The notes beneath the pieces were generated by a model. It searched no databases. It had not been told where the DNA came from and saw only the letters and a list, made by a program, of their open reading frames with translations. The translations under genes were made by a program, and so were the position numbers. Shown here piece by piece: positions 1-64,000 of a stretch of 64,000 nt of DNA. Origin of the DNA: Poseidonibacter lekithochrous. Its GTDB lineage: Bacteria > Campylobacterota > Campylobacteria > Campylobacterales > Arcobacteraceae. How positions within the stretch are numbered: position 1 is the stretch's first letter; each line of letters begins with the position of its first letter. Location of the stretch: NCBI RefSeq assembly GCF_018861145.1, contig NZ_JAHKQT010000032.1, positions 1 through 64,000 on the forward strand. The letters are read 5' to 3'.

Positions 1-44
1 TTAGCTTATTCAACTTTCAGTTGTTTATGCTAAGCTTTTTTTTT
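1..44 (+). terminator. Rho-independent terminator of a gene left of the window
   Basis: The first bases form an imperfect hairpin: TTAGC (1-5) pairs with GCTAA (29-33), and CAACT pairs with AGTTG inside, with a small symmetric internal loop between. It is followed by a run of nine T at 36-44. This is a classic intrinsic terminator for a plus-strand gene ending off the left edge. The outer stem may extend beyond base 1. Confidence 0.6.
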
Positions 45-215
45 AGCCTTCTTTTTGGGCTTTACTTCTTTTTATTCTCTTTTAGGCCTCTTTTTTTGAG
101 TTATATTCTGTTAATATTGAATTTATATATCATTAACAAACTAATGTCATAATCTTAAATAAAATAGTTTTAAGTAAAAAGAATTTGTCAAAAAAATGAG
201 TGAAAAAAGACAGAA

Positions 216-226
216 TATGATAAAAT
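216..226 (+). promoter_or_regulatory. Possible -10 region for the response regulator operon
   Basis: TATGATAAAAT lies about 60 bases before the TTG start of the response regulator. It resembles the -10 element of Campylobacterota sigma-70 promoters, which often lack a -35 box. The rest of 45-286 is T-rich then A-rich and holds no convincing gene. Confidence 0.35.
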
Positions 227-286
227 TTAAAGTGGATATGATTGAAAAAGTTTGTAATATTTTAGATTCTAAATAAAAGGAATAAT

Positions 287-967
287 TTGATTAAAATTGC
301 AATGATAGAAGATGATGTAGAATTAGCTATTGTTTTAACAGAATATTTAAAGCAATTTAATATTGAAGTAACTAACTATGAAGAGCCATTTTTAGCTCTT
401 TCTGCTTTAAAATTAAATACTTATGATTTAATTATACTTGATTTAACACTTCCTGGTATGGATGGATTAGATGTTTGTAAAGCTATTGTTAAAGATTTTG
501 ATATTCCTATAATAATTTCAAGTGCAAGAAGTGATATAACTGATAAAGTTACTGCATTACAATTAGGGGCAGATGATTATTTACCAAAACCATATGACCC
601 AAGAGAATTAGAAATTAGAATAAAAACTATTTTACGAAGATTTAATCACTCAAATATACAAGATGAAATAAAAAATAAAGCATTTGTTTTAGATTGTGAT
701 AAAAAAGAGATTACAAAAAATGGTAAATATGTTAAACTTACAGCTGCAGAATTCGAAGTTTTATCATTACTTATTAAAAGAGATGGTTTTGTGATTTCAC
801 GTGAAGATATTTTTGATAACTCAGATTTATTAAATCAAGATTATGAAGGTTCAGGCTCTTTAGCTGTAATTATAAATAGAATTAGACAAAAGATTGAAGA
901 TAATCCAAAAGAGCCAAAATATCTTCATACAATTAGAGGAATGGGGTACAAGTTTTATAATGAATAG
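287..967 (+). CDS. OmpR/PhoB-family response regulator (ArsR-like)
   Basis: DNA-binding response regulator of 226 aa. An N-terminal receiver domain (about residues 1-115) carries the acidic pocket E8-D9-D10, the phospho-acceptor D52 in LDLTLPG and the conserved Lys in the PKPYDP loop. A C-terminal winged-helix domain (about 130-226) should bind promoters. Translation starts at TTG 287, seven bases after an AAAAGG ribosome site. The last 8 bases overlap the histidine kinase gene, so the pair is translationally coupled. Gene pairing and the kinase type suggest the ArsRS-like systems of Campylobacterota, but the signal and regulon cannot be read from the sequence. Confidence 0.92.
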   Translation: MIKIAMIEDDVELAIVLTEYLKQFNIEVTNYEEPFLALSALKLNTYDLIILDLTLPGMDGLDVCKAIVKDFDIPIIISSARSDITDKVTALQLGADDYLPKPYDPRELEIRIKTILRRFNHSNIQDEIKNKAFVLDCDKKEITKNGKYVKLTAAEFEVLSLLIKRDGFVISREDIFDNSDLLNQDYEGSGSLAVIINRIRQKIEDNPKEPKYLHTIRGMGYKFYNE

Positions 968-2213
968 ACAATCAATATTTTTTACTATTACGGTTAGTTT
1001 TATAATATCAATTATTTTAGTTATTGTTAGTTTTGGTATTTTAATGACTGAAAATTATAAAGTAAAAGAATCACAATTATTTGAGAAATATATACCTATT
1101 ATAAAAGTTGTTTTACGTAAACATCATAAAGGTGGGTTAAACTTAGAGTTTGCAAAAAGTTTAGAAGATTCTAATTTTACTTTATTTAATAATAAAGGAA
1201 ATATTAATGCAATTACTTATAATCCTTTAACAAAAGTCTTACTTGAAAGAAAAGATGTTAGAGATAAAATTATATTTAGAGTATTAAAATTAAAAGATAA
1301 TAATTATTTATATATAAAAAAGAAGAAGAAAACAATTTTAATTAAAGATAATTCAATTTCAGATACAAATACACAAATTTATATAGTTTTAGTTTTTGCT
1401 ATAGTTATTATTACTATCATATTAATGTATTTAATAACAATACGTAAATTAATGCCTTTAAAAAGGTTAAAAGATAAGGTAAAAACTCTTGGTGATGAAA
1501 ATTTTGATTTTGATTGTTGCAATAGTGATTCAAAAGATGAAGTTTCTCTTTTAGGTATGGAATTTAAAAAAACTGCTTTAAAACTTAAGAGTTTAAAAGA
1601 AGCTAGAAATGTATTTATTAGAAATATAATGCATGAACTAAAGACTCCAATTACAAAAGGTAATTTTTTAACGCAATTGGAACAGAATAAAGAAAATAAT
1701 GAAAAATTAAAATCAGTTTTTTCTAGACTTGAACTTCTTATTAATGAGTTTGCATCAATAGAAGAATTGATTTCTTCAACTAAAAATATTGAAAAAAAGT
1801 TCTATTTTTTAGATGATGTAATTGATAATGCAAAAGATATCTTAATGATTGAAGATGAAATAATACTTGGGTCTTATGATAATAAAAAAATAAATATTAA
1901 TTTTAAACTATTTTCAATAGCTATAAAAAATTTAATTGATAATGCAATTAAATATTCGAATGACAAAAAAGTTACTATTAAAACAGAAGATGGAAATATT
2001 ATTTTTGAAAATAATGGAAAAAAACTGGAGTATGATTTAGAAAAATACTTTGAGCCATTTTTTGCAAATGAAGATAAATCTAAAGATTCTTTTGGTTTGG
2101 GTTTATATATTGTTCATAATATATTAAAAGCAAATGGCTATTCATTAGAGTATGAATATAAAAATGGAATAAATAGATTTATATGTAAAAAGGATAATTC
2201 ATCTACGATATAG
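960..2213 (+). CDS. Membrane sensor histidine kinase (ArsS-like)
   Basis: Partner kinase of the preceding regulator, 417 aa from ATG 960. An in-frame ATG at 894 would lie inside the regulator and is less likely. Transmembrane segments at about residues 5-29 and 138-160 flank a periplasmic sensor region of roughly 110 residues. A HAMP-like linker leads to the dimerisation domain with the phospho-accepting His225 in HELKTPITKG. The ATPase domain has an N-box (NLIDNAIKYS) and a G-box (FGLGLYIV, near residue 380). The HELKTPITKG pattern is typical of ArsS kinases of Helicobacter and Arcobacter. The input signal is unknown; acid sensing by HP0165 is known only for Helicobacter. The 3' end overlaps the next gene. 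Confidence 0.9.
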   Translation: MNRQSIFFTITVSFIISIILVIVSFGILMTENYKVKESQLFEKYIPIIKVVLRKHHKGGLNLEFAKSLEDSNFTLFNNKGNINAITYNPLTKVLLERKDVRDKIIFRVLKLKDNNYLYIKKKKKTILIKDNSISDTNTQIYIVLVFAIVIITIILMYLITIRKLMPLKRLKDKVKTLGDENFDFDCCNSDSKDEVSLLGMEFKKTALKLKSLKEARNVFIRNIMHELKTPITKGNFLTQLEQNKENNEKLKSVFSRLELLINEFASIEELISSTKNIEKKFYFLDDVIDNAKDILMIEDEIILGSYDNKKININFKLFSIAIKNLIDNAIKYSNDKKVTIKTEDGNIIFENNGKKLEYDLEKYFEPFFANEDKSKDSFGLGLYIVHNILKANGYSLEYEYKNGINRFICKKDNSSTI

Positions 2214-3340
2214 CAATTGTTGGTGCTGGTGCTAGTGCTTTAATGCTGGCATCAAAATTAGATAAAAGAAAATATAAAAACATTTGTTTAATTGATTCAA
2301 ATTCAAAAGTTGGTTCTAAAATAAAAGTTTCTGGGGGAGCTAAATGTAATATAACAAATGAGTTAGTTACATGTAAAAACTATTTAGGAGATAGAGATTT
2401 TGTTAAAGAGATTTTATCTAAGTATTCAAAAGATGAATTACTGAAATTCTTAAATTCAAATGGAGTATTTCCTAAAATAAATCCAAAAATTGTAAAAGGT
2501 ACTTATTTTTGTAACAGTTCATCTGATGTGATTGATATGTTTTTAAAACTAACTACTCATGTAAAAAAATATCTAGATACAAGAGTAATAGAAATAGATT
2601 TTGATAAAACATATAAAATAAAAACTACAAGAAACACTATTGAATCAAAAAAAGTAGTAATTGCAAGTGGTGGCTTGTCTTATCCTGTATTAGGAGCTAC
2701 TTCAATTGGCTTTGATACTGCCTTAAAATTTGGACATACAGTTGAAAAACTTGAACCTGCACTTGTTGGTTTTACAGTTCAAAAAGATCAATTTTGGTTT
2801 AAAAACTTATCTGGTGTTTCAACATATGTTAATACTTTTGTTGAAGGGAGAATGTTTGAAGGTTCATTTTTATTTGCTCATAAAGGATGTTCTGGTCCTG
2901 TAATTTTAACGTCATCTTTATATTGGAAAAAAGGTAAGATGGCTATTGATTTTTTACCTAAAAATAAAATGGAAGATTTTTTTAGAAGTAATAAAAAGAT
3001 ATCTTCAGCATTACCTTTTGCTAAAAGATTTACGGAAGAGTTTTTAAAATCTATTGATTTAGAAGACAAGGCTATTTCTTCATTGAAAAAAGATGAAAAA
3101 GAAAAACTATCTATTTTAAAATATTATGAGTTTTCCCCTGCAGGAAACTTTGGATACACAAAAGCTGAAGTTACAAAAGGTGGAATAAGTACTGATGAAA
3201 TAAATCATGAAACTTTTGAGAGTTTAAAGCAAAAAGGTTTATATTTTATTGGCGAATGTCTAAATATAACGGGAGAGTTAGGTGGCTTCAATTTTCAAAT
3301 AGCATTTGCTCAAGCAAATATTTGTGCTAAAAATATTTAA
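2201..3340 (+). CDS. HI0933-family NAD(P)/FAD-dependent oxidoreductase, apparent ATC start
   Basis: Flavoprotein of the HI0933/YhiN (aminoacetone oxidase-like) family; its substrate is not established. The first in-frame ATG (2243) lies downstream of codons for the dinucleotide-binding motif YDIAIVGAGASALML, so that start would remove the FAD-binding glycines. The frame is open only from 2198, after a TAA at 2195-2197, and holds no ATG, GTG or TTG before 2243. An AAGGA site at 2190-2194 sits six bases before ATC 2201, the best candidate start (379 aa). Later family landmarks are present: a CNITN motif after VSGGAK, ASGGLSYP, and a C-terminal GELGGFNFQIAFA. The gene overlaps the kinase 3' end by 13 bases. 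Either a rare start codon is used or a start mutation has weakened the gene. Confidence 0.82.
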   Translation: MYDIAIVGAGASALMLASKLDKRKYKNICLIDSNSKVGSKIKVSGGAKCNITNELVTCKNYLGDRDFVKEILSKYSKDELLKFLNSNGVFPKINPKIVKGTYFCNSSSDVIDMFLKLTTHVKKYLDTRVIEIDFDKTYKIKTTRNTIESKKVVIASGGLSYPVLGATSIGFDTALKFGHTVEKLEPALVGFTVQKDQFWFKNLSGVSTYVNTFVEGRMFEGSFLFAHKGCSGPVILTSSLYWKKGKMAIDFLPKNKMEDFFRSNKKISSALPFAKRFTEEFLKSIDLEDKAISSLKKDEKEKLSILKYYEFSPAGNFGYTKAEVTKGGISTDEINHETFESLKQKGLYFIGECLNITGELGGFNFQIAFAQANICAKNI

Positions 3341-3342
3341 TA

Positions 3343-4060
3343 ATGAAAAAGAATAAGTAAAAAAGCCATTTTGGGATGAGTTGCTTTAACTGCATTTATT
3401 TTAGCTCCTATTGAATCACAAAAATCAAAATTAAATGAAAAATGGATTCTTTTATCTATTGATAAGCATGAAGGTTATTTAAATACTAAAAGAGATTTTG
3501 CCCATGCAGTTACAAATGAAAAAAAGTTAAAAGAATATTCAACAGATATTTTATTTGAGAAATATCCTATCTATGAAATATTTATAAATAATTTAAAAAA
3601 AGATGATACTAAAAATTTTGATGAATCTCTAACACTTAATCTCCTATTTGATAGTAAAGCAAAAATAAAAACATTGTCTTTAAAAGATATTGATGAAAAT
3701 ATAAAGGCAACTTCTAAATCAGGTAAAAAATACAGGCTAGATTTCAAATATTAGGTCATGAATTTACTAATAATTCTAATGATACTACGATTATTACTGA
3801 TGTTAAATTTGATAAATTTAATATAGATATTAATGCTAATAAAAATGAATTCTGTTAATAAACTTTCTCTTTAAACTTCATTAAATGCAAAAGTTAAATT
3901 AGAGTTATCTGAAGGTGATTACAGAAACTTATCTTCAAGAATGCATCCTAGTATGAAACAAGTTATATATACATATGCTCTTAGAAATAATGGTAAAGTA
4001 GTATTTAATATTGATTTTAAAAAAGGAAAAATTAAAGTTAATGGAAAAAATGTAAATTAA
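3343..4060 (+). pseudogene. Decayed DUF945 (YdgA)-like gene
   Basis: No intact frame covers this stretch, but a protein is still readable in pieces. It starts ATG AAA AAG AAT AAG then TAA. The frame then resumes as KAILG, a TGA, VALTAFILAPIESQKSKLNEKW and a long piece to a TAG at 3752-3754. A further piece is readable in a shifted frame, with stops near 3856 and after. The end, up to TAA 4058-4060, reads NAKVKLELSEGDYRNLSSRM and finishes FKKGKIKVNGKNVN. The hydrophobic N-terminus, a KLNE segment and the NGK ending resemble the DUF945/YdgA family of secreted proteins (family call by inspection only). At least two stops and one or more frameshifts make it a pseudogene. Confidence 0.6.
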
Positions 4061-4160
4061 TCTTTGCGAAAAAAAGGTAAGCTATAACTTAAACTGAAGT
4101 TATACCTAAACTTACACTTGCTACAATCACAAAAATATATTTACAACTTAAAGGATTCAA

Positions 4161-4988
4161 TTGAGAATTGCATTTATTGGTGATATTGTAGGTCGTCCTG
4201 GCCGTAAAATAATAAAAGAAAATTTATCAAAAATTAGAAAAGAATATGATATTGATTTTGTAATTGCTAATGGCGAGAATGCAAGTCATGGTTTCGGATT
4301 AACTACAAAAAACTGTGATGAACTACTTAACATGGGTATTGATTTAATAACAGGTGGAAATCACTCTTTTGATAAGAAAAGAGAGATGATGGTTTTGCTT
4401 GAAACTAAACCAGTTTTAAGACCTGACAATTATCCTCCTGGTTTAATAGGAAGTGGATTAAAAGTTTGTGATATACAAACTGCTAATGGAATTGAAAAAC
4501 TAGCTGTTATAAACTTAATGGGTCAATATACAATGCCAACAGTTGAAAATCCTTTTAATTGGGCACGTAAACTTGTTGATCAACTTTATGCAGATGGTAT
4601 TAAAAGTATTTTTATAGATTTTCATGCTGAAGTAACAAGTGAAAAAAGAATAATGCTAATGATGTTACAAAACGAAGTTAGTATGATATGTGGAACTCAT
4701 ACTCATGTTGGAACAGATGATTTACAAATTTTTAATAATACAGCTTATTTAACTGATATTGGGTTAACTGGATGTAGAGATAATGTTATTGGAATGGATA
4801 AAAAAATACCTATTCAAAAAGTTGTAACTGGTCTTGGTGGTCATTTTGAAGTTCCAAGTTCATGTAAAACAATACTTCAAATAATGGTTACAGATATAAA
4901 CGAAGAAGGGAAAGCCACTAATAGTTTTAAAATTAAAAAGCTATGTAATAATCCTGAATATATAATAACAAAGGCTATGATTGATTAG
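4161..4988 (+). CDS. YmdB-family metallophosphoesterase
   Basis: Calcineurin-like phosphoesterase of the YmdB/TIGR00282 family, 275 aa, near the family's usual length. Metal-binding motifs are all visible: GDIVG near residue 8, NGENASHG, GGNHSFD, DFHAEVTSEK and GTHTHVGTDD. In Bacillus subtilis YmdB hydrolyses 2',3'-cyclic nucleotides and affects biofilm gene expression; the role in Campylobacterota is not known. Translation starts at TTG 4161, preceded by AAAGGA. The last 8 bases overlap the glycosylase gene, so the two are probably co-translated. It follows the decayed gene and seems to head the run through xseA. Confidence 0.88.
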   Translation: MRIAFIGDIVGRPGRKIIKENLSKIRKEYDIDFVIANGENASHGFGLTTKNCDELLNMGIDLITGGNHSFDKKREMMVLLETKPVLRPDNYPPGLIGSGLKVCDIQTANGIEKLAVINLMGQYTMPTVENPFNWARKLVDQLYADGIKSIFIDFHAEVTSEKRIMLMMLQNEVSMICGTHTHVGTDDLQIFNNTAYLTDIGLTGCRDNVIGMDKKIPIQKVVTGLGGHFEVPSSCKTILQIMVTDINEEGKATNSFKIKKLCNNPEYIITKAMID

Positions 4989-5622
4989 TATATCTTCTTC
5001 TTATGATTTATTGTGTTTTTTGAAAGAAGAAAGTTTAATAGATGAAAAGAATGAGTTTTGGTGGCCCAATGATAATAGTTTTGAAATATTATTAGGTTCT
5101 ATCTTAACTCAAAATACTAAATGGGTTAATGCAGAAAAATCCTTAGAGAATTTAAGAAAATTAGATATAGATAATTTAGAAAAACTATCATGTATTAACT
5201 TAGAAGAATTAACAATAGCTATTACTCCAAGTGGTTTTAAAAATCAAAAATCTGTAAGACTTATCGCTTTAGCAAAAAAAATAATTGAAGATTTTAATAC
5301 CTTTGAAAACTTTTGTTTAAAAGCTGATAGAAATTGGCTTTTAGAGCAAAAAGGAATCGGCCCAGAAACTGCTGATGCAATTCTTTGTTATTCTTGTAAG
5401 CAAGATTATATGGTTGTTGATTCTTATACTAATAGATTGTTAAAAAGATTTGGATATGAGTTTGAAACTTATGAAGAATTACAAGCTTGGTGTGAATATG
5501 GAATTAATGAAAATTACGATAAAATAGCCAAATTATATAATTATGAAATCTCATTAAATAAAATTTATGCACGATTTCATGGAAAAATTATCGAGTTTAT
5601 GAAACGTAATCCAAAAGGTTAA
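4981..5622 (+). CDS. Endonuclease III-family 3-methyladenine DNA glycosylase (MagIII-like)
   Basis: Base-excision repair glycosylase of 213 aa with the helix-hairpin-helix fold. The hairpin reads KGIGPETAD, where E129 replaces the catalytic lysine of bifunctional endonuclease III, while the catalytic Asp is kept (D147 in VVDSYTNR). The C-terminus has no four-cysteine iron-sulfur motif. These traits match MagIII of Helicobacter pylori, a monofunctional glycosylase that removes 3-methyladenine. The start ATG overlaps the YmdB gene by 8 bases, and the ParA-like gene follows 5 bases after the stop. The family is clear; the exact lesion preference is inferred. Confidence 0.85.
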   Translation: MISISSSYDLLCFLKEESLIDEKNEFWWPNDNSFEILLGSILTQNTKWVNAEKSLENLRKLDIDNLEKLSCINLEELTIAITPSGFKNQKSVRLIALAKKIIEDFNTFENFCLKADRNWLLEQKGIGPETADAILCYSCKQDYMVVDSYTNRLLKRFGYEFETYEELQAWCEYGINENYDKIAKLYNYEISLNKIYARFHGKIIEFMKRNPKG

Positions 5623-5627
5623 TTAAT

Positions 5628-6419
5628 ATGATTATTATTCCACAAACAAAAGGTGGTGTAGGGAAGTCTACAGTTGCAATGCAAGTAATAGCTCCTTATC
5701 TTTATAAAAAACATGGCAAAAAAATTACATATATTGAAATTGATGATGAAAATAATGATTCTAAATCATTTACAAGAACTGAAATAGTAAATAAAAGAAT
5801 GTTAGGTACTAATAAATTAACACAGTTAGATGAGTTGATTTTAATGGATGATAATCATGAGGTTATTATTGATGTTGGCGGAAATAAAACTTCATCACTT
5901 GTTTTGGATGAGATAAAAAAAGTTGGAACTTTTAATAATATTAAATGGATTATTCCTTTAGGTGATGGTGAACTTGATGGTAAAAATGCAATTGCTACTA
6001 TGAAAAAAATAAAAAAAATTGAAGAAAACCCATCAGAAAATATTATGTTTGCACTAAACAGAGCAATTTCTATGAAACCGGATTATATTGAAGAACAATT
6101 TATTAATTTTTTTGGTCATAAATATATTGATTCAAACTCTGTAATATGTGATTTTGTAAAAGATCCAAGATATTTTCCTGTAAAGAATGATAAAGTAATT
6201 ACTATGAGTAGATATTTAGGGTCAACTGTATGGGAAATGGCTTATAATAATACTGATTTTGCACAAAAAGCTATTAGAGCAAAAGAATTAGGCGATATAG
6301 AAAGTGCAAGAAAATATTTATTCTTTAGAAGAATACAAACAGATGCAAAAGATTATGTAATTAATGTATTAAATAAAATATTTTGTGACTTAGATACTTG
6401 GATTGATATTAAAAAATGA
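5628..6419 (+). CDS. ParA/MinD-type P-loop ATPase (orphan, possibly TraL/MobD-like)
   Basis: An ATPase of 263 aa with a deviant Walker A motif (KGGVGKST, residues 8-15), a switch-like IDDENN near residue 40 and DVGGNKTS in the Walker B position. It is not the main chromosomal ParA: no parB gene is nearby and the C-terminal half is unlike Soj. The short N-terminus before Walker A, the IDDENND segment and the C-terminal FFRRIQTDAKDYV stretch recall the StbB/TraL/MobD ATPases of mobile plasmids, a resemblance judged by eye only. It overlaps the next gene by 4 bases (ATGA), so it probably acts with that small membrane protein. Cargo unknown. Confidence 0.75.
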   Translation: MIIIPQTKGGVGKSTVAMQVIAPYLYKKHGKKITYIEIDDENNDSKSFTRTEIVNKRMLGTNKLTQLDELILMDDNHEVIIDVGGNKTSSLVLDEIKKVGTFNNIKWIIPLGDGELDGKNAIATMKKIKKIEENPSENIMFALNRAISMKPDYIEEQFINFFGHKYIDSNSVICDFVKDPRYFPVKNDKVITMSRYLGSTVWEMAYNNTDFAQKAIRAKELGDIESARKYLFFRRIQTDAKDYVINVLNKIFCDLDTWIDIKK

Positions 6420-6685
6420 GTGAAATGAGTTTTAAACAAGCTAAGGAGCTTGTTGAAAGAATGGAATTTTCAGAAATTGCACTTAAAAATGCTACAAAAG
6501 TTTTAGATGAATCATATAAAACTTTTGGAAAAGCTAGTGAAAACTTTGATAAAACTTTAAATAAACAAGAAGAGATTCTAGGAAAACTACCTAAATTAGA
6601 TAAAAAGATGTCATATATGTTTTTAGCAGTAGCTATTAATATTGGTTTTATTTTAGGTCTTTTAATTGGAAAATATATATTATAA
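6416..6685 (+). CDS. Small coiled-coil protein with a C-terminal membrane anchor
   Basis: Unrecognised protein of 89 aa. Residues 1-66 are charged and helical with heptad-like spacing (coiled coil likely). Residues 67-88 (YMFLAVAINIGFILGLLIGKYIL) form one transmembrane helix with a GxxxGxxxG-like face. There is no signal peptide, so it should be a tail-anchored inner membrane protein with its coiled coil in the cytoplasm. Its start overlaps the ParA-like gene by 4 bases, and the pair looks like one functional unit in which this protein may tether or stimulate the ATPase (inference). Confidence 0.75.
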   Translation: MSEMSFKQAKELVERMEFSEIALKNATKVLDESYKTFGKASENFDKTLNKQEEILGKLPKLDKKMSYMFLAVAINIGFILGLLIGKYIL

Positions 6686-6709
6686 AATTTAAAATAGGAT
6701 TGATAAAGA

Positions 6710-7420
6710 ATGGGTAAACAAGAAAAAATTGTATCAATGTTTAATGATATCGCTGGAACTTATGATGTAGCAAATAGAGTTTTATCAATGGGAATTGATA
6801 AATCTTGGAGAAATAAAGCTTGTAATTTAGCTTTTAACTTTTATGGAAAAGATAAAATAGAAAAAATTGTTGATGTTGCTTGTGGAACTGGTGATATGAT
6901 TCAGCATTGGAAAAAAATCGCAGAATCTAATAATATTGAGATAGAAAATATTGTTGGAGTAGACCCAAGTGTTGGAATGATGGAAGTAGGAAAGAAAAAA
7001 CTTCCTGAGGTTGAATTTATAGAAGCAGGAGCTGCTTCTATGCCATTAGAAGATAATTCTGCTGATATTATTTCTATTTCTTATGGGATTAGAAATGTTG
7101 TCCAAAGACAAGAAGCTTTTGATGAATTTGCAAGAGTTTTAAAAAAAGATGGCTTAGTTGTAATTTCTGAATTTACAAAGAATGAAAAAAGGAATCCTTT
7201 AGATTATGTAACTGATTTTTATATGAATAAAATACTACCTACCTTAGGTGGAATGATTTCAAGAAACAAAGAAGCTTATACATATTTGCCAAATTCAATT
7301 GATGAGTTTTTAACAACTGATAATTTATGTAATGAATTAAAAATAGCTGGTCTTGAGCCTATTCATGTAAAAGCTTTTTCTATGAATATTTCAACATTAA
7401 TTATTGCAAGAAAACTTTAA
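6710..7420 (+). CDS. ubiE: Demethylmenaquinone methyltransferase UbiE/MenG
   Basis: SAM-dependent methyltransferase of 236 aa that adds the ring methyl group in the last step of menaquinone synthesis. Visible family features are FNDIAGTYDVANRVLSMGID near the N-terminus, the SAM-binding VDVACGTGDM (motif I), VGVDPSVGMM, and SISYGIRNV with the conserved asparagine. Campylobacterota use menaquinone, and mqnA of the futalosine pathway lies at 21861-22508, so the MenG reaction is the expected one. The start ATG follows an AGGATTGATAAAG leader, and xseA follows 18 bases after the stop. Confidence 0.93.
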   Translation: MGKQEKIVSMFNDIAGTYDVANRVLSMGIDKSWRNKACNLAFNFYGKDKIEKIVDVACGTGDMIQHWKKIAESNNIEIENIVGVDPSVGMMEVGKKKLPEVEFIEAGAASMPLEDNSADIISISYGIRNVVQRQEAFDEFARVLKKDGLVVISEFTKNEKRNPLDYVTDFYMNKILPTLGGMISRNKEAYTYLPNSIDEFLTTDNLCNELKIAGLEPIHVKAFSMNISTLIIARKL

Positions 7421-7438
7421 AATTAAGAAGGAGGTTTT

Positions 7439-8692
7439 ATGAATACACCTATTAGCGTTTCTACTTTAAATTCACAAATAAAATCTCTACTTGAAACTAC
7501 ATTTATTCAAGTATACGTTGAAGGTGAGGTTTCAAATTTAACTTACCATAATTCTGGACATATATACTTTTCAGTTAAAGATCAAAATTCTACAATTTCA
7601 TGTGTAATGTTTAGAGGAAATACTAAATATTTAAAATTTCAATTAGAAGTTGGACAAAAAATTGTAATTACAGGAAATATCACAGTATATGCTCCTCGAG
7701 GTAATTATCAACTTTTATGTAATAAGATTCAACCCGCTGGTCAAGGAGCTTTAGCTCTAGCATATGAACAGTTAAAAACTAAATTAGAACAAAAAGGATA
7801 CTTCAATCCTGATATAAAAAAAGCACTTCCTAAGTATCCTAAAAAAATTGCTTTAGTTACTTCTGCAACAGGTGCAGCTATTGAAGATATGAAAAAAGTT
7901 GCCTTACATCGTTGGCCTTTAGTCGAGTTTATTTTAATACCTACTTTAGTTCAAGGTGAAGGCTCTGCTTTTGATATATCAAATTCTATAATATATGCAG
8001 ATACTTTATTTTGTGATGTTATGATTGTAGGTCGTGGTGGAGGAAGTATTGAAGATTTATGGGCTTTTAATGAAGAGATTGTAGCAAATGCTATTTATGA
8101 ATCAAGAACTCCTATTGTATCCGCCGTTGGTCATGAAGTTGATTATTTAATTTCAGATTTTGTGGCAGATAAAAGAGCTGCAACTCCTTCGAATGCTATT
8201 GAAATAGTCTTACCTGATATTAATGAACACAGAATGTATTTAGATTCTTTATCAAATGAGTTTAATAACTTATTGAAACAAATCTTATTTAATAAAGAAG
8301 AAAATGTATCAAATTTGAAGAAACTATTTAAACAAAACTCAATTGAAGCTAAATTCGAATTTATACAGTCAGAAATAAAATTTTTAAAGTCGTCATTTCA
8401 ATCAACTTTAGCTCAAAAAGTTTCTAATTCTCAAAATGAGCTAGAAATGTTAAAAAGAACATATGAAAACAATTATTCTCAATATCTAATGAAACTACAA
8501 AATAGTATTGATTTGTTAAAGAATAATTTCGAATTAAATCATCCTGATAAAAAAGATAAAAATGGTTTTGTTCAAATATCAAAAGAAAATAAAATAGTAT
8601 CACTAGATAATTTGGAAGTAGGGGATATAGTATCTTTACAAAGTCCGAAATATATTGCTATGTGTACAATAAATAATTTAAAAAAACAATAA
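7439..8692 (+). CDS. xseA: Exodeoxyribonuclease VII large subunit
   Basis: Catalytic subunit of exonuclease VII, which degrades single-stranded DNA during repair (417 aa). An N-terminal OB-fold domain (about residues 1-105) is followed by the nuclease domain with ALVTSATGAAIEDM, VGRGGGSIEDLWAFN and SAVGHEVDYLISDFVADKRAATPSNA, all hallmark motifs. A long helical coiled-coil region follows (about 270-370). A strong AAGGAGG ribosome site stands just before ATG 7439. The small subunit gene xseB is not in the window. The run from ymdB appears to end here. Confidence 0.95.
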   Translation: MNTPISVSTLNSQIKSLLETTFIQVYVEGEVSNLTYHNSGHIYFSVKDQNSTISCVMFRGNTKYLKFQLEVGQKIVITGNITVYAPRGNYQLLCNKIQPAGQGALALAYEQLKTKLEQKGYFNPDIKKALPKYPKKIALVTSATGAAIEDMKKVALHRWPLVEFILIPTLVQGEGSAFDISNSIIYADTLFCDVMIVGRGGGSIEDLWAFNEEIVANAIYESRTPIVSAVGHEVDYLISDFVADKRAATPSNAIEIVLPDINEHRMYLDSLSNEFNNLLKQILFNKEENVSNLKKLFKQNSIEAKFEFIQSEIKFLKSSFQSTLAQKVSNSQNELEMLKRTYENNYSQYLMKLQNSIDLLKNNFELNHPDKKDKNGFVQISKENKIVSLDNLEVGDIVSLQSPKYIAMCTINNLKKQ

Positions 8693-8763
8693 GCTTTAAG
8701 TTTAGAATTGATAAAATAAGATAAATTTGTATTTAATAAAGAACTTGAGTAAAAGGAATATTT

Positions 8764-9240
8764 ATGGATAATGAAGAAAAAGTAATTGATTATGCTAATA
8801 CTAGTGAGTTTATGACATTTGAACTAGGTGCAATGAAGTATGCAATTGAATTACCAAAAATTAGAGAAATATTAACTTATCCAGATAATATTACACCTTT
8901 ACCAAATACATCTGATTGGGTAAAAGGTCTTATTAATTTAAGAGGTGAAGTTGTTCCAATTTTAGATATTAGATTAAAGTTTAATACAAGTGCTGGTACT
9001 TATGATGAAAATACATCTGTAATAGCAGTTATAACTGAAGATAAAAGAATGGTTGGAATTATTGTAGATTTAGTTGATGATGTTCAAAGATTAGATACAA
9101 GTACATTAGCACCTGTTTCTGAAATGGGTTCAGCAATTCCATCTAAATACTTAAAAGGTTATGTAAGATTAGATAATAATGAAATGTTAGTTATCATGGA
9201 TATTGAAAGAGTTGTAAATAAAGAAGAGTTAAAAGACTAA
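8764..9240 (+). CDS. CheW-type chemotaxis coupling protein
   Basis: CheW-domain scaffold of 158 aa that would link chemoreceptors to a CheA-type kinase. Typical strands are visible: FMTFELGAMKYAIELPKIREIL, the PLPNTSDWVKGLINLRGEVVPILDIR block with the conserved NLRG arginine, and GIIVDLVDDVQ. There is no receiver domain, so it is CheW rather than CheV. It is followed at 5 bases by a receiver-only protein and then a receiver-PAS protein, making a small signalling cassette without a kinase or receptor in the window. It may feed the main chemotaxis array or a side pathway. Confidence 0.9.
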   Translation: MDNEEKVIDYANTSEFMTFELGAMKYAIELPKIREILTYPDNITPLPNTSDWVKGLINLRGEVVPILDIRLKFNTSAGTYDENTSVIAVITEDKRMVGIIVDLVDDVQRLDTSTLAPVSEMGSAIPSKYLKGYVRLDNNEMLVIMDIERVVNKEELKD

Positions 9241-9245
9241 ATTTA

Positions 9246-9647
9246 TTGGAAAAAAATATGCATGAAAAAATAGAAAAACTAAGAAGTCTGAAACTTCTTT
9301 TTGTTGAAGATGAAGAAGACTTACTTTCTATAATTTCTGATGCCTTAACAAAATTAGAAGCGAATTTTTTAACTGCAAATAATGGAATAGAAGCTTTAGA
9401 AATATTAAAAAATAATCCTGATATTGATGCAATTGTTACAGATATAAATATGCCTTTAATGAATGGTTTAGAGATGATTGAAAATATTATAAATCAAGGT
9501 ATAAATATTCCAATTATTGTGATGTCTGCACACACAGAAATTGAATATATCACAAAAGCAAAAGAGTATGGAGTTAATGAGTATTTATTAAAGCCCTTTG
9601 ATTTTATTAAATTTATTGAACTTATTACAAGTATGGAAATAAAATAA
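9246..9647 (+). CDS. Single-domain response regulator (receiver only)
   Basis: CheY-like receiver of 133 aa with no output domain. The acidic residues LFVEDEEDL, the phospho-acceptor Asp in VTDINMPLMNG, the Ser/Ala of VMSAHTE and the Lys of LLKPFDF are all present. Two starts are possible: TTG 9246, or ATG 9258, which loses four residues. The spacing to cheW is 5 bases or 17. Its receiver closely resembles that of the next protein (DINMP, NG, AHxxxE, KPxD), so the two probably arose by duplication. Likely a phosphate carrier or sink in the CheW cassette. Confidence 0.88.
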   Translation: MEKNMHEKIEKLRSLKLLFVEDEEDLLSIISDALTKLEANFLTANNGIEALEILKNNPDIDAIVTDINMPLMNGLEMIENIINQGINIPIIVMSAHTEIEYITKAKEYGVNEYLLKPFDFIKFIELITSMEIK

Positions 9648-9650
9648 AAA

Positions 9651-11006
9651 ATGGCAATAGATAAAAAGTTACTAAAAAGATTAAGAATTCTTTATGTTGA
9701 AGATGATGCTGTTATTAGAACAGAATTATCTCAATTACTATCAAACTTTTTTGAAAATGTTTATACAGCTGAAGATGGAAAAGAAGGTCTTGAAATATAT
9801 CTTCGTAATCAAGATGATATAGATATTATATTATCTGATATTAATATGCCAAAATTGAATGGCATTGATATGGTAAAAACAATAAGAGGAATTGATTCTA
9901 AAGTTCCAATTTTCTTTGCAACTGCACATTCTGATAATGAATTTTTATCTGAAGCTATTAAATTAAAAATACATGAATATATAATTAAACCTATTGATAT
10001 AAGAAAGCTTCTTTCTTTAATGAATGACTTAGCAGGTGTTTTATATCAAGAGTTTTTAATTGATCAGAAAAATAGAGAATTATCAAAATATAAAGAAGTA
10101 ACTGATTTAAATAATATTGTTATTGAGACAGATATTCATATGAAAATTGTAAAGGTAAATGACTTATGCTGTAAAATTTCTGCTTATTCAAGAGAAGAAT
10201 TAATAGGCCAAGATTTTAAGTTTTTAAAGCATAATGACACTTCAAATGATTTATATGTAAAAATGTATGCGGATGTTTTAAATAATAAATCATGGCATGG
10301 TACTTTAAAGAATAAAACAAAAGAAAATGGTACTTTTACAACTGATTGTTCAATGATTACAATTTTAAATGACGCTGGTGAAATTGATGGTGCAATATCA
10401 ATACAAAAAGATATTACAGAAGAATTATCTAAAAAAAGAGAAATGCAACGTGCATTAATGAAAGATAAAAGTGAAATTTTTATTAGAAGCAAAGAAGGAA
10501 ATGCAGAGCAACATTCAATAATCAATGACTTAAAAATGAAACTTGAAGATGCTAATGAAGAGTTTTTTAAAGCTCAAAGAAATAATGATAAATATATTTA
10601 TATAGCAGAAAAATACTCTTTAGAAAATAGAAATTTAAAAAGTGAATTAGCTACTTATAAAAAAAATGCAGATAAACATAATACTTCTTTAAAATTAACA
10701 AAAGAAAATAGTGATTTACGTTTAGATATTAAAAGATTAAAAATTAAAATTGAAGATATTAAAAGTAAGTTTGAAAAAGAGAAAAAACAAATTGAAGTTA
10801 ATTTTCAAATAGAGATTGATGAACTTACCGAAAAATTAGTAAAAATGACAGAAAAGTTTGAAGCCATTGAAACAAATGATGTTTTAGTACAAAAACTTGA
10901 ATATTGGAAAGAAAAAGCTAATAATGAATCTAAAAGAGTTGAAACTTTAGAAAAACAAATTATGACTTATGGTGACAAAGAGATAATGAATAAGATTTTT
11001 GGATAA
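9651..11006 (+). CDS. Receiver-PAS-coiled-coil signalling protein
   Basis: Protein of 451 aa with three parts. A receiver domain (about 1-125) has ILYVEDDA, the phospho-site in LSDINMPKLNG and the switch IIKPIDI. A PAS domain (about 155-260) has the YSREELIGQDFKFLKHNDTS and TEDI-like ISIQKDITEEL signatures, recalling Aer-type redox sensors. A long charged coiled coil (about 265-440) follows. There is no kinase, GGDEF, HD or DNA-binding output, so the coiled coil itself must pass the signal, perhaps by dimerisation or docking. It begins 3 bases after the receiver-only gene. The annotation of domains is firm; the function is unknown. Confidence 0.85.
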   Translation: MAIDKKLLKRLRILYVEDDAVIRTELSQLLSNFFENVYTAEDGKEGLEIYLRNQDDIDIILSDINMPKLNGIDMVKTIRGIDSKVPIFFATAHSDNEFLSEAIKLKIHEYIIKPIDIRKLLSLMNDLAGVLYQEFLIDQKNRELSKYKEVTDLNNIVIETDIHMKIVKVNDLCCKISAYSREELIGQDFKFLKHNDTSNDLYVKMYADVLNNKSWHGTLKNKTKENGTFTTDCSMITILNDAGEIDGAISIQKDITEELSKKREMQRALMKDKSEIFIRSKEGNAEQHSIINDLKMKLEDANEEFFKAQRNNDKYIYIAEKYSLENRNLKSELATYKKNADKHNTSLKLTKENSDLRLDIKRLKIKIEDIKSKFEKEKKQIEVNFQIEIDELTEKLVKMTEKFEAIETNDVLVQKLEYWKEKANNESKRVETLEKQIMTYGDKEIMNKIFG

Positions 11007-11040
11007 TTAAATAAATCAAGATAAACTTGATTTATTTAAT
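11006..11040. terminator. Bidirectional hairpin between convergent genes
   Basis: A perfect 15-base-pair stem (11006-11020 with 11026-11040, loop ATAAA) spans the junction of the receiver-PAS gene and the minus-strand cyclophilin gene, and contains the cyclophilin stop codon. It lacks a clean T-run on either side, so it may stabilise 3' ends as well as terminate. Confidence 0.6.
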
Positions 11041-11562
11041 CGTAATGCTTAATATTTTTTGTTCACTTAATGGTTTGTCTCCACCATTTCTTCCATTTGT
11101 AGGAACATTTTCAATTTTTTTAACTATATCCATACCTTTTGTAACATAACCAAAAATAGAATGTTTTCCATTTAACCAATATGTTGGAACTGTAGTAATA
11201 AAGAATTGACTACCATTTGTATTTCTTCCTCTATTAGCCATTGCTAAGATACCCGGTTTATCAAATAATGCATTTGGTGAAAATTCATCTTCGAAGTTTT
11301 TCTTCCAGATTGATTCTCCAGCTCTTCCTGTACCTGTAGGATCTCCACTTTGTAACATAAATCCTTTGATTACTCTATGGAATATTAAACCATCATAATA
11401 ACCATTTTTAGAATGAGTTACGAAGTTTTCAACAGCTTTTGGAGCTAAATCAGGTCTTAACTCAATTTCAATTTCTCCTTGAGTTGTTTTAAAAACAGCA
11501 ATTGGATTTGATGCCTCTAAAAGTAACATAAATGAACAAAGAATGAAAAATATTTTTTTCAT
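11032..11562 (-). CDS. Exported cyclophilin-type peptidyl-prolyl isomerase
   Basis: Peptidyl-prolyl cis-trans isomerase of 176 aa that speeds folding of proline-containing proteins. An N-terminal signal peptide (residues 1-18, MKKIFFILCSFMLLLEA) points to the periplasm, unlike the second cyclophilin at 16404. Core motifs are GEIEIELRPDLAPKAVENF, IFHRVIKGFMLQSGDP, the active-site arginine in FHRV, GSQFFIT and the WLNGKHSIFG tryptophan loop. It is alone on the minus strand, convergent with the receiver-PAS gene and divergent from the ferredoxin gene. Confidence 0.92.
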   Translation of the reverse strand: MKKIFFILCSFMLLLEASNPIAVFKTTQGEIEIELRPDLAPKAVENFVTHSKNGYYDGLIFHRVIKGFMLQSGDPTGTGRAGESIWKKNFEDEFSPNALFDKPGILAMANRGRNTNGSQFFITTVPTYWLNGKHSIFGYVTKGMDIVKKIENVPTNGRNGGDKPLSEQKILSITIK

Positions 11563-11710
11563 ATATAGCCTTTAATTTTTAGATTTTAAAAAATAAGTAT
11601 ATTATTTTAGATTTAAAAAAAAATTAAATAGCTATTTTTATTAGGTTTTAATAAAAAAGTGTTAAAATTCACTAAAATTATAAAATTTTTATTTATAAAA
11701 GGACTAAACA

Positions 11711-12073
11711 ATGGCAATGCCTTCAATTCCGCAACCAACGTTTTATATCTTTAAGTGTGAACAAGCTTCCCCTCCAGGTATGCCAAAACCATCATGTGTA
11801 ACTCCAGATACAAGAGATTTATTTAATCATACGACACAATCTTTAATGAAAAAGGGATTAATGGGACCAGTTCAAGTTATAAGAACTTCATGTCTAGGTA
11901 GATGTCAAATGGGACCAATTATGCTAATTGAGCCTGGACATCACATGTATTGTCAATTGTCTAAGGAAAAAATAGATAAAATTATTGAAGAACATATATT
12001 AGGTGGGAACCCTGTTGCTGAGTATTTAATACCTGAGCAGTATTGGGGTGACGCTGTAAATTTACAAAGTTAA
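11711..12073 (+). CDS. Thioredoxin-like [2Fe-2S] ferredoxin
   Basis: Small electron carrier of 120 aa. Cysteines 16, 29, 61 and 65 have the spacing C-x12-C-x31-C-x3-C, which matches thioredoxin-fold [2Fe-2S] ferredoxins (Aquifex Fd4 type; also NuoE-like). The second pair lies in TSCLGRCQMGP, a typical block. No redox partner is adjacent: panD follows 15 bases after the stop. A TATAAA at 11679-11684 is a weak promoter candidate about 27 bases before the ATG. Family assignment is firm from the cysteine pattern; partner unknown. Confidence 0.85.
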   Translation: MAMPSIPQPTFYIFKCEQASPPGMPKPSCVTPDTRDLFNHTTQSLMKKGLMGPVQVIRTSCLGRCQMGPIMLIEPGHHMYCQLSKEKIDKIIEEHILGGNPVAEYLIPEQYWGDAVNLQS

Positions 12074-12088
12074 AGAGGACTAAATTAT

Positions 12089-12472
12089 ATGACATTTGAG
12101 ATGCTATATAGTAAAATTCATAGAGCTACTGTTACTGATGCTAATTTAAATTACGTTGGATCAATTACAATTGATGAAGATTTAATGAATGCATCAAGTT
12201 TAAGAGTTGGACAAAAAGTTGAAATTGTTAATGTAAACAATGGTGAAAGATTTGCTACTTATGTTATTAAAGGTAAAGCTGGAAGTAAAGACATGTGTCT
12301 TAATGGTGCAGCTGCACGAAAAGTTGAAATTGGTGACAAAATTATCGTAATTTCTTATGCTTCTTATTCTGAAGTTGAGTTAGAAAATTATAAACCAATT
12401 GTTGTAATTGTTGATGATGAAAATAATATTGATATGATAACAAATGAATTAGTAGGAAGTGATCATGTTTGA
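12089..12472 (+). CDS. panD: Aspartate 1-decarboxylase proenzyme
   Basis: Makes beta-alanine from aspartate for pantothenate and coenzyme A (127 aa). The proenzyme cuts itself between Gly24 and Ser25 (NYVGSITID) to form the pyruvoyl cofactor. Other conserved parts are [13 protein letters not shown] at the start, [14 protein letters not shown] and [21 protein letters not shown]. An AGAGGA site precedes ATG 12089. The 3' end overlaps the next gene by a few bases, so panD-ybaB-prenyl synthase form one tight unit. Confidence 0.96.
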
Positions 12473-12791
12473 TGGAATTGACTTAAAAAATTTAAACTTA
12501 AATGATATGATGGGTCAATTTCAAGATATGGCTGCGAATGCTAAAGAAGAAAATGCTTCAAAAATATTTACATCAAAAGCTGGTGGAGGAATGGTTGAAA
12601 TTTCAGTAAATGGAAACTCAGAAGTAATTGATTTACAAATTGATGATTCATTACTAGACGATAAAGATTCTTTACAAATTTTATTAATTTCATGTATGAA
12701 TGATGTTATTAAACAAACTGAAGAAAATCAAAAAATGACAGCTATGAATATGATGGGTGGTTTAGGTTCTATGGGGCAAAAAAATAGTTAA
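12465..12791 (+). CDS. YbaB/EbfC-family nucleoid-associated protein
   Basis: DNA-binding protein of 108 aa, of the YbaB/EbfC family, normally a dimer with pincer-like arms. The core [28 protein letters not shown] followed by [20 protein letters not shown] is characteristic. ATG 12465 is preferred over GTG 12459 because AGGAAG lies at a good distance before it; both overlap the panD stop (12470-12472). The stop directly abuts the prenyl synthase start at 12792. It is not next to dnaX-recR as in many proteobacteria. Confidence 0.88.
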
Positions 12792-13652
12792 ATGAAGAAC
12801 TTATTAAATGAATTTGAAGATTATTTATTAAATAATCTTCCAAGTTCAAAAACTTTTCATCCATATTTTGAAGATGCATTAGCTGATATGTTAAAAGCTG
12901 GTGGAAAAAGATTCCGTCCAATGCTTTTACTCTCTGTTGTAAAATCAAATAAAAGTTTAATTATTAAAAATTCAATGCCTGTTGCTTTAGGTCTTGAAAT
13001 GCTTCATACTTATTCCTTAGTGCATGATGACTTACCTTCAATGGATAATGCTGATTTAAGACGTGGTTTTAAAACCTTACATAATAAATATGATGAAGTT
13101 ACAGCTATTTTAGTAGGTGATGCGTTAAATACTGAAGCTTTTAATAAAATAGCAAATGCTCCCTTACACAATGATGTAAAAATAGAGTTAGTTAAATGTT
13201 TATCTAGTAATGGTGGAATTGATGGAATGATAATTGGTCAAGCAATTGATTGTTATTTTGAAAATCAAAAACTTGAACTTTCTCAGTTAGAATATTTACA
13301 TATACATAAAACGGCTAAATTAATAGCTGCTTCTTTAAAAATGGGTGCTATTATTTCTGAATATAATTTAGAAACTCAAGAAAAATTATATAATTTTGGA
13401 ATTGATTTAGGATTGTTATTTCAAATTCAAGATGATATTATTGATGAAACACTAAGCGATGAAGAAGCTGGTAAAACAACACAAAATGATGAATCAAAAA
13501 ATTCTTTTGTTAATTTATTAGGTTTAAAAGGAGCTATAAAAGCTGCTGACAATTTAGCAATAAAGTGTGAAAAAGTTTTGAATAGGCTTGATAATAAATT
13601 GAAACTTTCGCTTGAAGAACTACTTTTAAAGTATATAAATAGACATAAATAG
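12792..13652 (+). CDS. ispA: Polyprenyl (farnesyl/geranylgeranyl) diphosphate synthase
   Basis: Trans-isoprenyl diphosphate synthase of 286 aa that condenses isopentenyl diphosphate with allylic primers, supplying quinone tails and undecaprenyl carrier. It has GGKRFRPMLLL, the first aspartate-rich motif DDLPSMDNADLRRG (DDx4D form, usual for bacterial FPP synthases), GQAIDCYFE and the second motif DDIID. Residues just before the first motif (LEMLHTYSLVHDD) resemble short-chain enzymes; the exact product length is inferred. The ATG follows the ybaB stop with no gap. Confidence 0.9.
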   Translation: MKNLLNEFEDYLLNNLPSSKTFHPYFEDALADMLKAGGKRFRPMLLLSVVKSNKSLIIKNSMPVALGLEMLHTYSLVHDDLPSMDNADLRRGFKTLHNKYDEVTAILVGDALNTEAFNKIANAPLHNDVKIELVKCLSSNGGIDGMIIGQAIDCYFENQKLELSQLEYLHIHKTAKLIAASLKMGAIISEYNLETQEKLYNFGIDLGLLFQIQDDIIDETLSDEEAGKTTQNDESKNSFVNLLGLKGAIKAADNLAIKCEKVLNRLDNKLKLSLEELLLKYINRHK

Positions 13653-13703
13653 TAATATCTCTCCTCTTAAAATCAAACTCTTAGTCATTTTAACTCATAG
13701 TAC

Positions 13704-13759
13704 TTGACAAATTTGCAAAAATTATATAAAATCTAGCACTCAAAAAATTAGAGTGCTAA
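13704..13759 (+). promoter_or_regulatory. groESL promoter with CIRCE operator (HrcA site)
   Basis: A TTGACA box (13704-13709) and a TATAAA -10 (13725-13730) precede a near-perfect CIRCE element at 13733-13759: CTAGCACTC, nine bases, GAGTGCTAA. Only the first base differs from the consensus repeat. CIRCE is bound by the HrcA repressor, so groESL should be induced by heat through titration of HrcA by GroEL. hrcA is not in the window. Confidence 0.93.
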
Positions 13760-13807
13760 ACATAAAAATTATAAAAAAATATTATAAAACTTAATCAAAG
13801 GATTAAC

Positions 13808-15701
<1,894 letters not shown>

Positions 15702-15742
15702 TCTGAGAAAGACTCATTCTTTATAATACACAAACTCGATAG

Positions 15743-15773
15743 GGATTATCAATTTTATTGATAATCCTTTTTT
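15743..15773 (+). terminator. groESL terminator
   Basis: A perfect 10-base-pair stem (15743-15752 with 15758-15767, loop TTTTA) is followed by TTTTTTC. It closes the groESL operon just before the convergent ygjV gene. Confidence 0.88.
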
Positions 15774-15820
15774 CTTTCTTATAGATATTCTTTACATGTT
15801 AAATATTTTAATTAATAAAG

Positions 15821-16321
15821 TTAATTATTAGAAGGTTTAATATAAAACCTATAATAACCAAATAAATTACTAGATATAAATAAAAACTCCATAATAACTG
15901 CGGCGGGTGAAAGTGATAAGGCATTATGAATAATCCATAATAAACTGCAAATCATCATTAATTGACGTAATTGTTTATCTTCTTTGTGAAAAGATCCAAG
16001 TGTTCCAAAAATAGCTGCAATGCAACTTATAATGCTTAGATAGCCTTGAAATGTAAATATAGAAATTAAAATAGTAAGAGTAATAAATAAATTTCTCATC
16101 TTTAAAGAAGTGCTAAAATAGCTTGCAATAAATCTAATAACAGCAAGCGCCATTAATGAAGCCGCTGTCCACTTCTCTAGTAGGATAAAATGTGTTGAAA
16201 TTAATAATGATGCAAGACTAAAACATATTAAAATATATTTACGATTTTTAAATTGGAAAGACATTAAATCAAAGGAAATAGCTAGTAGTACTAATATTTG
16301 TGAAATAATAAAAGGAGTCAT
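15821..16321 (-). CDS. YgjV-family inner membrane protein
   Basis: Integral membrane protein of 166 aa, recognised as the YgjV (Imp-YgjV) family. About six hydrophobic segments cover most of its length, with FDLMSFQFKNRKYIL after the first helix, FIASYFS in the middle and NLFGYYRFYI at the end, as in that family. The biochemical role of YgjV proteins is unknown. It reads away from ppiB, with an 82-base gap that holds the ppiB terminator, and is probably transcribed alone. Confidence 0.8.
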   Translation of the reverse strand: MTPFIISQILVLLAISFDLMSFQFKNRKYILICFSLASLLISTHFILLEKWTAASLMALAVIRFIASYFSTSLKMRNLFITLTILISIFTFQGYLSIISCIAAIFGTLGSFHKEDKQLRQLMMICSLLWIIHNALSLSPAAVIMEFLFISSNLFGYYRFYIKPSNN

Positions 16322-16354
16322 ATTTTATCTTTCCTTTATATAAATATTTATGTA

Positions 16355-16390
16355 TAAAAAAAGGTCAGTTTTTATACTGACCTTTTTATT
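16355..16390 (-). terminator. ppiB terminator (works on the minus strand)
   Basis: AAGGTCAGT (16361-16369) pairs with ACTGACCTT (16376-16384). Both sides carry A/T runs, so on the minus strand, after ppiB, it ends in a T-run. It could also stop plus-strand transcripts. Confidence 0.8.
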
Positions 16391-16403
16391 ACTAAACGAT
16401 AAA

Positions 16404-16904
16404 CTATTTTGATTCTAATATTTCTATTGAAATAATTTCATCATTTTGTTCAATTGAATCTAATACTTCGAAGCTATCAGCATCTTCTGGTTCAATTCCA
16501 CCAAAAACAGTATGATGTCTATCTAAATGTGGTGTAGCATCAAAACATATAAAGAATTGACTTCCTCCTGTATTTGGACCTGCATGTGCCATTGATAAAC
16601 TACCTTGATTATGAACTTGTTTATTCTTATCTACTTCACAAGGAATTGACCATCCTGGCCCGCCAGTTCCTGTACCTTCAGGACAACCACCTTGTGCCAT
16701 AAACCCAGGAATTACTCTATGGAAGTTAAGGTTATTATAAAAACCATCATTTGCTAATGTAGCAAAGTTTGCAACTGTATTTGGAGTATCTTCATTAAAT
16801 AATTTAATTAAAATAACACCTTTACTTGTAGTAATTTTTGCATATTGAAATTTTGCTAACTCTTCTGTTGTATAATCATATTTTTTTAATTCTTTTCCGA
16901 ACAT
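16404..16904 (-). CDS. ppiB: Cytoplasmic cyclophilin peptidyl-prolyl isomerase
   Basis: Second cyclophilin in the window, 166 aa, with no signal peptide and so cytoplasmic. Motifs: GVILIKLFNEDTPNTVANF, LNFHRVIPGFMAQGGCPEGTGTGGPGW, SMAHAGPNTGGSQFFICF and HLDRHHTVFGG. The PEGTGTGGPG and HLD loops are those of the PpiB type. It lies 14 bases downstream of the ftsI-type gene on the same strand and may be co-transcribed with it. Confidence 0.95.
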   Translation of the reverse strand: MFGKELKKYDYTTEELAKFQYAKITTSKGVILIKLFNEDTPNTVANFATLANDGFYNNLNFHRVIPGFMAQGGCPEGTGTGGPGWSIPCEVDKNKQVHNQGSLSMAHAGPNTGGSQFFICFDATPHLDRHHTVFGGIEPEDADSFEVLDSIEQNDEIISIEILESK

Positions 16905-16918
16905 TATCTGCCTTTATA

Positions 16919-18793
16919 TTAATTTTTTGAAATTATATCGTTTTTAGGTGTAAGGTAGTTTAATTTAATTAGATTTTGTATAATTTCTTTAAATACAGGA
17001 ACTGCAGATGATGATGCGTATCGATAATACCAATACTTTCCTGTAGAATTTGGATTCATTACAGTAACTCCAATTGTATAAGAATTTTCTCCATCACTAA
17101 CAAAACCAAAAAATGAAGAAATATATTTTTTTAGATATCTTCCTCCTCTTGCAATTTGTGCAGTTCCTGTTTTTCCACCTATTTCTAAACCTTCAATTCT
17201 TGCTGCTTTCCCTGTTCCTTCTTCAACTGTTTGTATTAAAAGTTGCTTCATTTTATTTGCAGTTTCTTTAGAAATCACTTTCTCTGGTTTATTATCATAG
17301 GCTTTATATTTACTGTCATTATGAGATAAGTGAGAAACAATCTTTGGTGTGGACATATATCCTTCACTACTAAAAACTGTATAAGCTTTCATCATTTGCA
17401 TAAAAGTTGCTGTAATACCTTGACCATATGAATCTGTAGCTTTAAAAATATTATCTTCTTTATCTCTATCCCCAGCTGAATATTGTCTTATACTATGGAT
17501 TACACCTTTTTTTTCATATGGTAAATCTATTCCTGTTTTTCTTGCTAATCCGAATCTTTTAAATCCTTCATAAAATTCAGGACCTGTAAGTCTTTGGGCA
17601 ATTTTTAAGGTACCAATATTTGAAGAATAAATTACTACATCTTTTAGTGTTAAATAGTGTTTTTTAAATCTATGATCATCTCCAATTGTGTATCTACCTA
17701 ATTTATACTTTCCTCTAGGGAATTCTCCTTTGCTATTAGCTTTTCCTTTTGTATTATAGGCAAAAAAGAGTTCATTTTTTTTAATTCTATTTTTATCCAT
17801 AACTAGAGATATTGATAAGGGTTTAACTATTGATCCTGGTTCAAATTGATATTCTATTGCATTTACATTTAATGATGGAATATCTTTTTGTCTAATTTTT
17901 TCTGGATTAAATCTATTAGAAGATGCAAGTGTTAATACTTCACCAGTTTTACTATTCATTATTGAAACCATTATTTCATCTGCACTCAATTTCTCTTTAT
18001 GTACATCAAGTGTTAATTCATTGTTTTTTTGAAGTTTTAATGGAATATTTAAATTTAAAGTTGCACCATCAATTCTTTTTCTAATTAATGAATTTTTATC
18101 AAAAGATATATATGATAATACATCTCTATTCCCTTGTAAAATTCCATCTTTAGATTCATTTAAAACTTTGTTATAACTTTTTTCAAGTCCTTTGATACCT
18201 TTTACTTTTGTTGTACCATTTTTACTTTCAAATTTTGATATATAACCTACAACTGGAGTTAATGTATCTTCGTATGAAAACAATCTTTTTTCTCCGCTTT
18301 CTTGAATACTTAAACCTCTAAGTATTTTTCCACCTTTAACTTTTCTTGATATAAATACATTAAGTTGTCGTAGTTTAAAAGAGAGTTCTTTTAAGTTCTT
18401 TGCAGTTCTTGAATCAATATTATAAGATAATACTAAATTTCCTGGTCGATTTTTTGCTTTTGTTAGTTTCTCTTTTAATTTTTTATAAGGAATTTTACTA
18501 TAAATTGAAAAAAGTTGTAAAAATAGCTCTTTTTTATCTTCTGCCAAGTGTCTTGTATCTATAGATGCTTTATATAGTTTTTTAGATGAAGCAATTTTAA
18601 AATTATCAGAACTAATGATATCCCCACGCACTGATAATTCTTTTTTTTCACTTTGTAATGTTGGCATATGTCTATATTCAGTTATTGTTCGGAATACAGA
18701 AATAATAAGTATTAGTAAAAATAAGAAAATAATCATAAATAATATTGCTATTTTTTTAGTTTTATTAATTTTTTCGATTTTGTTTGAAGACAT
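16919..18793 (-). CDS. ftsI: Penicillin-binding transpeptidase, FtsI/PBP3 type
   Basis: Septal peptidoglycan cross-linking enzyme of 624 aa. One N-terminal transmembrane helix (about residues 13-35) is followed by a dimerisation region (RGDIISSDN) and the transpeptidase domain with the three active-site motifs SIVK (in FEPGSIVKPLS), SSN (VIYSSNIGT) and KTG (GGKTGTAQ). I chose ATG 18793; a TTG at 18835 would add 14 residues and overlap the divergent ftsW start. FtsI works with FtsW, whose gene lies head to head only 28 bases away, which supports the FtsI call over PBP2 of elongation. Confidence 0.9.
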   Translation of the reverse strand: MSSNKIEKINKTKKIAILFMIIFLFLLILIISVFRTITEYRHMPTLQSEKKELSVRGDIISSDNFKIASSKKLYKASIDTRHLAEDKKELFLQLFSIYSKIPYKKLKEKLTKAKNRPGNLVLSYNIDSRTAKNLKELSFKLRQLNVFISRKVKGGKILRGLSIQESGEKRLFSYEDTLTPVVGYISKFESKNGTTKVKGIKGLEKSYNKVLNESKDGILQGNRDVLSYISFDKNSLIRKRIDGATLNLNIPLKLQKNNELTLDVHKEKLSADEIMVSIMNSKTGEVLTLASSNRFNPEKIRQKDIPSLNVNAIEYQFEPGSIVKPLSISLVMDKNRIKKNELFFAYNTKGKANSKGEFPRGKYKLGRYTIGDDHRFKKHYLTLKDVVIYSSNIGTLKIAQRLTGPEFYEGFKRFGLARKTGIDLPYEKKGVIHSIRQYSAGDRDKEDNIFKATDSYGQGITATFMQMMKAYTVFSSEGYMSTPKIVSHLSHNDSKYKAYDNKPEKVISKETANKMKQLLIQTVEEGTGKAARIEGLEIGGKTGTAQIARGGRYLKKYISSFFGFVSDGENSYTIGVTVMNPNSTGKYWYYRYASSSAVPVFKEIIQNLIKLNYLTPKNDIISKN

Positions 18794-18810
18794 ATTTATC
18801 CATAATGTTA

Positions 18811-18816
18811 TATAAT
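18811..18816 (+). promoter_or_regulatory. TATAAT directly before the ftsW start
   Basis: A perfect TATAAT ends five bases before ATG 18822. If it is the -10 box, transcription would begin at or within the start codon, giving a leaderless ftsW message. It lies in the 28-base gap between ftsI and ftsW. Confidence 0.4.
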
Positions 18817-18821
18817 AGAGT

Positions 18822-20069
18822 ATGTATTCTAACAAAAATAAGATTAAATCAATAAAAAATAATTTAAATTGTCAAAAAGCAGATTATCTATTGCTCATTT
18901 TAGTATCTTTACTAATCACTTTAAGTGTGGTGTTTTCATACTCTTTAAGTATTTATACTGTCGAGTATTATGGATATAGTCAATTTCATTTCTTTATTAG
19001 ACAGACAATGGTTGCTATAGTTGCAATTGCTATTATGTGGTCTTTTTCATTAATAGACCCAGATAAATTAGTTGGAAAAGTTGGGATGACACTATTTTTA
19101 CTATTCTTTTTTTTAATGGCACTAATGCCTGCACTTCCATCTTCTCTAGTAACAGCATCTGGTGGTGCTAATAGATGGATTCGATTACCAGGATTCTCAC
19201 TGTCTCCTGTAGAGTTTTTTAAAATAGGTTTTATTTATTTTTTATCTTGGTCTTTTCATAGAAAAGTTATGGATCAACCAAAAAAAATTGGTTTAAGAAA
19301 AGAGTCAATTCTTTTAGCTCCATACTTTTTAACGTTTTTTGCTGTAGTTTTTATTGTAGCTTTTTTACAAAAAGATTTAGGACAAGTTGTACTTTTAGGA
19401 ATTATTCTAGTTATATTATTGATTTTTGCAAATAGGTCTTTTAAAATCTTTTTAGTTTTAGGGGCAGGAGCACTTTTAGGTTTAGCCGGATTAATACTTG
19501 CGGCTCCTCATAGAATTCAAAGAATATATTCTTGGTGGGCAATGGTTCAAGATGGAATTCTTTCTGTGCTGCCTTCTTGGGCAGAATCTTATTTACGTAT
19601 TGATGAGTTACCTGAGCCATATCAAGTATCACATTCTTTAAATGCAATGCATAATGGAAGTTTTTTAGGCCAAGGCATTTCTAATGGGGATATTAAAGTT
19701 GGATTTCTTTCAGAAGTTCATACAGATTTTGTATTAGCTGGTATTACTGAAGAGATAGGCCTATTGGGATTAATGTGTATTGTTGGAATTATGTTTTCTA
19801 TAATTTGGCGTATATTTAGAATTAGTAGAAGAGTTAAAAATCCTATTTATCATTTGTTTACATTAGGTATTGCTTTGATGATTATAATTGCATTTTTAAT
19901 AAATTCATATGGAATATCTGGGATGATACCAATTAAAGGTATTGCAGTACCCTTACTTTCATATGGAGGATCTTCAATGCTATCTATGTCAATTGCTATT
20001 GGTTTAGTTTTATCTATTAGTAGAGTTGTAAGTGATGAAGATATAGAAATAAAAGAAGGAAAGGTTTAA
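18822..20069 (+). CDS. ftsW: Cell-division glycosyltransferase FtsW
   Basis: SEDS-family peptidoglycan glycosyltransferase of 415 aa with about ten transmembrane helices. Family signatures: GANRWIRLPGFSLSPVEFFKIGFIYFLSW, where W-I-R and the P-EF-K block are conserved, QKDLGQ with the catalytic-site Asp region, and the C-terminal PLLSYGGSSMLS. It should polymerise septal glycan together with the FtsI-type enzyme encoded divergently. No Shine-Dalgarno site is evident before ATG 18822, which fits a leaderless transcript. murG follows with one base between. Confidence 0.94.
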   Translation: MYSNKNKIKSIKNNLNCQKADYLLLILVSLLITLSVVFSYSLSIYTVEYYGYSQFHFFIRQTMVAIVAIAIMWSFSLIDPDKLVGKVGMTLFLLFFFLMALMPALPSSLVTASGGANRWIRLPGFSLSPVEFFKIGFIYFLSWSFHRKVMDQPKKIGLRKESILLAPYFLTFFAVVFIVAFLQKDLGQVVLLGIILVILLIFANRSFKIFLVLGAGALLGLAGLILAAPHRIQRIYSWWAMVQDGILSVLPSWAESYLRIDELPEPYQVSHSLNAMHNGSFLGQGISNGDIKVGFLSEVHTDFVLAGITEEIGLLGLMCIVGIMFSIIWRIFRISRRVKNPIYHLFTLGIALMIIIAFLINSYGISGMIPIKGIAVPLLSYGGSSMLSMSIAIGLVLSISRVVSDEDIEIKEGKV

Positions 20070-20070
20070 T

Positions 20071-21102
20071 ATGAAAGGAAATGTTGTAATTACAGGAGGT
20101 GGTACAGGAGGTCATTTAAAAGTTGCTGATGCTTTTATTGAGGAATTTAATAAAAGAGGTATTCCTGTTATTTTTATTGGTTCTTCTAATGGTCAAGATA
20201 AACAATGGTTTGATCAAGATAAAAGATTAAAAGCTATATATTTTTTAGATACAAAAGGTGTAGTAAATAAAAATACTTTAGGAAAAATAAGCTCTTTACT
20301 TAATATTATCTCTAAAACAAATTATTGTTTAGGCCTTTTTTCTAAATACAACGTAAAGACGGTTATCTCTGTAGGAGGCTTTTCCGCTGCAGCAGCTACT
20401 TTTGCATCTATTGTAAAACCAGGTTGTAAACTTTATATTCATGAACAAAATTCTGTAATGGGAACTTTAAATAAAGTTACATCTAGATTTGCTACTGAAG
20501 TTTTTTCTTCATTTACTAATTCATCTAAGATAAAAGATTATCCTGTAGCTCAAGAGTTCTTTGAGTTAGGACGAATTAGAGATAAGGTTAAAACAGTTGC
20601 TTTTTTTGGTGGTTCACAAGGTGCAATTGCTATAAATGATTTTGCTTTAAAAGTAGCTGTTAAATTAAATGAAATGGATATAAAAATCATTCATCAAGCT
20701 GGAAAGAATGATTATCAAAGAATAAAAGAAGAGTATGCTAAATTAAGTATAGATGCAGATATCTTTGATTTTTCTAAAGATATTCCAAGTAAAATGCAAA
20801 AAGCAGATTTTGCAGTAAGTAGGGCAGGAGCATCTACTTTATGGGAACTTTGTGCAAACTGTCTTCCTACATTTTTTATTCCATATAAATATGCAGCAGG
20901 AGATCACCAGTATTATAATGCAAAAGATTTAAAAGATAGAGGATTGTGTTTTTTACAAAGAGAAGGTGAGTTAAAAGAAGAAGACTTTTTTAATGCAATA
21001 AATAGTGATATTCATAGTATTAGTAAAAGTTTAGCTTCTTCTATTAATTCAAATGCAGTAGCTTTAATATGTAATATTATTATTCAAAATAACAAGAAGT
21101 AA
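20071..21102 (+). CDS. murG: MurG N-acetylglucosaminyltransferase
   Basis: Converts lipid I to lipid II at the cytoplasmic face of the membrane (343 aa). The glycine-rich loop GGGTGGH (about residues 9-15), [26 protein letters not shown] and the donor-site [13 protein letters not shown] are all typical. The start lies one base after the ftsW stop with an AAGGAAAGG ribosome site inside ftsW, so ftsW-murG are co-translated. The 3' end overlaps the convergent uppP gene by 39 bases. Confidence 0.96.
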
Positions 21103-21849
21103 AATACCAAAGATTATTCTATAAACACCAAAGGCTACAAATGTAAAGTTTTCAAGGAATTTTAAAAATAATTTGATTGCTAAAAAAGCTACAATAAAAG
21201 ATACAACAAAACCAACTGCAAGATTTAGTATATTTGCATTTGAAAGAAGTTCTTCATGATGCTTTAATAAATCATATGCAGTTGTAGCACACATAACAGG
21301 AAAAGCTAAGAGAAAAGAAAACTCTGCACTGGCTTTTCTATTTAATCCAACTAACATCGCTCCAATAATACTAGATCCAGCTCTTGAAGTTCCTGGAATT
21401 AATGCAAAGATTTGAGCAAAACCAATCCATACTGCTTGTTTATAAGTTGCATCTTCAACATCTAGAGTGTGAGTTTCTTTTTCATCATAAAACTTTTCTA
21501 CAATTAAAAAGATAATACCACCAATAATAAACATATAGGCAACTATTTCAATTGAAAACATCGCTTTAACTTGGCTAGAGAATATAAAACCTATAATTGC
21601 AATAGGAAAGAATGCAATCATTACTTTTGTCCATAAATCAATATGTGAAAGTGTAAACTTTGAAGGGTAAGTTAATATAACAGCTAAAATTGCTGCAAAT
21701 TGTATAATTACTTCAAATGCTTTATTAATATTATTTTGTTCAATACCTAAAAATTCACTGGCAACTATTAAATGTCCAGTTGAAGATATTGGTAGAAATT
21801 CTGTTATACCTTCAATTATTCCTAAAATTATAGTATCAAATATTGTCAT
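21064..21849 (-). CDS. uppP: Undecaprenyl-diphosphatase UppP (BacA family)
   Basis: Membrane enzyme of 261 aa that recycles undecaprenyl diphosphate for cell wall synthesis; extra copies give bacitracin resistance in other bacteria. Both signature motifs are present: [15 protein letters not shown] near the N-terminus and [15 protein letters not shown] in the middle, carrying the catalytic Glu, His and Arg/Ser residues. About eight hydrophobic helices. It is transcribed with mqnA upstream (11-base gap) and its last 13 codons lie antisense to the murG 3' end. Confidence 0.96.
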
Positions 21850-21860
21850 TTATGCGCCCT

Positions 21861-22508
21861 TTATTTTGTTAGTTTTAAAAAAAGTTTTAAGCTTCTCTTT
21901 TCTTTAATTCCAATTTTATAATCAATTTTTTTTAAGTATTCTATTATGTTCTTATTTGAGATACCTGTTCTTTTTGAATATTGATTCAAAATATATGTAG
22001 GTATTTTTATATGATTTTTATTAAATTTTTTTATAATATTTACTAATTGTCTTTTATTTGATGAATAACACAAAACTGCAAAGACAAAAGGTAAGTTATA
22101 TTTATCATTCCAATATTGCGCTAAGTCAATAAAATCTTTTTTTTCGTTATTATGATAATATTTTAGTGCTTTATCACCTATTAAAACTTTACCTTCTAAA
22201 TCTAATACTTTTGCTAATGCATTTGATGTATCACTTTGAAAATCTTTTTCATAATTACCAGGAATTAATAATACTGATAATACATCTTTTTTAGCAACAA
22301 TTCCTAAATTTAACTTTTTTTCATTTCTTGAAGCAATTGAAGATATAAATGCTGAATCTACTTCTCTTTTTTTAAATTTTTTATTTATTAATGATGGATA
22401 AGATTTCTTATATTCAATAATTGCTTTAGTTTGTGTTGATTTTATATTTTTTTTTATATAAATATGAAATGGTAATAAATTGATAAAATCTATTTTTGCG
22501 AATATCAT
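21861..22508 (-). CDS. mqnA: Chorismate dehydratase MqnA (futalosine menaquinone pathway)
   Basis: MqnA/MqnD-family periplasmic-binding-like fold, 215 aa, which removes water from chorismate in the first step of the futalosine route to menaquinone. Key blocks are FINLLPFHIYIK at the start, DSAFISSIASRN, VLIGDKALKYY and DLAQYWNDKYNLPFVFAVLC. It is somewhat shorter than the usual 230-280 residues and more divergent than typical MqnA, a form common in Campylobacterota. With ubiE at 6710 it covers the first and last parts of menaquinone synthesis. Confidence 0.82.
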   Translation of the reverse strand: MIFAKIDFINLLPFHIYIKKNIKSTQTKAIIEYKKSYPSLINKKFKKREVDSAFISSIASRNEKKLNLGIVAKKDVLSVLLIPGNYEKDFQSDTSNALAKVLDLEGKVLIGDKALKYYHNNEKKDFIDLAQYWNDKYNLPFVFAVLCYSSNKRQLVNIIKKFNKNHIKIPTYILNQYSKRTGISNKNIIEYLKKIDYKIGIKEKRSLKLFLKLTK

Positions 22509-22540
22509 AAAATGATGAGTCCTTTACCTTAAAATTCTTT

Positions 22541-22549
22541 TGGTATAAT
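22541..22549 (+). promoter_or_regulatory. Extended -10 promoter of moaD-moaE
   Basis: TGGTATAAT is an extended -10 element (TG, one base, TATAAT). It lies in the 70-base divergent gap between mqnA and moaD and would start transcription about 23 bases before the GTG of moaD. Confidence 0.65.
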
Positions 22550-22578
22550 AATTAAAAAACAATAAATAAGGGGTTAAA

Positions 22579-22800
22579 GTGGTTGATGTAGAATTCCTAG
22601 GACCAATTAATAAAGAGCCAATGAAAGTTGATATTTCAAACCTTTCAGAATTAAGTGAAATCTTAAAAAATGATGAACAAGTTTTAACTTGGCTAGATAC
22701 TTGTGCTGTTGCTATAAATGATACTTTAGTATCGAAAAAAGATATAGAACTTTCTCAAGGAGATAAAATTTCATTGTTACCTCCTGTATGTGGTGGATGA
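22579..22800 (+). CDS. moaD: Molybdopterin synthase small subunit MoaD
   Basis: Sulfur carrier of 73 aa with the ubiquitin-like fold and the essential C-terminal Gly-Gly (PPVCGG). Its thiocarboxylated tail gives sulfur to molybdopterin through MoaE. It starts at GTG 22579 after an AAGGGG site, and moaE follows 6 bases after the stop. The product is needed for molybdoenzymes such as the SoxC encoded at 59651. Confidence 0.92.
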   Translation: MVDVEFLGPINKEPMKVDISNLSELSEILKNDEQVLTWLDTCAVAINDTLVSKKDIELSQGDKISLLPPVCGG

Positions 22801-22806
22801 TAGAGG

Positions 22807-23256
22807 TTGAATGTGGAAAATCTAGAATTATTTGAAGGTAGTTTACCCGTTGAGAGAATCACAAATGCTTGGTATGACAAATATAGAAATTCAAATTATG
22901 GTGCAATTATTACTTTTGTAGGTGTTGTAAGAGATGAAAATAAAATTGATGGTTTATCTTTTGATATATATGAACCAATTTTAAATAATTGGTTTAATTC
23001 ATGGGAAGAAAAAGCTAAAGAATTAAAAGCAATAGTATTAATGGCTCATAGTCGAGGGGATGTATTAAATCATGAAAGTTCATATATAGCTGCAGTTTGT
23101 TCTCCCAAAAGAAGAGTTGCTTTAGAATTGATTGATGAGTTTGTTGAAGATTTTAAAGCTCAAGCTCCTATTTGGAAATACGACATTCTTAATGGAAATA
23201 GAATATATGCTGAAGATAGAAGTACTGCTATAAAAGGTTCTGGACTTTTATCATGA
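22807..23256 (+). CDS. moaE: Molybdopterin synthase large subunit MoaE
   Basis: Catalytic subunit of molybdopterin synthase, 149 aa. It contains YGAIITFVGVVRDEN, the MAHSRGDVLNHESSYIAAVCSPKR block and the APIWKYDI segment with the active-site lysine. It starts at TTG 22807 after AGAGG; GTG 22813 is an alternative losing two residues. The stop overlaps the start of the PHP-domain gene (TCATGAG). Confidence 0.93.
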   Translation: MNVENLELFEGSLPVERITNAWYDKYRNSNYGAIITFVGVVRDENKIDGLSFDIYEPILNNWFNSWEEKAKELKAIVLMAHSRGDVLNHESSYIAAVCSPKRRVALELIDEFVEDFKAQAPIWKYDILNGNRIYAEDRSTAIKGSGLLS

Positions 23257-24044
23257 GAGTAGATTTACATAACCATACAACTTTATGTAATCATGCAACT
23301 GGAACTTCTGAAGAATACATAAAAAGAGCTATTGAATTAGGAATTGATGTATATGGTTTTTCAGATCATGCACCAATGCCTTATGATCCTAAATATAGAA
23401 TGGATATATCTGCTAAACCCTTATATGAAAAAGAAATATTAGATTTAAAAGAAATATATAAAAATGATATAGAAGTTTTACTTGGCTACGAAGTAGATTA
23501 TTTAGATGGATTTATTCTAGATGAAATAGTTCATGCAAAAGTTGACTATCTAATTGGGTCTGTACATTTTTTAAAGAATAAACAAGATATGTGGGGCTTT
23601 GATAATCCGGAGTTTATAGGTGTTTATAAGTCTAAAGATATTGATACTATCTGGAGTGAATACTTTGATGCGATTGAAGCAATGGCCAAAACTGGTTTAT
23701 TTGATATTGTTGGACATTTAGATTTAATCAAAGTATTCAAGTTTTTACCAAAAAAAGATGTAAGATTATTAGCAAAAAAAGCGTTACTAGCTATAAAAGA
23801 CTCTAATATGGTCTTAGAAATTAACCCAGCAGGTTTAAGAAAACCAATAAAAGAGACATATCCATCAAGAACACTTCTTGAATTAGCTTATGAGATGAAT
23901 ATAAATATTACATTTGGTTCAGATGCTCATGCTATTGATCAAGTTGGTTTTAAATATGAAGAAGTAAGTTTATTTGCTAAAGAGATTGGATTTACTAAAT
24001 GTATGACATTTTCCAATAGAGATTCAAAATTAGTTAGTTTCTAA
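23253..24044 (+). CDS. PHP-domain histidinol-phosphatase (HisJ/HisK type)
   Basis: Metal-dependent PHP phosphatase of 263 aa, probably histidinol-phosphate phosphatase for the penultimate step of histidine synthesis. Metal ligands are visible in RVDLHNHTTLCNH, GFSDHAPM, LGYEVDYLDGF, LIGSVHFLKN, VGHLDLIKVF and the terminal GSDAHA. The GSVHFL and HLDLIKVF blocks resemble the HisJ family. It overlaps moaE by 4 bases. A general PHP phosphatase role cannot be excluded. Confidence 0.85.
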   Translation: MRVDLHNHTTLCNHATGTSEEYIKRAIELGIDVYGFSDHAPMPYDPKYRMDISAKPLYEKEILDLKEIYKNDIEVLLGYEVDYLDGFILDEIVHAKVDYLIGSVHFLKNKQDMWGFDNPEFIGVYKSKDIDTIWSEYFDAIEAMAKTGLFDIVGHLDLIKVFKFLPKKDVRLLAKKALLAIKDSNMVLEINPAGLRKPIKETYPSRTLLELAYEMNINITFGSDAHAIDQVGFKYEEVSLFAKEIGFTKCMTFSNRDSKLVSF

Positions 24045-24058
24045 ATTTTGGGTATATT

Positions 24059-24083
24059 AGGAAAAAATATACTTTTTCCTTTC
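24059..24083 (+). terminator. Candidate terminator after the moaD-moaE-PHP genes
   Basis: AGGAAAAA (24059-24066) pairs with TTTTTCCT (24073-24080) around a six-base loop and is followed by TTC. The stem is AT-rich and weak. glnA should have its own promoter in 24084-24171. Confidence 0.45.
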
Positions 24084-24171
24084 ACTTGTATACTTTTTAT
24101 ACAGTTAATTTATCTTAATTTTTATTATTTTTGATAGAATTATTAATATATAAATTCAAGGAGTTACACCA

Positions 24172-25599
24172 ATGGGTAAATTTGTTAATAATACAGAAGA
24201 GTTTTTTAAATATTGTGAAGAAAATGAAGTTAAGTTTGTAGATTTTAGATTTACAGATATGAAAGGAATGTGGCATCATATCTCGTATATGATGAGTGCA
24301 GTTACTGAAAGTCAATTAGAATTTGGTATGCCTTTTGATGGCTCATCAGTTGATGCATGGCAACCAATTAATAAATCAGATATGATTTTAAAACCAGATG
24401 TTGGAACTTCTTTCCTAGATCCATTTACTGCTGATTCTACAATCATTATGATATGTGATGTTTATGACATCTATAAAGGTGAAATGTATGAAAAATGTCC
24501 AAGATCTATTGCTAAAAAAGCATTAACTCATTTATCTGAGTCTGGTGTTGGTGATGTTGCATATTTTGGACCTGAAAATGAATTCTTTATTTTTGATGAC
24601 GTAAAAATTATTGATAATATTAATGAATCATCTTATAGAGTTGATTCTGAAGAAGGTGAATGGTCTTCATCAACAGATTATGAAGGTGGTAACATGGGTC
24701 ATAGACCTGGTACTAAAGGTGGTTATTTCCCAGCACAACCTACAGATTCGATGGTTGATTTAAGAGCTGAAATGATGTTAGTTTTAGAGCAAGTAGGACT
24801 TGAAGTAATTCTTGGACACCATGAAGTAGCACAAGCACAAGGTGAAATTGGTATTGTATTTGATGGATTAATTGAAGCTGCTGATAATGTACAAAAATAT
24901 AAGTACGTTTGTAAAATGGTTGCACATTTAAATGGTAAATCTTGTACATTTATGCCTAAACCAATGTTTGGTGATAATGGTAATGGTATGCATGTGCACC
25001 AATCAATTTGGAAAGATGGTAGAAACTTATTCTATACAGAAGGTGAATATGGTAACCTTTCTGAAATGGCTAGACATTATGTTGGTGGAGTATTTAAACA
25101 TGCTCGTGCAGTTGCTGCATTTACTAACCCTTCAACAAATTCATATAAAAGATTAATTCCTGGATTTGAAGCACCTTCAATCTTAACATATTCTTCTCAA
25201 AACAGATCTGCTTCTTGTAGAGTTCCTTATGGAGCGGGAGAAAAAGCAACTAGAGTTGAAATGAGATTCCCTGATTCATCTGCTTGTCCTTATTTAGCAT
25301 TTGCTGCAATGCTTATGGCTGGACTTGATGGAATTAAAAATAAAACTGAACCTATTGGTCCAATGGATGAAGATTTATATGAAATGCCTTTAGATGAAAT
25401 TAGAGAAAGAAAAATCCCTCAAATGCCTCATACGTTAAGAGGTTCATTAGAAGCATTAATTAGAGATAATGAGTTCTTACAACCAGTATTCACAAAAGAT
25501 ATGGTTCAAACTTATCAACATTATAAATTTGAAACTCAGGTTCACCCTGATGAAGCTAGACCAACAGCATTTGAATTTAAATCAACTTATTCTTGTTAA
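24172..25599 (+). CDS. glnA: Glutamine synthetase, type I
   Basis: Makes glutamine from glutamate, ammonia and ATP (475 aa, a dodecamer in this family). Signatures: [26 protein letters not shown], the metal site in [39 protein letters not shown] and [11 protein letters not shown]. Tyr403 in DLYEMPLDE occupies the adenylylation position of GlnE-regulated GSI-beta enzymes. An AAGGAG site precedes ATG 24172. No sigma-54 -24/-12 pair was recognised upstream. A strong terminator follows. Confidence 0.97.
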
Positions 25600-25613
25600 T
25601 CAGAAAATAAGCT

Positions 25614-25648
25614 ACAAAAAAGGTAAGTTCAATTGAACTTACCTTTTT
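25614..25648. terminator. Bidirectional terminator between glnA and pbp1A
   Basis: Bases 25620-25645 form a perfect 26-base palindrome (folding with a four-base loop), flanked by an A-run on the left and a T-run on the right. It can end both glnA and the convergent pbp1A operon. Confidence 0.9.
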
Positions 25649-25702
25649 TTATGTCTATATCTTAATAAACTTTTTAAATAAAGATAATAAAGTTAAGAGA
25701 AA

Positions 25703-27676
25703 CTAGAACTCTATAACTTCTTCTCCTTGATTTTCAGGAGGTATTTCTAATTCTATTTCAGGTAGAGGAGATTTCTCTGTATAATATTCAAGCTTTCCAT
25801 TAATCTTAGATGAATAAACTTTTGCTGGTTTTATAAAACTTCTAGGTATTTCAGGGTGAGATTCTAAATAGTTTTTATTAAAGTATGAAAATACAGGTGC
25901 TGCTATTTTACCACCTGTTTCTGTTTTTCTCATTGGTTTATTATTATCATTACCAAACCAAATAATTGTTTGAATTGATGGTGAATATCCACAGAACCAT
26001 GCATCAACATTATTATTTGTTGTACCAGTTTTCCCTGCAAGAGATATTCCCTCTACTCTTGCTCTTCTTGCTGTTCCTCTATCTACTACATCTCTTAAAA
26101 TTGATGTAATTAAAAAAGTTTGCTCAGGAGAATTTACTTCTTTTGTTTTTGGCTCAAAAGTTATTGTTTCTCCCGCCTTATTTGTAATTTGTTCAATAAT
26201 ATATGGTTTTACTTGAGTTCCATTATTTGCAAAAACACTATAATATTCACTTAATTCAAGTAAGGTAACAGACATTGTTCCTAGAGTAATAGATAAATCA
26301 GCTGGTAAATCTTTAAATCCGTATGATTCTAAACCTTTATATATAATATCGATACCTGTATCTGTAACTAAGTTTATAGTAGATAAGTTTCTTGATGATA
26401 CTAAGGATTCTCGTAAATTTATAACACCTTTAAAATTCCCCCCATAGTTTTTAGGTTGCCATTTTTTATTTTTCCCATCAACTTTATAATCATATGTTCT
26501 TGATATATCAATAAGCTGTGATGCGGGATTTAGACCTTCATTTAAAGCTGTTTGATATAGAAATGGTTTTATTGCACTCCCTGGTTGTCTTTTTGATTGG
26601 ACTGCTCTATTGAACATAGATTTTTTATAATCAATTCCTCCAACTAGTGCTAAAATCTTACCAGTACTACTTTCCATTGAAACAATTGCACCGTTTAAAT
26701 TCTTTGTATATGAGTCATCATTTAAGTTTTTAGATCTTTTTCTGAAATCTAAATCTCTTTTTAGTGCATCTTCATGTGATAATCTTAAAGCTTTTCTTGC
26801 AATTTCTTGTGCTTCTAAATCTATTGTTAACTTGATTTTGTATCCACCTGATTTAATATCAGGGATATCGTCTTTTAATGTTTTCAATACATAGTCAATT
26901 ACATATGGAGCTTTGTTTTTTGTTAATGTCTGTTTATAAATTTTTGGAACTTCCTTTATTGCACTTTCATATTGATCTTTATTAATCCATCCAAGTGTAT
27001 TTAATCTTGTAATTACTTGATTAGCCCGAGCTAGGGATATTTTTAAATTCTTTGTAGGTGCATAAAAGCTAGGGGCTCTAGGAAGTCCAACTAAAATTGC
27101 CATTTCTTTTAATGATAATTCATATAAATCTTTATTAAAATATCCACGCGCAGCAGTCCTGATACCATAATAACCATGTCCAAAATATACATTATTTAAA
27201 TATCTTTCAAGTATTTCTTCTTTTGTTAAAATAGTTTCAAGTCTAATTGCTAATAGTGCTTCTTTAATTTTTCTTATTAATTTTTTTTCACTTGATAAAA
27301 CAAGCATTTTAATTAATTGTTGTGTTAATGTACTAGCCCCTTCTACAAAAGCACCAGCTTTTATATCTTTTATAATTGCACGAGAAATTGCATCTGGATT
27401 TATTCCAATATGTTCAAAATATTGTGTATCTTCAATAGCAACTAATCCTTCAATAATCTTTGCGGGAATGTCATCATATTTAACATATTCACGGTTTTCA
27501 CCTACAAAAGTATTTGCTATAAGTTCTCCATTTTTATCAAAGAATTGAGTACTTTGTTTAGGTGAGTAATTTACTACTTTATCAATATCGTGTTTTATTT
27601 CATCATATAATGTATATAGCCATCCTAAAACAGCTAATCCTATAAGTAGAAAAAAACCAAAAATGTATTTAATCAT
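25703..27676 (-). CDS. Class A penicillin-binding protein (PBP1A)
   Basis: Bifunctional peptidoglycan synthase of 657 aa. An N-terminal membrane anchor (about residues 3-23) is followed by a glycosyltransferase domain with EDTQYFEHIGIN, EGASTLTQQLIKM and ERYLNNVYFGHGYYGI. The transpeptidase domain carries SAIK (PGSAIKPFLYQ), SRN (LVSSRNLST) and KTG (LAGKTGTTNN). It is typical of the PBP1A of Campylobacterota. It begins one base after the stop of the ABC ATPase gene, so gpmI, the ABC gene and pbp1A form one minus-strand unit. Confidence 0.95.
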   Translation of the reverse strand: MIKYIFGFFLLIGLAVLGWLYTLYDEIKHDIDKVVNYSPKQSTQFFDKNGELIANTFVGENREYVKYDDIPAKIIEGLVAIEDTQYFEHIGINPDAISRAIIKDIKAGAFVEGASTLTQQLIKMLVLSSEKKLIRKIKEALLAIRLETILTKEEILERYLNNVYFGHGYYGIRTAARGYFNKDLYELSLKEMAILVGLPRAPSFYAPTKNLKISLARANQVITRLNTLGWINKDQYESAIKEVPKIYKQTLTKNKAPYVIDYVLKTLKDDIPDIKSGGYKIKLTIDLEAQEIARKALRLSHEDALKRDLDFRKRSKNLNDDSYTKNLNGAIVSMESSTGKILALVGGIDYKKSMFNRAVQSKRQPGSAIKPFLYQTALNEGLNPASQLIDISRTYDYKVDGKNKKWQPKNYGGNFKGVINLRESLVSSRNLSTINLVTDTGIDIIYKGLESYGFKDLPADLSITLGTMSVTLLELSEYYSVFANNGTQVKPYIIEQITNKAGETITFEPKTKEVNSPEQTFLITSILRDVVDRGTARRARVEGISLAGKTGTTNNNVDAWFCGYSPSIQTIIWFGNDNNKPMRKTETGGKIAAPVFSYFNKNYLESHPEIPRSFIKPAKVYSSKINGKLEYYTEKSPLPEIELEIPPENQGEEVIEF

Positions 27677-27677
27677 A

Positions 27678-28373
27678 TTATTTCCTAAAGTCTTTATTTT
27701 TAAATGTTGAGTTAATTAATGTTTTTGTGTATTCTTGTTTGGGATTTGATAAAATATCATTAGTACATCCTTTTTCAATTACAACTCCATCTTTTATTAT
27801 AATGATATCTTTACATATATCTTTTACTGAGTCAATATCGTGGGTTACAAAAAGAATTAAAATATTTAAATCTTTTATCAATGAATCAATTAATTCAATT
27901 ATATTATCTCTATTTTCAATATCTAAAGCAGTTGTTGGTTCATCAAGTAATAAAAATTTAATTTCTTTACTTAATGCAATTGCAATAATTATTCTTTGAA
28001 TTTGTCCACCACTTAATTGACTTGGATATTTTTCTAAAACCCAAGTATCTAGATCTACAAGTTTTAATACTTCTTGCTTTTTCTCATTTGAACAGAAAAA
28101 TTGTTTGTTGATTTTTGTCATAGGAGATAAAGAGGTAAATGGATTTTGAGGAATAAATCCAATTGAATTAAAATCTAATATAAAATTAGATTTTATATCT
28201 TTTTCACACTGAAGTGAATTTGGTAATAGATTTAATAGAGCTTTTAGAGTTAGTGATTTTCCACTACCACTTTGACCAATAAGAGCAGTGGCATTGGATA
28301 TCTTTAAAGATATATTTACTAGCTCTTTTTCAGGGCTTTTTATAATTAGTTTTTGAATATCAATATTGAACAT
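27678..28373 (-). CDS. Orphan ABC transporter ATP-binding protein (Dpp/Opp/Nik type)
   Basis: ATPase subunit of 231 aa with Walker A GQSGSGKS, a Q-loop (IGFIPQNPFTSLSP), signature LSGGQIQRI, Walker B FLLLDEPTTALD and the switch histidine (FVTHD). The QNP-TSLSP stretch and overall form resemble DppD/OppD/NikD subunits of peptide or nickel importers, although it is shorter than OppD. No permease or binding-protein gene is adjacent; it sits between gpmI and pbp1A with gaps of 6 and 1 bases. Its membrane partner must be encoded elsewhere, or it has a non-transport role. Confidence 0.85.
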   Translation of the reverse strand: MFNIDIQKLIIKSPEKELVNISLKISNATALIGQSGSGKSLTLKALLNLLPNSLQCEKDIKSNFILDFNSIGFIPQNPFTSLSPMTKINKQFFCSNEKKQEVLKLVDLDTWVLEKYPSQLSGGQIQRIIIAIALSKEIKFLLLDEPTTALDIENRDNIIELIDSLIKDLNILILFVTHDIDSVKDICKDIIIIKDGVVIEKGCTNDILSNPKQEYTKTLINSTFKNKDFRK

Positions 28374-28379
28374 AAAAAA

Positions 28380-29861
28380 TTAACTTTTAATTAAAGTCTC
28401 ATCCATTTCATCAGGAATATCAATATTCATAAGTTTTAATACAGTTGGTGCAATATTATTTAAACTTCCAACTTTTACTTCTTTAACTTTTGGTGACATT
28501 ATAAAACAATAAACGTCTCCTACTGTATGATTAGTTAAAGTATTGCCATCTTCATCTCTCATTCTTTCACAATTTCCATGATCAGATGTTAATATTAGGT
28601 TATATCCATGCTCTTTAACTTTTTGAATAATTAATCCAAGTTCTTTATCAACAGCTTCTACAGCTTTTTTACTTGCATCAAAATCTCCAGTATGCCCAAC
28701 CATATCTCCATTTGCAAAGTTTACAACTATAAAGTCAGTTTGATTATCCATTGCATCTCTTACATTTTGTCCAACTTTTGGTGCTGACATTTCAGGTTGC
28801 AAGTCATAAGTAGCAACATTTGGTGATGGAGTTAAAACTCTAGTTTCATTTAAGAAAGGTTCCTCTACTCCACCATTAAAGAAAAATGTAACATGTGCAT
28901 ATTTTTCAGTTTCAGCTGTATGAAGTTGGTTTAATCCTGCATTTGAAATTACTTCTGCTAAAGTATTCTTTGGACTTTCCTTTGGAAATAAAACAGCCAA
29001 TGGCATGTTTTTATCGTATTGAGTCATTGTTGCAATATTTAAAGATTCTGCAAACTTAGGAAAATGAGAAAAGTTTTTATCTGCAAATACTGAAGAAATT
29101 TCTCTCATTCTATCTGATCTAAAGTTACAAAAAACTATTGAATCATTTTCTTTTAATCCCGTGTATCCTTCAAAAGCAGTAGGAATAATAAATTCATCAT
29201 ATATATCTTCTTTATATGAGTTTTCTACAAATTCAAGAGCAGATAAAAAAGTTTTAGGATGAGCTAGTGCAATTGCATCATGGCCTTTTTGAATTCTATC
29301 CCATCTATTATCTCTATCCATTGTATAGTATCTTCCAGCAATAGTAGCAATTTTAATATCTTCATCACAAATATCAATAATTTGCTTAATATATGTCTTT
29401 GCACTATCAGGAGCTACATCTCTTCCATCTGTAATCATATGAATAAAAACTTTTTTATTCTCTTTTTTTGCTATTTTTGCCATGGCAATAATATGGTCTA
29501 TATGTGAATGAACTCCACCATCACTTAATAACCCGAGTAAATGAATAGTATTTGATTTTTCCATACAATCTTTAAATACAGTATTATCTTTTAATGAATC
29601 TTCCTCAATGGCTATATTAATTTTTACTAAATCTTGATATAAAACTCTTCCTGAACCAATAGTCATATGTCCCACTTCCGAATTTCCCATTTGTCCATCA
29701 GGTAAACCAACATATTTACCATATGTATGAATAAGTGAATATGGAGTATTTTTAAATAAATCATCATATGTTGGAGTTAGAGCTTGAGAAAATGCATTGT
29801 AATCAGATGATTCGTTATGTCCAATACCATCAGTAATTACAAGAATAGTTTTGTTTGTCAT
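28380..29861 (-). CDS. gpmI: 2,3-bisphosphoglycerate-independent phosphoglycerate mutase
   Basis: Interconverts 3- and 2-phosphoglycerate in glycolysis and gluconeogenesis using manganese (493 aa). The alkaline-phosphatase-fold motifs are present: VITDGIGHN, the phospho-serine S61 in GQMGNSEVGHMTIG, DGRDVAPDSA, GRYYTMDRDNRWDR, NFANGDMVGHTGD and TSDHGNCE. It heads the minus-strand unit gpmI, ABC ATPase, pbp1A, divergent from mraY. The gpmI-mraY-murD neighbourhood is shared with Campylobacter. Confidence 0.96.
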   Translation of the reverse strand: MTNKTILVITDGIGHNESSDYNAFSQALTPTYDDLFKNTPYSLIHTYGKYVGLPDGQMGNSEVGHMTIGSGRVLYQDLVKINIAIEEDSLKDNTVFKDCMEKSNTIHLLGLLSDGGVHSHIDHIIAMAKIAKKENKKVFIHMITDGRDVAPDSAKTYIKQIIDICDEDIKIATIAGRYYTMDRDNRWDRIQKGHDAIALAHPKTFLSALEFVENSYKEDIYDEFIIPTAFEGYTGLKENDSIVFCNFRSDRMREISSVFADKNFSHFPKFAESLNIATMTQYDKNMPLAVLFPKESPKNTLAEVISNAGLNQLHTAETEKYAHVTFFFNGGVEEPFLNETRVLTPSPNVATYDLQPEMSAPKVGQNVRDAMDNQTDFIVVNFANGDMVGHTGDFDASKKAVEAVDKELGLIIQKVKEHGYNLILTSDHGNCERMRDEDGNTLTNHTVGDVYCFIMSPKVKEVKVGSLNNIAPTVLKLMNIDIPDEMDETLIKS

Positions 29862-29881
29862 TGTTTAAACCTTTTAAAAAG

Positions 29882-29897
29882 TATAATATAATATAAT
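29882..29897 (+). promoter_or_regulatory. Triple overlapping TATAAT before mraY
   Basis: Three TATAAT hexamers overlap at 29882-29887, 29887-29892 and 29892-29897. The last would place the mraY transcript start about 26 bases before its start codon. The AT-rich block may also serve the divergent gpmI gene. Confidence 0.55.
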
Positions 29898-29929
29898 CGC
29901 AGCAATTATATCAAAATGAAGGTTTGAGT

Positions 29930-30991
29930 TTGTTTTACTGGTTTTATAGACATCTAGACATTAATATTTTCCAATATATTTCAGTTAGAGCTGGAATAAG
30001 TTTTATAATTGCGTTTCTTTTAACAATGTATTTGATGCCTAAATTCATTAAATGGGCTAAAAGGAAAAATGCATCTCAACCCATATATGAACATGCACCT
30101 GATGGACATAAAGAAAAAGCAGGAACTCCTACTATGGGAGGGATGGTCTTTATTTTTGCAACTATAGTAGCAACAATAGTATCTGCGAAATTAAATAACT
30201 TTTATATAATAGGTGGGCTTGTAACTATTGGATTATTCTCTTTAATAGGGATTCAAGATGATTACTCAAAAATTTCAAAGAATGAAAATTCTGCAGGTTT
30301 AAGCGCAAGGGTAAAATTAGTATTACAATTTTTATGTGCAGGTATCGTTGCTGCTATTTTATACTATTTTTCTCATACAACTACCTTTTTTACTCCATTT
30401 TATAAATTGCCATTGTTTGATATGGGAATATTTGCTATTTTATTTTGGATGCTTGTTATGGTTGCAGCATCTAATGCTGTTAATTTAACAGATGGATTAG
30501 ATGGACTTGCAACAGTACCATCAATTATGGCTTTTTTTACTCTTTCAATATTAGTATACATTACAGGTCATGCAATATTTTCATCATACCTTTTAGTTCC
30601 AAATATAAAACTTGCAGGTGAATTAGCTGTTATGGGTGCAGCAATGGGAGGTTCTTTAATTGCTTTTCTTTGGTTTAATTCACATCCTGCTGAAGTATTT
30701 ATGGGAGATTCTGGGTCACTTCCTTTGGGTGCTTTTATGGGGTATATGGCAATTGTTTCAAAATCAGAAATATTATTGGTAATAATTGGATTTATCTTTG
30801 TTCTTGAAACTGTATCTGTAATTTTGCAAGTAGGTTCATATAAACTTAGAAAAAAAAGGGTATTCCTAATGGCACCAATACATCATCATTTTGAGCAAAA
30901 AGGCTGGAAAGAAAATAAAATCATTGTTAGGTTTTGGATTATCTCTTTTATGACTAATTTACTTGCTTTAATGAGCTTAAAAATACGATAA
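29930..30991 (+). CDS. mraY: Phospho-N-acetylmuramoyl-pentapeptide transferase MraY
   Basis: Makes lipid I by moving phospho-MurNAc-pentapeptide to undecaprenyl phosphate (353 aa, about ten membrane helices). Signatures: [20 protein letters not shown] with the two catalytic aspartates, [13 protein letters not shown] and [14 protein letters not shown] plus [12 protein letters not shown] near the end. TTG 29930 is chosen because GAAGG (29918-29922) lies seven bases before it; TTG 29924 is only one base from that site. murD follows 17 bases after the stop. Confidence 0.94.
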
Positions 30992-31008
30992 TCAAGAAAA
31001 GAGTATAT

Positions 31009-32184
31009 ATGAATTTTAATGATGAAATAAGAGTATTAGGAAAGGGATTAACAGCTCAAGCTGTTAAAGATAAATTTCCCAATGCAATATTATATGATGA
31101 TAAGGATTTTGAGTTTTATGACAAAAGTTCACATGAAAAGACTATTGTAAGTCCTGGAATTCCACCTTATAATCAAATGATACAAAATGCAAATAATGTA
31201 CAAAGTGAGTATGATTTATTTGATGAGGTTATGCCTTTTTCAATTTGGATATCAGGAACTAATGGTAAAACTACTACAACTCAAATGTGTCAACATATAT
31301 TAGCTACCTATGGTTCTGTATATGGAGGGAATATTGGTACTCCTCTCTCTCAACTTAGTCCAGAAGCTTCCATATGGATTTTAGAAACATCTTCATTTAC
31401 TTTACATTATACAAATATGGCGAAACCAAATTTGTATTTACTTCTTCCCATTTCAGAAGACCATATTACATGGCATGGCACATTTAAAGAATATGAAGAT
31501 GCAAAACTTAAACCATTGACTTTAATGAAAGAGGGTGATATTGCAATAATTCCAGAAAAATATAAAGATTATAAATCGGATGCATCTAAGATAACTTATA
31601 AAGACAGTGATGACTTATGCAAAAAATTTGAAATAGATAAAAGTAAATTAAAATTTAAAGAACCTTTTTTGTTGGATGCACTTTTAGCCTTATGTAGTAA
31701 AAAGATTATATTTAATGAAATTGATTATGAAAGAATAAATACATTTACAATTGATGAGCATAAAGTTGAAGAATTTGTTGATAAGAAAAATAGAATTTGG
31801 GTAAATGATTCAAAAGCAACCAATATAGATGCTACAATTAATGCTTTAGTACCCTATAAAAAAATGAATATACATATAATTTTAGGTGGAGATGATAAGG
31901 GTGCAAATTTAATTCCTTTATTTGAATATATAAAAACTCTAAATATTAAAGTTTATGCAATTGGAACAAATAGTAAAAGAATAGAAAACAACTGTAATAA
32001 ATATAATATAGAAGTAGAAAATTGTGAAACTTTAGAAAATGCAGTAAAAAAAATTAATAAAAATTTAAAAGAAAATAGCATTGGAATCCTTTCTCCAGCG
32101 GCTGCATCACTTGATCAGTATAAATCTTACGCTCATAGAGGAAAAGAATTTAAAAGTTTAGTCAATAGTTTAAGTAAACTTTAA
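31009..32184 (+). CDS. murD: UDP-MurNAc-L-alanine--D-glutamate ligase MurD
   Basis: Adds D-glutamate to UDP-MurNAc-alanine in cytoplasmic wall-precursor synthesis (391 aa). The Mur-ligase P-loop is ISGTNGKTTTTQM; other landmarks are ILETSSFTLHYT, WVNDSKATNIDAT and LSPAAASLDQYKSYAHRGKEF. It is shorter than the roughly 440 residues of E. coli MurD, mainly at the N-terminus, as in other Campylobacterota. mraY and murD are the only wall-cluster genes at this site. A tRNA cluster follows 38 bases after the stop. Confidence 0.94.
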   Translation: MNFNDEIRVLGKGLTAQAVKDKFPNAILYDDKDFEFYDKSSHEKTIVSPGIPPYNQMIQNANNVQSEYDLFDEVMPFSIWISGTNGKTTTTQMCQHILATYGSVYGGNIGTPLSQLSPEASIWILETSSFTLHYTNMAKPNLYLLLPISEDHITWHGTFKEYEDAKLKPLTLMKEGDIAIIPEKYKDYKSDASKITYKDSDDLCKKFEIDKSKLKFKEPFLLDALLALCSKKIIFNEIDYERINTFTIDEHKVEEFVDKKNRIWVNDSKATNIDATINALVPYKKMNIHIILGGDDKGANLIPLFEYIKTLNIKVYAIGTNSKRIENNCNKYNIEVENCETLENAVKKINKNLKENSIGILSPAAASLDQYKSYAHRGKEFKSLVNSLSKL

Positions 32185-32222
32185 ACATCCTATGTGTATA
32201 CTTCCACTCCAATTTAAGGAAT

Positions 32223-32298
32223 GGCGCGATAGCTCAGTCGGTAGAGCAAAGGATTGAAAATCCTTGTGTCGACAGTTCGATTCTGTCTCGAGCCACCA
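32223..32298 (+). tRNA. tRNA-Phe (GAA)
   Basis: A 76-base cloverleaf with encoded CCA. The anticodon loop TTGAAAA carries GAA. The D arm (AGCTCAGTCGGTAGAGC) and T arm (GTTCGATT) are standard. The acceptor GGCGCGA faces TCGAGCC, so base 4 (G) meets base 69 (A), a mismatch in an otherwise perfect stem; a T at base 4 would pair fully. Confidence 0.95.
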
Positions 32299-32309
32299 TT
32301 AAATTAGGC

Positions 32310-32387
32310 GCTGGTGTAGCTCAGCTTGGCTAGAGCAGCTGATTTGTAATCAGCAGGTCGGGGGTTCAAGTCCCTTCACCAGCTCCA
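32310..32387 (+). tRNA. tRNA-Thr (TGT)
   Basis: A 78-base cloverleaf with encoded CCA. The acceptor GCTGGTG pairs fully with CACCAGC. The anticodon stem GCTGA/TCAGC encloses the loop TTTGTAA, anticodon TGT, reading ACA. It follows tRNA-Phe by 11 bases, likely in one transcript. Confidence 0.97.
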
Positions 32388-32446
32388 TTTTAAATAGTGC
32401 ATTATCTATATATAGAATAACACTAAACGAAACAATAATTTTCAAC

Positions 32447-32531
32447 GGGAAGGTTGGAGAGTGGTCAAATCCTGCGGATTGTAAATCCGCCGCCTACGGC
32501 TTCGAAGGTTCGAGTCCTTCTCTTCCCACCA
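32447..32531 (+). tRNA. tRNA-Tyr (GTA)
   Basis: An 85-base class II tRNA with a long variable arm (CCGCCTACGGC region) and encoded CCA. The acceptor GGGAAGG pairs with TCTTCCC with one G-T pair. The anticodon loop TTGTAAA carries GTA. Confidence 0.97.
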
Positions 32532-32542
32532 CTATAATGAGC

Positions 32543-32619
<77 letters not shown>

Positions 32620-32716
32620 TTAATTTATTGATTATTGGGAGCTTAGTTTTAAGCACAAATTTTATAACTCTTTATAAATTTTTATCCCACTAAGTTTTTT
32701 TTTAGTATTTATTTAA

Positions 32717-32815
32717 TATAATACACGCACAAAATTATAGATAGTAATATTTATAAACAATAACAATACAATCCCCTCTGAATAGAGAAGCTACTGGGCT
32801 TATCTACTCAGAGGG
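32717..32815 (+). promoter_or_regulatory. tuf promoter and structured leader
   Basis: TATAAT at 32717-32722 predicts a tuf transcript leader of about 118 bases. The leader contains a long hairpin: 32774-32781 pairs perfectly with 32808-32815 (8 base pairs), and inside it 32784-32791 pairs with 32798-32805 with one mismatch. There is no T-run after it, so it is unlikely to be a terminator. It ends 31 bases before the tuf ATG. The rest of 32620-32846 is AT-rich spacer. Confidence 0.6.
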
Positions 32816-32846
32816 CAATAACCTAAAAAATTAGAAGGAAAATTCT

Positions 32847-34055
32847 ATGGCAAAAGAAAAATTCGAACGAAGTAAACCGCACGTAAATATTGGGACAATC
32901 GGTCACGTTGATCACGGTAAAACTACATTAACAGCAGCGATCTCAGCAGTTTTAACAAATGCTGGTGGTGGAACTATGATGGATTACGATCAAATTGATA
33001 ATGCACCAGAAGAAAGAGAAAGAGGAATTACAATTGCTACTTCTCATATTGAGTATGAAACAGCAACTAGACACTACGCACACGTAGATTGTCCAGGTCA
33101 CGCCGATTATGTTAAAAACATGATTACAGGTGCTGCACAAATGGATGGAGCTATCTTAGTTATTGCAGCTACTGATGGACCAATGGCACAAACTAGAGAG
33201 CATATCTTATTATCTAAGCAAGTAGGTGTACCTTACATTGTTATCTTCATGAACAAAGAAGATCAATTAGATGAAGAAGATAAAGAAGAAATGTTAGAAT
33301 TAGTTGAAATGGAAATTAGAGAATTACTTTCTGATTATGATTTCCCAGGTGACGATACACCAATCATTGCTGGATCTGCATTCCAAGCATTAGAAGAAGC
33401 TAAAGCTGGAACTAATGGACCATGGTCTGCTAAAATTATGGAACTAATGGATGCTGTTGATACATATATCCCAACTCCAAAAAGAGATACTGAACAAGAT
33501 TTCTTAATGCCTGTTGAAGATGTTTTCTCAATTTCAGGAAGAGGAACAGTTGTAACTGGAGCTATTTCTAAAGGTAGAATTAACTTAGGTGATCAAATTG
33601 AGATCGTAGGTTTAAAAGACACTCAAACAACTACTGTAACTGGTGTTGAAATGTTTAGAAAAGAAATGGAATATGCTGAAGCTGGTGATAATGCTGGTAT
33701 CTTAATTAGAGGTATCAAAAAAGAAGATGTTCAAAGAGGACAAGTTCTTATTAAGCCAGGAACAATTACTCCACATACTGAATTTAGATGTGAAGTGTAT
33801 ATTCTTTCTAAAGAGGAAGGTGGTAGACACACTCCATTCTTCTCAGGATACAGACCACAATTCTATGTTAGAACAACTGATGTAACTGGTTCTTGTACAC
33901 TTCCAGAAGGTACTGAAATGGTTATGCCTGGTGATAACGTTGAAATGACTGTAGCTTTAGTTGCTCCAATCGCTCTTGAAAAGGGAACAAAGTTCGCTAT
34001 TAGAGAAGGTGGTAGAACTGTTGGTGCTGGTGTTGTTGCTGAAATTATCAAGTAA
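32847..34055 (+). CDS. tuf: Elongation factor Tu
   Basis: GTPase that brings aminoacyl-tRNA to the ribosome (402 aa). G1 GHVDHGKT, the switch I region [15 protein letters not shown]3 DCPGHADY, G4 NKED in FMNKEDQLD and G5 SAFQALE are all visible, followed by domains 2 and 3 ending [12 protein letters not shown]4 is NKED, a normal variant of NKCD. An AGAAGGAAAA ribosome site precedes the ATG. The neighbours rpmG, tRNA-Trp, secE and nusG are in the usual order for the phylum. Confidence 0.98.
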
Positions 34056-34064
34056 GGATAATAG

Positions 34065-34235
34065 ATGGCTACTGGATCAAGAATCAAAATAGGACTTAAA
34101 TGTCAAGAGTGTGGTGATATTAACTACACTACTATGAAAAACCCAAAAACTCATACTGAAAAGTTTGAGACTAAAAAATATAGTCCAAGATTAAAAAAAC
34201 ACACTTTACATAAAGAAGTGAAATTAAAATCATAA
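34065..34235 (+). CDS. rpmG: 50S ribosomal protein L33
   Basis: Ribosomal protein L33, 56 aa. It begins [20 protein letters not shown] and ends [12 protein letters not shown]. It keeps one CxxC pair (C13, C16), but the usual second CxxC pair is replaced ([11 protein letters not shown]), so it is a zinc-free or C-minus form. An AAGGATAATAG leader follows the tuf stop directly, so tuf-rpmG are co-transcribed. Confidence 0.93.
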
Positions 34236-34241
34236 GACTTT

Positions 34242-34264
34242 AGGAAGAAGCTATGCTTCTTCCT
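34242..34264 (+). other. Hairpin between rpmG and tRNA-Trp
   Basis: A perfect 10-base-pair stem (34242-34251 with 34255-34264, loop TAT) lies between the rpmG stop and tRNA-Trp. Only CTTCT follows, so it may be an RNA processing site or a weak terminator. Confidence 0.6.
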
Positions 34265-34275
34265 CTTCTATAAAT

Positions 34276-34351
34276 AGGTCAGTAGCTCCAATGGTAGAGC
34301 GCCGGATTCCAAATCCGACGGTTGTGGGTTCGAGTCCCTCCTGGCCTGCCA
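34276..34351 (+). tRNA. tRNA-Trp (CCA)
   Basis: A 76-base cloverleaf with encoded CCA and G73. The acceptor AGGTCAG pairs with CTGGCCT, with one T-G pair. The anticodon loop TTCCAAA carries CCA. Its place between rpmG and secE is conserved in the phylum. Confidence 0.97.
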
Positions 34352-34453
34352 TTATTTTTAAATCAAAATAATACTCATAAAATAAATTATATTCATTTTA
34401 AATATATATAATCTAAAACTAGTAAAACTAAGCTAACCTAAAGCTTTTTTCGA

Positions 34454-34459
34454 TATAAT
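34454..34459 (+). promoter_or_regulatory. secE-nusG-ribosomal protein promoter (-10)
   Basis: TATAAT in CGATATAATTCCCG lies about 100 bases before secE. A T-rich stretch stands in place of a -35 box. The leader down to secE has runs of T and A but no clear stable structure. Confidence 0.65.
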
Positions 34460-34557
34460 TCCCGTCCTATTAATATACTTAAGAGTTTTTTTAAAAGTAG
34501 TTTCGACTTTTTTTAAAAGAATTTAAAAGCTTATTTAACTTAAACCTTGGAGTCGTT

Positions 34558-34740
34558 GTGAATAAATTAAAAACTTATTATAAAAATGCTAAAGAAGAAT
34601 TATTTAAAGTGATCTTTCCTATAAAAGAACAAATTAGATCAGCATATTTATCTGTATTTATTGTTGTTACTGTAATATCTTTATTTTTAGCATTAATTGA
34701 CGCCGTAATGTCAGTAAGCTTATCTTCTATAATGAATTAA
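34558..34740 (+). CDS. secE: Preprotein translocase subunit SecE
   Basis: Short SecE of 60 aa with one transmembrane helix (about residues 30-52) and the amphipathic N-terminal KNAKEELFKVIFPIKEQI segment that clamps SecY. Single-helix SecE is normal outside Enterobacteria. It starts at GTG 34558 after TTGGAGT. nusG follows at 11 bases. Confidence 0.93.
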   Translation: MNKLKTYYKNAKEELFKVIFPIKEQIRSAYLSVFIVVTVISLFLALIDAVMSVSLSSIMN

Positions 34741-34751
34741 GGAATAGAATA

Positions 34752-35279
34752 ATGGCACATAAATGGTACGCAATTCAAACTTACTCTGGTAGTGAACTTG
34801 CAGTTAAAAGAGCACTAATACAGTTATCAGAAGAAATGGCTGATGGTAGAATAGCTGAAGTTTTAGTTCCAACAGAAGATTTAATTGAAATTAAAAAAGG
34901 TAAAAAGTCAATCATTGAGAGACCTTTATATCCAGCATATGCATTTGCTAAGATTGAATTAGATACAGAATTATGGCATGGAATACAAGCAATGCCTAAA
35001 GTAGGTAGATTTATTGGTGAATCGAAAAAACCAACTCCTTTATCTGAAAAAGATATTACAGCTATTTTAGATAAAGTTAATAATAGAGCAGCTGCAAAAC
35101 CAAAAGTTTCATTTGATGAAGGTGAAATGGTTAGAGTAAATGAAGGCCCATTTGCAAACTTCAATGGAATTGTTGAAGATTTTGATATGGCTTCTGGTAT
35201 ATTAAAATTAAATGTTTCAATATTTGGAAGAAATACTCCAGTTGAAATTTCATATTCACAAGTAGAAAGAGTAGTTTAA
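34752..35279 (+). CDS. nusG: Transcription termination/antitermination protein NusG
   Basis: Transcription elongation factor of 175 aa that links RNA polymerase with Rho or the ribosome. The NGN domain starts KWYAIQTYSGSELAVKRAL and has VLVPTEDLIEI and RPLYPAYAFAKIE; the C-terminal KOW domain has FDEGEMVRVNEGPFANFNGIVEDFD. Full length. A long hairpin separates it from rplK. Confidence 0.97.
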   Translation: MAHKWYAIQTYSGSELAVKRALIQLSEEMADGRIAEVLVPTEDLIEIKKGKKSIIERPLYPAYAFAKIELDTELWHGIQAMPKVGRFIGESKKPTPLSEKDITAILDKVNNRAAAKPKVSFDEGEMVRVNEGPFANFNGIVEDFDMASGILKLNVSIFGRNTPVEISYSQVERVV

Positions 35280-35290
35280 GTACTCTTTTT

Positions 35291-35344
35291 TAGGCATTAG
35301 GCAATAAAACTTGCTTCTTACATAGTTTTATTCCCTAATGCCTA
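35291..35344 (+). promoter_or_regulatory. Long hairpin in the rplK leader
   Basis: A 20-base-pair stem with a single C-C mismatch (35291-35310 with 35325-35344) holds a 14-base loop. It fills most of the nusG-rplK gap and ends 35 bases before the rplK ATG. It may be an RNase III cut site, an attenuator or the ribosomal protein L1 control site of the L11 operon. Confidence 0.7.
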
Positions 35345-35379
35345 ATCATTAAAAAATCATTAAAATAAAAAGGAATAGT

Positions 35380-35805
35380 ATGGCAAAGAAAGTAGACGGT
35401 AAACTTAAATTACAAATACCTGCTGGTGCTGCAAACCCATCACCACCTGTTGGACCTGCATTAGGTCAAAGAGGTATTAATATCATGGAATTCTGTAAAG
35501 CATTCAATGAGAAAACAAAAGATAAAGCTGGATTTAATATCCCTGTAGAAATTACTGTTTATTCAGATAAAAGTTTCACATTTGAGTTAAAACAACCACC
35601 AATGACTGATTTAATTAAAAAAGTTTCTGGGATCAAAAAAGGTTCTGATAATGCACTTAAAAATAAAATTGGTTCATTAACTAAAGATCAAATTATGGAA
35701 ATTGTTGATATGAAAATCGCTGATTTAAATACTGATGATAAAGATCAAGCTGCAAAAATTGTTGCAGGAAGTGCAAGATCAATGGGAATTACAACTGAAT
35801 TATAA
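35380..35805 (+). CDS. rplK: 50S ribosomal protein L11
   Basis: Component of the GTPase-associated centre of the large subunit (141 aa). It has [32 protein letters not shown], the typical thiostrepton-site region, and the C-terminal RNA-binding part ending GSARSMGI. Normal length. It is followed by the rplA leader. Confidence 0.98.
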
Positions 35806-35823
35806 TATTCACTAGTTTTTCTT

Positions 35824-35854
35824 AAGTCTAACCAGCAGACTTTTTAAACGCTGG
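35824..35854 (+). promoter_or_regulatory. rplA leader with two competing hairpins (L1 site candidate)
   Basis: AAGTCT (35824-35829) can pair with AGACTT (35837-35842), followed by TTT, a small terminator-like hairpin. CCAGC in its loop (35832-35836) can instead pair with GCTGG (35850-35854). The leader may be bound by L1, which represses its own operon in other bacteria. Confidence 0.45.
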
Positions 35855-35887
35855 AAGCAAAAAAATAAAATATTGCGGAGAATTAAA

Positions 35888-36577
35888 ATGGCAAAAAGAT
35901 ATAAATCATTAAAAGAAAAAATTGAACAAAGAGATTACTCTCTTGCTGATACTTGTAATTTATTAAAAGAATTAAAATCTACAAAATTTGACGAAAGTGT
36001 TGAAGTAGCACTTAATTTAAATGTAGATCCAAGACATGCTGATCAAATGATTAGAGGTGCAGTTGTACTTCCAAATGGTACAGGTAAAACTGTTAGAGTT
36101 GCAGTTTTTGCAAAAGGTGTTAAAGTTGATGAAGCTAAAGCAGCAGGTGCTGATATTGTTGGTAACGATGATTTAGTTGAAACTGTAATGGCTGGAAATA
36201 TTGATTTTGATGTTTTAATTGCAACTCCTGATTGTATGGGACTTGTTGGTAAATTAGGTAGAGTTTTAGGACCAAAAGGTTTAATGCCTAATCCTAAAGT
36301 TGGAACAGTTACTATGGATGTTACAAAAGCAGTTAGTGATGCTAAAGGTGGTCAAGTAGCATATAGAGTTGATAAAAAAGGTAACATGCAAGCTGCAGTT
36401 GGAAAAATTTCTTTTTCTACTGAAGCAATCAAAGAAAATATTGAAGCATTTGTTGCAGCTATTAACAAACAAAAACCAGCATCTGCTAAAGGTAGATATA
36501 TTGCTAATGCAGCAATATCATTAACTATGTCACCATCAATTAATGTTGATGCTTCAGAATTAATGGATATTAAATAA
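35888..36577 (+). CDS. rplA: 50S ribosomal protein L1
   Basis: Large-subunit stalk protein and translational repressor of its own operon in other bacteria (229 aa). Visible: [64 protein letters not shown] and the C-terminal [14 protein letters not shown] 35888 with GCGGAG upstream is preferred to ATG 35873, which would place five extra residues before the conserved MAKRYK. Confidence 0.97.
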
Positions 36578-36603
36578 GGATTTTTTCCTTATTTAATTTT
36601 TTT
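36569..36603 (+). terminator. Terminator at the rplA end
   Basis: An 11-base-pair stem (36569-36579 with 36587-36597) includes the rplA stop codon and is followed by TTTTTT. It may reduce read-through into rplJ, whose leader holds its own control structure. Confidence 0.75.
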
Positions 36604-36605
36604 AA

Positions 36606-36744
36606 CATTCAATAATACAGATAAAATATCTTTATTATTGAGTGTTCAAAGCACTGAAATAAAAACTGAAGACAGTGGGTTAGATTCGTTCCTCGTTTCT
36701 AATAAGTCCTACCGAAGTCGATGTTTTGAAGGGAGGAGAACCTT
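36606..36744 (+). promoter_or_regulatory. rplJ leader (L10 autoregulatory leader candidate)
   Basis: The 167-base gap before rplJ is GC-richer than its surroundings. A stem joins 36606-36617 and the ATTATTGAGTGT near 36635-36646. Downstream lie CACTG/CAGTG and further short stems, then GAAGGGAGGAGAACC before the ATG. L10(L12)4 binds such leaders to repress rplJL translation in many bacteria; the assignment here rests on position and structure. Confidence 0.55.
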
Positions 36745-37233
36745 ATGAATAAACAACAAAAATTTGAAATAATTGAAAATTTAACATCTGAATTTAAAAA
36801 TTCTCAAGCTATTGTAGTATGTGGATATAATGGAATTACTCATAAAGAGTTAGAATCATTAAGAATCGATGCTAGAGCTAATGGAACTAAAGTTCAAGTT
36901 GCTAAAAATACTCTTGTAACTGTAGCAGTTAAAAATGCTGAGTTAGGAGATGTAGCCTTAACTGGTACAAATATTTTCTTATGGTCTGAAGATCAAATCT
37001 CTGCTTGTAAAGTAGCAGATACATTTGCTTCAACTAAAAAAGATAAATTTGAGATCAAATCAGGGATTATTGAAGGTGAGATTGCAGATCTTGCAACTGT
37101 TAATGCATTCGCTAAGTTACCATCTAGAGATGAACTTCTTGGTATGCTTGCAGCTACTTGGATGGCACCACTTACAAACTTTACTATTGGGCTTGATGCT
37201 CTTAGAAAGAAAAAAGAAGAAGAAGCAGCTTAA
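36745..37233 (+). CDS. rplJ: 50S ribosomal protein L10
   Basis: Base of the L7/L12 stalk (162 aa). It begins with the typical NKQQKFEIIENLTSEF and has VVCGYNGITHKELESLR, QVAKNTLVTVAV, FAKLPSRDELLGMLAATWMAPL and a charged tail KKKEEEAA. A strong GGGAGGAG site precedes the ATG. rplL follows 50 bases later. Confidence 0.97.
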   Translation: MNKQQKFEIIENLTSEFKNSQAIVVCGYNGITHKELESLRIDARANGTKVQVAKNTLVTVAVKNAELGDVALTGTNIFLWSEDQISACKVADTFASTKKDKFEIKSGIIEGEIADLATVNAFAKLPSRDELLGMLAATWMAPLTNFTIGLDALRKKKEEEAA

Positions 37234-37283
37234 TTTTATTAAGCTTGTAATAAAAAATAAATATAAAGAATAAGGAATAATAA

Positions 37284-37655
37284 ATGGCAATTTCTAAAGA
37301 AGACGTATTAGAATATATCTCTGGTTTATCTGTACTTGAATTATCAGAATTAGTTAAAGAATTTGAAGAAAAGTTTGGTGTATCTGCACAACCTGTTGCA
37401 GTTGCTGGTGTAGCTGGTGGAGCTGCTGAAGCTGCTGAAGAAAAAACAGAATTTGATGTTATTATCAAAGATGCTGGTGCTAAAAAAATTAACGTTATTA
37501 AAGTAATTAGAGCGTTAACTGGTTTAGGATTAAAAGAAGCGAAAGCTGCTGCTGAAGCTGCAGATTCTGTAGTTAAAGAAGGTGTATCTAAAGAAGATGC
37601 TGAAGCTGCAAAAGCTGAATTAGAAGCTGCTGGAGCAACTGTAGAAGTTAAATAA
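37284..37655 (+). CDS. rplL: 50S ribosomal protein L7/L12
   Basis: Stalk protein of 123 aa that recruits translation factors. It has an N-terminal dimerisation helix region ([22 protein letters not shown]), an alanine-rich hinge around residues 40-52 and a C-terminal domain with [35 protein letters not shown]. Full length. The intergenic hairpins before rpoB follow it. Confidence 0.98.
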
Positions 37656-37680
37656 TTACACTCGTAATTTTATAAACTTG

Positions 37681-37708
37681 TTATACAAGGCTTAATTGCC
37701 TTGTATAA
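37681..37708 (+). other. First hairpin between rplL and rpoB
   Basis: A perfect 11-base-pair stem (37681-37691 with 37698-37708, loop TTAATT) without a T-run. In E. coli an RNase III site lies at the same place between rplL and rpoB, so a processing role is likely here. Confidence 0.7.
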
Positions 37709-37713
37709 AGAAT

Positions 37714-37780
37714 AGCATCTTTGAAGGCTAAGGTTAGAATTTTAATGGAATTTTAACCCTATCCTTTACGGATGCTTTTG
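37714..37780 (+). terminator. Attenuator-like second hairpin before rpoB
   Basis: A nested structure: AGCATC (37714-37719) pairs with GATGCT (37771-37776), AAGG with CCTT, and 37732-37741 with 37749-37758 (10 pairs, one wobble). TTTTG follows. It could end part of the rplL transcripts, setting the ratio of ribosomal protein to polymerase messages. Confidence 0.6.
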
Positions 37781-37808
37781 TGCTTTATATGCTATAAAGC
37801 TTAACTAA

Positions 37809-46500
<8,692 letters not shown>

Positions 46501-46507
46501 AAAATAA

Positions 46508-46530
46508 ACAATAAGGCTTTGCCTTGTTGT
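46508..46530 (+). terminator. Hairpin after rpoC
   Basis: Bases 46508-46517 pair with 46521-46530 (ten positions, one of them T-G and otherwise complementary) around the loop TTT, eight bases after the rpoC stop. No good T-run follows (TAGTTTAC), so it is a weak terminator or a 3' end stabiliser. Confidence 0.5.
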
Positions 46531-46541
46531 TAGTTTACTTT

Positions 46542-46928
46542 ATGGATATATTTTCACTATTACTTATTTTTATAGCTGTTGAATTATTTGAATCAAATTG
46601 GCAAAAGTCAGATTCTATGTATGGATTAATTTCTAATAATTTTACTATGTATAAAAAAAGTATCTTTTTATACTTTACTTTACACATTTCTTTTTTTTAC
46701 ACAATCTTTGTTTCTATTTATTTAGTTAATTTCTCATTTTGGATGAGTTCTATTTTGGTGATAAAGTTTTTGGATATTGCCTTTAAATTAAATATGATGA
46801 AAAAACTTTCTAATGATGTGTCTTTAGAAGAAGTAATGCCAATAAATGTAAAAATGACACCTATATTTAGATATATGAATGTAATTATATATCCACTTTC
46901 TTTTGTATTTGCTACGGGATTGATATAA
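46542..46928 (+). CDS. Small integral membrane protein, unknown
   Basis: Unrecognised protein of 128 aa. About four hydrophobic helices lie at residues 1-18, 38-62, 66-82 and 108-127, with a polar stretch MKKLSNDVSLEEVMPINVKM before the last. ATG 46542 is used; a TTG at 46524 lies inside the post-rpoC hairpin and has no ribosome site. It is the first gene of the accessory stretch between rpoC and rpsL. No function is suggested by the sequence. Confidence 0.65.
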   Translation: MDIFSLLLIFIAVELFESNWQKSDSMYGLISNNFTMYKKSIFLYFTLHISFFYTIFVSIYLVNFSFWMSSILVIKFLDIAFKLNMMKKLSNDVSLEEVMPINVKMTPIFRYMNVIIYPLSFVFATGLI

Positions 46929-47011
46929 CAATTATAAAAATATAAACAATATTTTAATTTTATCACATATATATTTTGCTAATATACTATTATAAATAAA
47001 AAAGGATATAC

Positions 47012-47299
47012 ATGCAATATTTAATAATCGCATATGATAATGATGGTGTAATTGAAAAAAGAATGGAATCTAGACCTGCTCACGTTGAAGCTACTCAAAA
47101 ATTAATGACTGAAGGTAAAATTATTAGTGCTTGTGCAATGATTGAAGAAGATGAAATGGTTGGATCTTCTGTTTTAACAAACTTTGATAGTGAAGATGAA
47201 TTAAATACATGGTTAGAAAATGAACCTTATGTAAAGGGTGGAGTTTGGAATATGGATGAAATTCAGATCGTACCTGTAAAAGCGATGCCAAAACTTTAG
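47012..47299 (+). CDS. YciI-family protein
   Basis: Small soluble protein of 95 aa of the YCII family (dimeric ferredoxin-like fold). The start MQYLIIAYDNDG, RPAHVEATQKLMTEGKIISACAM and the FDSEDELNTWLENEPYVKGGVW block with the conserved PY-GG-W pattern are characteristic. The RPAH histidine is the family's presumed active-site residue. Function is poorly known; some members are dehydrochlorinase-like. It has an AAAAAGGA ribosome site and a possible -10 (TATTATAAAT) just upstream. Confidence 0.85.
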   Translation: MQYLIIAYDNDGVIEKRMESRPAHVEATQKLMTEGKIISACAMIEEDEMVGSSVLTNFDSEDELNTWLENEPYVKGGVWNMDEIQIVPVKAMPKL

Positions 47300-47331
47300 A
47301 AAATGTTATTTAACTACTAAGTCTCTTATGA

Positions 47332-47410
47332 TATAATTCTATACTTAAAAGATATCCCTATAATTATAACTTAAAATAGGGATATTGGAAAACTAAGAAG
47401 GAATCAAATA
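47332..47410 (+). promoter_or_regulatory. eamA promoter and leader hairpin
   Basis: TATAAT (47332-47337, with TG one base before it) is an extended -10 promoter. The transcript leader holds a perfect 9-base-pair stem, ATATCCCTA (47352-47360) with TAGGGATAT (47377-47385), around a 16-base AT-rich loop. A ribosome site AAGAAGG (47397-47403) then precedes a tiny ORF, not the transporter itself. Confidence 0.6.
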
Positions 47411-47458
47411 ATGATAGAATTATTATTTATGTTAAATCCTTATTTAAAACAACAATAA
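47411..47458 (+). CDS. Leader peptide coupled to the EamA transporter gene
   Basis: A 15-residue ORF, MIELLFMLNPYLKQQ, starts eight bases after the AAGAAGG site and its TAA directly abuts the ATG of the EamA gene. The transporter has no ribosome site of its own, since the bases before it are the end of this ORF (AAACAACAATAA). Ribosomes finishing the leader would re-start on the transporter. This looks like translational coupling or a regulatory leader peptide; it is inferred from layout alone. Confidence 0.5.
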   Translation: MIELLFMLNPYLKQQ

Positions 47459-48328
47459 ATGAAATATTTAATTTTAGTAACTTTTCTTTGGGCATTTTCT
47501 TTTAGTTTTATAGGTGAAGTTTTAGCAGGTGAAGTTGATAGTTATTTTGCTGTACTTATTCGTGTTGTTTTAGCATCACTAGTTTTTTTGCCATTTACAA
47601 AATTTAGAGGTATTCAAACAAAATTAAAGCTTAAAATAATGTTTATTGGGACTGTCCAAATTGGGTTAATGTATATATTTCTATATAAATCTTTTTTATT
47701 CTTAACTGTTCCCGAAGTTTTACTTTTTACCATATTTACTCCCATTTATGTAACATTATTTTATGATGGATTAAAAGGTCAATTTAAACTACTTTACTTA
47801 ATTAGTACTGGATTAGCTGTATTTGGTGCATATATCATCAGATATCAAAATATAAATGAAGATTTTATTATAGGTTTTTTAATGGTACAAGGAGCAAGTA
47901 TTTGTTTTGCACTAGGACAAAGTGCTTACAAAAATATAATGGAATCAAATAAAGAAATTAGACAAAGAGATATTTTTGGATATTTTCATTTTGGAGCATT
48001 GATTGTAAGTGTTATATCCTTTTTATTATTTGCTAATTTAGAGAAGATATCACCATCTTTAACACAATGGGGTGTTTTAATCTGGTTAGGTGTTATAGCA
48101 TCAGGATTAGGATATTTTTTATGGAATAAAGGAGCTTGTCTAGTAGATTCAGGTGTACTTGCAATTATGAATAATGCCTTAGTTCCAGTAGGATTGCTTA
48201 TAAATCTAATTATTTGGGAAAAATCAAGTAATTATCTTTTACTATTTTTAGGAAGTATAGTTATGGCTTTATCTTTATATTTACACTACTATTTTATTAA
48301 ACTATATGATAAAAATAAAGTTTCTTAA
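47459..48328 (+). CDS. EamA/DMT-family transporter
   Basis: Inner-membrane transporter of 289 aa of the drug/metabolite transporter superfamily. It has about ten helices arranged as two EamA repeats: the first starts KYLILVTFLWAFSFSFIGEVLAG, and the second contains ASICFALGQSAYKN and IASGLGYFLWNKGACLVDSGVLAIMNNALVP. DMT proteins usually export amino acids, nucleosides or toxic metabolites; the substrate here is unknown. Expression may depend on the tiny ORF just before it. It ends 61 bases before phoX, whose control site lies in the gap. Confidence 0.88.
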   Translation: MKYLILVTFLWAFSFSFIGEVLAGEVDSYFAVLIRVVLASLVFLPFTKFRGIQTKLKLKIMFIGTVQIGLMYIFLYKSFLFLTVPEVLLFTIFTPIYVTLFYDGLKGQFKLLYLISTGLAVFGAYIIRYQNINEDFIIGFLMVQGASICFALGQSAYKNIMESNKEIRQRDIFGYFHFGALIVSVISFLLFANLEKISPSLTQWGVLIWLGVIASGLGYFLWNKGACLVDSGVLAIMNNALVPVGLLINLIIWEKSSNYLLLFLGSIVMALSLYLHYYFIKLYDKNKVS

Positions 48329-48329
48329 A

Positions 48330-48363
48330 TTGTAATCATTCTGTAATCAAGTCTTCTTAAAAT
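48330..48363 (+). promoter_or_regulatory. Pho-box-like promoter of phoX
   Basis: Two 7-base direct repeats, TTGTAAT (48330-48336) and CTGTAAT (48341-48347), are separated by four bases (11-base period). They are followed after 10 bases by TAAAAT (48358-48363). This is the layout of an E. coli Pho box (CTGTCAT repeats) that replaces the -35 element for PhoB. It fits phosphate control of the phosphatase gene. Confidence 0.6.
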
Positions 48364-48389
48364 ACAGAAAATATTTAAAGGAAGAAATT

Positions 48390-50594
48390 ATGAAAGATGT
48401 ACTTACAAAAAACCATCCTATGTCACCAAATGGACAAGACTCTATCTCTAAAAATAATTCAAATAATTTAACACTAGAAGAAATAACAGAAACTAGAGTT
48501 TCAAGAAGAACTTTAATAAAAGGCGGTTTAGCAGTTGTTGCAGGAAGCTTTTTTGGAATGAATTTAACTGGTTGTGGTAGCAGTCGTAATAATACATTAT
48601 CTCCTGTGGCATCTACAGCTTTATTAGATTTCGATTCTGTTGCAAAAAATATTGATGATATGGTAACTGTACCAGAAGGATATTCAGTACAAGTTTTATA
48701 TAGATTAGGTGATCCAATTAATTCCTTTACTTCTGAATATTCAAATGATGGAAGTGATACAGACTTTAATTATAGAGCAGGAGATCATCATGATGGTATG
48801 GCTTATTTTGGTATGAATAAAGAAGGAACTTTTAAAGACTTATCAAATTCTTCAAGAGGTTTACTCTGTATGAATCATGAAAATATGACTCAAATTTTCA
48901 TGCACACAGAAGATCAAAGAGCAGCTTATGACAAAACTGCAAGACCATCTCCCGAAATTGATAAAGAAGTTTCTGCACATGGTGTTTCTGTTATTGAAAT
49001 TCAAAAAGGAAATACAGAATTTTCAATAAACAAAAATTCTGTATTCAATAAAAGAATAACTGCTCAAACAGAAATAAATATAAATGGACCAGTAAAAAAC
49101 CACGATTTAGTAAAAACTAAATATTCAACAACTGGAGATAAAACAAGAGGAACTTTAAACAACTGTGCTAATGGATTAACACCATGGGGAACATATCTTA
49201 CATGTGAAGAGAATTGGGCTGGATACTTCAAAAGACCTGAAAGTAGTATTTTAATTGATATAAAAGCACAAGCTACTCAAAATAGATATATGGGTTCAAG
49301 TGCTTCAGATGGTTCTTATGGTTGGGCAAACTCTACGACTAATAATGATCTGTATGACAGATGGGATATTACTCCAAAGGGTAGTGATCAAATAGAGGAT
49401 TATAGAAATGCCGCAAATACATTTGGTTGGGTTGTTGAAATTGACCCATTTAATCCTACATCAACTCCAAGAAAGAGAACAGCCTTTGGAAGAATGGGAC
49501 ATGAGGGTGCAATGCCAGGACTTATAAAAAATGGTGAACCTTTAGTTTATTATATGGGTGATGATTCAAAAGGTGAATATATTTATAAATATGTATCTAC
49601 TTTAAATTGGGATGAATCTGATTTAAATGGTGGATTAGATGTAGGAGATAAATATTTAGATGATGGAAAACTTTTTGTTGCAAAATTTAATGATGATGGT
49701 TCAGGAGAATGGCTAGAGCTTTCAATGAATAATACTGATGTTACTTCCTATGCATCTTACAGTTTTGATGACTTAGGTGATATTCTGGTAAATACAAGAC
49801 ATGCAGCAGATGCAGTTAAAGCAACTCCAATGGATAGACCAGAATGGACAGGAGTCCATCCAAATACTGGTGATATTTATATTACTTTAACAAATAATAC
49901 AAATAGAGGTAAAGCTAGTGGAGTCAGTTCAGAACTTGATGCTTCTAATCCAAGGTATTATACAGATGATAAAGATGGAAAAACCTCTAAAGGAAATGTA
50001 AATGGACATCTAATTAGAATGCAAGAAGTTGGGAATAGTTCTAGTGCAACTGCGTTTAATTGGGATATTTATCTATTTGGTGCCCAAGCTGATGCCAATG
50101 AGAATATTAATATTTCTAAATTGACAGATGACAATGATTTTTCAAGCCCAGATGGATTATATTTTAGTCAAGCATCAAAAGGTTTAATGTGGTTACAAAC
50201 AGATGATGGTTATTACACAGATGTAACAAATTGTATGATGTTAGCAGCACTACCTGGAAAATATAATGACGGTAAAACTACAAAAATTATAAATAAATCT
50301 GTACCAAGTAATTCAAATGTAGATGAAACTATTACTACTTATGTAGGAGCTGAAGCTTCTAATACAAATCTAAAAAGATTTTTAGTTGGACCAAAAGAGT
50401 GTGAAATTACAGGAATTACTGAAACTCCTGATGGCAAAGCAATATTTGTAAATATTCAACATCCAGGAGAGAAAACAAAAGATTTAAGTGATACAACTTC
50501 ATATGGTAGCCATTGGCCAGATGCCAGTAGTTCAAGACCTAGGTCTGCTACTATTGTTATTACAAAAGATGATGGTGGAATTGTTGGCTCGTAA
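48390..50594 (+). CDS. phoX: PhoX-family alkaline phosphatase, Tat-exported
   Basis: Large phosphatase of the PhoX/DUF839 family, 734 aa, that would release phosphate from organic esters in the periplasm using calcium and iron. A twin-arginine signal (R39-R40 in SRRTLIKGG, then a hydrophobic stretch) fits the Tat export needed for a folded metalloprotein. A cysteine in LTGCGSS after the signal could be a lipid site. Conserved parts include LLCMNHENM, NNCANGLTPWGTYLTCEENWAGYF, GRMGHEGAMP, VYYMGDDSKGEYIYKYVS and PDGKAIFVNIQHPGE. Common in marine bacteria. A Pho-box-like site precedes it. Confidence 0.9.
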   Translation: MKDVLTKNHPMSPNGQDSISKNNSNNLTLEEITETRVSRRTLIKGGLAVVAGSFFGMNLTGCGSSRNNTLSPVASTALLDFDSVAKNIDDMVTVPEGYSVQVLYRLGDPINSFTSEYSNDGSDTDFNYRAGDHHDGMAYFGMNKEGTFKDLSNSSRGLLCMNHENMTQIFMHTEDQRAAYDKTARPSPEIDKEVSAHGVSVIEIQKGNTEFSINKNSVFNKRITAQTEININGPVKNHDLVKTKYSTTGDKTRGTLNNCANGLTPWGTYLTCEENWAGYFKRPESSILIDIKAQATQNRYMGSSASDGSYGWANSTTNNDLYDRWDITPKGSDQIEDYRNAANTFGWVVEIDPFNPTSTPRKRTAFGRMGHEGAMPGLIKNGEPLVYYMGDDSKGEYIYKYVSTLNWDESDLNGGLDVGDKYLDDGKLFVAKFNDDGSGEWLELSMNNTDVTSYASYSFDDLGDILVNTRHAADAVKATPMDRPEWTGVHPNTGDIYITLTNNTNRGKASGVSSELDASNPRYYTDDKDGKTSKGNVNGHLIRMQEVGNSSSATAFNWDIYLFGAQADANENINISKLTDDNDFSSPDGLYFSQASKGLMWLQTDDGYYTDVTNCMMLAALPGKYNDGKTTKIINKSVPSNSNVDETITTYVGAEASNTNLKRFLVGPKECEITGITETPDGKAIFVNIQHPGEKTKDLSDTTSYGSHWPDASSSRPRSATIVITKDDGGIVGS

Positions 50595-50648
50595 AAAAGT
50601 TCAAAAGTCAAAATAAGGAAAGTATTCTCTTTAAAATTTTTAAACTTA

Positions 50649-50680
50649 AAGTATTAGTAAATTTATATTTATTAATACTT
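50649..50680 (+). terminator. Hairpin after phoX
   Basis: A 14-base-pair AT-rich stem (50649-50662 with 50667-50680, one wobble pair) lies about 55 bases after the phoX stop. A shorter stem AAGTAA/TTACTT follows at 50695-50712. Neither has a T-run; they may be a 3' end structure or an operator for the DUF2971 gene. Confidence 0.4.
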
Positions 50681-50762
50681 ATTATATGATATTGAAGTAA
50701 GTGTTATTACTTAGAATATATAGATATTAATTACTGTATACTCTATTCTATAGGAGCATATT

Positions 50763-51575
50763 ATGGGAAATATTATTTATCATTATTGTAGTGTTGAATC
50801 TTTTAGAGCTATAATTGAAAATAAAACATTATGGTTAAGCTCGGTATATAATTTAAATGATTATAAAGAAATTCATTGGATAAAAGATAAAATTTTTAAG
50901 AAAATCAAAAGCTCAGTAACAAAGGACAACTTTTTAAAATATAAAAGTTTTGAAGAGTTGTATTCTAATCAACTTCCAAATGTATATATAGCATCTTTTT
51001 CTGAAGGATCAGATCTTTTAAGTCAATGGCGTGCGTATGCAAATGATGGCTTTGGTGTTGCAATTGGTTTTAATAGTGAGTATTTTAAAGAAAATAAACT
51101 TGTTCAAACTTCAGTTGTATTATATGATGAGTTGGAACAAGAAAAACAAATTGATTTAATCTTATCCCCTTTGGAAAAATTAGATCAAAATATTGATACT
51201 GAATCGCTAGAATTTGTTGAAATTTGTAAAAATATAATTATAGATATTAATAACCTATCAGCTAAATCTAAAAATGAACTGTTTAAAGAAGAACAAGAAG
51301 TTAGACTAGTTCACACTCCTAAGATAATAGATGATAAAGAGAATAAAAAATATATATTTGAAGATAATATATCTCAAATGATGTTTCGTTCTGTTTATGG
51401 AAATCTTATTCCTTATTTTGAACTAAAATTTGAAAAAGAAAAACAAATACCAGCAATATTCGAAATCATAAAAGGTCCTAAGAACAAGTTTATAGATGAA
51501 GAAGCAAAAATATTTCTTTCAAATAATGGTTTTTATTCTGTTGATATAAAAAGTTCTAAATCGTCTTATAGATAA
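50763..51575 (+). CDS. DUF2971-family protein
   Basis: Protein of 270 aa clearly of the DUF2971 family. The N-terminal IIYHYCSVESFRAIIENKTLWLSS and NDYKEIHW, then IASFSEGSDLLSQWRAYANDGFGVAIGF, match the family's conserved blocks (SFSE--D-LS-W--Y). Family members are scattered, often near mobile or defence genes, and have no established function. It has a TAGGAG ribosome site. No toxin-antitoxin partner can be recognised in the next gene. Confidence 0.82.
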   Translation: MGNIIYHYCSVESFRAIIENKTLWLSSVYNLNDYKEIHWIKDKIFKKIKSSVTKDNFLKYKSFEELYSNQLPNVYIASFSEGSDLLSQWRAYANDGFGVAIGFNSEYFKENKLVQTSVVLYDELEQEKQIDLILSPLEKLDQNIDTESLEFVEICKNIIIDINNLSAKSKNELFKEEQEVRLVHTPKIIDDKENKKYIFEDNISQMMFRSVYGNLIPYFELKFEKEKQIPAIFEIIKGPKNKFIDEEAKIFLSNNGFYSVDIKSSKSSYR

Positions 51576-51626
51576 AAGATATTTTATTTAGATATAATGT
51601 TAATTAGAAAATATAATAGGATAAAT

Positions 51627-52109
51627 ATGAGATTTAATGATTTAGATTTAGATACGAAAAAAGAACTTAATAAACAAATAACTGAACATGCAAATAGCAT
51701 TGGAGGAATTAATTTTTTTCTTCAAATGATTGAAGATATTAGAAATGAAAAACCAAATGCATTATTAAATAAAACGGCAATTTTTCATTATACTAAAGGA
51801 AAAATTACTTGGAGTAAATCTATTTATAAAGATACATTAACTCAATTATTTAACGCGATGAGAAAAGAAGATAAAGATGGTGATATTTTAAATGGTTTAA
51901 ATCCAAAAGTTTATAAAGAAACAATGAATATGATGAGAGCTTTAAAACCAGTTACAATCTCTATTAGAAATGAAGATAGTAGTTCAGGTTTTGCCGTAGA
52001 TATTTTAGATTCAAGTGAAGTAAAAAAAACAAAAGTTGATTTAATGTTTAAAATCATATTCTTTTACAATATTGAATTTGCAAAAGATACATTAACTTTT
52101 AAAGCTTAG
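51627..52109 (+). CDS. Hypothetical protein, unknown family
   Basis: Soluble protein of 160 aa with no recognised motif. It is charged with mixed helix and strand character (ANSIGGINFFLQMIEDI, KGKITWSKSIYKDTLTQLF, VDLMFKIIFFYNIEFA). No signal peptide or membrane helix. ATG 51627 with AGGATAAAT before it is chosen; ATG 51597 would add ten basic residues and lacks a ribosome site. It lies 51 bases after the DUF2971 gene and 9 before ywbE, so the three may share a transcript. Confidence 0.65.
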   Translation: MRFNDLDLDTKKELNKQITEHANSIGGINFFLQMIEDIRNEKPNALLNKTAIFHYTKGKITWSKSIYKDTLTQLFNAMRKEDKDGDILNGLNPKVYKETMNMMRALKPVTISIRNEDSSSGFAVDILDSSEVKKTKVDLMFKIIFFYNIEFAKDTLTFKA

Positions 52110-52118
52110 GGATATATT

Positions 52119-52310
52119 ATGGATGGTAAAAAAAGAATTAATATTAAACCAGGTATAACAGTTAATATTGTCTTAAAAGAAGACCAAAGAACTGGTAGAT
52201 TAACAAAAGGTGTAGTGCAAGATATTCTAACAAAATCTCCTACGCATCCTCATGGAATAAAAGTTAGAACTACTTTTGGTGAAGTTGGACGTGTCCAAGA
52301 GATTCTATAA
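52119..52310 (+). CDS. YwbE-family protein
   Basis: Small basic protein of 63 aa that matches the YwbE (DUF2196) family along its whole length: RINIKPGITVNIVLKEDQRTG, then GVVQDILTKSPTHPHGIKVR and GEVGRVQEI. The fold is a small KOW-like beta barrel by family knowledge; the role is unknown, perhaps RNA binding. An AGGGATATATT leader precedes the ATG. Its stop codon lies inside the terminator stem shared with the convergent MFS gene. Confidence 0.88.
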   Translation: MDGKKRINIKPGITVNIVLKEDQRTGRLTKGVVQDILTKSPTHPHGIKVRTTFGEVGRVQEIL

Positions 52311-52347
52311 AAGATATAAAGGTTATATACCTTTATATCTTTTATAA
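52307..52347. terminator. Bidirectional terminator between ywbE and the MFS gene
   Basis: A perfect 17-base-pair stem (52307-52323 with 52331-52347, loop of seven) contains the ywbE stop codon, and its right half overlaps the MFS stop. A/T-rich flanks on both sides would let it act in both directions. Confidence 0.8.
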
Positions 52348-53471
52348 AATAATAAACATAAAATAACTCCAATTAAAGCCATTCCTGCACCCACAAGTGA
52401 TGGATAATTAAAACTAAGTCCAAATAATAATGGAATACCTCCAAATAATGCACCCAAAGAGTTTGACACATTAAAAGCTGCTTGAATAAAAGCAGCTCCT
52501 AACATTTCTGAATGTTTTGCACTTTTTAACATAATCATATTAATAGGTGAGCTAATTGACATTGCAAGCGCTCCACAAATAAAAGTAAGTATTATTGATA
52601 CTATTTTATTTTCTGAGAATAAAAATACTAAAATAAGGGCAATTACCATTAGTGTAAGTAAAAATATAGAAGCTATTACGGGATCTTTTTTATCAGCTAA
52701 ATATCCACCAAAAATATTCCCAACTACCATTCCTCCACCTGCAATTGCCATCATATAAGAAACACTTCCACTTTCAAATCCTGATACATGAATAAGAAGA
52801 GGAGCTATATAACTAAACCAAGCAAATAAACCTCCAAATCCAATAGAAACAATAGTTAATATATGCCATGCTTTAATTGTTTTAAAAAACTCTAATTCTT
52901 CTTTAAATGTAACACTTCTAAGTGCTTTTAAATGTGGTAAATATAGATATAGAAATAAAATAGTTAGTAATCCTAAAAATGAAACAATACCAAAAGCATA
53001 TCTCCAATGAAGATGATGCCCTAAAAAAGTAACAAGAGGAACCATTAGTAAAATTGCTAAGGTTAATCCTGTAAATATTGAAGCAATAGCTTGTGCCGCT
53101 TTCCCTTCTTTTGCTAATTTAGAAGCTACAACAGTAGCAACACCAAAAAAAGCTCCATGTGGAAGACCAGATAAAAATCTTGATATTAAAAGAGTATTAT
53201 AATCAGGTGCAATAATTGAAAAAGCATTAAATATTGTAAACATAATCATTAATGTAATTAAAATATATTTTGGTGGAAATTTTGCACTAAGTGCAACTAA
53301 TATAGGTGCACCAATTACAACACCTAATGCATAAGCAGAAATCAAATGACCTGCTACTGGAATTGAAATATTAATAGAACTTGCAATATCAGGGAGTAAT
53401 CCCATTATTACAAATTCAGTAGTACCAATTGCTAAACCGCCTAAGGCTAATGGAAATAATTCTTTTGTCAT
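52323..53471 (-). CDS. MFS efflux transporter (AraJ/YdhP-like)
   Basis: Twelve-helix major facilitator of 382 aa, of the drug:H+ antiporter-1 family (DHA1). The start ALGGLAIGTTEFVIMGLLPDIA with the D/E-R-like FVIMGLLP pattern, SAYALGVVIGAPI in helix 2 and LPHGAFFGVATVVASKLA in helix 4 are typical of AraJ/YdhP-type sugar or drug exporters. The substrate is unknown. It ends the accessory stretch and is divergent from rpsL; its promoter must lie in 53472-53593. Confidence 0.87.
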   Translation of the reverse strand: MTKELFPLALGGLAIGTTEFVIMGLLPDIASSINISIPVAGHLISAYALGVVIGAPILVALSAKFPPKYILITLMIMFTIFNAFSIIAPDYNTLLISRFLSGLPHGAFFGVATVVASKLAKEGKAAQAIASIFTGLTLAILLMVPLVTFLGHHLHWRYAFGIVSFLGLLTILFLYLYLPHLKALRSVTFKEELEFFKTIKAWHILTIVSIGFGGLFAWFSYIAPLLIHVSGFESGSVSYMMAIAGGGMVVGNIFGGYLADKKDPVIASIFLLTLMVIALILVFLFSENKIVSIILTFICGALAMSISSPINMIMLKSAKHSEMLGAAFIQAAFNVSNSLGALFGGIPLLFGLSFNYPSLVGAGMALIGVILCLLFYKRYKGI

Positions 53472-53593
53472 TGTTTAGTATCTTTTTAAATTGATTTTTT
53501 GAAATTATAGGAATAAAATTTTATTATTAACTTAAAAAGTATAACTATTATTTGCAAAAGATTCTGTTAAAGAGTAATTAAGTTTAAATTCAG

Positions 53594-53777
53594 TATAATC
53601 CTTCTACTTTTTAGAAAACCTAATTGTTTCTCTAGAATGGAAGTATCGTTTCAGCTTTATGTTGAGGTAAACGAGAAGCATGAGCATTGCTTTAATTGCT
53701 CTAACCAAATGAAATAGAGAGTCTTACATATAAACATTATATCAATAGATTACTCTACAACTATATAAAGGGAAAGA
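53594..53777 (+). promoter_or_regulatory. rpsL-rpsG-fusA promoter and long leader
   Basis: TATAAT (53594-53599) predicts a leader of about 170 bases before rpsL. It is GC-richer than neighbouring spacer and can form short stems such as GAGCA with TGCTC near 53690-53710. In E. coli S7 controls its operon at a different site, between rpsL and rpsG. The 306-base gap 53472-53777 also holds the divergent MFS gene promoter; no gene is seen in it. Confidence 0.5.
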
Positions 53778-54152
53778 ATGCCAACTATCAATCAACTTGT
53801 TAGAAAAGAGCGAAAAAAAGTGATTAAGAAATCTAAATCACCTGCACTTGACAAATGTCCACAAAGAAGAGGAGTTTGTACTAGAGTATATACTACAACT
53901 CCAAAAAAACCTAACTCGGCTTTAAGAAAAGTTGCAAAAGTTAGATTAACTACTGGTTTTGAAGTTATTTCATATATCGGTGGAGAAGGTCATAACCTTC
54001 AAGAACACTCGATTGTGTTAGTAAGAGGGGGTAGAGTTAAAGATTTACCTGGTGTTAAATATCACGTTGTTAGAGGTGCTTTAGATACTGCTGGTGTTGC
54101 AAACAGAACTGTTGCAAGATCTAAATACGGTACTAAAAAGCCAAAAAAATAA
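53778..54152 (+). CDS. rpsL: 30S ribosomal protein S12
   Basis: Decoding-centre protein of 124 aa: [39 protein letters not shown], and the [33 protein letters not shown] block. Lys43 and the PGVKY lysine have the streptomycin-sensitive residues. GGGAAAG precedes the ATG. First gene of the rpsL-rpsG-fusA operon. Confidence 0.98.
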
Positions 54153-54156
54153 GTAG

Positions 54157-54636
<480 letters not shown>

Positions 54637-54642
54637 TCTGAG

Positions 54643-56751
54643 ATGGCAAGAAAAACTCCCCTAAACAGATTAAGAAATATCGGAATTGCAGCTCATATTG
54701 ATGCTGGTAAAACTACTACAACTGAAAGAATTCTATTCTATACAGGTGTTGAACATAAAATTGGTGAAGTACATGATGGTGCTGCAACAATGGACTGGAT
54801 GGAACAAGAGCAAGAAAGAGGTATTACTATTACTTCAGCTGCTACAACTTGTCACTGGAAACACCCAAAGACTAATGATGATTTAATGATTAATATTATT
54901 GATACTCCAGGTCACGTTGACTTCACTATTGAAGTTGAAAGATCTATGAGAGTACTTGATGGTGCTGTTGCTGTATTCTGTTCAGTTGGTGGGGTTCAAC
55001 CACAATCTGAAACAGTTTGGAGACAAGCTAACAAGTATAGAGTTCCAAGAATGATTTTCGTTAATAAAATGGATAGAACTGGTGCGGATTTCTTTAATGT
55101 TGAAGCTCAAGTAAACGAAAGACTTAAATCTAACGCTATTCCTATTCAAATTCCTATTGGAGCTGAAGAAAATTTCCAAGGTGTTGTTGATTTAGTTCAA
55201 ATGAAAGCTATTGTTTGGGATTTAGATGCTGCAATGGGTTCTAGTTATCATGTAGAAGAAATTCCTGCTGATTTATTAGAAACTGCAACAAAATATAGAG
55301 AACAAATGGTTGAAGCTGCTGCTGAAGCTGACGATGAATTAATGGAAAAATACCTTGAAGGTGTTGAGTTAACTGAAGATGAAATCGTTGCAGGTCTTAA
55401 GAAGGGTTGTCTTAATATGACAGTTACTCCAATGACTTGTGGTACTGCATTTAAAAACAAAGGTGTTCAAACTTTACTTGATGCAGTTGCAATGTATTTA
55501 CCATCTCCATTAGAAGTTGAAGATATTAAAGGTGAAACTCAAGATGGTGAGCCTGTAATTGTTCCTTCTACTGATGACGGTGAAGTTGCTGCACTTGCAT
55601 TTAAAATTATGACAGATCCATTTGTTGGTCAATTAACTTTTGCAAGAATTTATAGAGGTGTATTACAGTCTGGTACTTACGTAATGAACTCTACAAAAAT
55701 GAAAAAAGAAAGAATCGGAAGACTTCTTAAAATGCATGCAATTAAAAGAGAAGAAGTTAACGAATTATATGCTGGAGAAATCGGTGCAGTTGTTGGTTTA
55801 AAAACTACAATTACTGGTGATACTTTAGCTTCTGCAGAAGATCCAGTTATCTTAGAAAGAATGGATTTCCCAGAGCCAGTTATTTCTGTTGCAGTTGAGC
55901 CAAAAACTAAAGCTGACCAAGAAAAAATGGGTATTGCTTTAGGAAAATTAGCTCAAGAAGATCCATCATTTAAAGTTGCTACGGATGAAGAATCTGGACA
56001 AACTATTATTTCAGGAATGGGTGAATTACACCTTGAAATCCTTGTTGATAGAATGAAAAGAGAATTCTCTGTTGAAGCTGAAGTTGGTGCTCCTCAAGTT
56101 GCATATAGAGAAACTATTAAAAATGCAGTTAAACAAGAGTATAAATACGCTAAACAATCTGGTGGTAAAGGTCAATATGGTCATGTATATTTAACTATTA
56201 CTCCAATGCCTTCAGATAGTGAAGAAAACTATATCTTTACATCATCTATCAAAGGTGGATCTGTTCCAAAAGAATACGTTCCTGCTGTTGATAAAGGTTG
56301 TCAAGAAGCTATGGCTGGTGGTATCCTTGCTGGTTATCCATTAGTTAACATTGCAGTTGATTTATATGATGGTTCTTACCATGATGTAGATTCATCTGAA
56401 ATGGCATTTAAACTTGCTGCTTCAATGGGATTCAAAAAAGGTTGTAGATCAGACGCTGCTCAACCTGTAATTCTTGAACCAATTATGAAAGTTGAAATTG
56501 AAACTCCTGAAGATTATATGGGAGATGTTATCGGTGACGTTAACAAAAGAAGAGGACAAGTTCAATCTATGGATGACAGAGCTGGTGTTAAATTAGTTGT
56601 TGCAATGATTCCATTAGCTGAAATGTTCGGTTACTCTACAGACTTAAGATCTATGTCTCAAGGTAGAGCAACATATTCTATGATTTTTGATAACTACATG
56701 GACGTTCCTAAGAATGTTTCTGAAGAAATCATTAAAAAGAGAAACGGTTAG
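54643..56751 (+). CDS. fusA: Elongation factor G
   Basis: Translocation GTPase of 702 aa. G1 [13 protein letters not shown], switch [14 protein letters not shown]3 DTPGHVDF, G4 NKMD and the domain IV loop ([11 protein letters not shown]) are visible; the end is typical ([21 protein letters not shown]). Six bases after rpsG with GTAATCTGAG spacing and no strong ribosome site, so translation is probably coupled. A UUCG terminator follows. Confidence 0.98.
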
Positions 56752-56770
56752 TATTTAAATATTAACTAAT

Positions 56771-56807
56771 AAAAAAAGCCTCATCTTCGGATGAGGCTTT
56801 TTTTTTA
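56771..56807 (+). terminator. fusA operon terminator with TTCG loop
   Basis: A long stem (AGCCTCATC with GATGAGGCT plus flanking A/T pairs) is closed by the very stable TTCG tetraloop at 56786-56789 and followed by a T-run. Textbook intrinsic terminator. Confidence 0.95.
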
Positions 56808-56868
56808 TTTAATTTTTAATTAAATAAAATCTTACACTATAAATAGTATCTTTTAAAAGTATTTATTA

Positions 56869-56874
56869 TATAAT
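56869..56874 (+). promoter_or_regulatory. nadK -10 element
   Basis: TATAAT in TTATTATATAATC lies about 70 bases before the nadK start, between the fusA terminator and the gene. Probably drives nadK and recN. Confidence 0.55.
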
Positions 56875-56943
56875 CTTAACAAAAACTATTTAGAAATAAT
56901 CACCAAAACTGATATTATTAGATGAAAGATAGAGTTGCTAACA

Positions 56944-57810
56944 TTGAAATTAAATAAAAATTTAGAATTATTAGAATCAACAAATAAAGCAGGAATAATA
57001 TTAAGACCTTCAAGTCCTGAATTAAAAGAAGTTTTTGAGGAAATAAAATCAATATTTACTAAAAATAATATTGAAGTATTTTTAGAAGATAATTCTGCGA
57101 TTATGATTGGAGAAAAAGGTTTAAGCTTAGATCTCTTATGTGAAAAAGTAGATTTCTTAGTTTCTGTAGGTGGAGATGGAACTTTATTATCTGTAGTAAG
57201 AAAATCTTTTAATTATAATAAACCAGTATTAGGTATTAACCTAGGTACACTTGGTTTTCTTACTGATATTTCAATGGATGAATTAGAAGATTTTTTACAG
57301 GATTTTAAAAACAATAATTACAAAATTGATAATAGAATGATGATAAAAGGAACAATTAATTTAAATACTTTTGTTGCTTTTAATGATATTGTAATTTCTC
57401 GGAAATCAATATCGTCAATGATTAAAATAGATGCAAAAATTGATAATAAACATTTTAATTCTTATTATGGAGATGGTGTAATAATTTCAACTCCTACAGG
57501 TTCAACAGCATATAACCTTTCAGTTGGAGGACCAATAGTTTATCCTTTAACTGAAGCTTTTATTGTAACTCCAATTGCACCACATTCCTTAACACAAAGA
57601 CCATTAGTGATGCCTGCAGATTTTCAAATTGAATTTACTATTACAGATTCTCAAGGTGCGGTTGTAATTGTTGATGGACAAGATATTTATGAAGCAGAAG
57701 AGAATGAGATTATAAAAATAAAGATTTCAAATCAAAACGCAAAAATGATATATAGATGTCAAAGAAACTATTTTGAAGTTTTAAGTGACAAATTAAGATG
57801 GGGAAATTAA
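56944..57810 (+). CDS. nadK: NAD kinase
   Basis: Phosphorylates NAD to NADP (288 aa). The GGDGTLLSVVR motif near residue 72, LGINLGTLGFLTDI, the FNDIVISR segment with the NE/D-like site, YYGDGVIISTPTGSTAYNLSVGGPIVYP and IAPHSLTQRPLVMP are characteristic. TTG 56944 is chosen because AGAG (56931-56934) lies nine bases before it; TTG 56935 has almost no spacing. recN starts four bases after the stop. Confidence 0.93.
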   Translation: MKLNKNLELLESTNKAGIILRPSSPELKEVFEEIKSIFTKNNIEVFLEDNSAIMIGEKGLSLDLLCEKVDFLVSVGGDGTLLSVVRKSFNYNKPVLGINLGTLGFLTDISMDELEDFLQDFKNNNYKIDNRMMIKGTINLNTFVAFNDIVISRKSISSMIKIDAKIDNKHFNSYYGDGVIISTPTGSTAYNLSVGGPIVYPLTEAFIVTPIAPHSLTQRPLVMPADFQIEFTITDSQGAVVIVDGQDIYEAEENEIIKIKISNQNAKMIYRCQRNYFEVLSDKLRWGN

Positions 57811-57814
57811 TTAT

Positions 57815-59350
57815 ATGATTAATAGAATTTACTTAAAAGATTGTTTATCTTTTAAAGAGATTGACTTAGAGTTTAACAAAGGACTAAATGTTTTTACAGG
57901 TCCAAGTGGAGCTGGTAAATCGATACTTATGCAAGCTATATTGTCTCTATTTGCTCAAAGTGATGTAAAAGCTAGTTTAGGTGAAGTTTTAATTAGTGAT
58001 TCTAAAATTGTAGATGATCTCTATGATTTAGATTTAAATGATGAAATAGTGATTAAAACTATAAAAAAAGAAAAAGTTAGATTTTTTATTAATAACCAGA
58101 CAATTTCAAAAAAAAATTTAAATATGTTTTCTTCAAAATTAATTAAGCATTTAAATTTAAAAGATATTTCTGATTTTGAGAGTTCTAAATTATTAAATTT
58201 TTTAGATAAATTATCAGCTATAAATAATACAAAATTTATTGAAATAAAAGAAAACTTTGATTTATTATATAAAGATCTTATTGTAGTAAAAAAAGAACTT
58301 GAGAAAATAAAAAATGATGAATTAAGAATTGAAGATTTAAAAGAGTTTGCAAAATTTGAAATTGAAAAAATTGAAGCTATTAATCCTACATTAGACGAAT
58401 ATGAAGAATTAAACTTATTAAAAAGAAAACTTTCAAAAAAAGATAAAATTGAAGATGCAATTAAAGATGCCTCTGAAATTTTAAACTATAGACATAGTGT
58501 TTCAAATACATTAGAATTACTTGAAGTTGAATCAAGTTTTTTTGATGAAACAATGAATGAATTGAATAATATATTTGAACAATTTAATGATTCATTATTT
58601 GAATTAGAAGATATAGATATTGAAACAGTTTTAAATAGAATTGAGAAATTATCATCTTTACAAAAAAGGTTTGGCTCAATTGAATTAGCATTAGAGTATA
58701 AAGAAGAGAAGAAAAAAGAGCTTTTATCTTATGATAATATAACTTTTGAAAAATCAGTTTTAGAAAAGAAGATTGAGAAATTAACTGAAGAAATAAATCA
58801 ATTATCAATTACAATTTCTTTATATAGAAAAAAAAGTGTATTAATTCTTGAAGAGAAAATAAATGAATACTTAAAGTTTTTATACCTTTCAAATGCAAAA
58901 ATCACTTTAAGAGAAAAAAAACTTGATTCCTATGGAATTGATGAAGTTTATTTTGAATTAAATGGAGTTAATTTAAATACTATTAGTTCAGGAGAATATA
59001 ACAGATTAAGATTAGCATTATTAACTTCAATGAGTGAATTTGATATTATTGAAAATGGTGTTTTATTCTTAGATGAAATTGATGCTAACTTAAGTGGTAA
59101 AGAAAGTGATGCTATTGCAAATGTGTTATCAACTTTAGCTAAATCATATCAAATTTTTGTAATTTCTCATCAGCCACAACTAACATCCGCCTCATCTCAA
59201 CATTTTCTTGTTGATAAAAAAGATGGAGTATCTACAATAACTCTTTTAAGCAAAGAAGAAAGAATAAATGAAATTGCGAGAATGATAAGTGGAGAAGAAA
59301 TAACATCTAATGCAATAAATTTTGCAAAAAATTTACTAATAAAAAAATAA
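57815..59350 (+). CDS. recN: DNA repair protein RecN
   Basis: SMC-like ATPase of 511 aa involved in double-strand break repair. Walker A is FTGPSGAGKSIL near the N-terminus, a long coiled-coil region spans about residues 150-340, and the C-terminal half has the signature ISSGEYNRLRLAL, Walker B GVLFLDEIDANLSGKES and the switch FVISHQPQL. Shorter than E. coli RecN (553) as is usual in Campylobacterota. Translated together with nadK. Confidence 0.93.
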   Translation: MINRIYLKDCLSFKEIDLEFNKGLNVFTGPSGAGKSILMQAILSLFAQSDVKASLGEVLISDSKIVDDLYDLDLNDEIVIKTIKKEKVRFFINNQTISKKNLNMFSSKLIKHLNLKDISDFESSKLLNFLDKLSAINNTKFIEIKENFDLLYKDLIVVKKELEKIKNDELRIEDLKEFAKFEIEKIEAINPTLDEYEELNLLKRKLSKKDKIEDAIKDASEILNYRHSVSNTLELLEVESSFFDETMNELNNIFEQFNDSLFELEDIDIETVLNRIEKLSSLQKRFGSIELALEYKEEKKKELLSYDNITFEKSVLEKKIEKLTEEINQLSITISLYRKKSVLILEEKINEYLKFLYLSNAKITLREKKLDSYGIDEVYFELNGVNLNTISSGEYNRLRLALLTSMSEFDIIENGVLFLDEIDANLSGKESDAIANVLSTLAKSYQIFVISHQPQLTSASSQHFLVDKKDGVSTITLLSKEERINEIARMISGEEITSNAINFAKNLLIKK

Positions 59351-59354
59351 AATT

Positions 59355-59386
59355 AATATGGTAAAAATATTATTACCATATTTTAT
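59355..59386 (+). terminator. recN terminator
   Basis: AATATGGTAA (59355-59364) pairs fully with TTACCATATT (59373-59382), loop of eight, followed by TTATTATACTTTTTTT. It ends the nadK-recN unit. Confidence 0.75.
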
Positions 59387-59650
59387 TATACTTTTTTTAA
59401 AAATACTCATTTTTTAAAATACCCCAATAAAACCTTATTTATAAACTATAAGAATAGTAATATAAGTAAAATTAAACTTACTAATAAGAAAATACTATAT
59501 TAGTTTTAGTTATATTTATTTACTTAAAGTAAGAAGTGTTAAATAAGTATTATTAATACTACTAATTTTAGTTTTGATTAAGATATTAAAACTATAATTG
59601 TATGTTTTAGTTGGTATTTTATATATTGCCAAATTAAATGAGGAGGGAAA
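59387..59650 (+). promoter_or_regulatory. Upstream control region of the sox operon
   Basis: A 264-base AT-rich region with no gene. It contains inverted half sites AGTAA (59465-59469) and TTACT (59478-59482), a palindrome TTACTTAAAGTAA (59520-59532), and three copies of TTTTAGTT at 59504, 59567 and 59605. TATATT near 59620 may be a -10 box. GAGGAGGG precedes the soxC ATG. The half sites are operator candidates only. Confidence 0.4.
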
Positions 59651-60976
59651 ATGAGGAAAATTAGTAAAGACTCTGTTAAGAGTTTGAAGTCAAACTCTGT
59701 AGAGCAATCTAGTAGAAGAGACTTTTTTAAGAAAACAGCTATTTATTCAGCGAGTGCTTTAACTGCAGCTACAGTTTTAGCCCCAATTAAATTAAAAGCT
59801 GATGATGAAAATATTACTCAACATGTTGAGTGGGGAACAAAGCTTGGTGATAAAGTTGATAAATACCCATATGGAATGCCTTCAGCATATGAGCATAATA
59901 ATGTAAGAAGAGTACATGATTTATTATCTTCAGGAGATAGATATGCAACAGTATCAATGTCTCCCTTACATCAGCAAGAAGGTATTATTACACCAAATGG
60001 TTTATTTTTTACAAGAAATCATGGTGGAACTGCTCAAATTGATCCTAATAAATATAGACTTATGATTCATGGTTTAGTTGAAAAACCAATTGTTTTAACT
60101 TTAGAACAATTAAAAAGGTATCCATCTGAATCTAGAATTCACTTTATTGAGTGTCCTGCAAATGGCTCAACTGGATGGAGAGGACCACAATTTAATAACT
60201 TACAATTTGTTAAAGGAATGATGAGTTCTGCTGAATGGACTGGAGTAAAACTTAGTGTTTTATTAGAAGATTTAGGTCTTAAGCCTGAAGCACAATGGGC
60301 TTTAGTTGAAGGTAGTGATAACTCAGAAATGGGAAGAACTCTTCCAATTGAAAAAATTCTAGATGATGCTATGCTTGTTTGGGGACAAAATGGTGAACCA
60401 TTAAGACCAGAACAAGGATATCCAGTTAGGTTATTAGTTCCAGGCTGGGAAGGTAACTTAAATGTTAAATGGGTTAAAAGAATAGAATTCTCTGATAAGC
60501 CATGGCATGCTAAAGAAGAAACATCTAAATATACAATGTTACAACCAAGTGGTAAAGCGATTAATTTCTTCTGGCCAATGGAAGTAAATTCTATTATTAC
60601 ATCTCCTTGTCCTGAAGTTCCATGGACTGATCTTAAAAAAGGTGACATGGTTGAAATTAATGGAATTGCATGGTCAGGTCGCGGTACTATTAAAACTGTT
60701 GATATCTCTTTAGATGGTGGTAAAAATTGGGTTGAAGCTGAACTTAAAGGTTTAATATTACCAAAGTCTTGGACAAGATTCTCATATATTATTAAATGGG
60801 ATGGAAAGAAAAAAATACTATTATCAAGAGCAATTGATGATACTGGTCATATTCAACCTTCAATTGATAAGTTAATTGAAAATGTTGGAGTTGAAGGTAT
60901 TTACCATAGAAATCCAATTGTTGGATGGGAAGTAACATCAAAAGGAGTTGTAAATAATGTTCATATTAGATCTTAA
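59651..60976 (+). CDS. soxC: Sulfane dehydrogenase subunit SoxC (molybdoenzyme)
   Basis: Molybdenum subunit of the periplasmic SoxCD complex, 441 aa, which takes six electrons from the sulfane sulfur bound to SoxY. A Tat signal (R22-R23 in SSRRDFFKK) is present. The sulfite-oxidase fold shows in the molybdenum-ligand Cys168 (FIECPANGSTGWRGPQ), PLRPEQGYPVRLLVPGWEGNLNVKWVKRIE and the C-terminal dimerisation domain (GTIKTVDISLDGGKNWVEA). It overlaps soxD by 20 bases. MoaD and MoaE at 22579-23256 contribute to its cofactor. Confidence 0.94.
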   Translation: MRKISKDSVKSLKSNSVEQSSRRDFFKKTAIYSASALTAATVLAPIKLKADDENITQHVEWGTKLGDKVDKYPYGMPSAYEHNNVRRVHDLLSSGDRYATVSMSPLHQQEGIITPNGLFFTRNHGGTAQIDPNKYRLMIHGLVEKPIVLTLEQLKRYPSESRIHFIECPANGSTGWRGPQFNNLQFVKGMMSSAEWTGVKLSVLLEDLGLKPEAQWALVEGSDNSEMGRTLPIEKILDDAMLVWGQNGEPLRPEQGYPVRLLVPGWEGNLNVKWVKRIEFSDKPWHAKEETSKYTMLQPSGKAINFFWPMEVNSIITSPCPEVPWTDLKKGDMVEINGIAWSGRGTIKTVDISLDGGKNWVEAELKGLILPKSWTRFSYIIKWDGKKKILLSRAIDDTGHIQPSIDKLIENVGVEGIYHRNPIVGWEVTSKGVVNNVHIRS

Positions 60977-62027
60977 AAAATCATTATTAGCTGTTGGTGT
61001 ATTCTCTGCACTTTTAATAACAAATGCTACTGCTGCTGAAAAGAAAAATATTGATGGTGCTGTTATATATCCTGTAAAAGATGGAATGTACACAGATTAC
61101 GCTGTTAATGAACAAGAGAAAAAAGGTTTTAGCTCATATGGTAGAAAACCAACTGCTAATGAAATTAAAGCTTGGGATACAGATGTAATGCCTGATGGGC
61201 ATGGTTTACCTATTGGAGAAGGTTCTGTCGAAGATGGTGATGAATTATATGAAGCACAATGTTCAATGTGTCATGGAGACTTTGGTGCTGGTGGAGTAGG
61301 TGGTTATCCTACATTAGCAGGAGGGCAAGGTTCACTTAAAAATCAATTAGGTTTAGAAGGTACTGAAGGTCCTAGAAAAACTATTGGTTCTTATTGGCCA
61401 TATGCAAGTACACTTTATTGGTATATTAAAACAGCAATGCCTTTTAATCATCCTAAATCTTTAAATGATAATGAAGTTTATGCACTTACTGCTTATTTAT
61501 TGTCTGTTAATGGGATTACTGTTGCAGGTGAAGAAATGGATGATGAGTTTGTTTTAAGTAACGAAAACTTTAAAGATATCAAAATGAATAATACTGATGG
61601 TTTCTATCCTGTTCATCCAGATAGAAATGATTTAAAGGAACAAAGAGGTCCTTTAGCACAAGGTATTAGATGTATGAAAGATTGTAAGCAGCCAGAACCC
61701 GTAAGTATTAATGCTGAAATTGATGTTGGATTTGATCCTGTAATTAGTACAGTAAAAGACTTGCCAAAAGCAAAAGAAAATGCTACAGTATCAAAAGCGG
61801 CACAAGCTTATGAAGTAAGTTGTAGTGCATGTCATGCAAACGCAGCAATTGGAGCACCTGTTCTTGGAAATAAAGAAGCTTGGGCTGAAGTTGTTAAAAA
61901 AGGTATAGACGCTGTTTATACAAATGCGATTAATGGAATAAATGCAATGCCTCCTAAAGGTGGTGCAGATATATCTGATCAAGAGCTTAAAAGTATAGTT
62001 GACTATATGATTAATGCAAGTAAATAA
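60957..62027 (+). CDS. soxD: SoxD dihaem cytochrome c
   Basis: Electron-accepting cytochrome subunit of SoxCD, 356 aa, with an N-terminal signal peptide (about residues 1-26, ending NATAAE). Two c-type haem sites are seen: CSMCH at 102-106 in the N-terminal domain and CSACH at 289-293 in the C-terminal domain, with a possible axial Met in GINAMPPKGG. The middle reads FYPVHPDRNDL. The start ATG 60957 lies inside the soxC end with AAAGGAG before it. soxX follows 13 bases after the stop. Confidence 0.9.
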   Translation: MFILDLKKSLLAVGVFSALLITNATAAEKKNIDGAVIYPVKDGMYTDYAVNEQEKKGFSSYGRKPTANEIKAWDTDVMPDGHGLPIGEGSVEDGDELYEAQCSMCHGDFGAGGVGGYPTLAGGQGSLKNQLGLEGTEGPRKTIGSYWPYASTLYWYIKTAMPFNHPKSLNDNEVYALTAYLLSVNGITVAGEEMDDEFVLSNENFKDIKMNNTDGFYPVHPDRNDLKEQRGPLAQGIRCMKDCKQPEPVSINAEIDVGFDPVISTVKDLPKAKENATVSKAAQAYEVSCSACHANAAIGAPVLGNKEAWAEVVKKGIDAVYTNAINGINAMPPKGGADISDQELKSIVDYMINASK

Positions 62028-62040
62028 AATAGGAGAACTA

Positions 62041-62391
62041 ATGAAATTAGCAAAAAGTTTACTAATAGCATCAGCAATTAGTGGTTTAATAGCAACAAGT
62101 AGTTTTGCAAATGATGATTTAGTTAAACAGGGTGAAAAAATCTTTATGACAAAAGATTTAGGTAACTGTTTAGCTTGTCATGCGGCAAATGGAAAAAATG
62201 TAGATGGACCTGGAAGTATGGGACCAAAATTACAAGCTTTACAATATTGGCCGGATGAAGCATTATATCAAAAGATATATAATCCATATACAACTAATCC
62301 AATTTCAGCGATGCCTGCATTTGGTAAGAATGGTTGGTTAAGTGATTCACAAATAAAAGCAGTAGTTGCTTATTTAAAAACAATTAAATAA
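62041..62391 (+). CDS. soxX: SoxX monohaem cytochrome c
   Basis: Small periplasmic cytochrome of 116 aa, partner of SoxA in the SoxAX complex that joins thiosulfate to SoxY. Signal peptide residues 1-23 end SSFAND. One haem site, C43-L-A-C46-H47, lies in LGNCLACHAANG, and ISAMPAFGKNG supplies the axial Met. ATG 62041 with TAGGAGAAC before it is preferred to ATG 62014, which lies inside soxD and adds nine residues before the signal peptide. Confidence 0.92.
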   Translation: MKLAKSLLIASAISGLIATSSFANDDLVKQGEKIFMTKDLGNCLACHAANGKNVDGPGSMGPKLQALQYWPDEALYQKIYNPYTTNPISAMPAFGKNGWLSDSQIKAVVAYLKTIK

Positions 62392-62410
62392 TATTATAAA
62401 AGGAAATAAA

Positions 62411-62860
62411 ATGAACAGAAGAAATTTTTTAAGCTTAGGATTAGGTGCATTGGCAGTTTCAATGGCTCCATCAACTTTAAGTGCTATTAACTTTAGAGAT
62501 ACAAAACCAAAAGCATGGACTGAAACTAAAGTAGATGCAGCTATAAAAGAACTTTTTGGTGATGCAGCTAAAGGTGAAGGTAAAATTAAATTAAAAGCTC
62601 CAGATATTGCAGAAAATGGTGCAGTTATTCCTGTAACAGTTTCTACAAAATTAAATGCTAAAACAGTAGCAATTTTCCAAGATGCAAATCCAGAGAGTAC
62701 AGTTGCAGTATTTACAGTTCCTGAAAATGGAATAGTTGACTATTCAATAAGAATTAAAATGGCTAAAACAGGTACAGTTACAGTTGTAGCATTAGTTGAT
62801 GGAAAATTAATTTCTACATCAAAACTTGTAAAAGTTACAATTGGTGGATGTGGAGGTTGA
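62411..62860 (+). CDS. soxY: SoxY sulfur carrier
   Basis: Covalent sulfur-carrier subunit, 149 aa. The C-terminal GGCGG swinging arm carries the reactive Cys147. A short Tat signal is present (R3-R4 in NRRNFLSLG). The middle has the immunoglobulin-like fold of the family (APDIAENGAVIPVTV). It is exported with SoxZ, which lacks its own signal and is encoded next. Confidence 0.95.
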   Translation: MNRRNFLSLGLGALAVSMAPSTLSAINFRDTKPKAWTETKVDAAIKELFGDAAKGEGKIKLKAPDIAENGAVIPVTVSTKLNAKTVAIFQDANPESTVAVFTVPENGIVDYSIRIKMAKTGTVTVVALVDGKLISTSKLVKVTIGGCGG

Positions 62861-62927
62861 TTTAATTCAACACTTACATAAATATTAATAAATTAAATAA
62901 TGAATAGAAACTAAAAGGAAAAATATT

Positions 62928-63233
62928 ATGGCAAAAAAAACTAGAATTAAAGCAAAATTAAAAAAAGGTATTGTAACTGTTAAAGCATTAGCATCTCATG
63001 CAATGTTAAGTTACCAAGAAGCTGAAAAAGCTAAAAAAGAAGTTAACTTTATTACTTATATGGTTGCAAAAGTTAATGATAAAATTGTTTATGAAGTATC
63101 AACAAGTCAATTTTTATCTAAAAACCCATACATGAAATTTCAATTTAAAGGTGCTGAAAAAGGTGATAAAATTGAAATTACTTGGACAGATTTAAAAGGC
63201 GAAACTCAAACGAGTTCGGCAAAAATTAAATAA
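62928..63233 (+). CDS. soxZ: SoxZ, partner of SoxY
   Basis: SoxZ of 101 aa, the scaffold partner of SoxY. It has no signal peptide and should be carried out of the cell with SoxY by the Tat system. Family parts are KTRIKAKLKKGIVTVKALASHAM, FQFKGAEKGDKIEITWTDLKGE and the ending SSAKIK. It lies 67 bases after soxY, a gap with no stable hairpin, and 37 bases before soxA. Confidence 0.94.
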   Translation: MAKKTRIKAKLKKGIVTVKALASHAMLSYQEAEKAKKEVNFITYMVAKVNDKIVYEVSTSQFLSKNPYMKFQFKGAEKGDKIEITWTDLKGETQTSSAKIK

Positions 63234-63270
63234 TTACTTAATCGTAATTAACAAAATCTAAGGAGAGATC

Positions 63271-64000
63271 ATGTTATTTAAAATTGTAAGAGCTACAGCT
63301 TTAGCTGCACTAGTTACTAGTGCAGCAGTTGCTGGAGACTTTAATAAACAAGCAGAAAAAGATAGAGAGGGTATTGTAAAATACTTTGAAGCAAAATTTT
63401 CAGATCCTGAAAAAAATAAAAACACATTTTTCCCATACTCTACAGATGATGAGTTAAAGAATAATTATATTAAAAATATTAAAGGTGATGAATTTTCAAA
63501 AGGTAATTATGCATTTTCAAAAAATGGTAGATTATCTTATGATGAAATTAAGGAGTTCCCACCAACTGAAGAGTTTGTAGAAAAAGGTGAAGAATTATTT
63601 AATAAACCTTTTGCAAATGGAAAATCTTTTAAAGATTGTTTTCCTAAAACAGATATTGTTGGAGACTATCCATATTATGATGAAAAAAGAGCTCAAGTTA
63701 TATCTTTAACTCAAACTATTAATGAGTGTTTGACTTCAAATGGTGAAAAAGTATGGAATGAGAAAAAAGGTAAGATGGCACATTTACAAGCATTTTTAGC
63801 TCAAGAATCTTTAGATGCTGAAAAAAGAGTTGATATTAAAATTGAAAGTAAAGCTGCAGCTGCAGCTTATGAAAGAGGAAAAGAATATTATTTTACTCAA
63901 AGAGGTTATTTAAACCTTTCATGTGCAACGTGTCATATTCAAGGTGCGGGACAAAGAGTTAGAAATGAATCTCTATCACAATCATTAGGACAAACAACTC
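63271..64000 (+). CDS. soxA: SoxA cytochrome c (3' end outside the window)
   Basis: Partial SoxA, first 243 residues visible. A signal peptide (residues 1-21, ending AAVAG) is followed by the first cytochrome domain, whose haem site is lost: the equivalent segment reads FKDCFPKTD with no CxxCH, and another cysteine in INECLTSNG may form a disulfide. The second domain has its haem site C218-A-T-C221-H222 in LSCATCHIQGAG. This is the single-haem SoxA type. With SoxX it catalyses the first step, attaching thiosulfate to SoxY. GGAGAG precedes ATG 63271. Confidence 0.94.
   Translation, partial: MLFKIVRATALAALVTSAAVAGDFNKQAEKDREGIVKYFEAKFSDPEKNKNTFFPYSTDDELKNNYIKNIKGDEFSKGNYAFSKNGRLSYDEIKEFPPTEEFVEKGEELFNKPFANGKSFKDCFPKTDIVGDYPYYDEKRAQVISLTQTINECLTSNGEKVWNEKKGKMAHLQAFLAQESLDAEKRVDIKIESKAAAAAYERGKEYYFTQRGYLNLSCATCHIQGAGQRVRNESLSQSLGQTT

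Follow-up and report, generated by a model that had tools for sequence, protein, structure and literature searches.

A close described parallel to the locus analyzed here is found in class 1 integrons, where tiny ORFs of 11–18 codons at attI1 (ORF-11, ORF-17, and ORF-18), with their own Shine–Dalgarno (SD) sequence, stand ahead of newly placed genes that have no initiation region. ORF-11 and ORF-18 supply such cassettes by translational coupling, and in ORFs of the ORF-11 kind the peptide sequence hardly matters for this feeding of ribosomes (PMC8876359). In E. coli, iraD is preceded by ORF27, a short upstream ORF that has an SD and ends where the main gene begins, and translation of the main gene depends on coupling; iraD has in addition a masked SD of its own, and CsrA represses it via ORF27 (PMC5574718). 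Synthetic bicistronic designs combine a short first cistron, a strong SD, and adjacent stop and start codons (PMC5995908). In Campylobacter jejuni, of the same phylum as the genome studied here, LeuL, TrpL, and MetL are short ORFs with an aAGGa site in 5′ leaders; they lie upstream of biosynthetic operons, their codons include those of the cognate amino acids, and their short RNAs stop just past the ORF by transcription attenuation (PMC3847290). C. jejuni is documented to have both leaderless mRNAs and short ORFs in leaders, and across the phylum neither transcript structure nor gene order is well conserved (PMC3847290, PMC11955535). As for the process itself, reinitiation is possible without an SD and declines with the distance between stop and start; when an SD was added to an E. 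coli reporter, it rose by more than a factor of three (PMC2268962).

The window, the whole 64,000-nt stretch of Poseidonibacter lekithochrous DNA that was analyzed, belongs to a genome of 3.0 Mb and contains a 15-codon mini-ORF that ends at the start of a gene for an EamA transporter (Table 1). Here we describe this arrangement, in which the mini-ORF probably loads ribosomes and passes them to the SD-less EamA gene by termination–reinitiation. The mini-ORF is unrelated in sequence to the attI1 ORFs, and in the window the distance between stop and start is 0 nt. Among the Pfam-scanned neighbors and in the ORF lists, no integron integrase was recognized, nor was any attI/attC organization. The case is natural, unlike a bicistronic design, and its target has no SD. 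Targets in such designs usually keep their SD inside the first cistron. The difference from iraD lies in the masked SD and in CsrA: at E 0.001, the Pfam model gave no CsrA match in the whole genome of the window (G000, listed as 100% complete). In contrast to LeuL, TrpL, and MetL, the mini-ORF is not seen ahead of a biosynthetic operon and shows no run of codons for a single amino acid beyond Leu-Leu and Gln-Gln, and no sign of attenuation just past the ORF is seen in its leader.

Table 1. Features of the EamA locus, with positions in the window
Feature	Position	Strand	Remark
YCII-domain gene, upstream	47012..47299	+	kept in 73/104 family genomes, variable behind
Putative extended −10 (TG) sigma-70 promoter, TTAACT-16-TATAAT	47310..47337	+	consensus scan only
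Hairpin, 10 Watson–Crick pairs plus one G-U, 14-nt loop, no T-run after	47351..47386	+	fold and coordinate check
Shine–Dalgarno AAGGA of mini-ORF	47398..47402	+	8 nt before ATG 47411
15-codon mini-ORF MIELLFMLNPYLKQQ*	47411..47458	+	stop abuts EamA start, same frame
EamA–phoX block common to window and L002/G096, 91% identity	47454..50599	+	sharp edges
EamA/DMT transporter (PF00892), no SD	47459..48328	+	TIGR00950 is the nearest NCBIfam model with a name, under its cut-off
phoX (PF05787), second gene of shared block	48390..50594	+	Pfam

Mini-ORF and transporter start

The translation signals agree with what the earlier note had read from the letters. The small ORF has a good ribosome site, AAGGA, at a spacing of 8 nt; its TAA (47456–47458) directly adjoins the EamA ATG at 47459, with the frame shared; and the transporter has no ribosome site, since no SD match of at least 3 nt is present at its start. 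A short ORF equipped with an SD and a start codon, a stop at the main start, and a main gene devoid of SD are features expected of coupling, and all three occur together at this locus. The missing SD of EamA also counts against coupling, because an SD would aid reinitiation. In the mechanism that we favor, the promoter would yield an mRNA beginning with a short hairpin; ribosomes would bind AAGGA and read the 15 codons as far as the TAA. After termination there, either the same ribosome or a neighboring one would restart on the adjoining EamA ATG. The sequence of the mini-ORF peptide itself is probably irrelevant. No solved structure related to the transporter was found by sequence.

Promoter and leader hairpin

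The putative extended −10 promoter announced in the same note is present, with TGATATAAT at 47329–47337 comprising TATAAT and its TG, and with TTAACT at 47310–47315 beyond a 16-nt spacer. Four promoter-like sequences in the scanned stretch match at 10 of 12 positions and only this one carries the TG extension; the total of promoter-like matches in that stretch is at chance level. Transcription is predicted to start at about 47344–47347, which would put the hairpin, with arms GATATCCCTAT (47351–47361) and ATAGGGATATT (47376–47386), at the 5′ end of the mRNA. A hairpin had been noticed there before, and its existence holds; its dimensions are those of Table 1 and not the 9 pairs and 16-base loop given at first. 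The RNA of 47346–47430 folds with −16.3 kcal/mol (z −3.2), and the leader hairpin is stronger than in shuffled sequences (z −2.6 to −3.2). Inverted arms of at least 10 bp occur in 2.2% of shuffles of the leader stretch; of the 109 real upstream regions in a 366-kb sample of the same genome, 13 have them. The exact hairpin is present in a single copy in its own genome and is absent from the 103 others among the 104 family genomes searched. Searches with the leader DNA in its own genome and in the family gave nothing but short AT-rich matches of the chance type, and the presence of a similar leader elsewhere in them was rejected on that account. An intrinsic terminator of the upstream gene was rejected for want of a T-run. 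A known riboswitch was rejected as well, since no Rfam covariance model matches the leader at gathering score (in the window, only tRNAs are returned). Most likely, the hairpin protects or stabilizes the 5′ end of the mRNA, or it is incidental.

The hairpin invites a reading in which ribosomes that stall or decode slowly within the mini-ORF sense a metabolite or an inhibitor, perhaps by way of an alternative hairpin, and so adjust the exporter. The 3′ arm can indeed pair alternatively with AUCCUUAUUU inside the mini-ORF (10 pairs), and the strength of the fold relative to shuffles points the same way. However, an alternative pairing of this kind arises in 12% of shuffles, which is chance level; the leader has no terminator, and the transporter has no SD that a hairpin could mask. 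Together with the poverty in amino acid runs and the lack of an Rfam match, these features make such a sensing leader improbable.

A second reading takes the dyad at 47351–47386 either as the DNA operator of a repressor just past the promoter or as the site of a CsrA-like RNA-binding protein that controls the mini-ORF as in E. coli iraD. The dyad would lie at about +5 to +40, a common position for operators. GGA occurs at 47380, 47387, and 47400 (the last inside the SD), and three GGA in 115 nt exceed the number in 99% of shuffles; iraD itself is a precedent with a matching arrangement of uORF stop and main start. Yet the dyad has a single copy in this genome and none in the rest of the family, arms of at least 10 bp are common upstream of genes in this genome, and a CsrA site in the leader was rejected because the genome contains no match to the CsrA model. 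We consider this kind of control highly improbable.

The transporter in related genomes

In the family Arcobacteraceae, the EamA transporter occurs in five of the 104 genomes. All five proteins fall into a single clade (support 100/99), in which those of the window and of L002 are sisters (98/95). An SD is missing in all five family copies, whereas an SD of at least 4 nt is present in all 14 of the other orthologs examined (L004–L017, from Sulfurospirillum and kin, nearly all labeled Campylobacterota, L015 being labeled only Proteobacteria). The difference, 5/5 against 0/14, gives a Fisher p of 8.6e-5 with kinship ignored; since the five copies are one clade, the loss of the SD may have been a single event.

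In all five family copies, the stop codon of an ORF is found 0–20 nt upstream of the EamA ATG, and the ORF differs with the genome. In the window, the EamA start follows the stop of the mini-ORF at 0 nt. In L002, the ATG lies 3 nt past the stop of rnhB, and in L084 and L085, 7 and 6 nt, respectively, past the stop of a gene for a 141-aa protein behind cbiB. In L003 (Halarcobacter), EamA starts 20 nt past the stop of a long ORF; TATAAT stands 6 nt before this ATG, and the transporter there is probably leaderless. In L002, L084, and L085, the SD-less gene would draw its ribosomes from the tail of an ordinary gene, namely rnhB or the gene after cbiB. Among the family copies, the dN/dS of EamA is 0.09–0.15, indicating purifying selection, and the protein is therefore presumably translated in each of these settings. 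In the two Arcobacter genomes (L084 184–1493; L085, reverse strand as stored), the transporter comes directly after cbiB and the 141-aa gene, and it may be tied there to cobamide metabolism.

None of the other four family copies is preceded by the mini-ORF, and neither it nor the stem was found at any other orthologous transporter examined, the more distant ones included. Conservation of the small ORF and of the stem next to orthologous transporters, which the earlier note had named as the test of its leader, is thus absent in the relatives examined, and a conserved sensing leader is unsupported for this reason. The claim of leader-peptide control divides in two: the part that concerned reinitiation is supported, with five SD-less copies always 0–20 nt past a stop, and the part that concerned stalling and sensing is not. 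Selection on the mini-ORF likewise finds no support, because no second genome carries it, and this weighs against the coupling reading.

Frequency of the layout and possible direct initiation

Layout statistics were obtained from the same 366-kb sample, with a crude prediction of starts. A strict layout was defined as an ATG with a 5-nt SD, 6–35 codons, and a stop within 1 nt of the start of the gene. It appears in 0.12% of shuffled upstream regions, or about one per genome, and in 0.2% of the shuffles of the EamA upstream region. These shuffle frequencies and the counts in real upstream regions make each part of the layout unremarkable genome-wide. The sample holds 71 genes whose upstream region is free, and of these no SD-less gene but EamA has such a mini-ORF. 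The placement of the mini-ORF exactly on an SD-less gene is not explained by chance alone.

The expectation of about one such layout per genome counts against coupling, and so does the frequency of SD-less starts, which are not rare in the sample (46 of 278 predicted starts, or 17%, the starts being crude). With about one layout per genome expected by chance, direct SD-independent initiation becomes a serious rival: the mini-ORF would be accidental, and the EamA start would be used directly with the help of AAAACAACAATAA, an A/C-rich unstructured stretch that precedes the ATG, through ribosomal protein S1 or another SD-independent route. The start region is weakly structured, and AATAAATG is found at the EamA start in three of the five family copies. 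On the other side, the SD of the mini-ORF is good and well spaced, the mini-ORF stops precisely where a gene without an SD begins, and the other four copies also begin 3–20 nt past the stop of an ORF. On balance, direct initiation seems to us fairly unlikely, and we retain hand-over from the mini-ORF.

The EamA–phoX block and its sites

The block that the window shares with G096 (L002) extends from 5 nt upstream of the EamA ATG to 5 nt beyond the stop codon of phoX. Since the block begins 5 nt before the ATG, the leader of the window lies outside the shared unit and is specific to its site. In G096, the block stands between rnhB and a convergent histidine-kinase gene; the window genome and G093 both have this site empty. 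In the window, the block is flanked by the YCII-domain gene on one side and a DUF2971 gene on the other. The cbiB site of L084 and L085 is unoccupied in the window genome and in seven relatives. With different stop codons upstream in different genomes, the gene has been placed at differing sites. A target-site duplication was looked for at the block edges, and insertion with such a duplication was rejected, as the edges share no 8-mer.

In the sister species G099 and G093, a different gene, for a 188-aa protein (MIELRKGR...), takes the place of EamA–phoX. This gene (L196 475–1041 and L197 8692–9258) has no Pfam match, and the window genome has a 60%-identical homolog of it, located elsewhere only. 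The mini-ORF was considered as a relic of its start, an origin that finds no support: 12 of 13 bases agree around the start codon, but shuffles score higher on average in the local comparison. The 188-aa gene of the sisters starts 1–2 nt past the upstream stop, versus 111 nt for the mini-ORF, which also disfavors a relic.

The need for a mini-ORF would follow from the position of the block in a new place that lacks its native upstream region. Most likely, the hand-over of ribosomes by the mini-ORF is a trick already known, and the locus would then be a natural, non-integron example of a tiny upstream ORF that supplies translation to a relocated gene with no ribosome site, in a phylum known for its shuffled gene order. 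It would also caution against reading every short ORF before an exporter as a sensor. The evidence on the mini-ORF comes from one genome, and the analysis is one of sequences throughout. One gene in at least four upstream contexts makes a tidy test set. A bolder scenario, which we hold to be unlikely, makes EamA (with or without phoX) a roaming bare coding sequence, retained where it lands behind stop codons by use of the ORF that ends there; in the lineage of the window, selection would then have built or captured the 15-codon mini-ORF as a replacement for the missing upstream gene.

Between rpoC and rpsL (47300–53777 in the window), the interval behind the YCII-domain gene is highly variable across Arcobacteraceae genomes, and in several of them an ORF resembling a phage-type integrase (MPKISKPLT..., recognized by eye) comes right behind that gene, which suggests that integration is frequent in this interval, a hot spot. 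In L002, the rnhB next to the block (2536–2997) is open for 153 codons versus 193–222 in relatives, either from a truncated N-terminus or from an assembly fault in this MAG. Between EamA and phoX, the window has a Pho-box-like direct repeat, TGTAATC-ATTC-TGTAATC (48331–48348, 11-bp spacing), and a similar sequence, TTTGTAATCATTTTGTAAT, precedes phoX in L002 and the solitary phoX of G093 and G094.
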